DNA of 64,000 nt from Saccharopolyspora thermophila (GTDB taxonomy: Bacteria > Actinomycetota > Actinomycetes > Mycobacteriales > Pseudonocardiaceae). Made by a program: the position numbers and the translations under genes. The stretch is taken from NCBI RefSeq assembly GCF_014646075.1, contig NZ_BMMT01000004.1:1-64000 (forward strand). The letters are read 5' to 3'. The notes beneath the pieces were generated by a model. The model had not been told where the DNA came from and searched no databases. It saw nothing but the letters and a program-made list of their open reading frames with translations. Below, piece after piece: positions 1 through 64,000 of this stretch (positions are counted from its first letter, which is position 1; each line of letters starts with the position of its first letter).

Positions 1-232
1 TGTCGGCGACCTCCCGCATGGCTTGCACGGCCGTGCGCAGGGTTTCGATGCCGTGCTGCTCCACCGGGTCGAGCATCCAGGCAAAGGGGCGGCACAGAAT
101 CCCGTACGCGTCGTTGTCCAGCGACACATGCTGGGCGGCATCCACCGCGGTGTTCAACTGGTCCACCACACCGTCCACTTTGGAGGCATGGGAACGCAGG
201 TTCTCGATGACGACGTTCATCTCGCCGGCCAT
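1..232 (-). CDS. Type VII secretion target-like (WXG100/DUF2580-type) protein, C-terminus cut by window edge
   Basis: Reading the minus strand from the ATG at 230-232 gives 77 open codons running off the left edge. The product begins MAGEMNVVIENLRSHASKVD and continues as an amphipathic helical stretch with evenly spaced hydrophobic residues (VDQLNTAVDAAQHV). There is no signal peptide. Small helical proteins of this kind in actinomycetes are annotated as ESX-1/type VII secretion targets or DUF2580 proteins. They are thought to form helical hairpins recognised by the secretion apparatus. The gene lies 19 bp after the YbaB-like gene on the same strand, so the two probably form an operon continuing to the left. 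The family call rests on general composition and context and is moderate. Confidence 0.6.
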   Translation of the reverse strand, partial: MAGEMNVVIENLRSHASKVDGVVDQLNTAVDAAQHVSLDNDAYGILCRPFAWMLDPVEQHGIETLRTAVQAMREVAD

Positions 233-251
233 CGCGTGCTCCCCTCGGTGC

Positions 252-830
252 TCAGCGCAGGAACGAACCGCTGCTGAAGTCCTCGTCGTCGAAGTCGTCC
301 GGTCCGCGGCGGCGCGGCGGCGCCGGGGGTTGCTTCCGCTGCTGCGGCGCGGTGGGGCGAGGTCGCTGCTGCGGTTCCTCGTCGTCGTCGATCCCGAACC
401 GCATCTCCTGCACGCCGGAGCCGGGCCGCCGCGGCTCGTCCTCGTCCTCCGGTGGATCCGGAAACTGCTCGCGGGCCCGGCCCACCACGTGCTGCGCGGC
501 CGGGTCGTCCAGGCCGACGGTGTCGGCCACCGCCTGCTCCATCAGGTCGGGCAGCTTGGCCTGCGCCGCCTGCACCAGCCGCATGATCTCCGCGGAGAGC
601 TTCGCCATCGGACGGTTCCCGGCCTTCTCCGACAGCTGGAGGTTCCGTAGGATGCCGTTCGAGCCGACGGTCACCTGGATGGCGTCGTCGCGGGACGACT
701 CGGTGACCGAGATCTGTTCGATCCGCTGCTGCATGCGGCCGAACTTCTCCGCCTTTTCGGCGGCACGCTCCTGCCACTCACGGACCATCCGCTCGGCAGC
801 ACCGATGTCGGTGCCGAAGTCCTCGTGCAC
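252..830 (-). CDS. YbaB/EbfC-family DNA-binding (nucleoid-associated) protein
   Basis: A 192-residue protein. Residues 1 to about 115 are the YbaB/EbfC-like part: a helical N-terminus (RMVREWQERAAEKAEKFG), a beta segment (DAIQVTVGSNGILRNLQLSE) and a helical return (LSAEIMRLVQAAQAKL). The C-terminal 75 residues are acidic and proline-rich (PPEDEDEP) and look disordered. YbaB proteins bind DNA as dimers. In actinomycetes, longer versions like this often sit beside type VII secretion-target genes, as here. The start ATG at 828-830 is preceded by a purine-rich GGAGGCG on the minus strand. No enzymatic motif is visible. The family is fairly sure; a specific role is not. Confidence 0.72.
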   Translation of the reverse strand: MHEDFGTDIGAAERMVREWQERAAEKAEKFGRMQQRIEQISVTESSRDDAIQVTVGSNGILRNLQLSEKAGNRPMAKLSAEIMRLVQAAQAKLPDLMEQAVADTVGLDDPAAQHVVGRAREQFPDPPEDEDEPRRPGSGVQEMRFGIDDDEEPQQRPRPTAPQQRKQPPAPPRRRGPDDFDDEDFSSGSFLR

Positions 831-951
831 GGCGCCTCCTTCGGCGGAACCTTGTTGTTCGCCAAAGAATGACGTGTGCTATAAGGTTTCGGTGCCGCGT
901 TGGCGGACAATGCGGCCGAACGGCAGGTCCTGTTGCGCCGAACGGACCAGG

Positions 952-1737
952 TCAGCGGCGCAGTGCGGCACGCGTGGTCTCGGGCGGGTACGGCGAGCGC
1001 GCCAGGGCTTCGGCAGTCGTCAGCCGGCCGGCGGTGACGTCGCGGCAGATCCCCGCGAGCTGGGCGATGTCAGTTCGTTGCGTCCGGACGAAGGCCGGTT
1101 CGACCGGATCGCCGTGCCCCGGGACGACGATCGCCGGGTTGAGCGCCAGCAGCGCGTCCAGTGTGGACGGCCAGTGTTGCGGGTGCGCGTCCTCGAAGTC
1201 CGGCGGAGCCCCCTGCTCGACCAGGTCGCCCGCGAACACCGCACCGCTGTCGGGCACCACGACGACCACGTCGTGGTCGGTGTGCCCGGGCCCGAGGTGG
1301 CGCAGCTGCGCGGTCCGCCCGCCGAGGTCGAGGTCGGCGGCGTCGGAAATCAGGTGGTCCGGCACGGTCGGGCTGGACGCGGCCAGCGCCTCGGCGGTCG
1401 CCGCGTCCCCCTGCTCGCGGTAGTGGCGGACCCACTGCTCCCGCTGGTCAGCCGCGGTGCGGGCCAGGTGCGCGGGGCAGCGCTCATGGGCCCACACCGG
1501 CGCGGGCAGGAAGGCGGCGGTGCCGAAGCAGTGGTCGAAGTGCCCGTGCGTGATCACGACCTGCCACGGCAGCGGCGTCACCCGGCGCACGGCGGCGGCG
1601 AGCTCCGCGCCCTGCGCGCGATCCCCGCGAGTGTCGATCACCAGCGCCGACTCGGCCCCCACCACGAGCCCGACCGACAGGTCCAGCTCGCCGTAGCGGC
1701 GCACGAACACGCCGTCCCCGACCTCCCGCCAGCTCAT
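952..1737 (-). CDS. MBL-fold metallo-hydrolase
   Basis: A 261-residue metallo-beta-lactamase-fold protein. The metal-binding signature THGHFDH (HxHxDH) is present, with a downstream GPGHTDHD histidine, an aspartate in FAGDLVEQG and the late histidine of VVPGHGDP. Together these make a complete two-metal hydrolase site, though the substrate cannot be deduced. I chose the start at MSWREVGDG because the fold begins there; the frame remains open far upstream only as a shadow of rpiB. The gene is divergent from rpiB and followed on the same strand by the YbaB-like gene after a 121-bp gap. No signal peptide is present, so it is probably cytoplasmic. Confidence 0.85.
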   Translation of the reverse strand: MSWREVGDGVFVRRYGELDLSVGLVVGAESALVIDTRGDRAQGAELAAAVRRVTPLPWQVVITHGHFDHCFGTAAFLPAPVWAHERCPAHLARTAADQREQWVRHYREQGDAATAEALAASSPTVPDHLISDAADLDLGGRTAQLRHLGPGHTDHDVVVVVPDSGAVFAGDLVEQGAPPDFEDAHPQHWPSTLDALLALNPAIVVPGHGDPVEPAFVRTQRTDIAQLAGICRDVTAGRLTTAEALARSPYPPETTRAALRR

Positions 1738-1857
1738 CCGGCCGCCAGCGCCCTGCCACGCTGCACCGGCGTGGTGCGGCTGGTCTTCACTTCGGCGTTC
1801 GTCCTGGTCACGGGGGTTAAGCCTAACCAGGGTGTGCGGGGCCGGTGGGCCGTTTGG

Positions 1858-1863
1858 CAGACT
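1858..1863 (+). promoter_or_regulatory. Candidate -10 element for leaderless rpiB transcript
   Basis: The hexamer CAGACT ends 6 bases before the GTG start of rpiB, so transcription would begin at or next to the start codon. No Shine-Dalgarno sequence is present. A matching -35 is not obvious. This is inference from spacing only. Confidence 0.4.
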
Positions 1864-1869
1864 GCCCGC

Positions 1870-2340
1870 GTGCGCGTCTACATCGGCTCCGACCATGCTG
1901 GCTTCGAACTCAAGAACCACCTCGTCAAGTGGCTGACCGACAAGGGTCACGACGTGACCGACATCGGTCCGGCCGTCTACGACGCCCAGGACGACTACCC
2001 GCCGTTCTGCATCGAGACGGCTCGCCGCGTCGTCGCCGACGAGGGCAGCCTCGGCCTGGTGCTCGGTGGCTCGGGCAACGGCGAGCAGATCGCCGCGAAC
2101 AAGGTGCCCGGCGCTCGCGCCGCGCTGACCTGGAGCGTCGAGACGGCGAAGCTCGCCCGCCAGCACAACAACGCGCTGCTGGCCGGGATCGGCGCCCGCA
2201 TGCACACCGTCGAGGAAGCCGAGCAGATCGTCGAGGCGTTCCTCACCACCGAGTTCGAGGGCGGCCGCCACCAGCGGCGGATCGACCTGCTCAGCGACTT
2301 CGAGAAGACCGGCCAGCCGCCGGCCCTGCCGGGGAACTGA
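1870..2340 (+). CDS. rpiB: Ribose-5-phosphate isomerase B
   Basis: A 156-residue RpiB/LacAB-family isomerase that interconverts ribose 5-phosphate and ribulose 5-phosphate in the non-oxidative pentose phosphate pathway. The N-terminal IGSDHAGFELK phosphate/substrate motif, the GSGNGEQIAANK loop and the SVETAKLARQHNNAL segment are all intact. The position usually holding the catalytic Cys of many RpiB proteins is Ser here (LGGSGNGEQ), as in mycobacterial RpiB, which uses a Glu base (the E of GNGEQ). The start is GTG, with a -10-like hexamer 6 bases upstream and no ribosome-binding site. A small membrane protein follows after 3 bases. The rpiB-nei1 order matches Rv2465c-Rv2464c of M. tuberculosis. 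Confidence 0.96.
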   Translation: MRVYIGSDHAGFELKNHLVKWLTDKGHDVTDIGPAVYDAQDDYPPFCIETARRVVADEGSLGLVLGGSGNGEQIAANKVPGARAALTWSVETAKLARQHNNALLAGIGARMHTVEEAEQIVEAFLTTEFEGGRHQRRIDLLSDFEKTGQPPALPGN

Positions 2341-2343
2341 CGG

Positions 2344-2667
2344 ATGGGACGACCGGCCGCGGCACTCCTGACGCCTCTCGTGGCGCTCGGCGGGACCGCG
2401 GTCGGCGTCGTGGCGCTGTTCGCCGCGCAACGCGCGCTGGCGCCGGCACTCGTCGGCGGACCCGGCTCGACGTGCCCCCAGCCCGACTGCACGCTCGGCG
2501 TGGGGGTGTGGCTGATCGTCGGCGGTCTCGCGGCGCTGCTCGCGGCCCTGGTCGCCGGGCTGCTGCTGCGGCACCCGGACCGGCCCGTCCGGCGCGGCCT
2601 GGTCATCGCGCTGTGCTGCGCGGCGGCCTACCTGGTCGAATCGATCGTCCTGTGGGTCCTCGTCTAG
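2344..2667 (+). CDS. Small membrane protein of unknown function
   Basis: A 107-residue protein with three predicted transmembrane helices, at roughly residues 5-30 (LLTPLVALGGTAVGVVALF), 52-74 (GVWLIVGGLAALLAALVAG) and 84-105. A short loop between the first two has two cysteines (STCPQPDCTLG), probably outside the cytoplasm and able to form a disulfide. It begins 3 bases after the rpiB stop, so it is co-transcribed and perhaps translationally coupled. No family is recognised. It ends before the hairpin at 2702-2733. Confidence 0.7.
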   Translation: MGRPAAALLTPLVALGGTAVGVVALFAAQRALAPALVGGPGSTCPQPDCTLGVGVWLIVGGLAALLAALVAGLLLRHPDRPVRRGLVIALCCAAAYLVESIVLWVLV

Positions 2668-2701
2668 CCAGCCGCTCACCAGAACCGAGTGACGTAGTGA
2701 A

Positions 2702-2733
2702 GGGCGCCTTCGATCGACCGAACGAAGGCGCCC
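2702..2733 (+). terminator. Perfect 11-bp hairpin between rpiB operon and nei1
   Basis: GGGCGCCTTCG at 2702-2712 pairs with CGAAGGCGCCC at 2723-2733 around a 10-base loop. Outer GTGAC/GTCAC arms extend the dyad. There is no U-tract. The hairpin probably ends the rpiB transcript, and the nei1 start lies only 23 bp downstream. Confidence 0.6.
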
Positions 2734-2756
2734 GTCACCTCGTGAAAGGGTGGTAG

Positions 2757-3569
2757 ATGCCTGAGGGGCACACGTTGCACCGGTTGGCCCGGTTGCACGG
2801 TGACCTGTTCGCCGGGACCGAGGTGCGGGTGCGCAGTCCGCAGGGGCGCTTCGCGGCGAGCGCCGAGCTGCTCGACGGCTTGGTGTTCGAGCGGGCCGAG
2901 GCCCACGGCAAGCACCTGTTCCACCACTACGGGCCGGACCGGATCGTGCACGTGCACCTCGGGTTGTACGGGACGTTCACCGAGGCTGAGCTGCCGTTGG
3001 CCGAACCGCGCGGCCAGGTGCGGATGCGGGTGATCGGCCGCACGCACTGGGCCGATCTGCGCGGACCGACGAAGTGCGAGCTGCTCACCGACGCCGAGGT
3101 GGCGGCGCTGCGCGGGCGGCTGGGGCCGGACCCGCTGCGCGCCGACGCCGAACCGGACCGCGCCTGGGAGCGGATCTCGCGGTCCCGCACCAGCATCGCC
3201 GCGCTGCTGATGGACCAGAAGGTGCTGGCGGGGGTGGGCAACGTCTACCGGGCCGAGGTGCTGTTCCGGCACGGCATCCCGCCCCTCACCCCCGGCCGCG
3301 CGCTCGGCCGCGAGCGGTGGGAGCTGATCTGGGCGGACCTGGTGGAGCTGATGGCCGACGGGGTGCGCGTCGGCCGCATCGACACCGTCCGGCCCGAACA
3401 CCTGCCGGAGGTCACCGGCCGCGCCCCGCGGCGGGATCGGCACGGCGGCGAGGTCTACGTCTACCGGCGCGCCGGGATGCCGTGCCTGCTGTGCGGCACG
3501 CCGGTGGCGATGACGGACCTGGTCGGGCGCAAGCTCTACTGGTGCCCGACCTGCCAGGCCGAGGACTGA
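2757..3569 (+). CDS. nei1: Fpg/Nei-family DNA glycosylase/AP lyase (Nei1 type)
   Basis: A 270-residue base-excision repair enzyme that removes oxidised bases and cleaves the abasic site. The invariant N-terminal PEGH provides the Pro nucleophile and Glu after Met removal. HVHLGLYGTFTE is in the N-terminal beta-sandwich. The helix-two-turn-helix region carries MDQKVLAGVGNVYRAE. The C-terminal zinc finger has two CxxC pairs (CLLCG and CPTCQ) and the YVYRRAG segment. The product closely resembles Nei1 (Rv2464c) of M. tuberculosis, which also follows rpiB. The start ATG has AAAGGGTGG upstream. It is convergent with the DUF7455 gene, leaving only a few bases between the stops. Confidence 0.93.
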   Translation: MPEGHTLHRLARLHGDLFAGTEVRVRSPQGRFAASAELLDGLVFERAEAHGKHLFHHYGPDRIVHVHLGLYGTFTEAELPLAEPRGQVRMRVIGRTHWADLRGPTKCELLTDAEVAALRGRLGPDPLRADAEPDRAWERISRSRTSIAALLMDQKVLAGVGNVYRAEVLFRHGIPPLTPGRALGRERWELIWADLVELMADGVRVGRIDTVRPEHLPEVTGRAPRRDRHGGEVYVYRRAGMPCLLCGTPVAMTDLVGRKLYWCPTCQAED

Positions 3570-3576
3570 GCGGGCC

Positions 3577-3768
3577 CTAACCGACCCGGCGCACGTCGAC
3601 GTCGAGTTCGCGGAGCCGGTCGACGTGCTCCAGTAGGTGGTCGCTGCAGAACAGCAGCTCGCCACCCGTCGGCAGGACCGCCCGGATGCGGGCGTCGTGC
3701 TCGCAGCGGTCGCAGGCGTCCACGGGTGTCCTCCGGGGGAGCTTCGGCTGGGTCAGCATGTCCGTCAC
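3577..3768 (-). CDS. Small zinc-binding DUF7455-type protein
   Basis: A 63-residue protein with a central CDRCEHDARIRAVL segment, then GGELLFCSDHLLEH. This gives a CxxC ... CxxH arrangement suited to one zinc ion. Small proteins with CDRC...RVVLPSGGELLFC..H are widespread in actinobacteria and grouped as DUF7455; their role is unknown. The start ATG at 3766-3768 is preceded by AAGGACGG on the minus strand. It is convergent with nei1. Confidence 0.78.
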   Translation of the reverse strand: MTDMLTQPKLPRRTPVDACDRCEHDARIRAVLPTGGELLFCSDHLLEHVDRLRELDVDVRRVG

Positions 3769-3862
3769 CGTCCTTCGTGGCGTGTTGTTACCTCAGACGG
3801 TGTCAGCTGCGGCCTGGCCGATCGAGGGTGCGTGCCCGTGTTCTCAAGGTGGGGCGGACCCC

Positions 3863-4582
3863 TCAGAAGAAGCCGCCCATGTCGAACCCGCCCGCGTCCA
3901 TGCCGTCGAAGCCACCCGCGTCGCCGTCGAAACCGCCCAGGTCGCCGTCGGCGTAGGCGGCTCCGGCAGGCACTCCGGCCATGCCGCTGAACAGGGCGCT
4001 GGTGAGCAGGAACGTGCCCACGCCCCAGGCACCGGCGACCAGCGCGGGCTTCCACCACGGTTCGCTGTACCAGCCCTGCGGTACCGGACGCCCCGCGACG
4101 GTGCCGCCGGGGTAGTAGTGCGGGGTGCGTTCGGTCGGCTCCGGGGAGGCGGCCTGCTGCCGCCCGTCGACGTCGACCTCGCGGAACTCGGTGACCCGGC
4201 CCGCGCCGCGCTGACCGGGCACCTCGGGCAGCTCCGGCCCGGGGTCCATGTCCATCGCGATGCGCGCCGCGCGCACGTAGTACAGGCCCTCCAGCGCCGA
4301 CTCGGTGGTCATCCGCGCCTGGGCAGCGGTGGTGGCCCGTTCCAGCTGCGACACCGCCGAGTAGTGCCGTTCCGCGGCGTCGGCCAGGGCCTGCTTGGCG
4401 GCCTCGTTGGTGCCGGTCAGGTTGAGCACCTGGCCGCCCAGGCGTTCCACCCAGCGGCGCGCCTCCGCCTTGGCGTCCGCCAGCTGGCTCCGCTGGTGCG
4501 CGACTGCCTTCTGCCTGGACCACCAGATCGCGGCGATGATCACCACGAGTGCGACCACGATGATGACGACTGACGTGGACAC
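3863..4582 (-). CDS. Membrane-anchored protein with coiled-coil region and Gly/Asp-rich tail (DUF1542-like)
   Basis: A 239-residue protein. Residues 2-21 form a hydrophobic N-terminal anchor (STSVVIIVVALVVIIAAIWW). A long helical region follows (about 25-110; AKAEARRWVERLGG, SQLERATTAAQ), then a linker and a second hydrophobic stretch near 185-205 (LVAGAWGVGTFLLTSALF). It ends in a low-complexity tail that repeats GGFDG/GGFDM. Similar actinobacterial proteins are annotated as DUF1542-containing or hypothetical; function is unknown. It is probably held in the membrane by both ends, with the helical domain in the cytoplasm. It lies between two other minus-strand genes, with short gaps. Confidence 0.7.
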   Translation of the reverse strand: MSTSVVIIVVALVVIIAAIWWSRQKAVAHQRSQLADAKAEARRWVERLGGQVLNLTGTNEAAKQALADAAERHYSAVSQLERATTAAQARMTTESALEGLYYVRAARIAMDMDPGPELPEVPGQRGAGRVTEFREVDVDGRQQAASPEPTERTPHYYPGGTVAGRPVPQGWYSEPWWKPALVAGAWGVGTFLLTSALFSGMAGVPAGAAYADGDLGGFDGDAGGFDGMDAGGFDMGGFF

Positions 4583-4661
4583 CGCTGCCTCCCGCGTCCA
4601 CCCGGGTGGTTGGTTGCTTCCGACGGTACCCGTCCGGCGGGCGAGGCAGGGGATCTCGCCG

Positions 4662-5297
4662 TCAGGAGCCGAGCGGCACTTCCGCGATGGTCTCCCACTC
4701 GGAGCTGGAATGGTCGCGGGTGAGCTTCACCAGCGACAGCGCGGGGATCTTGGCCGTGACCGGTTCGACGGGGGTGGCGCTGAGCGTGGCGATGGCGAAG
4801 ATCGCGGGCCCGTCGGTGATCGAGTGCGCGAGGCTGACGTGCTTGTCGATGTCCTCGGGTTCGGGCGGCAGCGCCGCCTCGCCCAGCACCTCGGCGGTGG
4901 CCTCGCGCACCGCAGCCCGCAGTTCCAGCACCGTCGACCGGGGTTCGGCGGGCAGGGACAGCGACTCCGGCAGCACGACCGCGTGGTGGAAGGCCAGCGT
5001 CAGCGGCAGCACGGTGGACAACCGGGTGCGGGCCGCCGCCAGCAGCGGCTTGAGCTGGTCCTCGTCGACCTCGTCGGTGAACCCGATCTCCTGCACCAGG
5101 ATGTGCATCCACTCGAGCGGAACGAGGTCGAAGCCCGGCAGGTCGCGCAGCGCGTACTGGTAGTCGTTCACCAGCTTGCGCAGCCCGGGCTGGTCGGACA
5201 GCGGCAGCAGCCACGCGTAGCCGGTGCGTCCGGCGTGCCAACCGGGGCGCCAGCGGGCGTGGTTGCGGACCTGATCGGCGTGCGGCATGTGGGTCAC
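4662..5297 (-). CDS. 2'-5' RNA ligase/LigT-like (2H phosphoesterase) family protein
   Basis: A 211-residue protein with the two-lobed 2H phosphoesterase layout. The second catalytic motif, HVSLAHS, matches HxSx. The first, WMHILVQEIG, has the His but a Leu where Thr or Ser is usual, so activity is uncertain. The family hydrolyses or forms 2',5' and cyclic phosphodiester bonds in RNA or nucleotides; many actinobacterial members are uncharacterised. The start MTHMPHADQ has GAAGGGTGACCC just upstream. It runs in the same direction as the MFS gene 46 bp upstream and may be transcribed with it. Confidence 0.72.
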   Translation of the reverse strand: MTHMPHADQVRNHARWRPGWHAGRTGYAWLLPLSDQPGLRKLVNDYQYALRDLPGFDLVPLEWMHILVQEIGFTDEVDEDQLKPLLAAARTRLSTVLPLTLAFHHAVVLPESLSLPAEPRSTVLELRAAVREATAEVLGEAALPPEPEDIDKHVSLAHSITDGPAIFAIATLSATPVEPVTAKIPALSLVKLTRDHSSSEWETIAEVPLGS

Positions 5298-5343
5298 CCT
5301 TCACATAGTGCCCCGGGGCACCGACGAACGGGGTGAGCTTGAC

Positions 5344-6852
5344 CTATCTCACGGTCCCGGAGCTCCGGCTCCCACCCGCCGGGGTCGCGGCGCGGTCCAG
5401 GCTGGCCGCCGCGTCGGAGTCGCGGACCCGCAGTCCCAGCAGCAGACCCGCGGTAGCGAACAGCACCGAGACCAGGAAAGCACCGTGGTAGGCGGACAAC
5501 GGCGCGTGCCCCGGACCAGCGGGCTCCACTGTGGACGCTCCGCTGAGCGCGACCAGGACGGTGGCCACGACGGCGGTGCCGAACGCGGTGGCGACCTGTC
5601 GGCTGACGTTGAACATCGAGGTGGCCTGCCCCATGGCCGTGCTGGAGATGCGGGCGAAGGTGGCGGTCTGCACCGGGGTCATCAGCAGCCCCATGGCCAC
5701 GCCCTGTACCGCCAGCAACGGCACGAGCAACCACAACGAGGTGTCGGTGCCCTGGAACTGCAGGCCCACCCCGATGAGCACCTGCACCGAGAACCCGGCC
5801 AGGATGAGCCGCTTCGGCCCGACCCGCCCGTAGACCCGGCTGATCACCTGGGTGGTCAGCAGCATGACCACGGCCTGCGGCATGAGCACCAGCCCGGCGG
5901 TGAACGCCGGCACGCCGCGGAGGTTCTGCAGGTAGAGCGGCACCAGGAAGAGAATCCCGAACATCGCTCCGGTCTGGCACAGCAGGAGTAGGTTGCCGGT
6001 ACCGAACAGCCGGTCGGTGAGCAGCCGCAGGTCCAGCATGGGCGCCCGCGTGGTCAGCTCCCGCCGGATCAGCCCGCTGATGAGCGCGACGGCGGCGACC
6101 AGGCTGAGCCACACCTGGGGCTGGGTCCACCCCAGCTGCGCGCCCTGTTCGAGTCCGTAGAGCAGCGTCGCCAACCCGGCCCCGGCGAGCACGAACCCGG
6201 GCAGGTCGAACGGGCCGGGGGCGCGTCGCGGCTCCTCGCGCAGGAACAGCACGGCGCACAGCAGCGCGAGCGCACCGACCGGCACGTTGATGAAGAAGAT
6301 CCAGCGCCAGCTGGCGTATTCGACGAGGAACCCGCCGAGCACCGGCCCGAGCATCGGCGCGATGGTGACCGGGATGGCCAGCACGGCCCCGGCCTTGGCC
6401 CGCTCGTGCGGTGGGAAGGCGCGGTACAGCATCGCCTGCCCGACGGGCACGAGCATTCCGCCGCCGACCCCCTGCAGCACCCGGGCCGCGACAAGCATCC
6501 ACAGTGACCCGGAGACCCCGCACAGCACCGAGGCGAGTGTGAAGATGACCACGGCCAGCTGGAACGTCCGCTTGCTGCCGTACCGGTCGGCGATCCACCC
6601 GGACGACGGGATGAAGACGGCGAGACTGATCATGTAACCGGTCAGCACCCACTGCAGCGCGGCGGCGTCGACGCCGAACTCCCGCCCCAGCGTCGCCAAC
6701 GCGACATTGAGGATCGTCACGTCCAGGATCTGCATGATCAGGGCGAGCACGAACGTGATGCCCACGAGCCACTTGTACTCAAGCCCACGCACGAGACCCC
6801 CAAGTCGAAGAGCGGAAGGAGGGCGACCCCCGACGTCTCCAGCTTCACCCAT
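5344..6852 (-). CDS. DHA2-family MFS drug/proton antiporter (EmrB/QacA type)
   Basis: A 502-residue membrane protein with about 14 transmembrane helices, as expected for the 14-TMS DHA2 drug:H+ antiporters. Motif A is present after TM2 (GWIADRYGSKRTFQL). The acidic LDVTILNVALATL motif at TM1 is typical of EmrB/QacA. The antiporter motif C region reads PVTIAPMLGPVLGGFL. The first TM begins near residue 30, and the start at MGEAGDVGG is the most upstream Met before the fold. Substrates cannot be predicted. No regulator is adjacent. The 5' end faces the tRNA region. Confidence 0.9.
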   Translation of the reverse strand: MGEAGDVGGRPPSALRLGGLVRGLEYKWLVGITFVLALIMQILDVTILNVALATLGREFGVDAAALQWVLTGYMISLAVFIPSSGWIADRYGSKRTFQLAVVIFTLASVLCGVSGSLWMLVAARVLQGVGGGMLVPVGQAMLYRAFPPHERAKAGAVLAIPVTIAPMLGPVLGGFLVEYASWRWIFFINVPVGALALLCAVLFLREEPRRAPGPFDLPGFVLAGAGLATLLYGLEQGAQLGWTQPQVWLSLVAAVALISGLIRRELTTRAPMLDLRLLTDRLFGTGNLLLLCQTGAMFGILFLVPLYLQNLRGVPAFTAGLVLMPQAVVMLLTTQVISRVYGRVGPKRLILAGFSVQVLIGVGLQFQGTDTSLWLLVPLLAVQGVAMGLLMTPVQTATFARISSTAMGQATSMFNVSRQVATAFGTAVVATVLVALSGASTVEPAGPGHAPLSAYHGAFLVSVLFATAGLLLGLRVRDSDAAASLDRAATPAGGSRSSGTVR

Positions 6853-7154
6853 ACCCCCGACAAACCCAACCGATTACCGAAACGCCACACCGGAACACCA
6901 CCGCAGTTCCCACCGAGACCACGAACATCCCGAACCGGCCAAGGGGTGAGGAATCGGGCAACCAGGACGACGAGGAGCAACGAAGCCGCCAGCACGGCGA
7001 CGACCGGACCGCCCACCACCGAACGCATCGATGACGTGACGTTGCGCGGGGACCCCAGACCCGAACGAGCTCGCAACTTTGGGCAGTACTCGGGCGAAGA
7101 CGAAGAGTGGAGGCCGGGAGAGCGAACGCTCTCACCGGCCTCCACCCGACCCGG
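6853..7154. other. Intergenic stretch upstream of MFS gene, no gene supported
   Basis: About 300 bp between the MFS start and tRNA-Gly. It should hold the promoter of the minus-strand MFS gene. A minus-strand frame from 7028 encodes a hydrophobic segment (VVAVLAASLLLVVLVARFL), but it runs into the MFS gene in another frame and lacks support. Nothing else is recognised. Confidence 0.5.
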
Positions 7155-7225
7155 AGCGGGCGACGGGAATCGAACCCGCGTCGCCAGTTTGGAAGACTGG
7201 GGCTCTACCATTGAGCTACGCCCGC
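7155..7225 (-). tRNA. tRNA-Gly (TCC anticodon)
   Basis: The minus strand folds as a complete tRNA. The 7-bp acceptor pairs GCGGGCG (7225-7219) with CGCCCGC (7162-7156), and the discriminator base is U. The D arm is GCTC...GAGC, the anticodon stem CCAGT/ACTGG holds loop CTTCCAA (anticodon TCC), and the T loop is TTCGATT. The 3' CCA is not encoded. A glycine and a proline tRNA also lie near tig in M. tuberculosis. Confidence 0.96.
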
Positions 7226-7365
7226 GTGCCGGTTTCGCCGCGCCCTTCCCGGCTGCCTGTTCCGGCTGCCGGGGCGGGTTTGACGACCTTGCGTGCCATA
7301 GCTTAGCGGGTCGCGATAGGCTCTTCGCAACGCACCGGGGGTCTCCGGGTGCGTCGCACGTCAGA

Positions 7366-7439
7366 CGGGGTGTGGCGCAGTTTGGTAGCGCACTCGCTTT
7401 GGGTGCGAGGGGCCGTGGGTTCAAATCCCGCCACCCCGA
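7366..7439 (+). tRNA. tRNA-Pro (TGG anticodon)
   Basis: A complete 74-base tRNA on the plus strand. The acceptor pairs CGGGGTG (7366-7372) with CACCCCG (7432-7438), and the discriminator is A. The D arm is GCGC...GCGC, the anticodon stem CTCGC/GCGAG holds loop TTTGGGT (anticodon TGG), and the T loop is TTCAAAT. CCA is not encoded. It is divergent from tRNA-Gly, with 140 bp between. Confidence 0.96.
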
Positions 7440-7575
7440 CGTTGCGACCGGTCGCCCGCATCGGCGGGCGGCCGGTTCTCTTTCCCGGTTCGCGGCTGGT
7501 TTGTCCTGGTGACGTGCGTCGCAGGCGGACGCGGCGGGTGGTAACGGGCGGTCGCGGGGTTCCGATTCCTCGGTC

Positions 7576-7791
7576 GTGCGTGGTTGGAGTGTGGTCGGGT
7601 TTCGCGTGCACCCACCGGCGGTGGCGGTGTGCGCGGTGCTCGGCGCCGTCATGGCCATGCTGGTCGCCGTGTCGTTGTGGGTTCCCGGGCCGCCCGCGCC
7701 GTTGATCCCGACTCCCGCGGACGGGATCTCCACGGCGGTGACGCCTACCGAGTTGGGGTCGGCGGCGGGCCCGGTGCGGCTCGAGCGGTGA
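7576..7791 (+). CDS. Small single-pass membrane protein, hypothetical
   Basis: A 71-residue reading frame starting at GTG. After about 12 basic or neutral residues there is a 25-residue hydrophobic helix (AVAVCAVLGAVMAMLVAVSL). A Pro/Thr-rich tail follows (PGPPAPLIPTPADG) and is probably extracytoplasmic. The hydrophobic segment and start-type codon argue for a real gene. Against it, there is no clear ribosome-binding site, and its last 47 bp overlap the 3' end of the opposing sucrase/ferredoxin-like gene. An in-frame GTG at 7606 is an alternative start. No family is recognised. Confidence 0.4.
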   Translation: MRGWSVVGFRVHPPAVAVCAVLGAVMAMLVAVSLWVPGPPAPLIPTPADGISTAVTPTELGSAAGPVRLER

Positions 7792-8686
7792 TGCCGACGA
7801 CCTCGACGGCGGTGGGCCGCACGGCTGCCCTGCCGCAGCTGCTGGGGCGGGGCGGGTTGAGTTCGCGGTGGCGGACAGCCACCTGCCAGCGGCGTCCGTC
7901 GTGGTGGGTGATCTCGACTTCGCCGTCCTGCTCGCCGGTGACGCGCAACGCGTCGACGAGGTATTCGCCGATGTGCTCGCGGACGGCGAGTTCGGCGGCC
8001 TGCCCGGCGCGGGTCCAGGTGGAGCGGCCGCGGCAGTGCTCGAGCATGACCTTGCCCGCGGCGGCCGCGGAGAGCACCGCGTCGGTGGCGTGCGGCGTGA
8101 GCCGCCCGTAGGTGTAGCCGCTGGGCAGCAGCACCGCGGCGGGGGCGAAGCGGTGCCCGCCGGTGTGGCTCGATTCCCAGAGGACGCCGTCGTGCCGTCC
8201 GGCGAGCGAGGTGAGCAGGTCGCGGCCAAGGAGCGCGCAGCAGCGGTCGCGGCGCCCGTTGGTGCACACCAGCAGCAGCGGTTCGGCGACGGGTTCGCCC
8301 CAGCCGTCGTGGTGGCCGGCGGCGATCCGCGCGAAGTCGAGGTCCAGCAGTTCGGCCGGGTCGGTGAGCACCGCGCTGCGCAGCCAGCCGGTGTCCGGAC
8401 CGGTGTGCGCGAGGAAGACCCGCCGAGGCTGCGGTGCGGCGGTGTCGGCGTGCCGTCCGGGTGGCCGGATCAGCTGCACCCGCACGCCGTGCTCGTCGCC
8501 CCGCGCGGCCAGCGTCCGGCCGATGCCGGGGTCCAGGTGGCTCTGCACGAGCGCGTTGTGGCCCCACGGGCCGCGTTGTTCCAGGCACAGCCAGCTGCCG
8601 GCGACGGCGGCGGTGCCGGCCAGCGGCTCGGCGTACGCCTCGGACAGTCCCGCGCAGGCGGCGGCCTCGGCTGCGGTGTGGTGCAC
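7745..8686 (-). CDS. Sucrase/ferredoxin-like (thioredoxin-fold Fe-S) protein
   Basis: A 313-residue protein of the Suc_Fer-like family, which shares a thioredoxin-like ferredoxin fold. The C-terminal half has the hallmark CTNGRRDRCCALLG cysteine motif and HTGGHRFAPAAVLLPSG followed by YTYGRL. This pattern is thought to bind an Fe-S cluster. The start at GTG 8684-8686 (VHHTAAEAAACAGL) is chosen because family similarity begins there and because the upstream iron-box-like sequence would otherwise lie inside the gene. An in-frame ATG at 8782 is possible. The family often associates with iron acquisition in actinobacteria, which fits the operator-like site. It is divergent from tig. Confidence 0.82.
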   Translation of the reverse strand: MHHTAAEAAACAGLSEAYAEPLAGTAAVAGSWLCLEQRGPWGHNALVQSHLDPGIGRTLAARGDEHGVRVQLIRPPGRHADTAAPQPRRVFLAHTGPDTGWLRSAVLTDPAELLDLDFARIAAGHHDGWGEPVAEPLLLVCTNGRRDRCCALLGRDLLTSLAGRHDGVLWESSHTGGHRFAPAAVLLPSGYTYGRLTPHATDAVLSAAAAGKVMLEHCRGRSTWTRAGQAAELAVREHIGEYLVDALRVTGEQDGEVEITHHDGRRWQVAVRHRELNPPRPSSCGRAAVRPTAVEVVGITARAAPGPPPTPTR

Positions 8687-8718
8687 GTTTCCACTGAAGC
8701 ATGGATGGCCCGTTGATG

Positions 8719-8737
8719 TTAGGTGAGGCTGCCCAAC
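8719..8737 (-). promoter_or_regulatory. Candidate iron box (IdeR/DmdR-type operator)
   Basis: TTAGGTGAGGCTGCCCAAC, as read on the plus strand, matches 14 of 19 positions of the IdeR/DmdR consensus. The left 12 bases have a single mismatch. The site lies 33-51 bp upstream of the sucrase/ferredoxin-like start, where a repressor would block transcription. It could also affect tig on the other side. Binding is inferred. Confidence 0.45.
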
Positions 8738-8903
8738 GCGCGTCAGGTGCAACCCCGGGCCGTGGGCCCGCACGGGAAGCAATAGACTCGGAGGTCAGCC
8801 CGGCATCTCGGGCGTGGTGGCACTCGGTGGGCGAAGGGCACCGTGACGGGCACCGCGCCGCTGGCAGTGCCGGGAACCAAGCACGTTCGCACTAGGAGAC
8901 CAC

Positions 8904-10280
8904 GTGAAGAGCACCGTCGAGCACCTGAGCCCGACGCGCGTCCGGATCAACGTCGAGGTGCCGTTCGACGAGCTCAAGCCGAACTTCGACCGGGCGTACA
9001 AGACATTGGCCCAGCAGGTCCGCATCCCCGGCTTCCGCCCGGGCAAGGTCCCGGCGCGGGTCCTGGAGGCCCGCATCGGCCGGGGGCCCGTGCTCGACGA
9101 GGTCGTCAACGAGGCGATCCCGGCCAAGTACCTGGAGGCGGTCAACAGCAGTGAGGTGCGTACCCTCGGTCGCCCCGACATCGAGGTGACCAAGATCGAG
9201 GACGGCGCGGAACTCGCGTTCACCGCCGAGGTCGACGTCCGCCCCGAGATCACCGTGCCCGCGTTCGGCGAGCTGTCGGTCAGCGTGGACGACGTCGAGG
9301 TCACCGACGAGGAGGTGACCGAGCAGCTCGACGCGCTGCGCGCCCGCTTCGGCACCCTGACCGGCGTTGACCGGCCCGCGCAGCAGGGCGACTTCGTCAG
9401 CATTGACCTGTCGGCCACCGTCGACGGCGAGGAGGTCGAGGACGCCCGGACCAGCGGTCTGTCCTACGAGATCGGCTCCGGCCAGCTCGTGGAGGGCATC
9501 GACGACGCGCTGGTCGGCGCCGGTGAGGGCGAGACCAAGACGTTCACCACCAAGTTGGTGGCCGGTGAGCACGCCGGCAAGGACGCCGAGGTCACGGTCA
9601 AGCTGAACTCCGTCAAGGAGCGGCAGCTGCCCGAGGCCGACGACGAGTTCGCCCAGCTCGCCAGCGAGTTCGACACCATCGAGGAGCTCACCGCCGACCT
9701 GCGGGAGCGGCTGGGCCGGGTCAAGCGGATGCAGCAGGGCATGCAGGCCCGGGACAAGGTCCTGGACGCACTGCTGGAGACCGTCGAGGTGCCGCTGCCG
9801 GAGAAGATCGTCGAGGCGGAGATCGAGGCGCGCCAGCACGACGCGGTGCACCCGTTCGACCACGACGAGAAGCGCTTCGAAGAGTGGCTTGAGCAGGAGG
9901 GCAGGACCCGCGAGGAGTTCGACGCCGAGACCCGCGCCAACGCGGAGAAGGCGGTCAAGACCCAGCTGTTGCTGGACACGATCGCCGACGCCGAGGACGT
10001 CTCGGTCTCCGACGACGAGTTCACCCAGCGGGTCATGTACCAGGCCCAGCGCTTCGGGCTGAGCCCCGACCAGTTCATTCAGCAGGCCCAGCAGGCGGGC
10101 CAGCTCGGCGCGCTGTATGCCGACGTCCGGCGGAGCAAGGCGCTGTTCTCGGTGGTCCGGCAGGCCACGGTGAAGGACGCGTCGGGCAACACCCTGGACC
10201 TCGACGAGCTGTTCGGGCCGCAGGAGGCCGAGCAGGGCGAGGCGGCGCCGGAGGCGGCCGAGGCCGCGAAGGCGGAGTGA
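8904..10280 (+). CDS. tig: Trigger factor (ribosome-associated chaperone and peptidyl-prolyl isomerase)
   Basis: A 458-residue trigger factor with the full three-domain layout. The N-terminal ribosome-binding domain (about 1-115) carries the signature GFRPGKVP. The FKBP-type PPIase domain spans about 155-240 ([32 protein letters not shown]). The helical C-terminal chaperone domain is followed by an acidic Glu/Ala tail. It binds near the ribosomal exit tunnel and protects nascent chains. The start ATG follows TAGGAGACCACG. A TAGACT hexamer at 8783-8788 may be its -10 element. The tig-clpP1-clpP2-clpX order is conserved in actinobacteria. A strong hairpin follows the gene. Confidence 0.97.
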
Positions 10281-10317
10281 TCCGGCTCTCGGTCGACAAC
10301 TGAACACGCATGCTCTA

Positions 10318-10363
10318 AGCGAACGTGGGCGGTACTGGGAAGCTGGTGCCGCCCACGTTCGTT
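10318..10363 (+). terminator. Long stem-loop terminator after tig
   Basis: GAACGTGGGCGG at 10321-10332 pairs perfectly with CCGCCCACGTTC at 10349-10360 around a 16-base loop. Three more pairs, one of them G-U, extend the base. There is no long U-run. It separates tig from the clpP1 promoter region. It could also be a regulatory dyad for clpP1. Confidence 0.7.
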
Positions 10364-10510
10364 AGGGTCGGTTGTAGCGGATCATCCGAGAGGGAAGCAG
10401 ACGTCATCGGGGTCGCCGACCTCGTCCGAAGCCCGGTCCACTGTGGAGGCGGACCGGGTCGGCGGCCCCGGTGCAGCAAAGGCCCAGTTGTGGGAGAAGG
10501 CAGGGGAGAC

Positions 10511-11137
10511 GTGACGCAGCACCTGACTGTTCCGGCGTCCGACGCGCTGTCCCCGTCCATGCGGACGGGCACGAGCGGACTCTCGCTCAACGACTCGGTG
10601 TACGAGCGGCTGCTGCGGGAGCGCATCATCGTCCTCGGCTCCCAGGTCGAGGACTCGATCTCGAACCAGATCTGCTCGCAGCTGCTGCTGCTGGCGGCCG
10701 AGGACCCGGACCGCGACATTTCGCTCTACATCAATTCGCCGGGTGGTTCGGTGACGGCCGGCATGGCCATCTACGACACCATGCAGCTGATCAAGCCCGA
10801 CGTGGTCACCGTGGCGATGGGCATGGCTGCCTCGATGGGGCAGTTCCTGCTGTCCGCCGGTGCCAAGGGCAAGCGCTTCGCCCTGCCGCACGCGCGGATC
10901 ATGATGCACCAGCCTTCGGCGGGGCTCGGTGGCACCGCCGCCGACATCGCGATCCAGGCCAAGATGTTCTCCAGGCACAAGCAGGAGATGGCGGAGCTGA
11001 TCGCCGGCCAGACCGGCAAGTCGGTGGAGACCATCATGGCCGACTTCGACCGTGACCGGTGGTTCACCGCCAGCGAGGCCCGCGACTACGGGTTCGTGGA
11101 CCACGTGGCGACTGCGGCGAACCTGCCGAGCAGCTGA
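10511..11137 (+). CDS. clpP1: ATP-dependent Clp protease proteolytic subunit 1
   Basis: A 208-residue ClpP. The serine nucleophile sits in MGMAASMGQ, the histidine in MMHQPSAG and the aspartate in DFDRDRWFT. The handle and oligomer region [10 protein letters not shown] is present. With ClpP2 it forms the mixed tetradecamer typical of actinobacteria and partners with ClpX. The GTG start at 10511 has GGGGAG 2 bases upstream, which is close. The first 16 residues may be removed, since conservation starts at MRTGTSGLS and many ClpP proteins are processed. clpP2 follows after 38 bp. Transcription probably starts in the 150 bp after the tig hairpin; I see no clear ClgR site there. Confidence 0.95.
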
Positions 11138-11175
11138 TCATCCGCCCTGGATCTAGTTACGAGGAGTCACCTGTC

Positions 11176-11808
11176 GTGAACTCATTCCAGCCCCTCCAGT
11201 CCCGCTACGTGTTGCCCTCGTTCGTCGAGCGCACCGCGTACGGGGTCAAGGAGTCGAACCCGTACAACAAGCTGTTCGAGGAACGCATCGTGTTCCTCGG
11301 CGTCCAGGTTGACGACGCCTCCGCCAACGACGTGATGGCGCAGCTGCTGTTCCTGGAGTCCGACGACCCGGACCGCGAAATCTCGATCTACATCAACTCG
11401 CCCGGTGGCTCCTTCACCGCGTTGATGGCCATCTACGACACGATCCAGTACGTTCGTCCGGACGTTCGCACCATCTGCCTGGGGCAGGCGGCCTCGGCGG
11501 CGGCGGTGCTGCTGGCCGCGGGCACCAAGGGCAAGCGGCTGGCGCTGCCGAACTCGCGGATCCTGATCCACCAGCCGTCGGTGGAGGGCATCTACGGCCA
11601 GGTCTCCGACCTGGAGATCCAGGCCGCCGAGGTGCAGCGGATGCGGGAGCTGCTGGAGACCACACTGGCCAAGCACACCAGCCGGTCCCAGGAGCAGGTC
11701 CGTGAGGACATCGACCGGGACAAGATCCTCACCGCCGAGCAGGCCGTCGAGTACGGCATCATCGATGAGGTGCTGCCGTACCGGAAGCTGTCGGCGCAGA
11801 AGTCCTGA
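11176..11808 (+). CDS. clpP2: ATP-dependent Clp protease proteolytic subunit 2
   Basis: A 210-residue ClpP paralogue. The nucleophile serine is in [12 protein letters not shown], the histidine in LIHQPSVEG and the aspartate in [10 protein letters not shown]. The substrate-binding [10 protein letters not shown] segment is present. It pairs with ClpP1 in a hetero-tetradecamer. The GTG start follows GAGGAG with 9-base spacing. The catalytic Ser is flanked by Ala-Ser-Ala rather than the Ala-Ser-Met of ClpP1, a normal difference between the two paralogues. A hairpin follows, before clpX. Confidence 0.95.
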
Positions 11809-11821
11809 CCGGCCCGCCGGT

Positions 11822-11851
11822 GCCCGGGGCCGTCCAGCAGCGGCCCCGGGC
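11822..11851 (+). terminator. GC-rich hairpin after clpP2
   Basis: GCCCGGGGCCG at 11822-11832 pairs with CGGCCCCGGGC at 11841-11851 around an 8-base loop, 14 bp after the clpP2 stop. No U-run follows. It probably separates the clpP operon from clpX, which has its own 220-bp upstream region. Confidence 0.6.
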
Positions 11852-12069
11852 GGCGTTCCGGAAGGGCACTGGTGAGGCGACCGGGCGCGGTGCGCCACGC
11901 TCGGTCGCCGAAGGCGACACGCCGGACGCGGTGCTGGTGGTCACACCACGCTCGGCTATGGCGGACACTGTGAGTCTCCCCGAACCCGGGGAACGGCAGG
12001 TACCGTCGGAGGCACATACGTTCAGGCGCGCTACCGGACGGCGCGCCGGAGGGGACGGGGTCAGCGGTC

Positions 12070-13350
12070 ATGGCACGTATCGGTGACGGCGGCGACCTGC
12101 TGAAGTGCTCCTTCTGCGGGAAGAGCCAGAAGCAGGTGAAGAAACTCATCGCCGGCCCCGGCGTGTACATCTGCGATGAGTGCATCGATCTCTGTAACGA
12201 GATCATCGAGGAGGAGCTCGCCGAGGCGGGCGACGTCAAGCTCGACGAGCTGCCCAAGCCGGCGGAGATCCACGAGTTCCTCGACCAGTACGTCATCGGA
12301 CAGGACGCCGCAAAGCGCAACCTCTCGGTCGCGGTCTACAACCACTACAAGCGCATCCAGGCCAGCGAGCGCCGGGAGAGCCGGGGCGAGGAGCCGGTGG
12401 AGCTGGCGAAGTCCAACATCCTGATGCTGGGTCCGACGGGGTGCGGGAAGACGTATCTCGCGCAGACCCTGGCCAAGATGTTGAATGTGCCGTTCGCGAT
12501 CGCGGATGCCACGGCGCTGACCGAGGCGGGGTATGTGGGCGAGGATGTGGAGAACATCCTGCTGAAGCTGATCCAGGCTGCGGACTACGACGTCAAGCGC
12601 GCCGAGACCGGGATCATCTACATCGACGAGGTGGACAAGATCGCTCGTAAGAGCGAGAACCCGTCGATCACCCGGGATGTGTCGGGTGAGGGTGTGCAGC
12701 AGGCGTTGCTGAAGATCCTGGAAGGCACGACGGCGAGCGTGCCGCCGCAGGGTGGGCGCAAGCATCCGCACCAGGAGTTCATCCAGATCGACACGACGAA
12801 CGTGCTTTTCATCGTGGCGGGGGCGTTCGCGGGACTGGAGAAGATCGTCGAGGACCGCGTGGGCAAGCACAGCGTCGGTTTCGGTGCCGAGCTGCGGTCG
12901 AAGCGGGAGATCGACACGACGGATCACTTCGCGGACGTGATGCCGGAGGATCTGATCAAGTTCGGGTTGATCCCGGAGTTCATCGGTCGGTTGCCGACGG
13001 TGGCGAGCGTGACGAACCTGGACAAGCCGTCGTTGGTGCGGATCCTGACCGAGCCGCGGAACGCGCTGGTGAAGCAGTACAAGCGGTTGTTCGAGATGGA
13101 CAACGTGGAGCTGGAGTTCACCAGGACGGCGCTGGAGGCGATCGCGGATCAGGCGATCCTGCGGGGCACGGGTGCCCGGGGGTTGCGGGCGATCCTGGAG
13201 GAGGTGCTGTTGCCGGTGATGTACGACATCCCGAGCCGGTCGGATGTCGCGAAGGTCGTCATCACCGAGCAGACCGTCCGTGAGAACGTCAACCCGACGA
13301 TCGTCGCCCGCCAGGCCACTCGCCGCGAGCGTCGGGAGAAGTCCGCCTGA
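12070..13350 (+). CDS. clpX: ATP-dependent Clp protease ATP-binding subunit ClpX
   Basis: A 426-residue AAA+ unfoldase that feeds substrates to ClpP. The N-terminal zinc-binding domain has two CxxC pairs (Cys13/16 and Cys35/38). Walker A GPTGCGKT lies at about 121-128, Walker B is [11 protein letters not shown], the pore loop is GYVGED, sensor-1 is in the IVAGAF region and sensor-2 is [10 protein letters not shown]. The loop that docks on ClpP reads HSVGFGAE, with VGF in place of the usual IGF. The ATG start is preceded by GGGGACGGGGTC. It is transcribed alone, with a terminator hairpin just downstream. Confidence 0.97.
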
Positions 13351-13379
13351 CCCGCCGCGTCCGCTGTGACGATGGCCTC

Positions 13380-13409
13380 GACCCCGGTGGCACCCGCGTC
13401 ACCGGGGTC
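13380..13409 (+). terminator. clpX terminator hairpin
   Basis: GACCCCGGTG at 13380-13389 pairs perfectly with CACCGGGGTC at 13400-13409 around a 10-base loop. TGGTGTTTCTGG follows, giving a weak U-rich tail. It lies 30 bp after the clpX stop. Confidence 0.75.
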
Positions 13410-13594
13410 TGGTGTTTCTGGAGTCCGGTCGATCTGCCGGTTGCCGGGTGCGAGCGCCCGGGCGGGACGGTTGGCCGCGCTCCGGTGCGGTCGAGATGAC
13501 CGGAACCGGTGGGTACCGGTCGTACGCGCTGCGGACCCCGTCCGGTTGGATGATCATCGGTACGACCCAGACCACCGATTCCGGGAGCGGTGCC

Positions 13595-14236
13595 ATGAGC
13601 GAGATGCATGTCCTGCTGGTCCACGGGATGACCGGCTCCGGCCCCTGGCACTGGCAGCAGTGGCTCGCCGGGCAACTCCGCGAGCAGGAGGGCGTCGTGG
13701 TGGACCTGCCAGCCCTCCCGGATGCGGACCGGCCGGTGCTGGAGCGGTGGCTGCCGGTGCTGCGGGAGCGCCTGGCCGCGGTGCCACCGGACGCGGAGCT
13801 GGTCGTGGCCGCGCACGCCTGCGGCGTGGCGCTGTGGCTGCACCACGCAACCACCATCGAGGGCCGCTTCCGGCGGGCGGACCGCGTGCTCCTGGTGGCG
13901 CCGCCCGCACCGGACTGGCAGTACCCGGACGCCCGGGGCATCACGCCGTACCCAACGGACGCGGCGGCGCTGCGCCGCGCGGCGGGCATCACGCGCCTGG
14001 TGGTGGGCACCGGCGACCCGTACCTGTCGATGTACCAGGCGCACGCGCTGGCGGAGGCGCTGCAGGTCGAGATGGACGTGATCCTCGACGGTGAGCACCT
14101 GAACACCGACGCGGGCTACGGCCCGTGGCCGTCAGTGCTGCGCTGGGCCCGCTACGGCACGGTCCCGCTGAACGACCGCTTCGACTCGGACCCGTACACG
14201 GCCGACCACTCCCGCCACCGCCTCCGCCTGGTCTGA
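13595..14236 (+). CDS. RBBP9/YdeN-family alpha/beta hydrolase, nucleophile Ser replaced by Ala
   Basis: A 213-residue protein with the small RBBP9/YdeN-type alpha/beta-hydrolase fold. The oxyanion-loop region is LLVHGMTGSG, the acid is in GTGDPYLSMYQA and the histidine in DGEHLNTDAGYG. At the nucleophile elbow, where the family has AHSxG, the sequence reads VVAAHACGVAL. Residue 75 is therefore Ala (codon GCC at 13817-13819). The protein may be non-catalytic, or may use Cys76 in an unusual way. The start ATG at 13595 is chosen for its GGGAGCGG ribosome-binding site; the frame is open upstream without conserved sequence. It is convergent with the esterase that follows. Confidence 0.8.
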   Translation: MSEMHVLLVHGMTGSGPWHWQQWLAGQLREQEGVVVDLPALPDADRPVLERWLPVLRERLAAVPPDAELVVAAHACGVALWLHHATTIEGRFRRADRVLLVAPPAPDWQYPDARGITPYPTDAAALRRAAGITRLVVGTGDPYLSMYQAHALAEALQVEMDVILDGEHLNTDAGYGPWPSVLRWARYGTVPLNDRFDSDPYTADHSRHRLRLV

Positions 14237-14249
14237 CCCGGGGGATTTC

Positions 14250-15131
14250 TCACCCCTCATCGGACAGTGCCAGTTGGGCGCCAACGAAGTCGACCAGCTC
14301 CGGCAGCGCCTTGCGGTAGTAGCGGCTGTTGTGGCCGCCCGGGGTCGTGGAGGCGTACTCGGGCTTCGCCTGCCGGATGAACCGGCGGGTGCCCTCGATG
14401 AACCGGTCCTCGGTGCCGCACCACACGCCCAGCGGCACGTCGCCCAGCGCGTCGATGTGGCGCAGCGGGTCGATCGCCGCCCACTCGGCCTCGTTGGCGA
14501 AGGCACGCCGCTTGCTCATCTCCCGCCAACTGGTGATCAGCGCCGGCGCGACCACGGCGGCGGCGCTGAGCGGGTCGCCCTGCTCGCGGCGGCGCCGGGC
14601 GTAGAGCAGCGCCCCGAAACCGCCCATCGAGATTCCCGCCGCCGCGAACGGCAGCCCGCCCTCGCCGCCCAGGTCCCGCGCGGCCAGCCAGCGGGGCACC
14701 TCGTCAAGCAACATCCACATCGGATCGTCGCCGGGCCGACGGTGCCAGTAGCTGTTGCCGCCGCCGTCCACCGCGAGGAACGCGTACGGCGGGACGCGGC
14801 CCGCGGCGACCGACCGCGACAACCACGTCGGCAGGCCGCTCGCCGATCTGCGCGCGTCGCCGAACCGCCCGTGCAGCATCAGGCACACCGGAAGTCCTTC
14901 GCGCGCAACGCCTTTCGGGAACATCGTCACCAGGTTCACGTGGCGATTGCGGGCGTGCGAGTAGACCTGTTCCACGAACACGTTCTGCTGGTTGGCCAGC
15001 GGCACGGCGTGGTGGACGCCACCGGTGCTCAGGCCGCTGGCCAACGCCACCCCGAGGGACGCGGCCCCGGTGATCCCGGCGGCCAGCACGCTGCGGCGGC
15101 GCAGCAGGCGGCGACCGCTCGCATCACCCAT
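14250..15131 (-). CDS. Secreted esterase-family alpha/beta hydrolase (Tat-type signal)
   Basis: A 293-residue protein of the esterase/antigen-85-like family. The N-terminus has a twin-arginine-type signal (RRLLRRRSVLAAG, then a hydrophobic stretch AASLGVALASGL), so export is likely. The nucleophile elbow is AAGISMGGFGALLY (GxSxG), an acid is in the GTEDRFI segment, and the histidine is in PGGHNSRYY. An early LMLHGRFGD loop gives the oxyanion hole. Possible substrates include acyl esters or trehalose mycolate-like lipids; none can be named from sequence. The ATG start at 15129-15131 is preceded by GGAGGGTGC on the minus strand. Confidence 0.85.
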   Translation of the reverse strand: MGDASGRRLLRRRSVLAAGITGAASLGVALASGLSTGGVHHAVPLANQQNVFVEQVYSHARNRHVNLVTMFPKGVAREGLPVCLMLHGRFGDARRSASGLPTWLSRSVAAGRVPPYAFLAVDGGGNSYWHRRPGDDPMWMLLDEVPRWLAARDLGGEGGLPFAAAGISMGGFGALLYARRRREQGDPLSAAAVVAPALITSWREMSKRRAFANEAEWAAIDPLRHIDALGDVPLGVWCGTEDRFIEGTRRFIRQAKPEYASTTPGGHNSRYYRKALPELVDFVGAQLALSDEG

Positions 15132-15205
15132 GCACCCTCCTGTCGCAGTTCCCCGCCGTCATCGTGCCAACGGCGCGCGAGGAGCTCCAAGCGGGTCCGC
15201 TCGTG

Positions 15206-16042
15206 TCAGGCGATGTTCTTGGTCACGATCCGCTCGGCCCCGGCGTAGACGTTCATGGACCGGCCGCGCAGGAAGCCGACCAGCGTCATGCCCTGCTCGG
15301 CGGCGAGGTCCACGGCGAGCGAGGACGGCGCGGAGACCGCGGCCAGCGCCGGGACGCCGGCCATCGCGGCCTTCTGCACGAGTTCGAACGACGCCCGCCC
15401 CGACACCATCAGCACGCAGCCCCGCAGCGGTACGCGTTCGGCAAGCAGCGCCCAGCCGAGGACCTTGTCGACCGCGTTGTGCCTGCCGACATCCTCGCGC
15501 ACCACGAGCGGCTCGCCGTCCGCGGTGAACAGGCCTGCCGCATGCAGCCCGCCGGTGGTGTCGAAGACGCGCTGCGCGGCCCGCAGCCGGTCCGGCAGGT
15601 CGGCGAGGGTTCCGGCGTCCAGCACCAGCGGGTCCGCGGCGGGGGAGTGGCGGGTGGTGAGCCGGACCGAGTCCAGCGCGGCCTTGCCGCACACGCCGCA
15701 GGACGAGGTGGTGTAGAAGTTGCGGGTCACCGAGGAGTCCGGCGGCTGCACGCCCGGCGCGAGCAGGATGTCCAGCACGTTGTAGGTGTTGCGGCCATCG
15801 GGACCGGGGCTGTCGCAGTAGCGGGCCGTGGCCAGCTGGTTCTTGTCGTGGATGACGCCCTCGGTCAGCAGGAACCCGTGCGCGAGTTCGACGTCGTGGC
15901 CCGGGGTGCGCATGGTGACCGTGAGCGGGCTGCCGTTGACCCGGATCTCCAGGGGTTCCTCGGCGGCCAGCGTGTCCGGCCTGGTACGGCTGCCGTCAGC
16001 GGCGATCCTCAGCACCGGGCGGCGCACCGTTACGCGTCCCAT
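15206..16042 (-). CDS. fdhD: Formate dehydrogenase accessory sulfurtransferase FdhD
   Basis: A 278-residue FdhD. It transfers sulfur to the molybdenum cofactor of formate dehydrogenases. The catalytic SCGVCGK (CxxC) motif is intact, as are the ETLEIRVN-like [10 protein letters not shown] segment, the [10 protein letters not shown] motif, the [13 protein letters not shown] signature and the [15 protein letters not shown] region. The start ATG at 16040-16042 matches the usual N-terminus ([10 protein letters not shown]). The frame stays open upstream and encodes a cysteine-rich stretch to another ATG at 16189, discussed separately. Its natural partner, the FdhF/YdeP-type oxidoreductase, lies on the same strand beyond the truncated dprA-like gene. 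Confidence 0.93.
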
Positions 16043-16187
16043 CGCGTTCTCCCTCTGCGGAACATCGCCCTCGTACGGGCGGCTTGTACACCGTATGCAC
16101 GGCCGCGTGATCGGCCCCATATTGCCGGGAGTCCCATGGTCGCAGACCTGCTCGCCGTTGCCCGCATCGTCGCACTCGCCGCACGTC

Positions 16188-16838
16188 ATGACCGGCCTGC
16201 CGGTCGTCGGCTTCGTCGCCAACACTGTCTCCGTCGTGGGTTCGCGAGCAGCGTCCGAGCGCGGTATCAAGATTGCCGTCACCATTGCCAGGAACCTCGT
16301 GGAGCGGGACATCACAGTGATCTCGGGTCTGGCCAAGGGTATTGATACCGCAGCGCACACAGCCGCGCTGGAGGCGAACGGCCGTACCGTTGCCTGCATT
16401 GGCACTGGAGTCGCGAACTACTATCCGACGGAAAATCCTGCGCTGCAGGACAGGATTGCGACGGAAGGGCTCGTGCTGTCGCAGTTTTGGCCTGATACGC
16501 CGCCTCGCCCGCAGAATTTTCCGATGCGAAAAGCGGTGATGTCCGGTTATGGTCGAGCAACGATCATCGTGGAGGCGGGCGAGAAGAGTGGCGCGCGAAT
16601 CCAGGCCCGGCAGGCTGTGGCGCACGGTCGTCAAGTGGTGCTCACCGATTTCGTGGTCGCCAGGAATGAGTGGGCAAAGAAGCTCGTCGGGCGCCCGGGA
16701 GTGCATGTGGCCGAAAGTAACCGCCACGTTATGGACCTGGTAGAGAACGAGATTTTCAGCGAACTCCCGGCGGATGATCTCATCGCGCAGTTGGTCGGGT
16801 TGGCGAAGCAGGTCGGCCGCCGTCCAGGATGGCGATGA
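16188..16838 (+). pseudogene. dprA: 5'-truncated DprA/Smf-like (Rossmann, SLOG-type) gene
   Basis: The 216-codon frame encodes the central Rossmann core of a DprA-like DNA-processing protein. It includes [30 protein letters not shown], the [15 protein letters not shown] loop, TPPRPQNFPMRKAVMSG and IIVEAGEKSGARIQA. Everything normally upstream of the VVGSR strand (SAM-like/N-terminal domain) is missing, and the similarity starts right at the fdhD upstream region. The winged-helix tail is also absent, though free-standing DprA-like proteins often lack it. GC is much lower than around it: about 57% at 16261-16320 against about 77% at 15961-16020. No ribosome-binding site is seen before ATG 16188. 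It looks like a remnant of a transferred gene, but a short functional protein is possible. Confidence 0.65.
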
Positions 16839-16928
16839 CTGGCGATCAGTCCGGGTGGAGCTGGCTTGGCGTGTTGGTGTCGATGAACGACATCACGCAC
16901 TGTCCGGTGGCTGGCGACGGGTCCTGCT

Positions 16929-19244
16929 TCACCTGATGTCACGCCCGGTCGCGTGGGGTTCGAAGCGGACGATGACCGCCTTGGAGACCGGGGTGTTCGA
17001 GCCCTCCGCCACCGAGCCCAGCGGCACCAGCGGGTTGGCCTCCGGGTAGTACGCCGCCGCGCAGCCGCGGGCCGTCGGGTAGGCCACGAGGCGGAAGCGG
17101 TTCACGCGGCGTTCCTCCACCGAGCCGTCCGGGGCCGTCCACTCCGACACCACGTCCACCAGATCTCCCGCCGTGAAGCCGAGTTCCGCGATGTCCTCGG
17201 GGTGGGCCAGTACCACGCGGCGGCCGTCCTCGATGCCCCGGTAGCGGTCCGACAGGCCGTAGATCGTGGTGTTGTACTGGTCGTGGCTGCGCAGCGTCTG
17301 CAGCAGCAGCCGCCCGGTCGGGACCTGGATCGGCTCCGGCACGTTCACCGTGAAGTTCGCCTTGCCGGTCGCGGTCGGGAAGGTGCGGCTGTCGCGCGGC
17401 GGGTGCGGCAGCACGAACCCGTCCGGCTCCCGGACCCGGCGGTTGTAGTCCTCGCAGCCGGGCACCACCCGCGCGATGTGGTCCCGGATCACGTCGTAGT
17501 CCCGCTCGAACGACTCCCAGCGCACCGGGTGGTCCGGGCCCAGCAGCGTGCGGGCCAGGCGGCAGATGATCGCGACCTCCGACAGCAGGTGCTCCGAAAC
17601 CGGGGCGAGCCGCCCGCGCGAGGCGTGCACCACCGACATCGAGTCCTCGACCGTCACGAACTGCGGACCACCGGCCTGCACGTCGCGCTCGGTGCGGCCC
17701 AGTGTCGGCAGAATCAGGGCGGTGCGGCCCGGCGTGACGTGCGAGCGGTTGAGCTTCGTCGACACCTGCACGGTCAGCTCGCAGCTGCGCAGCGCCGCCG
17801 CGGTGGCCTCCGTGTCCGGGGTGGCGGACACGAAGTTGCCACCCATGCCCACGAACGCCCGCACCCGGCCGTCCCGCATGGCCCGGATCGTGTCCACCGT
17901 GTCCAGGCCGGGGTGCCGCGGCACCGGCACCCCGAACTCGGCCTCCAGCGCGGCCAGGAACCTCTCCGGCATCTTCTCCCAGATGCCCATCGTCCGGTCG
18001 CCCTGCACGTTGGAGTGACCACGCACCGGGCACACCCCCGCGCCCGGCTTGCCGATCATGCCGCGCAACAGCAGCAGATTGACCACCTCGCGGATGGTCG
18101 CCACGCCCTGCCGGTGCTGCGTCAGGCCCATCGCCCAACAGGCGACCGTACGCTCCGAGGAGATCACCATCTCGGCGATCCGCTCGATCTGCTCCTGCGG
18201 CAACCCGGTGGCCTCGGTGGTGGCCTCCCAGTCGAGGTCGGCCTGGGCGGCGAACTCGGCGAAGCCGTGCGTGTGCGCCGCGACGAACTCCTTGTCCACC
18301 GCACCGGCCCTGAGCACCAGCGCGTTGAGCGCCTTGAACAGCGCCAGGTCGCCGCCGATGCGGATCTGGGCGAACTCGTCGGCCAGCGGCGTGCCGCCAC
18401 CCAGCACCCCGCGCACGTTCTGCGGGTTGCGGAACCGCATCAGCCCGGTCTCCGGCAGCGGGTTCACCGCGACGATCCGGCCCCCGCGCCGCTTCATCTT
18501 CTCCAACGACGACAGCATCCGCGGGTGGTTGGTGCCCGGGTTCTGGCCCACCACCAGCACGAGATCGGCGTGCTCCACATCGGACAGCGACACCGATCCC
18601 TTGCCGACGCCGAGGGTCTCGGTCAACGCCGCCCCGGACGACTCGTGGCACATGTTGGAGCAGTCCGGCAGGTTGTTCGTGCCGAAGCAGCGCACCATCA
18701 GCTGGTAGAGGAACGCGGCCTCGTTGCTGGTGCGCCCGGAGGTGTAGAAGGCCGCCTGGTCCGGCGAGTCCAGGGCCCGCAGGCCCGCCGCGATCACCTC
18801 GAACGCCTCAGCCCAGCTGATCGGCCGGTAGTGGGTGTCGCCGTCGCGCAGCACCATCGGGTGCGTCAGGCGTCCCTGCTGGCCCAGCCAGTAGTCGGTC
18901 CGCTCGGCCAGCTCGGCCACCGGGTGGCGGGCGAAGAACTCCGGTCCGACCCGCCGCGTGGTGGCCTCCTCGGCGACCGCCTTCGCGCCGTTCTCGCAGA
19001 ACTCGGCGATCTTGCGCCGGTCGCCCTCGGCCTCGCGCGGGTCCGGCCACGCGCAGCCCGGGCAGTCGAAGCCGTCCCGCTGGTTCAGCAGCGGCAGCGT
19101 TCGCGCGGTGCGGGCCAGGCCCATCTGCTCCCAGCTGCGCCGCAGGGAGACGAGCACGCCCTTCACCCCGGCCGCGGCATCGCCCGGCCGCCCTACCCGG
19201 AGGGCGCTCTCGTCGATGTCGTGTTCCGGTGCTCCACGTGACAT
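16929..19244 (-). CDS. FdhF/YdeP-family molybdopterin-dependent oxidoreductase
   Basis: A 771-residue protein of the formate-dehydrogenase-like molybdoenzyme superfamily. An N-terminal FDCPGCAWPDP motif supplies two cysteines, and the large cofactor domain begins near RPISWAEAFEVI. The active-site region NLPDCSNMCHESSG has Cys rather than Sec near the metal. Cofactor-binding segments VLVVGQNPGTNHPR and GMGGNFVSATPDTEA are present. The C-terminal molydopterin dinucleotide-binding beta-barrel spans about 640-765 (LRSHDQYNTTIYGLSDRYRG). The start MSRGAPEHD at 19244 is preferred over an ATG 48 bp upstream because conservation begins there. The family is cytoplasmic and poorly understood. FdhD is encoded close by and probably serves it. 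Confidence 0.9.
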   Translation of the reverse strand: MSRGAPEHDIDESALRVGRPGDAAAGVKGVLVSLRRSWEQMGLARTARTLPLLNQRDGFDCPGCAWPDPREAEGDRRKIAEFCENGAKAVAEEATTRRVGPEFFARHPVAELAERTDYWLGQQGRLTHPMVLRDGDTHYRPISWAEAFEVIAAGLRALDSPDQAAFYTSGRTSNEAAFLYQLMVRCFGTNNLPDCSNMCHESSGAALTETLGVGKGSVSLSDVEHADLVLVVGQNPGTNHPRMLSSLEKMKRRGGRIVAVNPLPETGLMRFRNPQNVRGVLGGGTPLADEFAQIRIGGDLALFKALNALVLRAGAVDKEFVAAHTHGFAEFAAQADLDWEATTEATGLPQEQIERIAEMVISSERTVACWAMGLTQHRQGVATIREVVNLLLLRGMIGKPGAGVCPVRGHSNVQGDRTMGIWEKMPERFLAALEAEFGVPVPRHPGLDTVDTIRAMRDGRVRAFVGMGGNFVSATPDTEATAAALRSCELTVQVSTKLNRSHVTPGRTALILPTLGRTERDVQAGGPQFVTVEDSMSVVHASRGRLAPVSEHLLSEVAIICRLARTLLGPDHPVRWESFERDYDVIRDHIARVVPGCEDYNRRVREPDGFVLPHPPRDSRTFPTATGKANFTVNVPEPIQVPTGRLLLQTLRSHDQYNTTIYGLSDRYRGIEDGRRVVLAHPEDIAELGFTAGDLVDVVSEWTAPDGSVEERRVNRFRLVAYPTARGCAAAYYPEANPLVPLGSVAEGSNTPVSKAVIVRFEPHATGRDIR

Positions 19245-19356
19245 GCGCCCAGCGTGCGGCACCGCCCATCGACCGGCACGGCAGAGTGTCATAGATCACA
19301 TCTGGGCCGGTTGCGGGCCCGGCTGGAGCCCGGCAAAGGCGCAGCACCGCCACTCG

Positions 19357-19362
19357 TAGAAT
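19357..19362 (+). promoter_or_regulatory. Candidate -10 element of leaderless valS
   Basis: TAGAAT ends 7 bases before the GTG start of valS, and no ribosome-binding site lies between. This spacing puts the transcript start on or next to the start codon. No convincing -35 is seen. Confidence 0.5.
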
Positions 19363-19369
19363 TCGGCCT

Positions 19370-22003
19370 GTGACACAGACCCATGCCGCCCAGCACCGTG
19401 CACTTCCGTCGACCTGGAATCCGGCCGACCACGAGGCCGAGCTCTACCAGCGCTGGGTAGCTGCCGGGTACTTCACCGCGGACGTCAACAGTGACAAACC
19501 GCCGTTCTCCATCGTCATCCCGCCGCCGAACGTCACCGGCAGCCTGCACATCGGGCACGCCTACGAGCACACCCAGATGGACATCCTCAGCCGGCGCCGC
19601 CGGATGCAGGGGTACGAGGTTCTGTGGCTGCCGGGCATGGACCACGCCAGCATCGCCGTGCAGGCCCTGGTCGAGCGGCAGCTCCGCGAGGAGGGCATCG
19701 ACCACCGCGAGCTGGGCCGCGAGGCGTTCCTGGAACGCGTGTGGCAGTGGAAGGAGCAGCACGGCGGGGCCATCCTGTCCCAGATGTGCCGTCTCGGTGA
19801 CAGCGTCGACTGGAGCCGCGAGCGCTTCACCATGGACGCCGGGCTGTCCCGCGCCGTGCAGACGATCTTCAAGAAGCTCTACGACGACGGGCTGATCTAC
19901 CGCGCCGAGCGGCTGGTGAACTGGTCGCCCGAGATGCGCTCGGCGATCAGCGACATCGAGGTGGAGCACAAGGAGGTCGAGGGCGAGCTCGTCTCCATGC
20001 GCTACGGCGACGGGGACCGTTCGATCGTGGTCGCCACGACCCGGGTCGAGACCATGCTCGGCGACACCGCCGTCGCGGTGCACCCCGACGACGACCGGTA
20101 CCGGCACCTGGTCGGCACCGAGGTCGAGCTGCCGCTGACCGGGCGCAAGATCCCGATCATCGCCGACGAGCATGTCGACCCGGAGTTCGGCACCGGCGCG
20201 GTCAAGGTGACGCCGGCGCACGACCCGAACGACTTCGAGATCGGCAGGCGGCACGACCTGCCGATGCTCACGATCATGGACGAGGCGGGCCGCATCGCCC
20301 ACACCGGCACCCGCTTCGACGGCATGGACCGCTTCGAGGCGCGGGTCGCGGTGCGTGAGGCGCTGCGCGAGCAGGGCCGGATCGTCGCCGAGAAGCGCCC
20401 GTACCTGCACAGCGTCGGGCACAGCTCGCGGTCGAAGGAGCCGATCGAGCCGCGCCTGTCGCTGCAGTGGTTCGTCAAGGTCGGCCCGCTGGCCAAGGCC
20501 GCCGGGGACGCGGTGCGCGACGGCCGGGTGATGATCCACCCGCCGGAGATGACCAAGCGCTACTTCGACTGGGTCGACAACCTGCACGACTGGGCCATCT
20601 CGCGGCAGCTGTGGTGGGGCCACCGAATCCCGATCTGGTACGGCCCGAACGGTGAGGTGGTGTGCGTCGGCCCGGACGAGGAGCCTCCGTCGGGCGAGGG
20701 GTGGCACCAGGACGAGGACGTGCTGGACACCTGGTTCTCCTCGGGGCTGTGGCCGTTCTCCACGATGGGCTGGCCGGAGGACACCGCGGACCTGCGGAAG
20801 TTCTACCCGACCAGCGTGCTGGTCACCGGCTACGACATCCTGTTCTTCTGGGTCGCCCGGATGATGATGTTCGGGCTGTACGCGATGGACGGGCAGCCGC
20901 CCTTCAGGATCGTCGCGCTGCACGGCATGGTCCGTGACGCGCACGGCAAGAAGATGTCGAAGTCGGCGGGCAACACCGTGGACCCGCTGGTGTGGATGGA
21001 CACCTACGGCACCGACGCGCTGCGGTTCACGCTGGCGCGCGGCGCGAACCCGGGCACCGACTCGCCGATCAGCGAGGAGTGGGTCGCCGGGTCGCGCAGC
21101 TTCTGTACGAAGCTGTTCAACGCCACCAAGTTCGCGCTGATGAACGGCGCGCGGGTGCCGGAGCGGCTGCCGGAGCGGGGCGAGCTGACCGACGCCGACC
21201 GGTGGATCCTGGGCCGCATCGACCAGCTGGTGTCCGATGTGGACGATCTGCTGGAGGACTTCCAGTTCGCCAAGGCCACCGAGGCGCTGTACCACTTCAC
21301 CTGGGACGAGTTCTGCGACTGGTACCTGGAGCTGTCCAAGGTCCAGTTGGACGGCGAAGGGGAGCGGGCGGAGCGCACCCGCGAGGTGCTCGGGTACGTG
21401 CTCGACGTGCTGCTGCGGCTGCTGCACCCGACGATCCCGTTCATCACCGAGGCGCTGTGGACCGCGCTGACCGGCCGCGAGTCGGTGGTGGTCGCGGAGT
21501 GGCCGAAACCGTCCGGCGAGGCGGTCGACGAGGCCGCCGCGGAGCGCGTCGCCGCGCTGCAGAAGCTGGTCACCGAGATCCGGCGGTTCCGGTCGGACCA
21601 GGGGCTCAAGCCGGGGCAGCGGGTGGCCGCGAAGCTCAGCGGGGTGGCCGAGCTGGGGCTGGCCGACCACGTCCCGGCGGTGCGGGCGCTGGCGCGCGTC
21701 ACCGAGCCCGAGGACGGCTTCACGTCGTCGGCGTCGATCGAGGTGGGCCTGACCGGCGGCACCGTCCTGGTGGAGCTGGACCTGTCCGGGGCGGTGGACG
21801 TCGAGGCCGAGCGCAAGCGGCTGGCCAAGGACCTCGCCGCGGCGGAGAAGGAGCTGTCGGGTACCGAGAAGAAGCTGAACAACCCGGCGTTCCTGGACAA
21901 GGCCCCGGCCGAGGTGGTGGAGAAGATCCGGGCGCGCCGCGAGACCGCCCGGGCGGACATCGAGCGGATCAACGCCCGCCTGGCGGCCCTGCCGCAGGGC
22001 TGA
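19370..22003 (+). CDS. valS: Valine--tRNA ligase
   Basis: An 877-residue class I aminoacyl-tRNA synthetase. The signature [13 protein letters not shown] is HIGH. The KMSKS loop is present in [10 protein letters not shown]. The CP1 editing domain has [15 protein letters not shown] and [15 protein letters not shown]. Substrate residues in the [15 protein letters not shown] segment are conserved. The C-terminus ends in the ValS-type coiled coil ([19 protein letters not shown]). The start is GTG with a -10 element 7 bases upstream, so the message may be leaderless. In actinobacteria valS is followed by folC. Here a methyltransferase/MerR pair has been placed between them. The stop is adjacent to the opposing methyltransferase stop (TGATCA). 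Confidence 0.97.
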
Positions 22004-22810
22004 TCACCTGATCGTGTGGTGAGTGGAGGGCACCTCCGGTTTGATCGGCCGGAGGTGTCCTCCACCGCGTTCTGCCTCGCTCTGGCGGACGGCGGCGACG
22101 ACGACCGGGAGGGCGAAGAACAGGCGGTCGTTCTCGGCCCGGTGCCGTTGCTCGGCGATCCAGGCGTCGGCTTGCTCGGGGGTCACCGCCGCGGTGGCGC
22201 GGGCTGATTCCGCGAGGCCCACCAGCACCGGCAGCACCAGGTCGCCGGTGAGCACACTGGTGTGGACCTCCACGGAGACGTCGTGGAAACCACCGTCCAG
22301 CAACAGGTTCCGGTAGCGGCGGGCGGAGTGCGGGTGCCGCACGGTGGACAGCCGCGCCTGCACCACGGCGCGGGTCAGCGCCATGTCCGCAGCATCGACC
22401 AGGATCGCCTCCCAGTCCTGGCCGAGCAGGACGATGCGGCCGCCGGGCGCGAGCACCCGGCGGGCCTCCGCGAGGGCGGCCGCCGGGTCCGCCACCGCGT
22501 GGTACACCTTCTCGGCCCGGTAGCCGGTCAGCTCGCCGTCGGCGAACGGCAGCGCGGCGGCGTCCGCCACCCGGAACTCGGCGTCCGGGTAGCGCGCGGC
22601 GGCGACCGCCACCACCTCCGCGTCGACGTCCACCCCGATGGTCGGCACCCCGCGTCGGCGCAGCTCGGCGACAGCCAGCCCGGTACCGCAGCCCACGTCG
22701 ACGGCGGCCGTGGTGGGGCCGAGGAGTTCGTAGGAGCGCTCCCGCAGGCGGGCGGCCTCCGGCTGGGCGTCGAAGCGGTCGAGGATCTCGATCAGGTTTG
22801 TCGTTGACAT
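22004..22810 (-). CDS. Class I SAM-dependent methyltransferase
   Basis: A 268-residue methyltransferase. Motif I is VDVGCGTGLAVAEL, followed by acidic VDVDAE. A DAAALPFADGELTG segment and the post-motif ARRVLAPGGRIVLLG complete the SAM-binding domain. The substrate is unknown. The last 20 codons lie in the hairpin shared with the end of valS, so the C-terminus (HLRPIKPEVPS) may be a read-through of a former intergenic region. The start ATG is divergent from the MerR gene and lies about 8 bases after a -10-like CAGGCT, so the message may be leaderless. The MerR-type operator and 19-bp promoter spacing suggest control by the adjacent regulator. Confidence 0.85.
   Translation of the reverse strand: MSTTNLIEILDRFDAQPEAARLRERSYELLGPTTAAVDVGCGTGLAVAELRRRGVPTIGVDVDAEVVAVAAARYPDAEFRVADAAALPFADGELTGYRAEKVYHAVADPAAALAEARRVLAPGGRIVLLGQDWEAILVDAADMALTRAVVQARLSTVRHPHSARRYRNLLLDGGFHDVSVEVHTSVLTGDLVLPVLVGLAESARATAAVTPEQADAWIAEQRHRAENDRLFFALPVVVAAVRQSEAERGGGHLRPIKPEVPSTHHTIR
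22023..22065. terminator. Bidirectional hairpin between valS and methyltransferase
   Basis: A 17-base arm at 22023-22039 pairs with 22049-22065 around a 9-base loop, with only one G-U mismatch. It sits 20 bp after the valS stop, inside the last codons of the opposing methyltransferase. It should stop both convergent transcripts. Confidence 0.75.
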
Positions 22811-22824
22811 GCCGGACAGCCTGC

Positions 22825-22846
22825 GACTTCATGTCGACGTGAAGTC
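22825..22846. promoter_or_regulatory. MerR-type operator overlapping divergent promoter
   Basis: GACTTCATGTCGACGTGAAGTC is a 22-bp near-perfect palindrome (20 of 22 symmetrical), given here as arms GACTTCA and TGAAGTC around GTCGAC. On the minus strand a TTGACT (22848-22843) and CAGGCT are separated by 19 bp, the long spacer typical of MerR-activated promoters. The palindrome fills that spacer. Confidence 0.65.
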
Positions 22847-22850
22847 AACG

Positions 22851-23267
22851 ATGAGCATCGGCGACCTTGCCGGACGGTTCGGGCTGGCCACCCACGTGCT
22901 GCGGCACTGGGAGTCGGTGGGGCTGCTGAGCCCGGAGCGCGTCGCCGGCCGCCGCCGGTACGGCCCGGACGACCTGTACCGGGTCGCGATCATCCTGCGG
23001 GCGAAGGAAGCCGGGCTGGGTCTCGACGCGATCCGCGAGATGTTCGCCACCAAGGACCCGATCGCCCGGCGCGGCGTCATGCGGCAGCACCGCGACGACC
23101 TGCGGCGGCGGATTGACGCGCTGCGTGCCTCGCTGGAGCTCGTCGAATGCGCCCTGGAATGCGAGCACGTCGACGTCGCGACCTGCCCGCACTTCCGAGC
23201 CGTGCTCGACGCCCGGATCGAGGACGCCGCCCGCACCGCCACGCACCCCGGTCCGGGCGGTATCTAG
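22851..23267 (+). CDS. MerR-family transcriptional regulator
   Basis: A 138-residue MerR protein. The N-terminal winged helix carries SIGDLAGRFGLATHVLRHWESVGLL followed by a recognition wing with RRRYGPDDLYRVAII. The rest is a dimerisation helix with cysteines (ECALECEHVDVATCPH) that could sense metal or thiols. I chose the ATG at 22851 because an in-frame ATG at 22809 would place the operator inside the gene and overlap the methyltransferase start. The methyltransferase is divergent, so this regulator probably controls both itself and that gene. folC follows 58 bp downstream. Confidence 0.85.
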   Translation: MSIGDLAGRFGLATHVLRHWESVGLLSPERVAGRRRYGPDDLYRVAIILRAKEAGLGLDAIREMFATKDPIARRGVMRQHRDDLRRRIDALRASLELVECALECEHVDVATCPHFRAVLDARIEDAARTATHPGPGGI

Positions 23268-23325
23268 ACTTCGAACTGAGGCCGTCGTCCTCGTCGTGCC
23301 CAGCCTGAACCAGGGGAGTGAGCTT

Positions 23326-24693
23326 GTGACCGGCACCGATGCCGCCGCGCTGCACGAACTGCGCGTGGTGGAGGCCGAGCTCAACGAACGCTGGCCGGAG
23401 ACCAAGATCGAGCCGTCGCTCGACCGCATCCGGGCGTTGACCGATCTGCTCGCCGAGCCGCAGCGCAGCTACCCGGTCGTGCACGTCGCGGGCACCAACG
23501 GCAAGTCGTCGACCACGCGGATGGTGGACGCGCTGCTGAGCGGTCTCGGGCTGCGCACCGGCCGCTACACCAGCCCACACCTGCAGCTGGCCACCGAACG
23601 CATCAGCATCGACGGTCGGCCGATCAGCCCGGCGGCCTACGTCGAGGCATACCGCGACATCGCCCCGTACGTCTCCATCGTGGACGCGCAGAGCGACGTG
23701 CGGATGAGCAAGTTCGAGGTGCTGACCGGCATGGCGTTCGCCGCCTTCGCCGACGCCCCGGTGGAGGCCGCGGTGCTCGAGGTCGGCCTGGGCGGCAGCT
23801 GGGACGCCACCAACGTGGCCGACGCGAAGGTCGCGGTGATCACGCCGGTCGCCCTGGACCACGCCGAGTACCTGGGCAGCGAGCTGTCCGGCATCGCCCG
23901 TGAGAAGGCCGGGATCATCAAGCCCGGCTCCATCGTGGTGCTGGCCGCGCAGGCCGCCGAGGCGCAGCGGGCGATCATGGAGCGCATCGCGGAGATCGAC
24001 GCGACGGTGGCCCGCGAGGGCCAGGAGTTCGGCGTGCTGTCGCGGACGGTCGCCGTGGGTGGCCAGATGCTCCGGCTGCAGGGCCTCGGCGGGGTCTACG
24101 ACGAGATCTTTCTGCCCCTGCACGGCGAGCACCAGGCGCGCAACGCCGCGGTGGCGCTGGCCGCGGCGGAGGCGTTCTTCGGGGCCGGCGCGCAGCGGCA
24201 GCTCGACGTCGAACGGGTCCGCGAGGCGTTCGCGAGCGTCATCACACCCGGGCGGCTGGAGCGGGTCCGCTCCGCGCCGGCGGTGCTCGTCGACGCCGCC
24301 CACAACCCGCACGGGGCGAAGGCCCTCGCCGACGCACTCAGCTCGGAGTTCTCCTTCCGCCGTCTGGTCGCGGTGGTCGGCGTGCTCGGTGACAAGGACG
24401 CCCGGGGCATCCTGGAGGAGCTGGAGCCGGTCGTCGAGGAGGTCGTGCTGACCCGGAACTCCTCGCCGCGCGCCTTGGACCCCGACCAGCTGGCGGGCAT
24501 GGCCAGGGACATCTTCGGCGCGGACCGGATCGTCGTGGAGCCGCGACTGGACGACGCGGTCGAGGCGGCCATCGGCCTGGCGGAGGAGACGTCGGATCCC
24601 GGCGAGTCGATGTCCGGCGGCGGCGTGGTGATCACCGGTTCCGTGGTGACCGCGGGGGAGGCCCGCGCCCTGTTCGGCAAGGAACCGGCATGA
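23326..24693 (+). CDS. folC: Folylpolyglutamate/dihydrofolate synthase
   Basis: A 455-residue FolC. It adds glutamate to dihydropteroate and folates in an ATP-dependent ligation. The P-loop reads HVAGTNGKSSTTRM. TGRYTSPHL and VGLGGSWDATN are the conserved catalytic segments, and the C-terminal ligase domain has DAAHNPHGAKAL. The GTG start follows AGGGGAG with 7-base spacing. The stop overlaps the DUF4233 start by 4 bp (ATGA). valS-folC-DUF4233-ndk is the gene order in mycobacteria. Confidence 0.95.
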   Translation: MTGTDAAALHELRVVEAELNERWPETKIEPSLDRIRALTDLLAEPQRSYPVVHVAGTNGKSSTTRMVDALLSGLGLRTGRYTSPHLQLATERISIDGRPISPAAYVEAYRDIAPYVSIVDAQSDVRMSKFEVLTGMAFAAFADAPVEAAVLEVGLGGSWDATNVADAKVAVITPVALDHAEYLGSELSGIAREKAGIIKPGSIVVLAAQAAEAQRAIMERIAEIDATVAREGQEFGVLSRTVAVGGQMLRLQGLGGVYDEIFLPLHGEHQARNAAVALAAAEAFFGAGAQRQLDVERVREAFASVITPGRLERVRSAPAVLVDAAHNPHGAKALADALSSEFSFRRLVAVVGVLGDKDARGILEELEPVVEEVVLTRNSSPRALDPDQLAGMARDIFGADRIVVEPRLDDAVEAAIGLAEETSDPGESMSGGGVVITGSVVTAGEARALFGKEPA

Positions 24694-25157
24694 GTGAGGC
24701 GGGATCCGTCGTGACCGATCAGCCCGAATCCGAATCCGGCCTGCCCGAGGCGCCGCCCGGGGTGCGCGACCCGTGGAAGGGCCTGCGCGGCATCATGGCG
24801 GGCACCCTGGTGCTGGAGTTCATCGCGTTCCTGCTCGCGCTGCCGGTGGTGTGGAAGTTCGGCGGCGGGGTGTCCAGCGTCGGTTTCGTGGTCGTCGCAA
24901 CGCTGTCGGTGCTGATGCTGCTGGCGGCTTTCGTGCAGCGGCGCCGGTGGGGGCTCGGTGTCGCGCTCGCCCTGCAGGTGGCGATCATTTTGTGCGCTTT
25001 CGTGCACCCGGCAATCGGCATCATGGGTGTGGTGTTCGCCCTGGTCTGGGGCTACATCCTGCACCTGCGCCGCGACGTGGCGAACCGGATGCGCGCGGGC
25101 CTGCTCTACGACCAGCTCGGCCACCCGCCCGGCTACCCCCCGGAGAAGACCGACTGA
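24690..25157 (+). CDS. DUF4233-family membrane protein
   Basis: A 155-residue membrane protein corresponding in place and layout to M. tuberculosis Rv2446c. After about 30 soluble residues come RDPWKGLRGIMAGTLVLEF and four hydrophobic helices (about 35-57, 62-80, 88-105 and 107-125). It ends in a conserved cytoplasmic tail (RRDVANRMRAGLLYDQL). It is translationally coupled to folC by an ATGA overlap, which suggests a link to folate metabolism. Its function is not known. Confidence 0.85.
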   Translation: MSEAGSVVTDQPESESGLPEAPPGVRDPWKGLRGIMAGTLVLEFIAFLLALPVVWKFGGGVSSVGFVVVATLSVLMLLAAFVQRRRWGLGVALALQVAIILCAFVHPAIGIMGVVFALVWGYILHLRRDVANRMRAGLLYDQLGHPPGYPPEKTD

Positions 25158-25182
25158 TCGGGCTGGCAGTCGGGCTCGCTGC

Positions 25183-26283
25183 CTAGCCGATGTCGATGAC
25201 CGCTCGGCCGACGATCTCACCGCGCCCGAGGGCGTCGTAGGCATCCTGGACCTGCTCGAACGGGTAGTGGCGGCTGATCGCGTTCTGCGGGCGCAGCAGA
25301 CCGCGGGCCACCAGGTCCAGCAGCACCGGCATGTCGCGGCGCGGTTTCGCACCGTAGGAGCCCTTGATCTGCAGCTTGCGCCGGGCGATCGTGGCCAGGT
25401 CGAACTCCCCGGTGGTGCCGCGGGGCGCGATACCGACGACCACGATCTGCCCGCCCTCCACGACCGCGTCCCGCGCGATGGTGAACGTGGGCACCGCGCC
25501 GAGCGCCTCGAAGGCCACGTCCACACCACGACCACCGGTGAGCTCCCGGATCACCGCCGGGGCGTCCGCCTCGGCGGAGTTCACGGTGTGCGTGGCGCCG
25601 AGCTCCCGAGCCCTGGCCAGCTTCTCCTCGCTGATGTCCACCGCGATGATCATCGCCGCGCCGAACACCGCGGCGAGCTGGATCAGCGCCGAACCGACAC
25701 CCCCGGCCGCGACCACCGCCACGGTGTCGCCCACGCGCACGTCCGCCGCGTGGCGCAGCGCGCCGTAGGCGGTCATCGTCGAGCAGCCCACCGAGGCCAC
25801 GTCGGTCAGCCCCACCCCGTCCGGCACCCGGAACACCGCGGTGGCGGGCGTGACGCAGCGTTCCGCGAGCCCGCCCATCGAGTACATCCACACCGGTTCG
25901 CCGTCCGGCCGGAACAGCCGGGTCTCGTCGTCGTAGAGGCGACCCCGGCCCCGGTTGAACTCGAAGAACCGCTGGCAGATCTCCTCGTTGCCGCGGCGGC
26001 ACTGCTCGCACTGGCCGCACGGCATGATGAAGCTGGTCACCACCCGATCGCCGACCGCAAGGTCGGTGACGCCGGACCCGATCTCGGCGACCACACCCGC
26101 CACCTCGTGCCCGAGGACGGTCGGCGTGGGGAACGGCAGCTCGCCCCTGAGCACGTGCAGGTCGGTGTGGCAGACCCCGCAGGACCGCACGTCGATGGCG
26201 ACCTCACCGGCCTTCGGGCGGGGATCGGCGAGCTGCTCGATCCGCATCGGCTGGTTGGCGGCGGTGTGCACGGCGGCGCGCAT
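25183..26283 (-). CDS. Zinc-dependent alcohol dehydrogenase
   Basis: A 366-residue medium-chain dehydrogenase. The catalytic zinc ligands are in RSCGVCHTDLH and VLGHEVAGVV. The structural zinc has four cysteines in CGQCEQCRRGNEEIC. The Rossmann nucleotide motif is AAGGVGSALIQ. The acidic residue after the second strand (VDISEEK) suggests NAD(H) rather than NADP(H). The start ATG is preceded by GAGGAGG on the minus strand. It stands alone against the direction of the folC/ndk neighbourhood and looks like an insertion into the conserved order. Confidence 0.9.
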   Translation of the reverse strand: MRAAVHTAANQPMRIEQLADPRPKAGEVAIDVRSCGVCHTDLHVLRGELPFPTPTVLGHEVAGVVAEIGSGVTDLAVGDRVVTSFIMPCGQCEQCRRGNEEICQRFFEFNRGRGRLYDDETRLFRPDGEPVWMYSMGGLAERCVTPATAVFRVPDGVGLTDVASVGCSTMTAYGALRHAADVRVGDTVAVVAAGGVGSALIQLAAVFGAAMIIAVDISEEKLARARELGATHTVNSAEADAPAVIRELTGGRGVDVAFEALGAVPTFTIARDAVVEGGQIVVVGIAPRGTTGEFDLATIARRKLQIKGSYGAKPRRDMPVLLDLVARGLLRPQNAISRHYPFEQVQDAYDALGRGEIVGRAVIDIG

Positions 26284-26637
26284 CCTGACCTCCTCGTCAG
26301 ACCGGCCAGTCGGTTCGACCGAGAAGCTATCGCGTCGCCCCGCCCGGTACCAGGTCACGAAAGCGAGCGCCGCGCTTGACGTCCCGGCCCCCGGGAGCGG
26401 CGGACCCGCCGGCTGCCGCGGTGGGAGGCACCCCGGCCTGAACCGCCGATCGCATGGCGACGCAATGGTGGGCGAGCACCCGCCGCGAAAGGCGTGCTTT
26501 CCCCACCTGCCAAGCAGGGACGTCCCCATCGATTTCCCGCTCGGCCACACCGCACACTTTTGTCCAGTGCGGCGACGAGTCAGGGCACGCAGCTGCTGAT
26601 CCGCACTCCGCACACAACCGAAAGGCAGCACAGATCA
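26284..26637. other. Intergenic region between alcohol dehydrogenase and secreted-protein gene
   Basis: A 354-bp divergent promoter region. A small dyad, CCGCAC at 26550-26555 with GTGCGG at 26567-26572, lies about 65 bp before the secreted-protein start. No gene or known RNA is recognised. Confidence 0.4.
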
Positions 26638-27828
26638 ATGAGAATGACATCACGGGTCCTTGGTGTGACCCTGGCGCTTTCCACCTGCGCGTTGGCCCCA
26701 GCCACCGCTTTTGCCGAAACGAATCTGGCGCCGACATCGAACACCCGAAACGATGTGCACACGATGCAGCGGCCTGATAACGTCGAATCCGATTCGGGCA
26801 GCAGCACGGGAACGCAGTCGACGACCAGCGGAACAAGTGCACGCTCCGCCACCGGCGGTAAGACCACTTCGCAGTCCCCCACTGATGATGTCGAGTCTCC
26901 GTCCACGTCAAGCGGAAAGAGTTCTTCATCGACCACCGGTGGCGCCGGTGCACACACGACGCCCGACGGCGGCACGTCCCAGCCCGCCACCGGAAGCACG
27001 AGCCCGAAGTCCACCAGCAGCGACCAGCCCTCGCAGCCCACTACGGGGGCGAACGGTTCGCAACCGACCACCAAGGGGACGGACTCGTCCACCAACGACC
27101 AGTCCAAGGCGGCACCGACCCCGACTGGCAAGAACCCCGGCTCGCGCACGGACCAGCGCGATCCCTCCGCCGACCGGAGCGGGCCCGACGTCGACCCGGG
27201 CTACAAGCGGCCCAACGCCGGACCAACCGGCAACGACGACGGTGCTGCCCCGGGCGACCGCCCGGACGCGCCTGCCCGGGGCAAGGAGCCGCCGAAGCCA
27301 TCCACGACGGACTACTTCCGGCCGGAACTCGCACCCAGGCCGCCGGACGTGATGTACCCGCCGCCTCCGCCGCCGGTGAAGCTGCCGGATCGGCTGGATC
27401 TCCGCGTCACGGAAAAGGGCCCTGACGGAAACCACGTTCCGCGAGACGGCCAGCAGGCAGACATGCCTTCGGGGAAGTCGACGCTGGTCGGCGATTTCTC
27501 TTTTGGTGATCTGTACGAAGATCTGGCCGACGATATCGGTGGGGGGCCGGCAGGTCTGGTTACGGGTCTCTACATCGACGCCTACGTTGCAGGATACGGT
27601 GTTGTGACGATCGTGGACAATTTCGTCGTTCAGCCTGTCGAAAATGTCTGGAACTGGCTCAGTGATGGCTTCGGTGGCCTCTTCGGAGGCAGCTATGTTC
27701 CCACTGGCGGCGTCGGCGCTGCGATGACTGGACTCGGTGATGGAGTCACGGACGCCGGTTCGGCAATCGTGGACGGTATCGGCGACGCCGTGGACGCGGT
27801 CGAGGACTATGCGCCCTGGAACTGGTGA
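26638..27828 (+). CDS. Orphan secreted Ser/Thr/Pro-rich protein
   Basis: A 396-residue protein with a Sec-type signal peptide at residues 1-26 (basic MRMTSR, hydrophobic core, cleavage near TAFA-E). Residues about 30-240 are low complexity, rich in Ser, Thr, Gly and Pro (SSTGTQSTTSGTS, PATGSTSPKSTSS), and probably extended and perhaps glycosylated. A proline cluster (YPPPPPPVKLP) follows. The last about 110 residues are different: GDFSFGDLYEDLADDIGGG, a hydrophobic stretch (LVTGLYIDAYVAGYGVVTIV) and glycine-aspartate repeats, ending APWNW. No known domain is recognised. The start at ATG 26638 is chosen because the signal peptide begins there and GAAAGG lies upstream. There is no LPXTG anchor. 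Confidence 0.8.
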   Translation: MRMTSRVLGVTLALSTCALAPATAFAETNLAPTSNTRNDVHTMQRPDNVESDSGSSTGTQSTTSGTSARSATGGKTTSQSPTDDVESPSTSSGKSSSSTTGGAGAHTTPDGGTSQPATGSTSPKSTSSDQPSQPTTGANGSQPTTKGTDSSTNDQSKAAPTPTGKNPGSRTDQRDPSADRSGPDVDPGYKRPNAGPTGNDDGAAPGDRPDAPARGKEPPKPSTTDYFRPELAPRPPDVMYPPPPPPVKLPDRLDLRVTEKGPDGNHVPRDGQQADMPSGKSTLVGDFSFGDLYEDLADDIGGGPAGLVTGLYIDAYVAGYGVVTIVDNFVVQPVENVWNWLSDGFGGLFGGSYVPTGGVGAAMTGLGDGVTDAGSAIVDGIGDAVDAVEDYAPWNW

Positions 27829-28155
27829 TCACCCCTCGACTCCTGACTGAATCGACCGTGGAAAGCCGGACCGCGGGTGGGAAGCACCGTCACGGGCCGA
27901 AGAGAACCCGGATGCTCCAGACCGACATCGACGCCGTCAAGAACGGCAAGACCCGACCACGTCTGCGCAGACCGCCGTGCTGTGGAGCCAGATGCTTCTG
28001 GGCTCTGGTTCGACTCAGTGGGCTGTGGTGTGGGAGCAGAGTGGCCAGTTTCGTAGCCGCGAGCGAGGCGGGCTGGGACCGTCGGACCCCGCCAGGTGGA
28101 ACCGCCGGATCAGCGACACGGCATCATTACGTCGTAATCCGACGAAAGGAATGCC
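27829..28155. other. Intergenic region upstream of ndk
   Basis: About 327 bp with no supported gene. Short open frames cross it but do not begin with a convincing ribosome-binding site or resemble a known family. It should hold the ndk promoter; GAAAGGA precedes the ndk start. Confidence 0.4.
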
Positions 28156-28653
28156 ATGTCTGTCGATGTGCAACGCACGCTCGTGCTGCTCAAGCCGGAC
28201 GCTGTCGCCCGCGGGCTCGCCGGTCGCATTCTGGGGCGGTTCGAGGACGCGCTGCTGAAGATCGTCGGCGTGAAAATGGTTCAGATGGACGCCGAGTTCA
28301 CGCGCAAGCACTACTTCGACCTCGAAGAGCGGCGCGGCGCTGAGGCGTACAACAGTACCGCCGAGTTCATGCAGTCCGGCCCGGTGATCGCGGTGGTGCT
28401 CGAAGGCGTCGACGCGGTGACCAAGGTCCGCGGCATCGTCGGCTCCACCTTCCCGGAGGAAGCTGCTCCGGGCACCATCCGCGGCGACTTCGCGCACCAG
28501 ACGAAGGCATCCTCGAACGCGTCCGGCAAGGCGATCATGAACCTCATCCACGCCTCCGGCAACGCCGAGGAGGCCAAGTACGAGGTTGAGCTGTGGTTCA
28601 GCCCCAACGAGCTCTTCGAGTACAGAGGCGTTTCGGACGCGTTCGCGTACTGA
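28156..28653 (+). CDS. ndk: Nucleoside diphosphate kinase, long divergent form
   Basis: A 165-residue NDP kinase, about 29 residues longer than the 136-residue type usual in actinobacteria. The N-terminal LVLLKPDAVARGL signature, the SGPVIAVVLEG strand and AAPGTIRGDFA are conserved. The catalytic histidine is in NLIHASGN, matching NxxHGSDS. An insertion, KASSNASGKAIM, lies between DFAHQT and the His motif, and the C-terminus continues LWFSPNELFEYRGVSDAF. This layout resembles NDP kinases from archaea and other bacterial phyla more than mycobacterial Ndk. It sits where ndkA is expected, between DUF4233 and rne, but after two inserted genes. Start: ATG with GAAAGGA. Confidence 0.9.
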   Translation: MSVDVQRTLVLLKPDAVARGLAGRILGRFEDALLKIVGVKMVQMDAEFTRKHYFDLEERRGAEAYNSTAEFMQSGPVIAVVLEGVDAVTKVRGIVGSTFPEEAAPGTIRGDFAHQTKASSNASGKAIMNLIHASGNAEEAKYEVELWFSPNELFEYRGVSDAFAY

Positions 28654-28744
28654 CCGAAACGAGACGGGAAAGCCAGATGATCGCCGACGCAGGGCCAACC
28701 TGGTGGGGTTGCCGCTGCGTCCGCGCTGTGCCGTAGCCGCGATG

Positions 28745-28779
28745 TCTTGGTCGCGCCCGGAACGTGGGCGCGACCAAGA
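28745..28779 (+). terminator. ndk terminator hairpin
   Basis: CTTGGTCGCGCCC at 28746-28758 pairs perfectly with GGGCGCGACCAAG at 28766-28778 around a 7-base loop. One more T-A pair extends the base. It lies about 90 bp after the ndk stop. Confidence 0.8.
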
Positions 28780-28909
28780 TCGCTGGCCGGATAGAGTGCT
28801 GCCGGTGGGGGCACGGGAGCGGAAGGCTGCGGTCCCGCAGTGTCCACGTGAACACGTGACCAAGCCGTCCTTCGGCAGCCTGATCGAGTTCAAGGGAGCT
28901 CTGAGCATC

Positions 28910-29452
28910 GTGGCCGACGACATCGACCCGGCGGGCTTCGTCACCGGTCCGCACCGCGTCGACACGCCGCACCCGGACCTGGCCCAGGCTCTGGCCGACC
29001 TGTGGGGTCGGGTCACCGTCGCCGGAGGTGCGGTGGGCTTCAGCCCGACCGACCCGGTGGACCGGCTGCGCGAGGCGGCCACCGCGCTCGTCGAGGACGT
29101 CCGCCACCGCAGGGCGCACCTGATCACCCTCGGCCAGCAGCACGTGCTGGTCGGCATGGCGGCGCTGCGGGCCCGGCAGCTGCCCGTCCGCCAACACACC
29201 GGCGAGCTGGTCTGGCTGGCCGTGGACCCGCAGCTGCAGGGCAAGGGCTGGGGCAAGCAGTTGCATGACGCGGTCGTGGCGCAGGCGCAGGCGCTCGGCC
29301 TGGAAAAGCTGGACCTGGTCACCCGCAGCGGCCACGGCCTGGAGCGCTTCTACACGAACCTGGGCTGGGTCGAGCGGGGCCGCTGGCCCGGTGCGGTGCG
29401 GGTCGCTCCGGGCGACGACCGCGACGAGATCTGGCTCACCCGCGACGTCTGA
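28910..29452 (+). CDS. GNAT-family N-acetyltransferase
   Basis: A 180-residue GNAT protein. The acetyl-CoA pyrophosphate-binding motif A is VDPQLQGKGWGKQLHDAVV (Q/RxxGxG/A type, here QLQGKGWGK), preceded by the strand GELVWLAV. Motif B carries FYTNLGWVERG near the end. The N-terminal half (FVTGPHRVDTPHPDL, LWGRVTVAGGAVGF) is characteristic of an actinobacterial subgroup with unknown substrate. The GTG start at 28910 has AAGGGAG 11 bases upstream. An alternative GTG at 28856 lacks a ribosome-binding site. It is followed within 80 bp by the radical SAM gene. Confidence 0.8.
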   Translation: MADDIDPAGFVTGPHRVDTPHPDLAQALADLWGRVTVAGGAVGFSPTDPVDRLREAATALVEDVRHRRAHLITLGQQHVLVGMAALRARQLPVRQHTGELVWLAVDPQLQGKGWGKQLHDAVVAQAQALGLEKLDLVTRSGHGLERFYTNLGWVERGRWPGAVRVAPGDDRDEIWLTRDV

Positions 29453-29519
29453 GCCTCCGAGGTCCTGTCCCGCTCCGCTCGGTCACGCCACCGCTTCCCT
29501 CCGGTGCGGGGCGGGCCTT

Positions 29520-29525
29520 TACCCT
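29520..29525 (+). promoter_or_regulatory. Candidate -10 element of leaderless radical-SAM gene
   Basis: TACCCT ends 6 bases before the GTG start at 29532, again too close for a ribosome-binding site. Inferred from spacing only. Confidence 0.4.
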
Positions 29526-29531
29526 GGTCGG

Positions 29532-31496
29532 GTGCGTGTGGAGTCCGTTTTTGACAGGTTGGAACCGCTGCTGCCGCGCGTCTCCAAACCCGTGCAGTAC
29601 GTGGGTGGGGAGCTCAACGCGACGGTGAAGGCGTGGGACGACGCCGCCGTCCGCTGGTGCCTGATGTACCCGGACGCGTACGAGGTCGGGCTGCCCAACC
29701 AGGGCATCCAGATCCTCTACGAGATCCTCAACGAGCAGCCGGACGTGCTGGCCGAGCGCACCTACGCGGTGTGGCCGGACCTCGAGGCGCTGATGCGCGA
29801 GCACGGCATCCCGCAGTTCACCGTCGATGCCCACCGGCCGGTGGGCGCCTTCGACGTGCTCGGCGTCAGCTTCGCCACCGAGCTGGGCTACACGAACCTG
29901 CTCGGCGCACTCGACCTGGCCGGCATCCCGCTGCACGCGACCGACCGCACCGACGACCACCCGATCGTGCTAGCCGGCGGCCACGCCGCGTTCAACCCGG
30001 AGCCGATCGCCGACTTCCTCGACGCCGCGGTCCTGGGGGACGGCGAGGAAGCCGTCCTGGAGATCACCGACGCCATCCGGCGCTGGAAGGCCGAGGGCCG
30101 CCCGGGCGGCCGGGACGAGCTGCTGCTGCGGCTGGCCGAGTCCGGCGGCGTGTACGTGCCGAAGTTCTACGACGTCACCTACCGGGCCGACGGGGCGATC
30201 GAGCAGGTCGTGCCCAACCACGAGCGGGTGCCGTACCGGGTGTTCAAGCGCACCACCATGGAGCTCGACGACTGGCCGTACCCGAAGAAGCCGCTGGTGC
30301 CGCTCGCGGAGAGCGTGCACGAGCGGATGAGCGTGGAGATCTTCCGTGGCTGCACCCGGGGCTGCCGGTTCTGCCAGGCCGGGATGATCACCCGTCCGGT
30401 GCGGGAGCGCTCCATCGAGGGAATCGGCCAGATGGTGCAGCGCGGGCTGGAGGCCACCGGCTTCGAGGAGGTCGGGCTGCTGTCGCTGAGCTCGGCGGAC
30501 CACTCCGAGATCGCCGAGATCACCAAGGGCCTCGCGGACCGCTACGAGGGCACCAACACCGGGCTGTCGCTGCCGTCCACGCGGGTGGACGCGTTCAACA
30601 TCGACCTGGCCAACGAGCTGTCCCGCAACGGCCGTCGTTCCGGGCTGACCTTCGCCCCCGAGGGCGGCAGCGAGCGCATTCGCCGGGTGATCAACAAGAT
30701 GGTGTCGGAGGAGGACCTGATCCGCACCGTCTCGGCGGCCTTCGCCAACGGCTGGCGGCAGGTCAAGCTGTACTTCATGTGCGGTCTGCCCACCGAGACC
30801 GACGAGGACGTGCTGCAGATCGCCCAGATGGCCAAGGAGGTCGTCCGCGTCGGCCGCGAGGTCTCCGGGCGCAAGGACATCCGCTGCACGATCTCCATCG
30901 GCGGGTTCGTGCCCAAGCCGCACACCCCGTTCCAGTGGGCGTCGCAGGCCGACCCGGACACCATCGACGACCGGCTGCGCAAGCTGCGGCAGGCGATCAA
31001 CGCCGACCGCAGCCTGGGCCGCAACATCGGCATGCGCTACCACGACGGCAAGCCGTCGCTGATCGAGGGCCTGCTGTCCCGCGGCGACCGCCGGATCGGC
31101 CGGGTCATCGAGCGGGTGTGGCGCGAGGGCGGCCGGTTCGACGGCTGGAACGAGCACTTCTCCTTCGAGCGCTGGGTCTCCTGCGCGGCCGCTGAGCTGG
31201 AGCCGCTCGGAGTGGACCTGGACTGGTTCACCACCCGCGAGCGCACCGAGGACGAGGTCCTGCCGTGGGACCACCTCGACTCCGGGCTGGACAAGGAGTG
31301 GCTGTGGGCGGACTGGCAGGACGCGCTGGCCGCCCGGGAGCAGGACGACTGCCGCTGGACGCCGTGCTTCGACTGCGGCGTGTGCCCGACGATGGGCACC
31401 GACATCGAGGTGGGCCCGTCCGGTCGCACGCTGCTGCCGATCTCCCCGGTCGGGCAGGGCTCCCCGGTGCGCAACCCGGCGTTCCACCGGGGTTGA
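29532..31496 (+). CDS. TIGR03960-family B12-binding-type radical SAM protein
   Basis: A 654-residue radical SAM enzyme. The cluster-binding motif is FRGCTRGCRFCQAGM (CxxxCxxC), near residue 275. The N-terminal part has the Rossmann-like corrinoid-type domain (CLMYPDAYEVGLPNQG, VLAGGHAAFNPEP). The C-terminal portion carries late cysteines in TPCFDCGVCPTMG that may hold a second cluster. TIGR03960 proteins nearly always precede TIGR03936 proteins, and in actinobacteria the pair sits before rne, as here. The reaction is unknown; a role in tRNA or ribosomal modification has been suggested from this link. The start is GTG and appears leaderless. Confidence 0.92.
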   Translation: MRVESVFDRLEPLLPRVSKPVQYVGGELNATVKAWDDAAVRWCLMYPDAYEVGLPNQGIQILYEILNEQPDVLAERTYAVWPDLEALMREHGIPQFTVDAHRPVGAFDVLGVSFATELGYTNLLGALDLAGIPLHATDRTDDHPIVLAGGHAAFNPEPIADFLDAAVLGDGEEAVLEITDAIRRWKAEGRPGGRDELLLRLAESGGVYVPKFYDVTYRADGAIEQVVPNHERVPYRVFKRTTMELDDWPYPKKPLVPLAESVHERMSVEIFRGCTRGCRFCQAGMITRPVRERSIEGIGQMVQRGLEATGFEEVGLLSLSSADHSEIAEITKGLADRYEGTNTGLSLPSTRVDAFNIDLANELSRNGRRSGLTFAPEGGSERIRRVINKMVSEEDLIRTVSAAFANGWRQVKLYFMCGLPTETDEDVLQIAQMAKEVVRVGREVSGRKDIRCTISIGGFVPKPHTPFQWASQADPDTIDDRLRKLRQAINADRSLGRNIGMRYHDGKPSLIEGLLSRGDRRIGRVIERVWREGGRFDGWNEHFSFERWVSCAAAELEPLGVDLDWFTTRERTEDEVLPWDHLDSGLDKEWLWADWQDALAAREQDDCRWTPCFDCGVCPTMGTDIEVGPSGRTLLPISPVGQGSPVRNPAFHRG

Positions 31497-31612
31497 TCAC
31501 CGGCCCCGCTCTCGCCGCTCACGGGCGTCCTTGCGGCTGGGAGTTGCGGTTCGGTCGCCGGACCGCGTCCCCCGGTGCGGGGGAGGTCAGCAGAGGTACG
31601 GTCCATCGAAAG

Positions 31613-31717
31613 ATGAGCCGCAGGTGTTGTCACACTGCGGTTGAGCAAGCAAGCATCGGCATCGGAACAGGTCGGCGACGACCACCGATGACGATCATGG
31701 TCGGGAGGGCATCCTGA
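31613..31717 (+). CDS. Possible Cys-Cys leader peptide upstream of TIGR03936 gene
   Basis: A 34-codon frame from ATG 31613 with weak AAAG upstream. The peptide starts MSRRCCHTAVEQ, with two adjacent cysteines at positions 5-6. Its TGA stop (31715-31717) overlaps a CTG at 31714 that is in frame with the next gene. CC-containing short leader ORFs act as cysteine-responsive attenuators in mycobacteria. Here the evidence is the Cys pair, position and overlap only. Confidence 0.3.
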   Translation: MSRRCCHTAVEQASIGIGTGRRRPPMTIMVGRAS

Positions 31718-31752
31718 GTCGGCGAGATCACCCCAACCCCTCGGCGCCTCCG

Positions 31753-32547
31753 GTGCAGAAGGTGCGGCTGCGCTACGCCAAGCGTGGGCGGCTGCGGTTC
31801 ACCTCGCACCGCGACGTGGCGCGCGTCTTCGAGCGGGCGCTGCGCCGGGCCGGGGTACCGATGGCGTATTCCCAGGGCTTCAGCCCGCATCCGAAGGTGT
31901 CCTGGGCGGGTGCGGTGCCCACCGGCGTGGCCAGCGAGGCCGAGTACGTCGAGCTCCAACTGGTCGAGCGGGTCGACCCGGCGGTGCTGCGAGCCGAACT
32001 CGACGCCGCGCTGCCCGACGGCATCGACGTGCTCGACGCGGTGGAGGCCGGGTCGGGCCCGCTGGCCGACCGGCTGGAGGTCAGCCGGTGGCGGATCGAT
32101 CTCCCCGGCACCGGGGTCGAGGAGCTGCGGCGCGCGGTGGACGCGCTGCTCGCCGAGGACTCCGTGCTGGTGGAGCGTATGACCAAGGACGGCCGCCGGA
32201 CGATCGACGCCCGCGCGGCCCTGCTGAGCGCGGAGGTGCTGGACAGTCGCCAGGTGGTCGCGCTGCGTGATCGAAAACCGGGTTCGACCGCCCGAGTGGA
32301 CGATTGGCCGGAGGCCCCGGCACCGTATGGGATACTTGTAACGGTCGTGCGGCAGACAACACCGGTCGTACGACCCGACGACGTACTGAGCGCCCTGCGT
32401 GTCGTCGCCGGTTTGGCACCGTCGGCCGCCGTGAGCGCGACCCGGCTGGAACAGGGTCGGCTCGACGACGGGGGAGGGATAGCCGACCCGTTGGCCCGGG
32501 ACTCAGGCGGCGACCGGACTCCGGCGGGAGAGCATACGGCCGGGTGA
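31753..32547 (+). CDS. TIGR03936-family radical-SAM-associated protein
   Basis: A 264-residue protein of the DUF2344/TIGR03936 family, the usual companion of TIGR03960 radical SAM proteins. The N-terminal RLRYAKRGRLRFTSHRDVARVFERALRRAG signature and AYSQGFSPHPKVSWAGAVP are conserved. The rest is less conserved and ends in a variable hydrophilic tail (LARDSGGDRTPAGE). The start is assigned to GTG 31753. An in-frame CTG at 31714, with GGGAGGG upstream, would add 13 residues (SRRDHPNPSAPP) and overlap the leader peptide stop. It is followed by rne after 172 bp. Confidence 0.85.
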   Translation: MQKVRLRYAKRGRLRFTSHRDVARVFERALRRAGVPMAYSQGFSPHPKVSWAGAVPTGVASEAEYVELQLVERVDPAVLRAELDAALPDGIDVLDAVEAGSGPLADRLEVSRWRIDLPGTGVEELRRAVDALLAEDSVLVERMTKDGRRTIDARAALLSAEVLDSRQVVALRDRKPGSTARVDDWPEAPAPYGILVTVVRQTTPVVRPDDVLSALRVVAGLAPSAAVSATRLEQGRLDDGGGIADPLARDSGGDRTPAGEHTAG

Positions 32548-32719
32548 CGGAAGGCGCGGACGTCGTCGACCCGCCGTATGAGCTTCCCGGCCGCAGGCGG
32601 CCCGGGGCGGAGGGGCCACCAGAAGAATTGCCGTCGCCTGCGGGTGGCGGAGACCGAAGAACGCACATGCCTCTGTGCGGCCGCGTCCACCAGGACGCGC
32701 CCGGGGGCGGAGGAGCTGG

Positions 32720-35569
32720 ATGTTGAACATGGACACGCCCGCTGGGAGCGCCAGCGGGCAATCGCCCACACCCGCCCGAGAAGAGCAGGGCACGATCGAG
32801 CTGCCCGCCAAGCTCCGGGTGCACGCACTGGCCAAGCTGCTGGGATCCAGCAGCCGCGAGATCATCACCACGCTGGAGTCGCTCGGCGAGCCGGTCCGCA
32901 GCGCGCAGTCGAACATCACCCGCGACGTCGCGTTGCAGGTGGTGCAGTCCCTGCACCCCGAACTGCTGACCGAGGCGGAGGCCGACGAAGCCACCGCGGA
33001 GGAGACCGCTGACCAGCCGGCGGCCACCGACCAGCCGGCCTCCACCGACCAGCCCGCCGGGGCCCCGTCGGTGCCCGCTGCGGACTTCACGCCCGCTCCG
33101 GTGGAGCGGGAGCCGGAACCGGGACCGAGCGCGCCAGCCACCACAGGGCTGACCCCGGTGTTCGCCGCGCCGGAGGCGATGTTCCTCGCACCGCAGCCGC
33201 AGCAGGTTCGGCCCGCGCCGAAGGCCGAGCCGGAAGCCGAGGCCCAGCCGGAGCCCGCCGAGGCCGAGCCCGCCGAGCAGGCGGCCGGTGAGGACGAGTC
33301 CGAGCCCAGCGGCCGACGTCGGCGCCGGCGTGGCCGCCGCGGACGCGGCCGGGGCCGTGGCGCCGAAGCCGAGCAGCAGGGCGGCGAGGAGCAGCCCGCC
33401 GAGGAGACCACCGAGGAGCGCGCCGAGGCCGCCACCGAGGAGGCCGCGGAGCAGGCCGCCGAGGAGACCACCGACGAGCAGCCCGCCGCCGCGGAGGTCG
33501 AGGTCACGAGCACCCGCCGTCGGCGTCGGCGCCGCCGCCGTAAGGGTGCGGCCGACGACGACAGCGGAGCCCGCGAGGACGACCCGCCGAACACCGTCGT
33601 GCACGTCCGCGAGCCCGCGGAGACCCGGCAGGACAGCAGCGACGACGAGGTCCGCGCGGTCAAGGGCTCGACCCGCCTGGAAGCCAAGCGGCAGCGCCGC
33701 CGGGACGGCCGGGAGGCCGGTCGCCGCCGCGCCCCGGTGCTGTCCGAGGCCGAGTTCCTGGCCCGCCGCGAATCCGTCGACCGCAAGATGGTGGTCCGGC
33801 AGAACGGCGACCAGACCCAGATCGCGGTCCTCGAGGACAACGTCCTCGTCGAGAACTTCGTGACCACCTCGGGTTCCGGCTCGCTGGTCGGCAACGTCTA
33901 CCTGGGGCGCGTGCAGAACGTGCTGCCCAGCATGGAAGCCGCGTTCGTCGACATCGGCCGGGGCCGCAACGCGGTGCTCTACGCCGGTGAGGTCGACTGG
34001 GACGCCGCCGGCCTGGCGGGCAAGGCGCGCCGCATCGAGCAGGCCCTGCAGACCGGCGACAGCGTGCTGGTGCAGGTCACCAAGGACCCGGTCGGCCACA
34101 AGGGCGCGCGCCTGACCACCCAGATCAGCCTGCCCGGCCGCTTCCTGGTCTACGTGCCGGGCGGCGGCGCCACCGGCATCAGCCGGAAGCTGCCGGACAC
34201 CGAGCGCAAGCGGCTCAAGGAGATCCTCAAGCGGATCGTCCCGGACAACGCCGGGGTGATCATCCGCACCGCGTCGGAGGGCACCAGCGAAGAGGCGCTG
34301 GACCGCGACGTGCGGCGGTTGCAGGCCCAGTGGGAGGTCATCAAGGAGAAGGCCGAGGCCCCGGGCGCGCAGGCCCCGCAGCTGCTCTACGAGGAGCCGG
34401 ACCTGCTGATCAAGGTCGTCCGCGACCTGTTCACCGAGGACTTCTCGGCCATGACGGTGCAGGGCGACGACGCCTGGGACACCATCGAGGCATACGTCCA
34501 GCACGTGGCGCCCGACCTGGTGTCGCGCCTGCACAAGCACGTCGGCAAGAACGACGTGTTCACCGAGTGGCGGATCAACGAGCAGATCGCCAAGGCACTG
34601 GACCGCAAGGTCTGGCTGCCCTCGGGCGGCTACCTGGTCATCGACCGCACCGAGGCGATGACGGTGATCGACGTCAACACCGGCAAGTTCACCGGCTCCG
34701 GGGGCAACCTGGAGGAGACGGTCACCCGCAACAACCTGGAGGCGGCCGAGGAGATCGTCCGCCAGCTCCGGTTGCGTGACATCGGCGGCATCATCGTCAT
34801 CGACTTCATCGACATGGTGCTGGAGTCCAACCGCGACCTGGTGCTGCGCCGCCTCACCGAGTGCCTCGGCCGCGACCGCACCCGCCACCAGGTCGCCGAG
34901 GTCACCTCGCTCGGCCTCGTGCAGATGACCCGCAAGCGGGTCGGCACCGGGCTGCTGGAGGCATACAGCAGCACCTGCGAGCACTGCCGGGGCCGCGGCC
35001 TGATCGTCTCCACCGACCCGGTCACGCACGCCAACGGTCAGGGCGGCAACGGCCGCCGCAACCGCCACCGCGGCAAGACCCACGACCACGTGGAGCAGCC
35101 CGCGCCGGAGCCGCGCACCGAGGCGAAGCCGGAGGCGGTGGAGGAGAAGACCGAACCGGCCGCCGAGACGCCGAAGGCCGAGCCGAAGCCGGAGGCAGTA
35201 AAGGCGAAGCCGATCGAGCAGCCCGCGCCGAAGCCGGTCCCGCCGCCGAAGGCGGAACCCGAAGCGGTCGCGAAGCCGGAGCCCGCGGTACCGGCCGTCG
35301 AGGGCGCTCCGGAGACGGCGCCCGCCGCGGCGGAGCAGCCGGAGCCGGAGTCGGCGGCGGCCCGCAACGGTCGCCCGCGGCGCAAGGCGACGCGCGCCGC
35401 GGGCAGCGCGGGCGCGCCGGTGACGCCGCTGGTGCTGCCCAAGCCCGAACCGAAGCAGTCGACCGAGGACGTGCTGTCCGCCGTCGCCCCGGCGGCTCCG
35501 GTGCGTCGGGCGCGTCGGGCCGCGTCACGCCCGGCCGGTCCGCCGGTCGGCCGGTCCGCCGAGGACTGA
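32720..35569 (+). CDS. rne: Ribonuclease E/G (Rne/Rng family)
   Basis: A 949-residue endoribonuclease, a core enzyme of RNA processing and decay. An N-terminal segment (about 30-90: KLRVHALAKLLGSSSREI...ITTLESLGEPVRSAQS) resembles the IF-2 N-terminal domain, a known feature of actinobacterial Rne. A long acidic and Arg-rich disordered region follows (RRRRRRGRRGRGR). The catalytic part has an S1-like domain (GNVYLGRVQNVLPSMEAAFVDIG), the DNase I-like active site (IDVNTGKFTG and IDFIDM aspartates) and the zinc-link STCEHCRGRG. The Pro/Ala/Lys-rich tail is probably a scaffold for partners. Start: ATG at 32720 with AGGAG 4 bases away. The ATG at 32729 is an alternative. Confidence 0.95.
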   Translation: MLNMDTPAGSASGQSPTPAREEQGTIELPAKLRVHALAKLLGSSSREIITTLESLGEPVRSAQSNITRDVALQVVQSLHPELLTEAEADEATAEETADQPAATDQPASTDQPAGAPSVPAADFTPAPVEREPEPGPSAPATTGLTPVFAAPEAMFLAPQPQQVRPAPKAEPEAEAQPEPAEAEPAEQAAGEDESEPSGRRRRRRGRRGRGRGRGAEAEQQGGEEQPAEETTEERAEAATEEAAEQAAEETTDEQPAAAEVEVTSTRRRRRRRRRKGAADDDSGAREDDPPNTVVHVREPAETRQDSSDDEVRAVKGSTRLEAKRQRRRDGREAGRRRAPVLSEAEFLARRESVDRKMVVRQNGDQTQIAVLEDNVLVENFVTTSGSGSLVGNVYLGRVQNVLPSMEAAFVDIGRGRNAVLYAGEVDWDAAGLAGKARRIEQALQTGDSVLVQVTKDPVGHKGARLTTQISLPGRFLVYVPGGGATGISRKLPDTERKRLKEILKRIVPDNAGVIIRTASEGTSEEALDRDVRRLQAQWEVIKEKAEAPGAQAPQLLYEEPDLLIKVVRDLFTEDFSAMTVQGDDAWDTIEAYVQHVAPDLVSRLHKHVGKNDVFTEWRINEQIAKALDRKVWLPSGGYLVIDRTEAMTVIDVNTGKFTGSGGNLEETVTRNNLEAAEEIVRQLRLRDIGGIIVIDFIDMVLESNRDLVLRRLTECLGRDRTRHQVAEVTSLGLVQMTRKRVGTGLLEAYSSTCEHCRGRGLIVSTDPVTHANGQGGNGRRNRHRGKTHDHVEQPAPEPRTEAKPEAVEEKTEPAAETPKAEPKPEAVKAKPIEQPAPKPVPPPKAEPEAVAKPEPAVPAVEGAPETAPAAAEQPEPESAAARNGRPRRKATRAAGSAGAPVTPLVLPKPEPKQSTEDVLSAVAPAAPVRRARRAASRPAGPPVGRSAED

Positions 35570-35575
35570 GCCTCG

Positions 35576-35612
35576 AGGTGGCCGATCCGTCCCTGGGACG
35601 GGTCGGCCACCT
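35576..35612 (+). terminator. rne terminator hairpin
   Basis: An 18-base arm at 35576-35593 (AGGTGGCCG...) pairs with 35595-35612 with one G-U pair. The tip must open to form a loop. GCTTCTTC follows. It is 6 bp after the rne stop. Confidence 0.85.
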
Positions 35613-35738
35613 GCTTCTTCGCCGCTCCTGGGTGCACACGGAGACCCTTCGGGCGTTGCTCGCGCACACCGCGCGTGACCGGGTGGTCGCCATCGGTGAT
35701 CGCGTAACCGGTCGGTCACCTGGACTCAAGAACGTGCG

Positions 35739-36710
35739 TCACGGGGCGTGGCCGGCACGGCTGGTGCCCGCGGTGCGGTCGGCGACCAGCACGGCGACGT
35801 CGTCATCCCGACCGGTGCGGTGCAGCACCAGCTCGGCGAGCAGGCCCAGCGAGATCATCTGCACCGCGAAGATCTCCAGCAGGATGCCCAGCGTCAGCAG
35901 CGGCCGGGTGCCGATCGACTGGTCGGTGAACAGCCAGACACCGCTCAGGTAGAGCAGGATCAGCGTCCCGATCGAGCCCGCCAGCAACCCGAGCCCGCCG
36001 AACAGGTGCGCCGGACGCCGCCCGTAGCGGGTCAGCGCGACCACCGTGAGCAGGTCCAGCGCGCCGCGCACATAGCGCTCCAGGCCGTACTTGGACCTGC
36101 CGTGCAGCCGCGGCCGGTGGTGGACGGCCAGCTCGCGCACCCGGTAGCCGAGCTGGTGCGCCAGCGCCGGGATGTAGCGGTGCAGCTCACCGTACAGCGG
36201 AACGCGCCGGTACACCTCGGTCCGCGCCGCCTTCAACCCGCAGTTGTGGTCGGACAGCTTCAGCCCGGTGATCAGACCGGTGACCCAGTTGAACACCTTC
36301 GACGGCAGCCGCTTGCCCAACGGGTCCTGCCGCTGGGCCTTGTGCCCGCTGACCAGGTCGGCGCCCCCGTCGAGCTCGGCCAGCAGCCGCGGGATCTCGG
36401 CCGGGTCGTCCTGCAGGTCGGCGTCCAGCGTGACCAGCAGCTCGCCGCGAACCTCGGCGACCCCGGCGGCCAGCGCGGCGGCCTTGCCGAAGTTGCGCCG
36501 CAACCGGATGCCGCGGATGCGCGGGTCCGCCGCGGCGTGCTCGGCGATCACCTCCCAACTGCCGTCGGTGCTGCCGTCGTCGATGACCAGCAGCTCCCAG
36601 GATCGGGGCTGCTGCTGCATGGCCTCGCGGATCTCGGCGAACAGCCGGGGCAGGTTGTCGCGCTCGTTCTTCGCCGGGGCCAGCAGCGAGACCTGCGGTG
36701 CTTCTGTCAT
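35739..36710 (-). CDS. Family 2 glycosyltransferase with C-terminal membrane helices (GtrB/DPM-like)
   Basis: A 323-residue GT-A glycosyltransferase. The nucleotide-sugar motif is VIDDGSTDGSWE and the metal site is LDADLQDDPAEI. Acceptor and catalytic residues lie in LKLSDHNCGLKAARTEVY and the HHRPRLHGRSKYG segment. Two C-terminal hydrophobic helices (LFGGLGLLAGSIGTLILLYL and LGILLEIFAVQMISLGLLAE) anchor it. Such enzymes usually make polyprenyl-phosphate sugars. Its ATG overlaps the stop of the following upstream gene by 4 bp (ATGA), so it is coupled with the multi-pass partner, which may use the lipid-linked sugar. Confidence 0.9.
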   Translation of the reverse strand: MTEAPQVSLLAPAKNERDNLPRLFAEIREAMQQQPRSWELLVIDDGSTDGSWEVIAEHAAADPRIRGIRLRRNFGKAAALAAGVAEVRGELLVTLDADLQDDPAEIPRLLAELDGGADLVSGHKAQRQDPLGKRLPSKVFNWVTGLITGLKLSDHNCGLKAARTEVYRRVPLYGELHRYIPALAHQLGYRVRELAVHHRPRLHGRSKYGLERYVRGALDLLTVVALTRYGRRPAHLFGGLGLLAGSIGTLILLYLSGVWLFTDQSIGTRPLLTLGILLEIFAVQMISLGLLAELVLHRTGRDDDVAVLVADRTAGTSRAGHAP

Positions 36711-38395
36711 GGCAGGACCTGCGGACTTTCGGTCAGAGGCCGGATCCACCAGCCGTCGGGGAACTGGAAGGCGATGCGCAGCGGGCCCGGCTGGGCGGGA
36801 GCGACGGCCTGGAAGCCGAGCCCGATCTCGATACCCGGGGTCTGGGTCTCGGCGTCGGAGCGCGGGATGTCCACCACACCGCCGCCGACCACGGTCCCGG
36901 TCTGGTCGAGCACCGCGATGCATCGGGCCCGTTCGATGCCGGAGATCGCCCAGCCCTCCAGCATCCGGGCCCCGCCCTGCACCTGGTCGGTCTCGACGTT
37001 GAGCACCACGTCCCGGCCGTCCGGGCGGGGTTCGCGCAGGTTGCCGACGCTGGGCGTGCGCCAGGTCGCGGTGTCCACCCGGTCGCCGATCTCCAGCCCG
37101 TCGGGGCAGCCGAGGGTGAACTCGGGGGAGAACGGATAGTGGCCGAGCGCCCGCAGCCGCGGCAGCAGCCGCTCGGGTTCCGGGAAGCGGTCGGCGAAGC
37201 CGTCGGGGTGGCCGATCCGCGCGGCGATGGCCAGTAGGTTCTGGTTCGGCGCGTCGGCCCGCACGGCCTGCGCCATCGGCGCGCCCAGCGCGACGGTCGC
37301 CAGCACCGTGCCCGCCACCGCGACGGTGCGGAACCTGGGCCAGCGGGCCCAGGCGACCGCGATCACCAGCACGGCGATCCACAGCGCGGCGCTCATGCTG
37401 TTGTAGCGGCTCTGGAGCCCCGCGGACTCGCCGAACGCCGCCCGCGAGCCGGAGATCATCACCGCGCAGCCGACGGCGTAGAGCACCAGCCCCCACCACG
37501 GTGCCGCGCTGCTGCGCTCCTCGGACGTCTGCCGGCCGTGCAGCGCCAGCACGGCCAGCCCGGCGACCCCGGCGATCAGCGCGATCGACGGCTCGGTGCC
37601 GGTCCACACCATGCCGAGCATGCTCAGCCCCGCCAGCAACGCCTGCGCCGGGTCGTCGGTCGGCGTACTGCCACCACCGCCCTGCGGGCCGCGCAGCACG
37701 AACCACGCGGCGACCACGACCACCCCGACCACCGCGGGCGTCGCGACCCACCGGCGGCGCTCCCCGCGCAGCCACGCGACCAGCGCCAGGGCGGGCCAGA
37801 CCGCGAAGGACGTGCCGTAGCTGATCGAGGCGAGCAGGCCGAAGACGATCGCGGAGATCCGGTGCTGCCGCTGCATCGCCAGCAACGCCGCCAGCACCAG
37901 CAGCAGGGCGAGGAGCCACGACGCGCCGCTCATCGAGCGCACGTAGTTGTGGATGCCGTGCGGGTTGAACACCAGCGTCGACGCCGCCGCGACCAGTCCC
38001 GCCCGCTGCCAGCGGTTCAGCGTCCGCGGCAGCAGCGCCCACACCAGCAGCACGCAGCCGACCCCGAAGGCGACGATCAGCAGCCCGAGCGGCTGGTTCA
38101 GCCCGTGCCCGTAGCGGGCGCTGAGCCAGAACAGCAGGCTCGGCAGCACGAACGGGTGCTCGTTGCGGAAGCCGAGCAGCGCCTCGGGGCGCAGCGACCC
38201 GTCGTCGCGGGTGATGTCCAGCAGCACCCACCAGTAGTCGTAGAAGTGCATCTGCGGGTAACGCAGCACTTCCCGCAACATCATCAACGGCGGCACGATC
38301 GCCGACAGGCCGAGCAGCACGGGGCCGAACCGCTGCACGGGGCTCGGGGCTTCGGGGGCTGCGCGCTCGTCGGCGGCGGATGCGATGTCAGTCAC
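36707..38395 (-). CDS. Polytopic membrane protein coupled to glycosyltransferase
   Basis: A 562-residue membrane protein with about 10 predicted helices in its first 375 residues and a soluble C-terminal domain of about 180 residues (LGCPDGLEIGDRVDTATWRT onward, with beta-rich VVLNVETDQVQGG). An early loop contains an aspartate pair region (MHFYDYWWVLLDITRDDG). This topology fits a GT-C-type glycosyltransferase or another lipid-linked sugar protein, but no clear family motif is recognised. It precedes the GT2 gene with a 4-bp overlap, so the two are probably one operon. The function is inferred from that context. Confidence 0.72.
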   Translation of the reverse strand: MTDIASAADERAAPEAPSPVQRFGPVLLGLSAIVPPLMMLREVLRYPQMHFYDYWWVLLDITRDDGSLRPEALLGFRNEHPFVLPSLLFWLSARYGHGLNQPLGLLIVAFGVGCVLLVWALLPRTLNRWQRAGLVAAASTLVFNPHGIHNYVRSMSGASWLLALLLVLAALLAMQRQHRISAIVFGLLASISYGTSFAVWPALALVAWLRGERRRWVATPAVVGVVVVAAWFVLRGPQGGGGSTPTDDPAQALLAGLSMLGMVWTGTEPSIALIAGVAGLAVLALHGRQTSEERSSAAPWWGLVLYAVGCAVMISGSRAAFGESAGLQSRYNSMSAALWIAVLVIAVAWARWPRFRTVAVAGTVLATVALGAPMAQAVRADAPNQNLLAIAARIGHPDGFADRFPEPERLLPRLRALGHYPFSPEFTLGCPDGLEIGDRVDTATWRTPSVGNLREPRPDGRDVVLNVETDQVQGGARMLEGWAISGIERARCIAVLDQTGTVVGGGVVDIPRSDAETQTPGIEIGLGFQAVAPAQPGPLRIAFQFPDGWWIRPLTESPQVLP

Positions 38396-38807
38396 GCTGT
38401 GTGTCCCCAGATCCAGTCGAACGGCGACTTACGGTAGCAAGATCGGTGTACACGCGGCACGTTCCGACGTAGATGCTTGTGGCGTGATTTGACCTCTGGG
38501 CGGCGCGGCCGTAGTCTTGCGCGGCCGCTCGCCGCAAGCCGATCGCGGCGGCGGAGCACCCCCATGGACCGCCCCGGCCGATCGGGTCGGCGAACGCGGT
38601 CTGTATGATGGGTGAGAACTTCTCGCCGCCGGACGGGCGGAGAGGCTAAACGCCTGTTTCGGGTGCGATTGCCGGTGCGGCCTTCAGCTGCCGGAACAGG
38701 AACCCACCGAGACGCTGCACCGCGGCGTGGTAGGAATCCCCGATCCACGCGGTCGGGGTGGGCGTCCGCCGCAGACGTAGAACCGAGCAGCAGGAGACTT
38801 CCGACTC
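38396..38807 (+). promoter_or_regulatory. Upstream region of rplU-rpmA with possible leader RNA
   Basis: A 412-bp gap between the divergent membrane gene and rplU. A stem with CTCGCCGCC...GGGCGGAG pairing lies at about 38622-38645. Ribosomal L21 operons often carry autoregulatory leaders, which could be here. The ribosome-binding site before rplU is CAGGAG. I see no gene in this stretch. Confidence 0.4.
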
Positions 38808-39116
38808 ATGTACGCGATCGTCAAGACCGGCGGCAAGCAGTACAAAGTGGCTGTCGGGGACGTCGTCGAGGTCGAGAAGCTCGATGGCGAGCTGGGCTCC
38901 GAGGTCACTTTCCCGGCGCTTCTGGTCGTCGACGGCTCCGAGGTCACGACCGACGCCGACGCGCTGGCCAAGGTGTCGGTGACCGGCAAGCTCGTCGAGC
39001 ACACCAAGGGCCCCAAGATCCGCATCCACAAGTTCAAGAACAAGACCGGCTACCACAAGCGGCAGGGTCACCGGCAGAAGCTGACCCGCGTCGAGGTCAC
39101 CGGCATCACGAAGTGA
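38808..39116 (+). CDS. rplU: 50S ribosomal protein L21
   Basis: A 102-residue L21 of normal length. The [15 protein letters not shown]-terminus, a central beta-barrel, and the C-terminal [21 protein letters not shown] rRNA-binding signature are intact. L21 binds 23S rRNA in the large subunit. rpmA follows after 14 bp, the universal rplU-rpmA pair, and obg comes next as in most bacteria. CAGGAG precedes the ATG. Confidence 0.98.
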
Positions 39117-39130
39117 GGACCTGAGTAGTC

Positions 39131-39388
39131 ATGGCACACAAGAAGGGCGCATCCAGCTCTCGGAACGGCCGCGACTCGAACCCCAAGTACCTCGGGGTGA
39201 AGCGCTACGGCGGTCAGGTCGTCAAGGCCGGTGAGATCCTGGTCCGGCAGCGGGGCACGAAGTTCCACCCCGGGCTGAACGTCGGGCGCGGCAACGACGA
39301 CACCCTGTTCGCGCTGTCCGCTGGCACCGTCCAGTTCGGACGCTACCGCGGCCGCAAGGCCGTCAGCGTGCTGCCGGCCGAGGTCTGA
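39131..39388 (+). CDS. rpmA: 50S ribosomal protein L27
   Basis: An 85-residue L27. The [22 protein letters not shown]-terminus reaches toward the peptidyl-transferase centre, and [13 protein letters not shown] and [11 protein letters not shown] are conserved. It is co-transcribed with rplU. There is no N-terminal extension requiring cleavage, unlike in Firmicutes. A strong hairpin follows. Confidence 0.98.
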
Positions 39389-39415
39389 CCCGGCTCTCGG
39401 CTGCGAGTACTTCCC

Positions 39416-39455
39416 GACGAGGGGCGGGTCCGGTTTGTCCGGCCCGCCCCTCGTC
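39416..39455 (+). terminator. rplU-rpmA terminator hairpin
   Basis: GACGAGGGGCGGG at 39416-39428 pairs perfectly with CCCGCCCCTCGTC at 39443-39455. Inner CCGG/CCGG pairs cap a TTTGT loop. A T-rich TCTGCTT follows. It probably reduces read-through into obg. Confidence 0.85.
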
Positions 39456-39540
39456 GTCTGCTTCGCGCAGGGCGGGCACGCCCCGCGCAGGACAGCTCTT
39501 CCCGCCGGGCGCGGCTCGGCTGATCTTCCTGGAGGCATTC

Positions 39541-41019
39541 GTGTCGCGGTTCGTTGACCGCGTGACCATCCACGTCGCGGCAGGCGATGGCGGGCATGGC
39601 TGCGCCTCGGTGCACCGGGAGAAGTTCAAGCCGCTCGGCGGCCCGGACGGCGGCAACGGCGGCAAGGGCGGTGACGTCCGGCTGGTCGTGGACCGCGGTG
39701 TGCACACGCTGCTGGACTTTCACTACCGGCCGAACGCGCGCGCGGCCAACGGCAAGCCGGGCAAGGGCAGCCTGCGCAACGGCGCCGCCGGCGAGGACCT
39801 GGTGCTGGCTGTGCCGGACGGCACCGTGGTGCTCACCCCGGACGGCGAGGTCCTGGCCGACCTGGTCGGCGAGGGCACGACGTTCGTCGCCGCCGCCGGC
39901 GGTCGCGGCGGCCTGGGCAACGCGGCGCTGGCGTCGAAGGCCCGCAAGGCGCCGGGTTTCGCCCTGCTCGGCGAGCCGGGCGAGGAGCTCGACCTGGTGC
40001 TGGAGCTGAAGTCGGTCGCCGACGTGGGCCTGGTCGGGTTCCCGTCGGCCGGGAAGTCGTCGCTGGTCTCCGTGCTGTCCGCGGCCCGCCCGAAGATCGC
40101 CGATTACCCGTTCACCACCCTGGTCCCGAACCTGGGCGTGGTGACCGCGGGCGACACCGTGTTCACCATGGCGGACGTGCCGGGGCTCATTCCGGGCGCG
40201 AGCGAGGGGCGCGGACTGGGCCTGGACTTCCTGCGCCACATCGAGCGCTGCGCGGTGCTGGTGCACGTGGTCGACTGCGCCACCCTGGAGCCCGGGCGCG
40301 ACCCGGTGTCCGATGTGGACGCCCTGGAAACCGAGCTCGCCCAGTACACGCCCGCGCTGCAGACCGAGCAGGGCGGCGTCGACCTCGGCTCGCGCCCGCG
40401 CATGGTGGTGCTCAACAAGGTGGACGTGCCGGAGGCGCGCGAACTGGCCGAGCTGGTTCGGCCGGACCTGGAGGCACGCGGGTGGCCGGTGTTCGAGGTG
40501 TCCACCGCGACCCGCGAGGGACTGCGCGAGTTGAGCTACGCGATGGCCGCCGAGGTGGAGCGGTACCGGGCGCAGCTACCGCCGCCGGAACCGGCGCGCG
40601 TGGTGGTGCGGCCGACCGCGGTGGACCGCGGCGACTTCACCATCGAACCGGACCCGGAGGTCGAGGACGCGTTCGTGGTGCGCGGCGAGAAGCCCGAGCG
40701 CTGGGTGCGGCAGACCGACTTCAACAACGACGAGGCCGTCGGGTATCTGGCCGACCGGCTGGCCAAGCTGGGTGTGGAGGAAGCGCTGGCCAAGCACGGC
40801 GCGCGAGCCGGCAGCCAGGTCACCATCGGCACCATGACCTTCGACTGGGAGCCGTCCACCCCCGCCGGGGTGGCGGGCGTGATGGGCCGCCGCGGCACGG
40901 ACCTACGGATCGACCAGAGCAACCGCACCTCCGCGTCCGAACGCAAGGCCGCGAAGAAGGCGCGCCGCAGTTCGCTGGACGAGTTCGGCCGGTACGTCGA
41001 GGAGGACGAGGAGGAGTGA
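39541..41019 (+). CDS. obg: Obg/CgtA GTPase
   Basis: A 492-residue GTPase linked to 50S ribosome assembly. The N-terminal glycine-rich OBG fold spans about 1-155 ([24 protein letters not shown]). G1 is [11 protein letters not shown]3 is [11 protein letters not shown] and G4 is [11 protein letters not shown]-terminal OCT domain (about 350-425; [20 protein letters not shown]) is followed by a basic and then acidic tail ([12 protein letters not shown] ... EEDEEE). The start is GTG at 39541 with CTGGAGG upstream. The TGA stop overlaps the proB GTG, so translation is coupled. Confidence 0.96.
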
Positions 41020-42137
41020 CCGAGCAGCTCTCCGCGACCCGGCAGGCGGTCGCGGCGGCGCAGCGTGTCGTGGTGAAGGTCGGCTCGTCGTCGCTCACCA
41101 CGACCGAAGGCGGGCTGGACGCCGAACGGCTGGCGGCGCTGGTGGACACCGTGGCGCGCCGGGTGGCCGCGGGCGGCCAGGTGGTGCTGGTCTCGTCCGG
41201 CGCGATCGCGGCCGGCATCGCGCCGCTCGGTCTGCGCCGCCGTCCGAAGGACCTGGCCACCCAGCAGGCCGCCGCCAGCGTCGGCCAGCAGGCTCTCGCG
41301 CACGCCTACGCCGAGTCGTTCTCGCGCTACGGCCTGACGGTCGGTCAGGTGCTGCTCACCGCCGACGACGTGGTGCGCCGCGGGCACTACCGCAACGCGC
41401 AGCGCACGCTGAACCGCCTGCTCGGTCTGGGCGCGGTGCCGGTGGTCAACGAGAACGACACGGTCGCCACCACCGAGATCCGGTTCGGTGACAACGACCG
41501 CCTGGCGGCGCTGGTGTCCCACCTCGTCGGCGCGGACGCGCTCATCCTGCTGTCCGATGTGGATGCCCTGTACGACGGCGATCCGCGCCACGGCGGGGCG
41601 ACGGCGATCCGCGAGGTCAACGGCGAGGCGGACATGGCCGGGGTGCGGGCGGGTGGCACGGGTGCGTCCGGGCTCGGCACGGGCGGCATGGCCTCGAAGG
41701 TGCAGGCGGCGAAGATCGCGTGCTCCTCGGGAATCCCGGTGCTGCTGACGTCCGCGGCGCTGGCCGAGCGGGCGCTCGGACCGGCTGATGTCGGCACCGC
41801 GTTCGCCGTCACCGGCAGCCGCCTGTCGGCCCGCCGCTTCTGGCTGGCGCACGCGGCCGACGCCAACGGCCGACTGTGGCTGGACGACGGCGCGGTCGCG
41901 GCGGTGGTCCGGCGTCGCCGCTCCCTGCTGGCGGCCGGGATCACCGCGGTGGAAGGCGCGTTCGACGGTGGTGACGTGGTCGAACTGGTCGACCCGACCG
42001 GAGCGGTGGTGGCGCGCGGCGTGGTCGCCTACGACGCGGCGGAGCTTCCGGAGCTCATCGGCCGCTCCAGCCACCAGCTACCGCCGGAACAACGCCGCGA
42101 GGTGGTCCACGCCGACGACCTCGTCCCGCTGCGCTGA
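41016..42137 (+). CDS. proB: Glutamate 5-kinase
   Basis: A 373-residue ProB, the first step of proline synthesis. The amino-acid kinase domain has [20 protein letters not shown] and NENDTVAT, with [14 protein letters not shown] and [14 protein letters not shown] as the phosphate and feedback region. The [15 protein letters not shown] segment is conserved. A C-terminal PUA domain (about 280-373; [29 protein letters not shown]) completes the long form. The GTG start overlaps the obg stop. proA lies 5.4 kb downstream, behind inserted genes, whereas the two are close in many other bacteria. Confidence 0.96.
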
Positions 42138-42214
42138 CCAGTGACCTTCGCCACAGGCGTTCGTGCACCCGCGTTGGTAATCGACGGACCGATCTCCAGG
42201 AATCTCGACCAGGG

Positions 42215-43492
42215 TCAGCGCAGTTCGGTGCCGCGGGTCTCCGGGAGGGTCCGGATCACGAAGAACGCAACCGCCGCACCGACCGCCAGGTACCAGAAGA
42301 ACGCCGTCGACAGCTCGTAACGGGCCAGCGTCTGGATCACCAGCGGGGCCGTGCCGCCGAACACCGCGACGGTCAGGTTGTACCAGGCGCCGATGCCCAG
42401 CCCCCGCAGCTCGGTGGGGAAGAGCTCCGACATGATCGCCGGAGCGATCGAGGTCATCGCCGTGTACAGCGCGATGCCGACGCAGAACACCACCAGCAGG
42501 TTGATCAGTCCAGGCCGCACCAGCGTGGACAGCGGCACGATCAGCACCGCCGTCGCCGCCGACCAGACCAGCAGCTGCGGCTTGCGGCCGATGCGGTCCG
42601 ACAGCGCGCCCATCGGGTACTGCAGCGCGACGAACAAGGCGGTCGCGATCGACAGTGCCAGGAAGACGTCGGTGGCGTCGGCGTGCCGGTTCTTCACCGC
42701 GAACGGCGTCAGCGCGCTGAAGAACGTGTAGTAGCACAGCGTGGACAGCATACTGAAGCCCACCAGCTGGCCGACCGCCTTCGGGTGATGCCGCAACGTC
42801 ATCCACAGTGGATTCTTCAGCGCCTTCGCCTTGGCGCGGTTGTCCTCGAACTGCTCGGTCTCCTCCAGCGTGCGGCGCAACCAGATGCCGAGCAGGCCGA
42901 GCACGCCGCCGATCAGGAACGGGATGCGCCAGCCAAAGTCGGTCAACTCCTCCTCGGTGAGCAGCGCGGTCAGCGCATAACCCAGCAGCGATGCGACCAG
43001 CAGGGCCGAGCCGGTGGAGATGTAGAAGAACGCCGAATAGCGGCCGCGCCTGGCGGGCGGGGCGATCTCGGCCAGGTACGCGGAGGCGTTGGACACCTCA
43101 CCGCCGAGCGACAGGCCCTGCCCGACCCGGGCCAGCACCAGCAGAACCGACGCGGCCCACCCGATGGTGTGGAAGGTGGGCAGCAGACCGATGATCAGCG
43201 ATCCGCCGGCCATCAGCGAGATCGTCACCAGCATCGCGGTCCTGCGGCCGCGCAGGTCGGCGAACCGGCCCAGCAGCCAGCCGCCCAGCGGCCGGAAGAA
43301 GAACGCCAGCGCGAACGTCGCCAGGGTGTTGATCAGCGCGAGTTCGCCCGGGAAGAACGCGGACGCGAAGTAGACGCTGAAGGCGGTGTAGATCGTCCAG
43401 TCGTACCACTCGACGGCGTTGCCGATGCTCGCGGCGACCAGCTTGCGCAGGGGAAGGCGGGATCGCTCGGTCGCAGCCGTGTCGTGAGCCAT
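42215..43492 (-). CDS. MHS-family MFS metabolite/proton symporter
   Basis: A 425-residue transporter with about 12 transmembrane helices. It has the MHS (shikimate/proline-betaine/alpha-ketoglutarate) hallmarks: SIGNAVEWYDWTIYTAFS near the N-terminus, RPLGGWLLGRFADLRGRR as motif A, and GQGLSLGGEVSNASAYLAE. The charged cytoplasmic loop LRRTLEETEQFED lies mid-protein. Substrates are probably an organic acid or compatible solute; the sequence does not decide. The start at ATG 43490-43492 has GGAGG upstream on the minus strand. It is convergent with proB. Confidence 0.9.
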   Translation of the reverse strand: MAHDTAATERSRLPLRKLVAASIGNAVEWYDWTIYTAFSVYFASAFFPGELALINTLATFALAFFFRPLGGWLLGRFADLRGRRTAMLVTISLMAGGSLIIGLLPTFHTIGWAASVLLVLARVGQGLSLGGEVSNASAYLAEIAPPARRGRYSAFFYISTGSALLVASLLGYALTALLTEEELTDFGWRIPFLIGGVLGLLGIWLRRTLEETEQFEDNRAKAKALKNPLWMTLRHHPKAVGQLVGFSMLSTLCYYTFFSALTPFAVKNRHADATDVFLALSIATALFVALQYPMGALSDRIGRKPQLLVWSAATAVLIVPLSTLVRPGLINLLVVFCVGIALYTAMTSIAPAIMSELFPTELRGLGIGAWYNLTVAVFGGTAPLVIQTLARYELSTAFFWYLAVGAAVAFFVIRTLPETRGTELR

Positions 43493-43589
43493 CGCATCCT
43501 CCGGTGTCGTGCGCCCGGGAGGCAGGAGTGCGCGCCCCGGACGGTGACGACACAGTACGGTCTGCGCCGCGCGGGTGGAAGATCCGGAT

Positions 43590-43829
43590 TCAGCCAGTGG
43601 GAAGGCCCGGACCACCGGGAGCGAGGTGGGTACCGGCCAGCTCGTGCGCGGCCCTGTTGCACTCCGGGCAGGTGTTCCACAACCACGCCACGTCGGAGTT
43701 GTCCACAGTGATCTGGGCGCCGCACAACGTCTCGATCGTCGTGTCGGCCGGGAAACCGCCGCGCGGCCGGGGTTTCAACGTCGCGTGCCGCTGACCTTCA
43801 CCGGGTTGCCAGCGAAACGGGTAAGGCAT
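43590..43829 (-). CDS. Small zinc-finger protein of the XRE/DUF397 neighbourhood
   Basis: A 79-residue protein starting MPYPFRWQPGEGQRHAT. It has one cysteine in ETLCGAQITVDNSD and a CPEC pair in WLWNTCPECNRAAHEL, with a nearby His, giving a plausible CC(C)H zinc site. Proteins with this PYxxRWxPADGxRHA start and WLWPTC motif commonly accompany XRE-DUF5753 and DUF397 genes in actinomycetes and are annotated as zinc finger proteins. It is divergent from the XRE gene here. Function is unknown. Confidence 0.72.
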   Translation of the reverse strand: MPYPFRWQPGEGQRHATLKPRPRGGFPADTTIETLCGAQITVDNSDVAWLWNTCPECNRAAHELAGTHLAPGGPGLPTG

Positions 43830-44015
43830 GCACGATCACCGCCTGTTCCAAGTCGGTTGAAGGCGACTGCCGCGCGCCGCCGCGGGGTGCGTCGCGTCCG
43901 GGGCAGCCGGTTCGGGCCACGATGTCCACGGGAACCGGATCGGCCGGAGCCGTCCGCAGAGGTGCGGCCGCCGCCGATCATCCGCATGGTCGACTCCTCG
44001 GTAGGTTGTCGTGGC

Positions 44016-44037
44016 CCGTACCATTCTGGTGGTACGG
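44016..44037. promoter_or_regulatory. Palindrome upstream of XRE regulator
   Basis: CCGTACCA at 44016-44023 and TGGTACGG at 44030-44037 form a perfect 8-bp dyad with a 6-base spacer, in the divergent region 67-88 bp before the XRE start. A second dyad TACCTG-AA-CAGGTA lies at 44053-44066. Either could be the operator of the XRE protein. Confidence 0.5.
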
Positions 44038-44103
44038 AAACGGCTGGCCAATTACCTGAACAGGTAGTAGTTACCAGAGTCGAATTCTGTTTCTCTAGAC
44101 TTC

Positions 44104-44955
44104 ATGACCCGTACCACTGGGGGCACGCCGAAGGCCCGCGCCCTCGGCGCTGAGCTGCGCGAAGCCAGGGTGTCGGCGGGGAAGAGCCTGCGTGCCCTCG
44201 CGCAGGAGCTCGACACCAACCACGTTCGCCTGATGCGGTACGAAACCGGCCGATCGGTGCCCGCGCCGGAGGTCGTGGCCGCTCTGCTCACCGCGCTGGG
44301 CGTTCCGGAGGTCGAACGCGACCGCCTGGTCGAGATGGCGCGCGACGCGGACGCGCCGAACTGGCTCACCGCCGACCGGGCCGGCGTGCGGCAGGAGCTG
44401 ACCGCGCTCATCGAGTTCGAACGCACGGCCACCCGGATCACCAACGTTGCCACCGGGCTGATCCCCGGTCTGCTGCAGACCTCCGACTATGCGCGCGCGG
44501 TGATGCGCGGCAAACCGGTCGGTGAGGTCGAGAAGCTGGTGCTGATGCGTCTCGGTCGGCGGGAGATCCTCTCCGCCCGCAACGGGCCCCAGCTGACCGC
44601 GATCATCAGCGAGAACGCGCTGCGGGAACCGATCGGCGGCCACGAGGTGATGGCCGAGCAGCTGCGCAAGGTGGCGGAACTGGCCACCTGGCCCAACATC
44701 TCGGTGCGCGTGGTGGCGAGCGGTTCGACGACGTGGCATCCCGGGCACGTCGGACCGTTCGTGGTCTTCGAGTTCCCGAAGGCGCAGCCGATCGTCCACT
44801 TGGAGCACTACCGCTCCTCCGCCTTCCTCTACAACCCCGGTCTCGCGCAGGAATACCTCGACGCGATCACTACCCTGCTCTCGTTCGCGATGGACGAAAC
44901 CGATTCCCTCGAGTTCATCGCCAAGTGTGCGAACGAGATGGAGGCTTTTGCGTGA
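44104..44955 (+). CDS. XRE-family HTH regulator with DUF5753 (Scr1-like antitoxin-type)
   Basis: A 283-residue protein. An N-terminal helix-turn-helix (about 10-65; ELREARVSAGKSLRALAQEL, HVRLMRYETGRSVP) is joined to a DUF5753 domain (about 90-275). The latter is recognised by FERTATRITNVATGLIPGLLQTSDYARAVM and VRVVASGSTTWHPGHVGPFVVFEF. In Streptomyces, Scr1/Scr2-type pairs of this regulator with a DUF397 protein behave as a toxin-antitoxin-like system and influence antibiotic production. The GTG start of the DUF397 gene overlaps the stop here by 4 bp. Confidence 0.9.
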   Translation: MTRTTGGTPKARALGAELREARVSAGKSLRALAQELDTNHVRLMRYETGRSVPAPEVVAALLTALGVPEVERDRLVEMARDADAPNWLTADRAGVRQELTALIEFERTATRITNVATGLIPGLLQTSDYARAVMRGKPVGEVEKLVLMRLGRREILSARNGPQLTAIISENALREPIGGHEVMAEQLRKVAELATWPNISVRVVASGSTTWHPGHVGPFVVFEFPKAQPIVHLEHYRSSAFLYNPGLAQEYLDAITTLLSFAMDETDSLEFIAKCANEMEAFA

Positions 44956-45149
44956 ACACGGCACAGCCTGTCGGATGGCGGAAGTCGAGCCGGTCTGCCC
45001 AGGAAACCGACTGCGTCGAAATCGCCCGCTTGGGTGGCGGTGTGGCGGTCCGCGACTCGAAGTGCCGGGAAGCCGGCTACTTCACGGTGTCCGGGGTGCA
45101 GTGGCGGGCGTTCGTGGCCGGCATCCAGGCCGGTCGGTTCGATGGCTGA
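44952..45149 (+). CDS. DUF397-family small protein (Scr2-like)
   Basis: A 65-residue DUF397 protein: WRKSSRSAQETDCVEIARLGGGVAVRDSK, then FTVSGVQWRAFVAGIQAGRFDG. All hallmark positions are present (WRKSSxS near the N-terminus, CVEVA, VRDSK, W-x-AF). It is translationally coupled to the upstream DUF5753 gene (GTGA overlap). In Streptomyces the DUF397 partner is proposed to bind and neutralise, or be neutralised by, the XRE protein; here the role is inferred. Confidence 0.88.
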   Translation: MNTAQPVGWRKSSRSAQETDCVEIARLGGGVAVRDSKCREAGYFTVSGVQWRAFVAGIQAGRFDG

Positions 45150-45344
45150 CGCTGGATCGACGTGGTGCCCTCGCCGGGCCGGTCGGGGGCACCATTGTGC
45201 AATTCCTTTCACCTTCATGATCCATTTCGGGTGAATTCCCACCGGGCCTGGATCGCAGCTGATCGAGGAGCGCGCCGAAGGGCACTCGGGTTTCCACGTT
45301 TGTTTGCCCAAATCTGGGTGCCGTCGACACCGCCGGACACCTGA

Positions 45345-47465
45345 TCAAGCGGTCGTGGCGAGCGTGAACGGCAGCACCGCGGGGGCGCCCGCCCGTCGCA
45401 GCAGGCGGCTGACCACCGTGATCGTCCAGCCCGTGTCGGCGTAGTCGTCCATCAGCAGCACCGGCCCGTCCAATGCGGCCAGCATCGCGGCGAGGTCGTC
45501 GGTCACCTCGAACCGCGGCCACAGTGACGCGACCCGCTGGGCGCTGTTGGTGGCCCGCCGCGATGTGGTGTCCGAGTTGGTCGCCACCTCGCCCAGCAGC
45601 GGCAACCGGCCGATCTCGGCGATCCGTCGGGCCAGGCTGCGGACCAGCTGCGGTCGGGTGCGTGAGCCAACCGCCACCACGCCGACCGGCCGCTGCTGCC
45701 AGTCCCACGCGGCCAGCACCTTGATCGCCGCCTGGAACAGGTCGTCGGGCAGGTCCTGGTCGGGGGCTGTCCCGCCGAGCAGTTCGCGCAGCCGGTTGCC
45801 CCAGCCGATGTCGGTCAGCCGCCCGATCGCGCGACCTTCCACGGCCTGCTCGGCAGCCGGGATCCTGCCCGATACCGGCACTCCGAGGGCGGCCATGCCA
45901 CTTGGCCACATCGTGCGCGGGGACACCTCGATCCCCGGCCGCCGCAGCCGTTCCTCGGCCTGCCGCACCGCTTCCGGGTCGACCTCACCGGAGTACCGCA
46001 CGCCCGTGCAGTTGTCGCAGCGCCCGCACGGTTCGGCGTACGGGTCGTCGAGCTGGCGGCGCAGGAACTCCATGCGACACCCGGCGGTGCCAAGGTAGTC
46101 AACCATGGCCTGCTGCTCGGCCCGGCGCTCCGCGGCGATGCGCTGGTAGCGCTCGGCGTCGTAGTGCCACGGCTCGCCGGTGGCCTCCCAGCCGCCCTTG
46201 ACGCGGCGCACGGCACCGTCGACGTCGAGCACCTTGAGGACCATCTCCAGCCGGGACCGCCCCAGGTCCACGTGCGGTTCCAGCGCCGCCGTGGACATCC
46301 GGCCCTCGCGGGCGAGAGCGTCGAGGACCGCGCGCACCACGGGTTCCGGCGGGAAGGCCAGGGACGCGAAGTAGTTCCAGATGTCGCGGTCCTCCGGGCC
46401 GGGCAGCAGCAGTACCTCAGCGCGCTGCACGCCGCGTCCGGCCCGGCCGATCTGCTGGTAGTAGGCGATCGGCGAGGACGGTGCCCCGAGGTGGACGACG
46501 AACCCCAGGTCGGGTTTGTCGAAGCCCATGCCCAGCGCGGAGGTGGCCACCAGTGCCTTCACGCGGTTGTTCAGCAGGTCCGACTCCGCCTGCTGTCGCT
46601 CGGCCGGGTCGGTGCGGCCCGAGTAGGAGGCCACCTGGAAGCCCCGCTCCCGCAGGTACGCCGAGACCTCCTCGGTCGCGGCCACGGTGAGCGTGTAGAT
46701 GATCCCGGACCCCGGCAGCTCCGCCAGGTGACTGGCCAGCCACCCCAGGCGGGCCTGCGCCGTGGGCAGCCGCACCACGCCGAGCCGCAGGCTCTCCCGG
46801 TCCAGGCTGCCCCGCAGCACCAGCGTCGCCTGCGGGTCGGTGTGCTGACCGCCCACGCCGAGCTGGTCGGCGACGTCCTGCACCACACGGTCGTTGGCGG
46901 TGGCCGTGGTCGCCAGCACCGGCACGCCCTCGGGAAGTTCGGTGAGCAGCGTCCGCAGCCGCCGGTAGTCGGGGCGGAAGTCGTGGCCCCAGTCCGAGAT
47001 GCAGTGCGCCTCGTCCACCACGAGCATCCCGGCGCTGCGCGTGAGCTCGGGCAGGATCGTGTCCCGGAAGTCGGGGTTGTTCAGTCGTTCCGGGCTGACC
47101 AGCAGCACGTCCACCTCACCGGCGGCGACCTGCTCCTCGATGCCGGCCCACTCGTCCGGGTTCGCGGAGTTGATCGTCGCCGCGTGCACGCCCGCGGCCG
47201 CGGCCGCGTCGACCTGGTTGCGCATGAGCGCCAGCAGCGGCGAGATGATCACCGTGGGGCCTTCGCCGAGTTCCCGCAGCAGCGCGGTGGCGATGAAGTA
47301 GACGGCGGACTTGCCCCACCCGGTGCGCTGCACGACCAGCACCCGGCGGCGTTGCAGCACCAGCGCGCGGATTGCGTTCCACTGGTCCTCGCGCAGCGAG
47401 GCGTCCGGGCCCGCCAACGCGCGGAGACGGTCGTCGGCGAGTTCGCGCAGCGCGTGTTCGTCCAT
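45345..47465 (-). CDS. recQ: RecQ-family DNA helicase with C-terminal phosphoribosyltransferase-like domain
   Basis: A 706-residue helicase. Walker A is [13 protein letters not shown], the DExH box is [21 protein letters not shown], motif V is [13 protein letters not shown] and motif VI is QQIGRAGRG. The zinc-binding cluster ([10 protein letters not shown] ... EPCGRCDNC) is present. Instead of an HRDC domain, the C-terminal about 170 residues end [16 protein letters not shown], a phosphoribosyltransferase-like PRPP motif (DDYADTG), then [16 protein letters not shown]. RecQ-PRT fusions occur in actinobacteria. The ATG start at 47463-47465 is divergent from proA with 126 bp between. Confidence 0.92.
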
Positions 47466-47591
47466 CTCCCGATTCCTACCGGATGCCGCTGTTCGCCCTC
47501 GTCCGGGGCCCTCTGGGCGGGCCGGTCCGGGTGGCGGGACGGGCCGCGAATCCCGTGTCGGCGGGCTGCAGGAACCGACTACTCTGAACTG

Positions 47592-48932
47592 GTGACCACC
47601 ACCGAGTCCACGACCACGAGCAAGGTGTCCGGCGACGAGCTGCGCGAGCAGGTTCGCGACGCGGCGCGGCGGGCCAGGCGGGCAGCGGCCGAGCTGGCGC
47701 TGGCCAACCGGGGAACCAAGGATGCGTTGCTGCACGCCATGGCGGACGCGCTGGTGCGGCGTTCCGCGGAGATCCTCGCCGCCAACGAGCGCGACGTCGA
47801 GGCGGCCCGCGAGGCGGGCATGTCGGAGGCGCTGATCGACCGGCTGGCGCTGAGCGAGCCGCGCATCGACGCGATGGCCGACGGCCTGCGCACGGTGGCC
47901 GGGCTGCCGGATCCGGTGGGCGAGGTGGTGCGCGGCAGCGTACTGCCGAACGGGCTCCAGCTCCAGCAGGTGCGGGTGCCGCTGGGCGTGGTGGGCATCG
48001 TCTACGAGGGGCGTCCCAACGTCACGGTCGACGCCGCGGGCCTGACGCTCAAGGCGGGCAACGCCGTGCTGCTGCGGGGTTCGTCGTCGGCCGAGAACTC
48101 CAACACCGCGCTGGTCGAGATCCTCGCCGACGTGGTGCGCGAGCGCGGCCTCCCAGCCGACGCCGTGCAGCTCCTGCCGTGCCACGACCGGGCCTCCGTG
48201 CAGCACCTGATCACCGCGCGTGGGCTGGTGGACGTCGTGATCCCGCGCGGCGGGGCGGGGCTGATCTCGGCGGTCGTGGAGCAGGCGACGGTCCCGGCCA
48301 TCGAGACCGGCGTCGGCAACTGCCACGTCTACGTCGACGCCGCCGCGGACATCGACACCGCACTGCGCATCCTGCTCAACTCCAAGGCGCGTCGCCCCAG
48401 CGTGTGCAACGCGGCGGAAACCCTCCTGGTGCACAAGGACATCGCCGGGGAGTTCCTGCCGCGCGCGCTGGCCGAGCTGCAGAACGCGGGCGTGACCGTG
48501 CACGGCGACGAGCGGGTCGTGGCCGTGGGCGGCTCCAACGTGGTCGCGGCGACCGAGGAGGACTGGGGGACCGAGTACCTGTCGCTGGACATCGCCGCGG
48601 CGGTGGTGGATTCGCTGACCGACGCCGTCGAGCACATCCGCACCCACGGCTCGGGGCACACGGAGGCGATCGTGACCAGCGACGTGCGCGCCGCCCGCCA
48701 GTTCACCGCACGGGTGGACGCCGCGGCGGTGATGGTCAACGCCTCAACGGCGTTCACCGACGGCGGCGAGTTCGGGATGGGCGCGGAGATCGGCATCTCC
48801 ACGCAGAAGCTGCACGCCCGGGGCCCGATGGGGCTGCCCGAGCTGACCTCCACGAAGTGGCTGGCCTTCGGCGACGGGCACGTGCGGCCGGGCAGCGCCC
48901 CGGCCACTCCCGGTTCCTGCCCGGGGAGCTGA
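47592..48932 (+). CDS. proA: Gamma-glutamyl phosphate reductase
   Basis: A 446-residue ProA, the second step of proline synthesis. The aldehyde-dehydrogenase-like fold has the NADPH loop [35 protein letters not shown] and [10 protein letters not shown]. The catalytic cysteine lies in [12 protein letters not shown]. The [22 protein letters not shown]-terminal signature is intact. The start is GTG. The last codons ([13 protein letters not shown]) are variable. The TetR gene follows 1 bp after the stop, on a TTG start. Confidence 0.96.
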
Positions 48933-48933
48933 G

Positions 48934-49518
48934 TTGCCGCAGGCGCCGCGCCGCAGGAGGGACTCGGCTGCCACCAAGGAAGCGCTGTTGCAGGCCGCGT
49001 CGGAGTTGTTCGCCGAACGCGGCTTCACCGCGACCACGGTGCGCGACGTGGCGGCGAGGGCAGGGGTCAACCAGGCCCTGCTGTTCCGGTACTTCGGATC
49101 CAAGCAGGAGCTGTTCGCAGCGGTCCTGAGCCACAACAGCAGCCGAGTGCTCGACGAGCAGCCGCTCGAGCAGTTGCCCCGGCGGATCCTCGACAACCTT
49201 CTGTCCCCCGAGCTGCGCAGCGGGCAGGAGCACCCGATAGCGGCGATGCTGCGGTCCTACAGCGACGAGCGCGCCGCGCACGTCCTGCGCACCGAACTGG
49301 GGGCGCGCTACACCGCCCGGCTCGCGGAGCTCAGCGACGCAGCGGACGCCGAGCTGCGCGCCGATCTGGTCCTGGCGTGGTTTTTCGGCATCGGCATGGT
49401 CCGGTCGGTGCTGGGCAAGTCGCCGTTGGCGGAGGCCGATCCGGAGACGCTGACGAGTCACGTGGTGCGGGCGATTTCCGTGCTGCTGGAGCGAACGGAC
49501 CTTCCGGGCGAAACGTGA
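48934..49518 (+). CDS. TetR-family transcriptional regulator
   Basis: A 194-residue TetR protein. The N-terminal HTH reads AASELFAERGFTATTVRDVAARAGVNQALLFRYFGSKQELFAAVL, close to the family consensus. A ligand-binding helical domain follows (about 60-190). The TTG start, one base after the proA stop, has GGGGAG 5 bases upstream. The palindrome at 49560-49577 just downstream of this gene probably is its operator, controlling the P450-ferredoxin pair and perhaps itself by read-through. Confidence 0.9.
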   Translation: MPQAPRRRRDSAATKEALLQAASELFAERGFTATTVRDVAARAGVNQALLFRYFGSKQELFAAVLSHNSSRVLDEQPLEQLPRRILDNLLSPELRSGQEHPIAAMLRSYSDERAAHVLRTELGARYTARLAELSDAADAELRADLVLAWFFGIGMVRSVLGKSPLAEADPETLTSHVVRAISVLLERTDLPGET

Positions 49519-49559
49519 CGGTGGCGTGCGCGCGTCTGCGGGGGCGCGTACGGTGATGT

Positions 49560-49577
49560 TGTAAGCGACTGCTTACA
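49560..49577. promoter_or_regulatory. TetR-type operator upstream of P450
   Basis: TGTAAGC at 49560-49566 and GCTTACA at 49571-49577 make a perfect 7-bp dyad with a 4-base spacer, typical of TetR binding. It lies 22 bp before the P450 start and 41 bp after the TetR stop. Confidence 0.7.
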
Positions 49578-49598
49578 TCAAGTCACCGGGAGCTGTGC

Positions 49599-50804
49599 AT
49601 GACCACCACGGAGCCGAGGACCTACCCGTTCAGCGAACCCGACCGGCTGAACCTCGACCCCCTCTACGCGCACCTGCGCAAGCAGGAACCGCTGACCAGA
49701 ATCCGGTTGCCCTACGGTGAGGAGTCGTGGCTGGCGACCCGCTACGCCGACGTCAGGATCGTGCTTGGCGATCCCCGCTTCAGCCGGGCGGCCGCCGTGG
49801 GGCGGGACGAACCGCGCCTGCGTCCCCGGCGCACCGACGAGGGACTGCTGGCCATGGATCCACCGGACCACACGCGGCTGCGCAAGCTGGTCGCGAAGGC
49901 GTTCACCTCGCGCCGCGTCGAGCAGTTGCGGCCCCGCACCCAGGAGATCGCCGACGGCCTGGTCGACGCGATCGTGGCTCGCGGCGAACCGTTCGATCTG
50001 GTTGAGGAGTTCGCCCTGCCGCTGCCGATCACGGTCATCTGCGAACTGCTCGGCGTGCCCTACGACGACCGCGCCGACTTCCGGAAGTGGTCGGACGCCT
50101 TCCTGTCCACCACCAAGCTGACGCCGGAGCAGATCGACGACTACATCGAGCGGATGCTGGACTACATGGCGGGGCTGATCGCCGAACGTCGGAAGGCCCC
50201 GGCCGACGACCTGATCACCGGCCTGATCGCGGCCCGCGATGAGCAGGACCGGCTCACCGAGGACGAGATGGTCCGGCTGGCGGCCGGGATCCTCGTCGCC
50301 GGGCACGAGACCACCGCCAGCCAGATTCCGAACTTCGTCTACGTGCTGCTGACCCACCCCGACCAGCTCGCCCAGCTGCGCGCGGACCTGGACCTCGTGC
50401 CCTCGGCGGTCGAGGAGCTGATGCGCTACGTGCCGCTCGGCGCCGGCGTGGCCTTCGCCCGCTACGCGACCGAGGACGTCGAGCTGGGCGGGGTGCTGGT
50501 CCGTGCCGGTGAGCCGGTGCTGGTCAGCGCCGCCGCGGCGAACCGGGACGAGTCGGTGTTCAGCGAACCCGAGCAGCTCGACCTGACCCGCAACGAGGCC
50601 ACCCATCTCGGCTTCGGGCACGGCCCGCACCACTGCCTCGGCGCGCAGCTGGCGCGGATGGAGCTGCAGGTCGCGCTGCGGACCCTGCTGACCCGGCTGC
50701 CCGGGCTGGACTTCGCCACCTCGGCCGAGGACGTGGTCTGGAAGGCGGGGATGCTCGTCCGCGGACCCCAGCGGATGGTCCTGTCGTGGCACGGTGTCAA
50801 GTGA
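49599..50804 (+). CDS. Cytochrome P450
   Basis: A 401-residue soluble actinobacterial P450 (CYP105/107-like overall). The I-helix oxygen-activation motif is AGHETTAS, the ExxR is in VEELMRYV, and the heme-binding loop FGHGPHHCLGAQLAR contains the axial Cys. The DPPDHTRLRKLVAKAFT signature of bacterial P450s is present near residue 90. Substrate is unknown. It is followed after 28 bp by a ferredoxin that should supply electrons. The start ATG is preceded by CGGGAGC. A TetR operator sits just upstream. Confidence 0.95.
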   Translation: MTTTEPRTYPFSEPDRLNLDPLYAHLRKQEPLTRIRLPYGEESWLATRYADVRIVLGDPRFSRAAAVGRDEPRLRPRRTDEGLLAMDPPDHTRLRKLVAKAFTSRRVEQLRPRTQEIADGLVDAIVARGEPFDLVEEFALPLPITVICELLGVPYDDRADFRKWSDAFLSTTKLTPEQIDDYIERMLDYMAGLIAERRKAPADDLITGLIAARDEQDRLTEDEMVRLAAGILVAGHETTASQIPNFVYVLLTHPDQLAQLRADLDLVPSAVEELMRYVPLGAGVAFARYATEDVELGGVLVRAGEPVLVSAAAANRDESVFSEPEQLDLTRNEATHLGFGHGPHHCLGAQLARMELQVALRTLLTRLPGLDFATSAEDVVWKAGMLVRGPQRMVLSWHGVK

Positions 50805-50832
50805 TCTCGCTCATCACGGGAAGAGGTGGCGC

Positions 50833-51054
50833 ATGAGCTGGTCGGTCGAGGTCGACGCGGGCACCTGCATCGGGTCGGGCATGTGTGCGGGCGTCGCGCC
50901 GGACCACTTCGAGCTGGTCGACGGGTACTCGCGGGCGAAGCGGGCGGAGGTGGAGCCGGCCGACGAGGTCGTCGACGCGGCCGAGTCCTGCCCGGTCGAG
51001 GCGATCCTGGTCAAGGAGACCGGGAGCGGGAAGGTGATCGCGCCGGAGGAGTGA
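50833..51054 (+). CDS. [3Fe-4S]-type ferredoxin
   Basis: A 73-residue ferredoxin with [12 protein letters not shown] and SCPVEAI cysteine ligands. The middle position usually holding the fourth Cys of 4Fe-4S types is Gly-Ser-Gly, which fits a 3Fe-4S cluster as in P450-partner ferredoxins. It is translated from ATG 50833 with AAGAGGTGG upstream. It is in an operon with the P450, so it probably donates electrons to it; a reductase is not in the window. Confidence 0.93.
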
Positions 51055-51080
51055 CGCGGAGACCCCGGTTTTGCGTCATG

Positions 51081-51115
51081 GCGCGCACGGGTGGGGGTGT
51101 CCCACCCGTGCGCGC
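51081..51115 (+). terminator. Terminator after P450-ferredoxin cassette
   Basis: GCGCGCACGGGTGGG at 51081-51095 pairs perfectly with CCCACCCGTGCGCGC at 51101-51115 around a 5-base loop. A 15-bp stem of this strength is a good end for the ferredoxin transcript. Confidence 0.85.
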
Positions 51116-51223
51116 CTGCAAGACGTCGAGAGTCGCGCGAGCGGTCCACCGGATGCGATCCGCGACACGTCCGCCGCTCCCCGGCGATCGCCGCGGGGAG
51201 GCGGCTTTCTAGGCTTGTCAGCT

Positions 51224-51835
51224 ATGTCGCGTCGGCGTCGGATCGGGGTCATGGGCGGCACCTTTGATCCCATTCATCACGGACACCTGGTGGCCGCCAG
51301 CGAGGTCCAGGCCCAGTTCGGCCTGGAGCAGGTGGTCTTCGTGCCCACCGGGCAGCCGTGGCAGAAGAGCCACGAGGCGGTCAGCCCCGCCGAGGACCGC
51401 TACCTGATGACGGTGATCGCCACCGCCTCCAACCCGCGGTTCCTGGTCAGCCGGGTGGACATCGACCGCGGCGGCCCCACCTACACGGCCGACACCCTGA
51501 CCGATCTGCGCGAGCAGTACCCGGACGCGGACCTGTACTTCATCACGGGCGCCGACGCGCTGGAGCAGATCCTGTCCTGGCACCGGGTGGACGAGCTGTT
51601 CGACCTGGCCCACTTCATCGGGGTGACGCGGCCCGGCTACTCGCTCAACGGCGCCCACCTGCCGGCCGGTGCGGTGTCCCTGGTGGAGATCCCGGCGATG
51701 GCGATCTCCTCCACGGGCTGCCGGGACCGCGTCCGGGCGGGCCTGCCGGTCTGGTACCTGGTCCCCGACGGAATCGTCCAGTACATCACCAAACGCGGCC
51801 TCTACCGGGAAGTCACCCCCGAGTGGGGCCCGTAG
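51224..51835 (+). CDS. nadD: Nicotinate-nucleotide adenylyltransferase
   Basis: A 203-residue NadD for NAD synthesis, converting nicotinate mononucleotide to deamido-NAD. The nucleotidyl transferase motif [12 protein letters not shown] and the C-terminal [24 protein letters not shown] are conserved. [15 protein letters not shown] is the substrate loop. The ATG start is 8 bases after TAGGCT, so transcription may begin close to the start. rsfS follows after 100 bp, as in M. tuberculosis Rv2421c-Rv2420c. Confidence 0.95.
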
Positions 51836-51935
51836 CGGCCGGTGCTGGTGGAGACGGGTTCGGGCTGGTCGGGTGGAGGCTGGCTATCCTCGTACCCGGC
51901 GTGAACCGCACCCGGGTCCGCCCGAGAGGAGTGAC

Positions 51936-52334
51936 GTGGCAGCCACCGAGAACGCCCGCCGGCTGGCCCTGATCGCCGCGCAGGCCGCGGCCGACAAGAA
52001 GGCCACCGACGTGGTCCTGCTCGACGTGTCCGAACAGCTGGTCATCACCGACTGCTTCATGATCGCCTCCGCGCCGAACGAGCGGCAGGTCGAGGCGATC
52101 GTCGACGCCGTGGAGGAGAAGCTGCGCGCGGCCGGCACCAAGCCCGTGCGCCGCGAGGGCGCCCGCGAGGGCCGGTGGGTCCTGCTGGACTTCGTCGACC
52201 TCGTGGTGCACGTCCAGCACTCCGAGGAGCGCGCCTTCTACCAGCTGGAACGGTTGTGGAAGGACTGCCCGCGGATCGAGTTCGAGGACGCCCACGGCCC
52301 CGCCGGGACCGAATCCCCGGACGCTGACGCGTGA
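51936..52334 (+). CDS. rsfS: Ribosomal silencing factor RsfS
   Basis: A 132-residue RsfS/Iojap protein. It binds L14 and blocks subunit joining under nutrient limitation. The VVLLDVSEQLVITDCFMIASAPNERQV core and WVLLDFVDLVVHVQHSEERAFYQLERLW are conserved. Start: GTG at 51936 with GAGAGGAG upstream. The stop overlaps the GTG of the next gene (GTGA), so it is coupled to the phosphatase. Confidence 0.95.
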   Translation: MAATENARRLALIAAQAAADKKATDVVLLDVSEQLVITDCFMIASAPNERQVEAIVDAVEEKLRAAGTKPVRREGAREGRWVLLDFVDLVVHVQHSEERAFYQLERLWKDCPRIEFEDAHGPAGTESPDADA

Positions 52335-52945
52335 GCCTCGACCGATTAGTGCTCTGGCGGCACGGCGAGACCGACTACAACGCCGCCGGCCGCATCCAGG
52401 GGCACCTCGACAGTTCGCTGACCGAGACCGGTCGGCTCCAGGCGCGGCGCGCCGCGCCGACGATCGCACGGTTCGAACCGGCGGTCGCGGTCAGCTCGGA
52501 CCTGACCCGGGCGCGCTCGACTGCGGCGGCGTTCACCGAGGTCAGCGGGACTGCGGTGCGCTTGGACAAGCGCCTGCGCGAGACGCACCTGGGGCAGTGG
52601 CAGGGACTGAGCGGAGCCGAGGTCGAGCACGGCTGGCCGGGCGCGATGACCATGTGGCGGTCCAACCCGACCTGGGCTCCGCCGGGCGGCGAGTCGCGGG
52701 TGGAGGTCTCCGAGCGCGCCTTCGAGGTGGTCGAGGAACTGGACCACCAACACCAGGGCACCGCGCTGCTGTGCGCCCACGGAGGTCTGATCACCGCGTT
52801 GACGGCGAAGCTGCTGTGCCTGCCGCTCGACCTGTGGCCGGGCCTGGGCGGGGTGGCCAACTGCCACTGGGTGGTGTTGCAGCGCCGCGGCGGCGGCGAC
52901 CACCGCTGGCGGCTGATGGCCTACAACGCCGGGGTGGCCGACTGA
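52331..52945 (+). CDS. Histidine phosphatase/phosphoglycerate-mutase-family protein
   Basis: A 204-residue protein with the catalytic LWRHGETDYN motif (phospho-His), RIQGHLDSSLTETG, and the second histidine in LLCAHGGLI. M. tuberculosis Rv2419c at this locus is glucosyl-3-phosphoglycerate phosphatase (GpgP), so this may act in methylglucose-lipopolysaccharide synthesis. Activity on phosphoglycerate or other phosphomonoesters is also possible. The GTG start overlaps the rsfS stop. Confidence 0.88.
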   Translation: MSLDRLVLWRHGETDYNAAGRIQGHLDSSLTETGRLQARRAAPTIARFEPAVAVSSDLTRARSTAAAFTEVSGTAVRLDKRLRETHLGQWQGLSGAEVEHGWPGAMTMWRSNPTWAPPGGESRVEVSERAFEVVEELDHQHQGTALLCAHGGLITALTAKLLCLPLDLWPGLGGVANCHWVVLQRRGGGDHRWRLMAYNAGVAD

Positions 52946-52979
52946 CCGCTCTCGCCGATCATCCCGGCGCGTGACGTCG

Positions 52980-52985
52980 TAGGGT
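52980..52985 (+). promoter_or_regulatory. Candidate -10 element of leaderless degV-like gene
   Basis: TAGGGT ends 6 bases before the GTG start of the DegV gene. No ribosome-binding site intervenes. Confidence 0.4.
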
Positions 52986-52991
52986 TGCGGC

Positions 52992-53852
52992 GTGCCCATT
53001 GCAGTCGTCACCGACTCGACGGCGTACCTGCCGGCGGGATACGCCGACCGCTTCCAGGTCCGCACCGTGCCGCTGCACGTCAGCGTGGACGGTGCCGCTC
53101 CGGTCGCCGAGTCCGATTTCGGTCCTGCCGACCTCGCGCGCGCCTTCGACCGCAAGCACCGGGTGACCACGTCCGGAGCGACCCCGCAGGAGTTGGCGAA
53201 GGCGTACCGGGCGGCGTTGGACGCGGGCGCGGACGGGGTGGTCGCGGTGCATCTGTCCCGGCAGCTCTCGGGCACCTGGGACGCGGCGAGGCTGGCTGCG
53301 CGGGAGGTGGACGCCGAACGCGTCCGCGTGGTGGATTCCCGCTCCACCGCAATGGGATTGGGTTTTTCGGTGCTCGCCGCCGCCGAGGCGGCGCAGGCGG
53401 GGGCCGGGCTGGCGGAGGTGGAGCGCATCGCGGAGCTGACCGCTGGCCGCACCACCACGTTGTTCTCCGTGCAGACGTTGGAGCACCTGCGCCGGGGTGG
53501 GCGGATCGGGACGGCTGCGGCGGTGCTCGGCACGGCGTTGGCGATCAAGCCGCTGCTGCACGTCCACGACGGACGCATCGACGCTCTCGAGAAGGTGCGC
53601 ACGACCACCCGCGCCATGGCTCGTCTGCTGGAGATCTCGTCGTCCGCGGCCGGTTCGGGCACCGCTTCGATCGCGGTGCATCACCTGGCCGCGCCGGAGC
53701 GGGCGGAGCAGTTGGCGGGGCGGTTGCGCGCGGAACTCGGGAGCGCGGCCGAGTGCGTCGTCTCGGAGGTCGGGGCGGTGATCGGGGCGCATATCGGTCC
53801 GGGCGCAGTGGGGGTCGTGGTGCTTCCGGACGGGTGGCGCACGCGGAACTGA
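52992..53852 (+). CDS. DegV-family fatty-acid-binding protein
   Basis: A 286-residue DegV protein, a fatty-acid carrier that feeds acyl chains to kinase pathways in bacteria with FakB-type proteins. The N-terminal VVTDSTAYLP signature, TSGATPQELAKAYRAAL, HLSRQLSGTWDAARLAA and SVQTLEHLRRGGRIG are present, with the C-terminal GAVIGAHIGPGAVGV. A partner FakA-type kinase is not seen here. The same gene lies at this place in M. tuberculosis (Rv2417c). The GTG start may be leaderless. Confidence 0.9.
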   Translation: MPIAVVTDSTAYLPAGYADRFQVRTVPLHVSVDGAAPVAESDFGPADLARAFDRKHRVTTSGATPQELAKAYRAALDAGADGVVAVHLSRQLSGTWDAARLAAREVDAERVRVVDSRSTAMGLGFSVLAAAEAAQAGAGLAEVERIAELTAGRTTTLFSVQTLEHLRRGGRIGTAAAVLGTALAIKPLLHVHDGRIDALEKVRTTTRAMARLLEISSSAAGSGTASIAVHHLAAPERAEQLAGRLRAELGSAAECVVSEVGAVIGAHIGPGAVGVVVLPDGWRTRN

Positions 53853-53903
53853 ATACCTTTCGAGGGACGGATTTCATTCGATCCGGCTGAATCCGGACAC
53901 AAG

Positions 53904-53931
53904 TTATCCACAGTGGCCCGGTTTGTCCACA
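53904..53931 (+). promoter_or_regulatory. Pair of DnaA-box-like sites upstream of comEA
   Basis: TTATCCACA at 53904-53912 and TTGTCCACA at 53923-53931 match bacterial DnaA boxes, in the same orientation and 19 bp apart (about two helical turns). They are 54-81 bp upstream of the comEA start. Confidence 0.5.
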
Positions 53932-53984
53932 GGTTCGAAAAATGGTGCTGCGCAACGTGTTTCGGTTGCTCTACCGTCGAGCGC

Positions 53985-54770
53985 ATGTTCGACGTCCGAG
54001 GTTTCCGCGCTGACGCAGATGAATTTGACGAGGAACTCGATCCGCGCACCAGGCTGCGGATGTTGCGCCGGAGCGCCGCGCGCGATGATCCCGAGGAGCG
54101 CGCCGGGCCGAACTACTCCGTCGCGCCGCCGAATCCCGCTGTGCGGTCGCGGCTGGGCAAGTTCGCCGCCAGGTGGCTCCCAGAGCCGTTGTTGCGGTCC
54201 AGAGTGGACCCCGGCCGGGCCGGGGTGCTCGCGCTCGCATTGGTGGCCTCGGCTGTTCTGCTCGGGGTGCTGGCGCTGGCGTGGGCTGGGAGGCCGACGG
54301 CCGAACCCGCGCCTCCGCCCGTCCTGCCACCGCCCCCACCGGCCACGACCACGGCTCCGCCGGAGCTGGTGGTCAGCGTCGTGGGCAAGGTGCACCGACC
54401 CGGACTGGTCACCGTCGCACCGGGAGCCCGGGCCGCCGACGCGGTCGCGGCGGCCGGTGGTCCGCTGCCGGATGCCGACCTGTCCGGGCTCAACCTGGCG
54501 CGGCGGCTGGTCGACGGCGAGCAGCTGCACGTCGGGGTGCCGGTGCCACCGCAGGCCCAGTCGGGCCAGGCAGGGGACAGCAAGGTTGATCTCAACACCG
54601 CAACGGAGGATGAGCTCGATGAACTGCCCGGAATCGGCGAGGTCACCGCCCGGCGGATCGTCCGGTGGCGCGCGGAACATGGCCGCTTCGAGTCCGTGGA
54701 GCAGCTGCGCGAGGTGGGTGGGATCGGTGAGGCGCGGTTCGCCAGGCTGCGGGAGCTGGTGCGGGTATGA
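53985..54770 (+). CDS. comEA: ComEA-like helix-hairpin-helix DNA-binding protein
   Basis: A 261-residue membrane-anchored DNA receptor-like protein. After about 90 cytoplasmic residues there is a transmembrane helix near 85-105 (VLALALVASAVLLGVLALAW). A proline-rich linker and a SLBB domain follow (ELVVSVVGKVHRPGLVTVAPGARAADAV), then a C-terminal helix-hairpin-helix pair (KVDLNTATEDELDELPGIGEVTARRI, VGGIGEARFARL). The start ATG lies 7 bases after TACCGT, so it may be leaderless. comEC overlaps the stop by 4 bp (ATGA). Confidence 0.9.
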   Translation: MFDVRGFRADADEFDEELDPRTRLRMLRRSAARDDPEERAGPNYSVAPPNPAVRSRLGKFAARWLPEPLLRSRVDPGRAGVLALALVASAVLLGVLALAWAGRPTAEPAPPPVLPPPPPATTTAPPELVVSVVGKVHRPGLVTVAPGARAADAVAAAGGPLPDADLSGLNLARRLVDGEQLHVGVPVPPQAQSGQAGDSKVDLNTATEDELDELPGIGEVTARRIVRWRAEHGRFESVEQLREVGGIGEARFARLRELVRV

Positions 54771-57115
54771 ACGCCGGGCTGGATCTGCGGTTGGTGCCTG
54801 CTGCCTTGGCGGTGTGGGCGGTGACCGTGGTGGGGCTGCTCGCCGGGTGGCTGGTCGCCGCTGCGGTGGCAGCGCTCGCGGTGCTCGCCCTGCCCGTGGT
54901 GCTGTCGGCAGCGCGATTCCGGGTGTGGGCCCGGGGCGTGCTGGGGGTGCTGCTGCTGGGCGGGGTTGCCGCGACCGGCATCGCGGTCCGCGGCCACGGC
55001 GTTGCGCACCACCCGCTGCGCATCGCCGCCGAGCACGGCCAACGCGTGATGGTCGAGGTGGAGCTGACCAGTTCGCCAAGGCCGTTGCGCGGGGCGGCCT
55101 TCGGGGCGCGGCGGGTGCAGGACCGCTCGGTCGTCCACGCCGATCTCGAGTCCGTGGACGTCGGCGGGCGGCGGCTGCGGGCCGGTGGTTCGGTCGTGCT
55201 GCTGGTGCCCACCGACGGGTGGCGGGATCTCGTTGCGGGGCAACGAGTCACGGCCGTCGGCAAGGCGGCCCCGCCCCGTGACGGGGAGCTCGTGGTCGCC
55301 GCACTCCAGGTCTTCCGGCCACCGGGTGAGATCACTCCCGCGCCGGGGTGGCGGTACGCGGTGGACGACCTGCGCACCGGGTTGCGGGAGGTCTCCGCCG
55401 CTGTGCTGAGCCCGGCTGCCGCCGGGCTGCTGCCGGGCTTGGTCGTGGGTGACACCAGTGGACTGCCGCCGGAGGTGGAGCAGGACTTCGACACCGCCGG
55501 TCTGGCCCATCTGACGGCGGTGTCCGGCGCCAACCTGGCGATCGTGTGCGGGGCCGTGCTGGTGTTGTTGCACCTCGTCGGCGTGGGGCCGTGGGTGTCG
55601 GCGATCGGAGCGGGCGCGGTGCTGGTGGGGTTCGTGCTGCTCACCGGACCGGAACCCAGCGTGCTGCGCGCCGCGGTGATGGGTGCGGTCGCGCTGCTCG
55701 CGCTGGTGCTGGGCAGACAGCGGTCGGCGTTGCCGGTCCTGGCGGCGAGCGTGATCGGACTGCTGCTCGTGTTGCCGGAACTGGCGACCAGCCCCGGCTT
55801 CGCGCTGTCGGTGGCGGCCACGGCGGGGCTGGTGCTGCTCGCCCCGCGCTGGTCCGCAGCGTTTCACGTCAGGGGAGTCCCCGTCGGTGCGGCGGAGGCG
55901 ATCGCGGTCCCGATGGCCGCCCACGTCGCCACCGCTCCGCTGGTCGCCGCGCTGTCCGGCGAGGTGAGCCTGGTGGCGGTGCTGGCAAACCTGCTGGCCG
56001 GGCCGGTGGTGGCGCCCGCGACGGTGCTCGGGGTGCTGGCCACCGCCACCGCGCCCGCTTCGACCTGGCTGGCCGAGCTGTGGGTCCGGCTCGCCGCGCC
56101 CGAGGTGGAGTGGATCCTGCTCGTGGCCGATCAGGCTGCGGCGATTCCCGGTGCCGCCGTCGAGTGGCCCGCGGGCGCGGTCGGTGGGTTGCTGCTCGCC
56201 GGGGCCGTCCTCGTCGGCCTGATCGCCTTGCGCGGCAAGCGGGTTCGCTGGGTGCTGGTGATCGCCGTGCTGCTGGTGGCCTTCGTGCTGGTGCCGGTGC
56301 GCGCAGTGCTGCCGGGCTGGCCGGTGCCGGGCTGGAGCGCGGTGGTGTGCGACGTCGGCCAGGGCGACGCCCTGGTGCTGGCCACCGGACATCCGGGCGA
56401 GGCGGTCGTGGTCGACACCGGACCGGAGCCGCGCCGGGCGGCGCAATGCCTGCGGCGGCTGGGGATCGAGCGGGTTCCGCTGGCGGTTCTGACCCACCTG
56501 CATGCCGACCACATCAGCGGACTCGCCGTGCTGCTGGCGGACATCCCCGTCGGTGCGGTCGGAATCGGTCCGCTGCGGGAGCCCGCGTGGGCGATGGACG
56601 ACGTCGCCCGCGACGCCCGCGCGCACCGCGTCCCGGTGGTGCCGCTGCTGGCCGGGCAGCGGGCGAGCTGGCCCGGTCTCGTGCTGGACGTGCTCGGGCC
56701 GGACAACGTCTGGGCGAGAACGCAGTCCGAGGACGACGCCAACGACGCATCCGTCGTGCTGATGGCCACCACACCCGCCGGTCGGGTCCTGCTCACCGGC
56801 GATATCGAGCTGGCGGCGCAGGGCAGGCTGGTGTCGTCAGGGCTGGACCTGCGGGCCGACGTGCTCAAGGTCCCGCACCACGGTTCCCGGTACACCACAC
56901 CGCGTTTCCTGCACGCAGTCAGCCCACGACTGGCGTTGATCAGCGTCGGCGACGGCAACAGCTACGGGCACCCCAGCCCGTTCGTGGTCGACGCGCTCAC
57001 CCGGGCCGGCGCGAGAGTGCTGCGCACCGACCAGGAAGGAGATATCGCGATCCTGCCCGGGCCGCAGGGCCCCCGCTTCGCGGCACGCGGCGATCCGCTC
57101 CGCGCCGCGGCGTGA
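54767..57115 (+). CDS. comEC: ComEC/Rec2-family DNA uptake channel
   Basis: A 782-residue protein. Its first helices form an anchor. The central Competence domain has about eight transmembrane helices (AHLTAVSGANLAIVCGAVL is the family signature). The C-terminal metallo-beta-lactamase domain begins WSAVVCDVGQGDALVL and has the THLHADHISGL HxHxDH motif and VLKVPHHGSRYT. It would carry single-stranded DNA into the cell and may trim it. It is coupled to comEA. Actinobacteria often keep this pair without known natural competence. Confidence 0.93.
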   Translation: MNAGLDLRLVPAALAVWAVTVVGLLAGWLVAAAVAALAVLALPVVLSAARFRVWARGVLGVLLLGGVAATGIAVRGHGVAHHPLRIAAEHGQRVMVEVELTSSPRPLRGAAFGARRVQDRSVVHADLESVDVGGRRLRAGGSVVLLVPTDGWRDLVAGQRVTAVGKAAPPRDGELVVAALQVFRPPGEITPAPGWRYAVDDLRTGLREVSAAVLSPAAAGLLPGLVVGDTSGLPPEVEQDFDTAGLAHLTAVSGANLAIVCGAVLVLLHLVGVGPWVSAIGAGAVLVGFVLLTGPEPSVLRAAVMGAVALLALVLGRQRSALPVLAASVIGLLLVLPELATSPGFALSVAATAGLVLLAPRWSAAFHVRGVPVGAAEAIAVPMAAHVATAPLVAALSGEVSLVAVLANLLAGPVVAPATVLGVLATATAPASTWLAELWVRLAAPEVEWILLVADQAAAIPGAAVEWPAGAVGGLLLAGAVLVGLIALRGKRVRWVLVIAVLLVAFVLVPVRAVLPGWPVPGWSAVVCDVGQGDALVLATGHPGEAVVVDTGPEPRRAAQCLRRLGIERVPLAVLTHLHADHISGLAVLLADIPVGAVGIGPLREPAWAMDDVARDARAHRVPVVPLLAGQRASWPGLVLDVLGPDNVWARTQSEDDANDASVVLMATTPAGRVLLTGDIELAAQGRLVSSGLDLRADVLKVPHHGSRYTTPRFLHAVSPRLALISVGDGNSYGHPSPFVVDALTRAGARVLRTDQEGDIAILPGPQGPRFAARGDPLRAAA

Positions 57116-57133
57116 CGGCATCCCGGAAAACCG

Positions 57134-57164
57134 GGCGGCGGCACCGCAGTGCGATGCCGCCGCC
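57134..57164. terminator. Hairpin between comEC and thrC
   Basis: GGCGGCGGCA at 57134-57143 pairs perfectly with TGCCGCCGCC at 57155-57164 around an 11-base loop. It lies between convergent genes and may stop both. Confidence 0.7.
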
Positions 57165-57182
57165 GGATACCAGGTCAGGGGA

Positions 57183-58451
57183 TCACAGGCCGAGGGCCTG
57201 GTTGACCGCCTCGGTGGTCGGCGCCACCGTGGCCTTCGGGCCGATCTGGTCCTCGACCGCGTCCAGGGTCTTCAGCCCGTCGCCGGTGATCAGCAGCACC
57301 GTCTCGGCGTCCGGGTCGATCTTGCCGGTCTCGATGAGCTTCTTCGCGGTCGCCACGGTGACACCACCGGCGGTCTCGGCGAAGATGCCCTCGGTACGCG
57401 CCAGCAGCCGGATGCCCTCGCGGATCTCGTCATCGCTGACGTCCTCGATGGCGCCACCGGTCTTGCGGACGATGTCCAGCACGTACGGGCCGTCAGCGGG
57501 CGCGCCGATCGCCAGCGACCGGGCGATGGTGTCCGGCCGCACCGGCTGGACCACGTCGTGGCCGTTCTTGTACGCGGTGGACACCGGGGCGCAGCCGGAT
57601 GCCTGGGCGCCGAAGATCCGCACCGGGCTCGGCTCCACCAGACCAACCTGGCCGAGTTCGTTGAAGCCCTTGTACACCTTGGTGAGTTGCGAACCGGAGG
57701 CGATCGGCACCACGATCTGCTCGGGGATGCGCCAGCCGAGCTGCTCGGCGACCTCGAAGGCCAGGGTCTTGGAGCCCTCCGAGTAGTAGGGGCGCACGTT
57801 GACGTTGACGAACGCCCAGTCCTCGTGCTCCGCGGCCAGCTCGGTGGCCAGGCGGTTCACGTCGTCATAGTTGCCGTCCACGGCCAGCAGCGAGCCGTCG
57901 TAGACCGCGCTCATCAGGATCTTGGCCCGCTCCAGTGTCTTCGGCACCAGCACCACCGAGTCCCACCCGGCGCGGGCCGCGGCCGCGGCGACCGCGTTGG
58001 CCAGGTTGCCGGTCGACGGGCACGCCAGCACCTTGAAGCCGAACTCGCGGGCGGCGGCCAGCGCCACCGCGACAACACGGTCCTTGAAGGAGTGGGTGGG
58101 GTTGCCGGTGTCGTCCTTGATCCAGATCCGCTTCACGCCCAGCGCCTTGGCGAGCTTGTCGGCCCGGATCAGGCGGGTACAGCCCGGCTCGGTGTTGGGG
58201 TGCTCCTCGACGTTGGACGGGACCGGCAGGAGCTGCTTGTAGCGCCAGATCGACCGTGGGCCGGACTCGATGTCCTCACGGCGGATCCGGCCGAACTCGT
58301 AGGCCACTTCCAGCGGCGAGAAGTCCTCGAGCGAGACGAATTCAGGAGCCAGCGGCTGGCGGTGCCCCTCTTCCTTGGACACCAGTTCGACGGCGTTACC
58401 GAGATCGAGCGCCTTGTTCGCGCCGGCGCGGACATGGGCAGCTGCAGTCAT
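57183..58451 (-). CDS. thrC: Threonine synthase
   Basis: A 422-residue PLP enzyme that makes threonine from O-phosphohomoserine. The PLP lysine is in GNPTHSFKDRV, the phosphate-binding loop reads CPSTGNLANAVAA, and the VPIASGSQLTKVYKGF and TAGGVTVATAKKL segments are conserved. The start ATG is preceded by GGAGAGG, which follows the riboswitch directly. It stands alone on the minus strand between comEC and holA; in M. tuberculosis thrC is at a different locus (thrA-thrC-thrB). The SAM riboswitch upstream suggests coupling of threonine to methionine/SAM status. Confidence 0.95.
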   Translation of the reverse strand: MTAAAHVRAGANKALDLGNAVELVSKEEGHRQPLAPEFVSLEDFSPLEVAYEFGRIRREDIESGPRSIWRYKQLLPVPSNVEEHPNTEPGCTRLIRADKLAKALGVKRIWIKDDTGNPTHSFKDRVVAVALAAAREFGFKVLACPSTGNLANAVAAAAARAGWDSVVLVPKTLERAKILMSAVYDGSLLAVDGNYDDVNRLATELAAEHEDWAFVNVNVRPYYSEGSKTLAFEVAEQLGWRIPEQIVVPIASGSQLTKVYKGFNELGQVGLVEPSPVRIFGAQASGCAPVSTAYKNGHDVVQPVRPDTIARSLAIGAPADGPYVLDIVRKTGGAIEDVSDDEIREGIRLLARTEGIFAETAGGVTVATAKKLIETGKIDPDAETVLLITGDGLKTLDAVEDQIGPKATVAPTTEAVNQALGL

Positions 58452-58462
58452 CGCGAGGTCCT

Positions 58463-58598
58463 CTCCTCATCTGTCCCGCGGACGGGTCGGAATTGGCACC
58501 GCTTTCGCCGGTGACCTCGCGCGGTGAGAACACGATTCGCCGGCGAACGGTTGCCGGGGCTTCATCGGGCCGGTCCCTCTGCCCCTCTGGATGAGCTA
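58463..58598 (-). promoter_or_regulatory. SAM riboswitch (SAM-I/SAM-IV clan) upstream of thrC
   Basis: Read on the minus strand, P1 pairs CTCATC (58595-58590) with GATGAG (58471-58466). The conserved core GATGAAGCCCCGGCAACC is at 58566-58549 and GGTGCCAATTCCGACCCG at 58500-58483. P2 uses GGGGC/GCCCC, P3 pairs ACCG-TTCGCC with GGCGAA-AG-CGGT, and P4 is a CCCG/CGGG hairpin. These match the S-box consensus closely. The 3' strand of P1 runs into the thrC ribosome-binding site (GGAGAGG, 58466-58460), so ligand binding could block translation. It is 11 bp from the start codon. Confidence 0.85.
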
Positions 58599-58692
58599 TT
58601 CGGTTGTGCCGGCAACGCTAGTGGACCGTGCCAGGTTCTGGCCAGCGCGATCCAGATGCCGGGACGTCGGAGGTGCGTGCGACCATGCCTGT

Positions 58693-59676
58693 ATGAGCGC
58701 ACCGGCAGTCGTCCCCGATCCGCTGCAGTTGGTCCTCGGCGACGAAGAACTGCTGGTGGAGCGCGCGGTCCGGGCCGCGGTCGGGGCCGCCCGGGCGGCC
58801 GATCCGAACGCCGAGTTACGCCGGGTGAGGGTGAGCGAACTCACCCCGCCGGAGCTGGCGGAGTTGCTCAGCCCGTCGCTGTTCGCCGAGGCGCGGGTGA
58901 TCGTCGTGGAGGCCGCGCAGGACGCGGGCAAGGAGATCGCCGAGGCCCTGCTGTCGCACGCCCGCCAGCCGGCGGAGGGCGTCACGCTCGTCGTCGTGCA
59001 CAGTGGGGGCGGGCGGGCCAAGCACGCCAAGGAACTGCCCGGCGCGTTGCGCAAGCTCGGCGCCCGGGTCACCGAGTGCAACAAGATCACCAAACCGGCC
59101 GAGCGCGAGGCGTTCGTCCGGGACGAGATCCGCCGCGCCGGCGGCAAGGCGGACCCGTCGGGCGTGGCCGCGCTGATCGAAACGGTCGGCTCGGACCTGC
59201 GCGAGCTGTCGTCGGCGGCGACGCAGCTGGTCGCCGACACCGGCGGCAAGATCGACGAGACCGCGGTGCGCCGCTACCACCGCGGGCGTGCCGAGGTCAC
59301 CGGTTTCGCGGTCGCGGAGAAGGCCGTGACCGGCGACCGGGCGGGAGCGCTGGAGGCGCTGCGGTGGGCGGTGCAGCTCGGCGTACCGCACGTGCTGATC
59401 GCCGACGCACTCGCGGACTCGGTGCGCACCATCGGGCGGGTCGCCTCGGCAGGTGGCCGCAACGACCCGTTCCGGCTGGCCGGTGAGCTGGGCATGCCCG
59501 CGTGGAAGGTCAAGAAGGCGCTGGCGCAGGCCCGTGGGTGGAACGCCACCAGCCTGGCCGAGGCACTGCAGGCGGTCGCCGAAGTCAATGCCGGGGTGAA
59601 GGGCATGGCTGCCGACGCCAACTACGCCCTGGAGCGCACCGTCCTGCGCCTGGTCGACCTGCGCAACGGCCGCTGA
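58693..59676 (+). CDS. holA: DNA polymerase III subunit delta
   Basis: A 327-residue clamp-loader delta subunit, with no Walker motif as expected. LVLGDEELLVERAV opens the N-terminal AAA-like domain. KLGARVTECNKITKPAEREAFVRDEI and LIETVGSDLRELSSAATQLVADTGGKI are characteristic. The C-terminal domain carries LGMPAWKVKKALAQARGW and ANYALERTVLRLV. It opens the sliding clamp. The start at ATG 58693 gives the usual N-terminus; the frame is open further upstream through the riboswitch. It is divergent from thrC. comEC-holA-rpsT order matches M. tuberculosis, apart from the thrC insertion. Confidence 0.93.
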   Translation: MSAPAVVPDPLQLVLGDEELLVERAVRAAVGAARAADPNAELRRVRVSELTPPELAELLSPSLFAEARVIVVEAAQDAGKEIAEALLSHARQPAEGVTLVVVHSGGGRAKHAKELPGALRKLGARVTECNKITKPAEREAFVRDEIRRAGGKADPSGVAALIETVGSDLRELSSAATQLVADTGGKIDETAVRRYHRGRAEVTGFAVAEKAVTGDRAGALEALRWAVQLGVPHVLIADALADSVRTIGRVASAGGRNDPFRLAGELGMPAWKVKKALAQARGWNATSLAEALQAVAEVNAGVKGMAADANYALERTVLRLVDLRNGR

Positions 59677-59692
59677 ATTGGGACAGCAGAAA

Positions 59693-59717
59693 GCCCTTCC
59701 CCGCAGCGGGAAAGGGC
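59693..59717. terminator. Bidirectional terminator between holA and rpsT
   Basis: GCCCTTCCCC at 59693-59702 pairs with GGGAAAGGGC at 59708-59717, with one bulged A, around a short loop. It lies between convergent stops and serves both. Confidence 0.75.
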
Positions 59718-59734
59718 CTGCCTGACCTGTCGGC

Positions 59735-59995
59735 TCAGAGCTTGTTGACGCGCAGAGCCAGCGCGGACTTCTTGTTCGCGGCCTGGTTCTTGTGGATCAC
59801 GCCCTTGCTGGCGGCCTTGTCCAGCGCCCGGGCGGCGGCGCGCTGCAGCTCGATGGCCCTTTCCTTGTCGCCGGCGTCAGCGGCCTCGCGGAACTTGCGG
59901 ATGGCGGTCTTGATCGAGGACTTCACGGCCTTGTTGCGCTGCCGGTTCTTCTCGTTGGTCCTGATCCGCTTGATCTGGGACTTGATGTTGGCCAC
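59735..59995 (-). CDS. rpsT: 30S ribosomal protein S20
   Basis: An 86-residue S20 on the minus strand. The start is GTG ([21 protein letters not shown]), with the helical [25 protein letters not shown] signature. Three-helix proteins like this bind 16S rRNA. The frame continues upstream without conserved sequence. GGAAGAGGCGC lies before the GTG. It faces the holA stop, and its upstream region meets the guanidine riboswitch region in the other direction. Confidence 0.97.
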
Positions 59996-60289
59996 TGTCG
60001 CGCCTCTTCCTCGTCGGTCGATGGGGTCGTGCCGCGCTTTCGTCGGCCCTGCCTGGGGCAGGTCTTCCTCCACTGCGGAATGCCGCACGGCACGGTCGTC
60101 CATGCTAACAGCGGCCAGCTTCGCGAACGCCAGGCGGCCCACCCAGCCAAAACCAGCCACAACAGCAAACCCGAAACCTTACCCTCAGGTAACCTCCCCG
60201 TTTGCCTGAATCTGGGTGCTCTTTCCCCCGGGAGACGGAAGGTCGCCGTGAGGGTGCAGGTATGCGGCGTGCCCGGTTAGCATGACTCG
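59996..60289. other. Divergent intergenic region between rpsT and riboswitch
   Basis: Nearly 300 bp that must contain the promoters of rpsT (minus) and the EamA operon (plus). No gene is seen. A palindromic-like TTACCCTCAGGTAA at about 60179-60192 is the only dyad noticed. A TTAGCAT near 60277 may be part of the EamA promoter. Confidence 0.4.
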
Positions 60290-60434
60290 CGGTTGTGCCT
60301 AGGGTTCCGCTCACGCCCTGCTTCGCCGTAGGCATCCCACAACCAGGGGCGTGGAGGGCTGGTCCGAGCGGCACCGGCGGTCGCGGTCGGAGCGCGGCCG
60401 CACATCTGACGGGACAAAAGCCTGGAGGAGCCCG
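60290..60434 (+). promoter_or_regulatory. Guanidine-I (ykkC-type) riboswitch upstream of EamA transporter
   Basis: Three conserved blocks of the ykkC/guanidine-I RNA are present in order: CTAGGGTTCCGC at 60299-60310, CTGGTCCGAGCGG at 60359-60371 and ACGGGACAAAAGCCTGG at 60409-60425. P1 closes with GTGCC (60295-60299) and GGCAC (60370-60374). An inner stem pairs CACGCCCTG (60312-60320) with CAGGGGCGTG (60344-60353). The ACAAAAGCC element favours guanidine over the related ppGpp and PRPP classes. A 20-bp palindrome at 60438-60457 just after it could be the expression platform before the ribosome-binding site GGAGAGGG. Confidence 0.85.
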
Positions 60435-60470
60435 CGCTGCCGCGCGCCCGCGCGGCACGGAGAGGGTTCC

Positions 60471-61334
60471 ATGGGTCTGGCCGCCGTCCTGCTCGTCGTC
60501 GCCGCCGCGTTCGCGCACGCGGGCTGGAACTTCTTCGCCAAGCGCGCCGGTTCGGCCGGAGCGGGTTTCGTGTGGTTGACCGCCACCTGGTCGGCGGTGC
60601 TCTACCTGCCGGCCATGCTGGGTGCTCTGCTGTGGTCGGGCGTGCCACCGTGGGAGGACTGGCTGTTCGGGGTGCTGGTCAGCGCGGTGCTGCACCTCGG
60701 GTACTTCCTGCTGCTCCAACGCGGGTACGCGGTCGGTGACATGTCGGTGGTGTACCCGCTGGCCCGGGGCACCGGGCCGATGCTGGCGATGCTGGTCGCG
60801 ATCGCGGTGCTGGGCGAACGCCCAGGCTGGCTCGGGGTGCTCGGCGGACTGCTGGTGGTCGTCGGCGTGTTCGTGATCGGCCTGTCCGGCGGGGTGCCAA
60901 GGTCGGGCGCGAGCCTGGCCGGGGTGGGCTTCGGCCTGCTGACCGGCGCGCTGATCGCGCTTTACACGGTGTGGGACGCCCACGCGGTGACGGGGTTGGC
61001 CCTGTCGCCGCTGCTGTACGACTGGGCGAACAACCTCGCCCGCTCGGCCCTGCTCGCCCCGTACGCGGTGACCCGCCGCGAGCAGCTGACCGTGGCCTGG
61101 GCGGCGCACCGCCGCGAGATCCTGGTGGTGGCCCTGCTGTCCCCGCTGGCCTACATCCTGGTCCTGTCCGCGATGCAGCTCGCCCCGGTGAGCCTGGTGG
61201 CCCCGGCCCGCGAACTCAGCATCGTCCTGGCGGGCCTGCTGGCCTGGCGGGTCCTGGGCGAGCCACAACCGGGCCGCCGCATGGCGGGAGCGGTGGTGGT
61301 CCTCGCCGGAGTGGTCCTCCTCGGCATAGCCTGA
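60471..61334 (+). CDS. EamA/DMT-superfamily transporter under a guanidine-type riboswitch
   Basis: A 287-residue drug/metabolite transporter with about ten helices in two EamA repeats. The first covers about residues 3-130 (AHAGWNFFAKRAG, VVYPLARGTGPMLAMLVAIAVLGERPG) and the second about 140-287 (ALIALYTVWDAHAV, LVAPARELSIVLAGLLAWRVLGE). EamA proteins usually export amino acids, metabolites or drugs. The riboswitch suggests a role in guanidine or guanidinyl-compound export, as for the small Gdx (SMR) proteins usually found under this RNA. That link is inferred. The ribosome-binding site GGAGAGGG is 4 bases before the ATG. Confidence 0.88.
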   Translation: MGLAAVLLVVAAAFAHAGWNFFAKRAGSAGAGFVWLTATWSAVLYLPAMLGALLWSGVPPWEDWLFGVLVSAVLHLGYFLLLQRGYAVGDMSVVYPLARGTGPMLAMLVAIAVLGERPGWLGVLGGLLVVVGVFVIGLSGGVPRSGASLAGVGFGLLTGALIALYTVWDAHAVTGLALSPLLYDWANNLARSALLAPYAVTRREQLTVAWAAHRREILVVALLSPLAYILVLSAMQLAPVSLVAPARELSIVLAGLLAWRVLGEPQPGRRMAGAVVVLAGVVLLGIA

Positions 61335-61401
61335 CCAGCGATCCGGGTGACCCCAAACCGGGCTTTCGGGGTGGACGGTTCGCGCGATCATGGGAGTTGC
61401 G

Positions 61402-61570
61402 ATGACTGACCGGAACGGTCCGGACTTCTCCAGGATGACCGATGCCGAACTCGCAGACTGGCAGTACGAGCACCGGGACGAGCTTGATGCGAAAGAGCGG
61501 GGACTGCGAACCGGTCGAAGTCGACGTCGCACCGGCCTTCGAGGTGACGGGGTTGGGTGGGGGCGGGTAG
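61402..61570 (+). pseudogene. Frameshifted small gene (degenerate short protein)
   Basis: From ATG 61402 (with GGGAG upstream) the frame gives MTDRNGPDFSRMTDAELADW then QYEHRDELDAKER. A +1 shift near the CGGGG run at 61498-61502 then opens GDCEPVEVDVAPAFEVTG and a TAG at 61568-61570. Both halves read as natural protein, with the acidic Val-rich second half in only one frame. The original gene would be about 56 residues or a truncated N-terminus of a longer family. A sequencing error or programmed frameshift is also possible. Confidence 0.5.
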
Positions 61571-61581
61571 AAACGCTGGGC

Positions 61582-61962
61582 ATGGAGGTGCTGAACAGCC
61601 GCCTGATCGTTCGGCCCCGGGATCGGCAGCGGTCGCTGCGGTTCTACCGGGACGTGCTCGGTTTGGCGATCGCGCGGGAGTTCCCCGGGGGCACGGTGTT
61701 CTTCCTCGGACAGGGGTTCCTGGAGCTGTCCGGGCAGGGCGGGCCGGGCCCCAGCCCCGACCAGGTGCTCTGGTTGCAGGTCCGCGACCTGGCCGCCGAG
61801 TTCGACCGGCTCCGCGCCGCCGGCGTGACCGTGCTGGCCGAACCCGCCCGGCAGCCGTGGGGGCTGGACGAGGGCTGGATCACCGACCCGGACGGCATGC
61901 GCATCGTGCTCGTCGAGGTGCCCGCCGAGCATCCGATGCGCGCCGATCTCCGCAAGCTGTGA
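61582..61962 (+). CDS. VOC (glyoxalase/bleomycin-resistance fold) family protein
   Basis: A 126-residue VOC protein. The signature RSLRFYRDVLGLAIAREFPGGTVFFLG is followed by VLWLQVRDLAAEFDRLRAAGV and the end WITDPDGMRIVLVEVPAEHP. One betaalphabeta-beta-beta-beta repeat pair is complete, so it probably acts as a dimer with a metal site. No substrate is evident. I chose the start at ATG 61582; the frame is open upstream, where the small frameshifted gene lies. Confidence 0.85.
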   Translation: MEVLNSRLIVRPRDRQRSLRFYRDVLGLAIAREFPGGTVFFLGQGFLELSGQGGPGPSPDQVLWLQVRDLAAEFDRLRAAGVTVLAEPARQPWGLDEGWITDPDGMRIVLVEVPAEHPMRADLRKL

Positions 61963-62032
61963 ACGTGATCCGCACCGGGCACCGCCGCACGATCATGGTG
62001 GAAACTCGGCAGGGTGACCCGAACACCAACGC

Positions 62033-62623
62033 CTAGGGGCGGATGGCGCGGGTCTGGGCCTGCGTGGTGCCCCGCCGGGGTTTCCACGCCCACGTCTGCA
62101 CGTCGACGAAACCGGCGCGCTGGACGTCGGTGTGCAGGCCGGCCCGGCCGCCGGGCAGCCAGCGCTCGTGCGTCGACAGCAGAAGCAGCCCACCAGGGCG
62201 GAGGACGCGGCGCAGCTCGGTGAGCGCCGCCGGTCGGTCCGGCCACAACTGGACGTTGTTCACGCTGAGCACCACGTCGAAGGCCGCGTCGTCCTGGTCC
62301 GTCGCCTCGGCGCTGCCCGCCCGCACGACGACCTTCCCGGCCTTGATGAGGTCCGCGCACCGGCGCACCGACGCCTGCCGCATGCGCTCCGAGGGCTCGA
62401 TCCCGACGACCCGGCCCGCCTGCTCGCCCGCGGCCCGCAGACCCACGCCCGGCCCGGGGCCGACCACGAGCACCCGTTCCGTGCCCGTCAGCCGGGCCAG
62501 CCGCACCACCTGCTGCTCGGCCTCGGCGTTGCCGCGGGCCATCAGCGCACCGCCCACGGCGCCGAGCAGACCGCGGGGGTGCCCGAAGGCACGATCCAGG
62601 GCGAATGCGGCGAAACCACTCAT
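62033..62623 (-). CDS. Class I SAM-dependent methyltransferase
   Basis: A 196-residue methyltransferase. The motif region reads RVLVVGPGPGVGLRAAGEQ, then VVGIEPSERM, then a conserved VVLSVNNVQLWPDRPAAL and the post-motif LRRVLRPGGLLLLS. The N-terminus begins MSGFAAFALDRAFGHPRGLLGAVGG. The substrate is not known. The gene is convergent with the VOC gene and divergent from lepA with 129 bp between. Confidence 0.85.
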   Translation of the reverse strand: MSGFAAFALDRAFGHPRGLLGAVGGALMARGNAEAEQQVVRLARLTGTERVLVVGPGPGVGLRAAGEQAGRVVGIEPSERMRQASVRRCADLIKAGKVVVRAGSAEATDQDDAAFDVVLSVNNVQLWPDRPAALTELRRVLRPGGLLLLSTHERWLPGGRAGLHTDVQRAGFVDVQTWAWKPRRGTTQAQTRAIRP

Positions 62624-62752
62624 AGCCCCAGCTCAGCACCGCCCGCGGGTCGGCGGCATCGGGGATGACCCGGAGTTGGGCACCGGGTACCGGGAGTGTC
62701 ATGGGACGATGGGGTGAATCCCGCACCAGTCGACATCCGCGAGGAACACTGA

Positions 62753-64000
62753 GTGAGCAGTTTCGCCGACACCACGTTCACGCCCCCGGAGCGGATCCGG
62801 AACTTCTGCATCATCGCGCACATCGACCACGGCAAGTCGACGCTGGCCGACCGCATGCTGCAGCTCACCGGCGTGCTGGAGGAACGCGCGTACCGGGCCC
62901 AGTACCTCGACCGGATGGACATCGAGCGCGAGCGCGGCATCACGATCAAGGCGCAGAACGTGCGCCTGCCGTGGACCGTCGACGGCGTCGACCACGTGCT
63001 GCACATGATCGACACCCCGGGCCACGTCGACTTCACCTACGAGGTCAGCCGGTCGCTGGCCGCCTGCGAGGGCGCGATCCTGCTGGTCGACGCAGCCCAG
63101 GGCATCGAGGCGCAGACGCTGGCGAACCTCTACCTGGCGATGGAGCACGACCTCCAGATCATCCCGGTGCTCAACAAGATCGACCTGCCCGCCGCCGAAC
63201 CGGACAGGTACGCGGCCGAGCTGGCGCACATCATCGGCTGCGAGCCGGAGGACGTGCTGCGCGTGTCGGCCAAGACCGGCGAGGGTGTCGGGGCGGTGCT
63301 CGACGAGGTGGTCCGGCAGATTCCGGCTCCGGAGGGCGAGGCCGACTCCCCACCGCGGGCGCTGATCTTCGACTCCGTCTACGACACCTACCGCGGCGTG
63401 GTCACCTACATCCGCGTGGTCGACGGCCGCATCACCCCGCGGCAGCGGATCCGGATGATGTCCACCGGTGCCACCCACGAGCTGCTGGAGGTCGGCATCA
63501 TCTCGCCGGAGCCCAAGCCCTCCGCGGGGCTCGGCGTCGGCGAGGTCGGCTACCTGATCACCGGTGTGAAGGACGTCCGGCAGTCCAAGGTCGGCGACAC
63601 GATCACTGCGGAGCGCAAGGGCGCCGAGCAGCCGTTGAGCGGCTACCGCGAACCCAAGCCGATGGTGTACTCGGGCCTGTACCCGGTGGACGGCACCGAC
63701 TACCCGCTGCTGCGCGAGGCGTTGGACAAGCTGCAGCTCAACGACGCGGCGCTGACCTACGAGCCGGAGACGTCCGGGGCGCTGGGCTTCGGCTTCCGCT
63801 GCGGGTTCCTGGGGCTGCTGCACCTGGAGATCACCCGGGACCGTCTGGAGCGTGAGTTCGACCTGAACCTGATCTCCACCGCCCCGAACGTGGTGTACCA
63901 GGTGCACATGGACGACGGCGCCGAACTGGTCGTCACCAACCCGTCGGACTGGCCGGACGGCAAGATCAAGGACGTCTTCGAGCCGGTCGCGAAGTGCACC
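62753..64000 (+). CDS. lepA: Elongation factor 4 (LepA), C-terminus cut by window edge
   Basis: An open 416-codon frame from GTG 62753 (GAGGA upstream) to the edge. The GTPase domain shows G1 [10 protein letters not shown]2 with [11 protein letters not shown]3 DTPGHVDF and G4 NKIDLP, and G5 SAKTGEG. Domain II and the LepA-type domain follow ([46 protein letters not shown]). It back-translocates or helps stalled ribosomes. M. tuberculosis lepA (Rv2404c) is at the corresponding place after rpsT. About 190 residues should be missing to the right. Confidence 0.97.

Follow-up and report, generated by a model that had tools for sequence, protein, structure and literature searches.

What does the RNA leader of an EamA-family transporter gene in Saccharopolyspora thermophila sense, and how would it act on that gene? 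We addressed this question in a window of 64,000 nucleotides, the whole stretch of DNA analysed here (contig NZ_BMMT01000004.1, positions 1 to 64,000 of the forward strand). A sequence-only reading had taken the leader for a guanidine-I riboswitch, proposed that the transporter might be a guanidine exporter, and named a variant ykkC subclass with another ligand as its alternative. From the comparisons below, we consider it very probable that the leader belongs to subtype 2d of the variant ykkC riboswitches, not to guanidine-I, and would act as an ON switch for EamA translation.

Class of the leader RNA

A cmscan search of 411 nt matched positions 60288-60429 (+ strand) to the Rfam Guanidine-I model, RF00442, at 41.2 bits (E = 3.7e-6). 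This was the only ykkC-type Rfam match for the leader and, at E ≤ 0.001, the sole RF00442 match in the 5.36-Mb genome (E = 1.2e-5). The expectation that a ykkC covariance model would recognise the leader was thus borne out as to the match and failed as to the gathering score, which is 63 bits; because of this shortfall, a default Rfam run misses the leader. The three ykkC blocks described earlier are present, with CTAGGGTTCCGC at 60299-60310, CTGGTCCGAGCGG at 60359-60371 and ACGGGACAAAAGCCTGG at 60409-60425. The features of the aptamer, all on the + strand, are as follows.

60288 to 60429 (+): ykkC-type aptamer, subtype 2d-like; RF00442 41.2 bits; R1 model 127.5 bits, a score that is not independent, as the R1 training set includes the window's own sequence
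60295 to 60299 (+): 5' strand of P1, pairing with 60370-60374; paired in 43 of 43 rows, with two of five pairs changing on both sides
60310 to 60356 (+): enlarged P1b arm holding ACAACCAGG (60339-60347), from the alignment
60368 to 60369 (+): pocket G45-C46, where guanidine-I has G45-A46; numbering by alignment, positions as in the accessible text of PMC6031431
60370 to 60374 (+): 3' strand of P1, from the alignment pairing count
60377 to 60401 (+): P2 hairpin, 60377-60385 with 60393-60401; both-side changes at 9 of 9 pairs, 83.6% of cells paired
60405 to 60409 (+): 5' half of the altered core, comprising P3 extension strand UCU (60405-60407) and G72 A73, from the alignment
60411 to 60423 (+): P3 hairpin, 60411-60413 with 60421-60423, loop ACAAAAG
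60425 to 60429 (+): 3' half of the altered core, comprising G89 A90 and P3 extension strand GGA (60427-60429), which pairs with 60405-60407

RNAs of the window kind share P1, P1a, P2, P3 and most conserved letters with guanidine-I and differ from it in the pocket. By alignment, position 46 of the window RNA (60369) is C rather than the A of guanidine-I, and such a pyrimidine on a ykkC scaffold is the mark of ykkC subtype 2, which comprises the non-guanidine variants. Among the surveyed loci, canonical guanidine-I RNAs read CCGAGAG, ACGG and CCCGGGAG, whereas those of the window kind read CCGAGCG, CUGA and CCUGGAGG; the latter also have a P3 extension, often a longer P1b arm, and other downstream genes.

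One script found both blocks in 68 loci, of which 45 have C46 (42 distinct places, as three Saccharopolyspora places were fetched twice), 22 have A or G46 and one was unscorable. The downstream gene is EamA or TauE in 45 of these 45 C46 loci and in 0 of the 22 A/G46 loci; the RNA search supplied 33 of the 45 and the EamA search the other 12, which are for that reason not independent. The script missed some RNAs, including four loci of the window kind (L043, L066, L084 and L098) and 11 further C46 RNAs that have a third core and precede guaA. Because of these 11, it is the core, not C46 alone, that tracks EamA/TauE. Furthermore, in four genomes (G109, G126, G142 and G158) a window-kind RNA coexists with a canonical guanidine-I RNA that lies elsewhere, before non-EamA genes, an arrangement compatible with two distinct signals. 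Across 53 RNAs of two alignments (A1 and A2), part of them found through EamA, the following gene is EamA in 50 and TauE in 3; Pfam confirmed TauE for L066 and L105, and for L085 the evidence is a tblastn match at 27%.

ykkC subtype 2d is described as an orphan riboswitch candidate that controls EamA/phn_DUF6 and TauE genes (accessible text of PMC7266159 and PMC5912903). The 2018 paper places it closest to guanidine-I (PMC5912903, in the part available), the 2020 review counts it as the one ykkC class still orphan (PMC7266159, likewise), and a 2022 paper, in its accessible text, considers it likely that one more variant class with an unknown ligand exists (PMC9788692). The window kind resembles 2d in its ykkC scaffold, its altered pocket closest to guanidine-I, and its position before EamA (phn_DUF6) or TauE/SafE transporters. 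The best NCBIfam model of the window's EamA protein is TIGR03340 (phn_DUF6), at 115.2 bits and under its cut-off of 288. Going by the published descriptions, in the parts of them available, we found no difference that excludes 2d; the P3 extension, masking helix and phnE neighbourhood described below come from this analysis and are absent from the accessible 2d descriptions in PMC7266159 and PMC5912903.

We conclude that the window leader is probably an orphan subtype 2d RNA and not a guanidine sensor, on the basis of gene association, marker position and nearness to guanidine-I, with 2d matched by its published description rather than its consensus. The alternative offered by the sequence-only reading is thereby supported, and the class was already published. 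The link to EamA was likewise on record, since 2d had been described as controlling EamA/phn_DUF6 and TauE genes. The window RNA is a new member of an already known orphan class, to which we add a structure, a model of the switch and a family of candidate ligands that can be tested. A literature search that left out preprints and most subscription papers returned, by title or abstract start, no paper on the 2d ligand.

Two other assignments were rejected because neither the pocket letters nor the genes agree with them. The leading claim of the earlier reading, a true guanidine-I riboswitch of drifted sequence with EamA as guanidine exporter, could draw on RF00442 being the only ykkC-type Rfam match and on phn_DUF6 proteins and guanidine transporters belonging to one superfamily (PMC5912903, accessible text), but the score below the gathering value, C46, the change of three of the four ACGG letters, the lack of EamA/TauE after A/G46 RNAs and the presence of both classes within four genomes make it highly improbable. 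We give equally little credence to a PRPP, ppGpp or nucleoside-diphosphate aptamer: C46 beside G45 is a likeness to the PRPP and ppGpp aptamers (ykkC 2b and 2a), to which this pyrimidine is common (PMC6031431, in the part available), but the rest of the pocket and the genes differ, with a purine, amino-acid or Nudix/HAD gene following 0 of the 53 RNAs, a core (UCUGAC...UGGAGGA) unlike the ACACCG... core found before glutamate-synthase-like genes (genes assigned by eye), and no P0 helix that recurred consistently when the alignments were inspected by eye.

Aptamer structure and a putative translational switch

Structure was counted on 43 aligned RNAs (A1) and was drawn by hand and from the alignment fold. 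GAGCG was the row filter for A1, and C46 is therefore present in this alignment by selection. Paired cells made up 93.9% of this alignment, against at most 49.0% with one side slid, and the outer G-U pair of the P3 hairpin was nonstandard in 3 of 43 rows. The P3 stem carries an extension of three extra pairs that is unpaired in none of the 43 rows: 60405-60429 (UA in 33, GC in 6, CG in 3, AU in 1), 60406-60428 (CG in 38, AU in 5) and 60407-60427 (UG throughout). Between the extension and P3 lie G72/A73 and G89/A90, whose letters hold in 42 and 43 of the 43 rows, respectively, and which could form two G-A pairs, a geometry suggested by the letters. A wider alignment of 40 RNAs, which takes in members of other families and phyla, retains the extension; each of the three pairs is unpaired in one row.

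Many family members carry a conserved ACAAYCAGG-like stretch within the enlarged P1b arm (window 60339-60347). A ACAACCAGG-type stretch is absent from members with a short P1b, such as L055 and L063-L065, and some members, but not all, show complementarity of the 5' flank to P1b (GGTTGTG/CACAACC).

The 3' strand of the P3 extension has a second potential partner at the ribosome-binding site. The elements involved, and the genes that follow them, are listed here.

60427 to 60433 (+): GGAGCCC, strand of the putative alternative (OFF) helix, pairing with 60464-60470 and overlapping the P3 extension strand
60438 to 60457 (+): GC hairpin within the putative OFF helix, 60438-60445 with 60450-60457, from sequence and fold
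60459 to 60465 (+): Shine-Dalgarno-like GGAGAGG, from sequence
60464 to 60470 (+): GGGTTCC, partner of 60427-60433, directly 5' of the start codon and over the Shine-Dalgarno
60471 to 61334 (+): EamA/DMT-family transporter of 287 aa, phn_DUF6-like (PF00892 73.4 bits; TIGR03340 115.2 bits)
61582 to 61962 (+): gene of the VOC/glyoxalase family that may be the second in the unit, likely start 61582 (the longer frame, 61390-61962, matches PF00903 at 61.7 bits)

The GC palindrome noted earlier ahead of the ribosome-binding site is thus present as the hairpin of this list. In a 40-row test with start codons picked by the analyst and relatedness uncorrected, the masking helix of native partners scored a mean of 5.8 versus 3.8 for swapped partners, and 0 of 10,000 permutations did as well. 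The helix also appears in unconstrained minimum-free-energy folds of the window's leader. It is weak in the alphaproteobacterial rows (L126, 2.5; L139, 3.3) and in some actinobacterial rows (L081, 3; L029 and L079, 4). The stability of the leader as a whole is no better than that of shuffles (z = -0.21, with 85 of 200 shuffles folding as well), and the + strand between 60100 and 61600 contains no T-tract terminator.

That the same bases covary with two partners is the pattern expected of mutually exclusive helices, and the ability of the P3-extension strand to mask the ribosome-binding site leads to a translational ON-switch model. Without ligand, 60427-60433 would pair with 60464-60470 around the GC hairpin and hide the Shine-Dalgarno and start codon. 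Ligand binding would hold the P3 extension together and free the ribosome-binding site, so that EamA translation would be turned on. We regard translational ON control by ligand as the simplest model, one whose direction we infer from the arrangement of the two helices.

Downstream genes and distribution

The EamA gene lies directly downstream of the leader, as had been stated. The protein had been called a full-length ten-helix EamA; its EamA identity stands, and as to the helix count a crude hydropathy scan gave nine segments, with ten plausible. The description of EamA as the sole downstream gene does not hold, since the VOC/glyoxalase-family gene comes next. Judged by eye from the N-terminus, a VOC-like gene lies directly 3' of EamA in 8 of 20 contexts of relatives (L222, L223, L224, L228, L230, L232, L233 and L234). 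The window's VOC copy has weak NCBIfam matches, far under cut-off, to fosfomycin-type VOC enzymes.

The window's EamA protein has 15 relatives at 73-86% identity, all in Saccharopolyspora. Ten of 19 contexts from the window's family are at the lepA locus, and nine of these ten are also beside rpsT, as in the window. Six Saccharopolyspora loci (L036, L037, L040, L042, L044 and L045) yielded no leader motif and have a TauE-like gene directly before EamA, in what seems to be the equivalent position next to rpsT; L224 and L229 have a TauE homologue separating rpsT from the 2d-EamA gene. A gene for an MSMEG_1061-type PPOX flavoprotein adjoins 2d-EamA in G1291 (L238:9945-10553; 246 bits, cut-off 170) and, by eye, is found by 2d-EamA in G892 as well (L190:6046-6654).

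A search of the window's family (200 genomes) gave RF00442 matches at E ≤ 0.01 in 66 genomes, and matches exceeding the gathering score in 21. Scanning with the R1 model gave a match of any kind in 18 of 396 genomes of the window's phylum; six were read as 2d, including the window's own genome, three were another EamA-associated variant, and the remainder were guanidine-I-like or spurious. The same model matched 23 of 398 genomes in the phylum of the Acuticoccus locus, where L139 was the sole 2d-like RNA among the loci read, and 58 of 150 genomes in the class to which the Negativicutes locus belongs; the loci readable there were of other ykkC types. A scan of the class of G892 matched 19 of 289 genomes, with two 2d-like RNAs (L139 and L209).

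Other RNAs were met alongside. The third ykkC-type RNA has C46, the core CUCCGGGAGAGAAACCCAGGGAGGGACCGGUCGG and a likely P0 helix (GACCG/CGGUC), and precedes guaA at 11 loci of the window's family (L073, L083, L090, L091, L092, L094, L095, L099, L100, L101 and L102; genes assigned by eye). The ORF that follows it in L100 is a GMP synthase (764 bits vs 400), and a literature search for ykkC with guaA gave two matches, unrelated-looking. At L110, L112 and L114, another ykkC variant with the core CACCUCAU/CAGGGACA.AAGCCUCGAG stands before a different EamA-like protein (by eye). The window also holds a SAM riboswitch at 58464-58597 on the - strand (77.2 bits), upstream of ORF 57183-58451, which is threonine synthase-like by eye.

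Phosphonate neighbourhoods and the candidate ligand

A clue to the ligand came from the neighbourhoods of 27 window-kind loci, 19 of them from the window's family. In family f9, Agromyces-like judging by similarity, the RNA occurs in 8 of 110 genomes (7 genera), and PhnE was found at E ≤ 1e-20 in 32 of the 110, 25 of them above the model cut-off. All eight RNA genomes have PhnE versus 24 of the 102 others (Fisher p = 2.6e-5, relatedness uncorrected). The nearest PhnE match lies 2.0 to 6.2 kb from the RNA in seven of the eight, with all the nearby matches just under the model cut-off in three of these seven; in G1458 the two are on different contigs.

At L235 of this family, EamA adjoins genes for a PhnD-type binding protein, PhnC, PhnE, HpnW, a PhnX-like hydrolase and HpnZ; these six phosphonate models are all above their NCBIfam cut-offs, and a GntR gene is under its PhnF cut-off. 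Two Agromyces mediolanus loci (L055 and L056) have GntR and PhnD genes beside EamA, and the A. soli locus (L057) has no GntR/PhnD match beside EamA. In G892, 2d-EamA is convergent with phnHIJ (PhnH, PhnI and PhnJ), and phnE and phnF lie further along. In G010, a 2d-TauE gene is near genes for phosphonopyruvate decarboxylase (Ppd; 371 bits, cut-off 312.5) and PEP mutase (PF13714 above cut-off; TIGR02320 291.7 bits, under 319.55).

Nearer to the window, phosphonate genes were found in 1 of 19 window-family contexts (L189), and none was found in four 2d contexts outside this family (L188, L191, L192 and L238). The window's genome has neither PhnE nor PEP mutase at E ≤ 1e-20. In the window's family, PEP mutase was present in 6 of 35 RNA genomes versus 12 of 165 others (p = 0.096, not significant), counted at an analyst's threshold of 199 bits (the curated cut-off leaves only 7 of 200 genomes) and with G001 and G045, which are among the 66 RNA-positive genomes, unread and entered as lacking a window-kind RNA. 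For PhnE the family counts were 6 of 24 versus 28 of 106 (p = 1.0), taking the 130 genomes to be G000-G129. A direct contrast gave phosphonate genes in 5 of 27 2d contexts and 0 of 20 guanidine-I contexts, leaving out generic ABC-ATPase cross-matches at 30-36% identity; its query proteins were taken from 2d loci, which biases it, and we relied on the curated-model search instead.

Structural precedent comes from the PRPP aptamer, where G48 and C49, the equivalents of G45 and C46, hold phosphate, the former directly and the latter via a metal (PMC6031431, accessible text), making a PO3-bearing ligand structurally sensible. We tentatively propose, at somewhat less than even confidence, that 2d senses a phosphonate or phosphonate-derived metabolite, with G45-C46 and a metal holding its PO3 group, and switches on EamA/TauE exporters of phosphonate- or sulfonate-type anions. 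EamA would then export the sensed anionic phosphonate or phosphonate-derived metabolite; we are less sure of this ligand reading than of the switch model. We know of no earlier riboswitch for C-P chemistry, and a literature search found none by title.

The strongest competing view of the ligand follows the authors who defined 2d, who guessed at a small, charged, toxic, guanidine-like compound (PMC5912903, in the part available). The RNA would on that account sense a toxic nitrogen compound akin to guanidine, and its phosphonate neighbours would be incidental or due to some further role that the transporter has. That neither the window's genome nor its family shows a significant link to phosphonate genes is consistent with this, as are the lepA contexts (10 of 19, nine also by rpsT), which are without phosphonate genes. 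The proximity of phnE at seven of eight loci in one family, the phosphonate genes in two other lineages, and the second target, TauE, a family named for sulfite export, argue against it, and on balance we consider a nitrogen compound rather unlikely, though a serious competitor.

If the ligand is a phosphonate, its source in Saccharopolyspora must be external or unrecognised, and members beside phosphonate operons, including those of Agromyces mediolanus, are better test RNAs than the window's own. For such work, the comparison supplies a testable structure, a proposed switch mechanism in which the bases are named, and one particular chemical family to try. Were the phosphonate reading true, 2d would be the first C-P riboswitch class known to us. 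Binding of a phosphonate would identify the ligand class, give phn_DUF6 transporters a function, and show one RNA fold moving from a cation to several phosphate-like anions.
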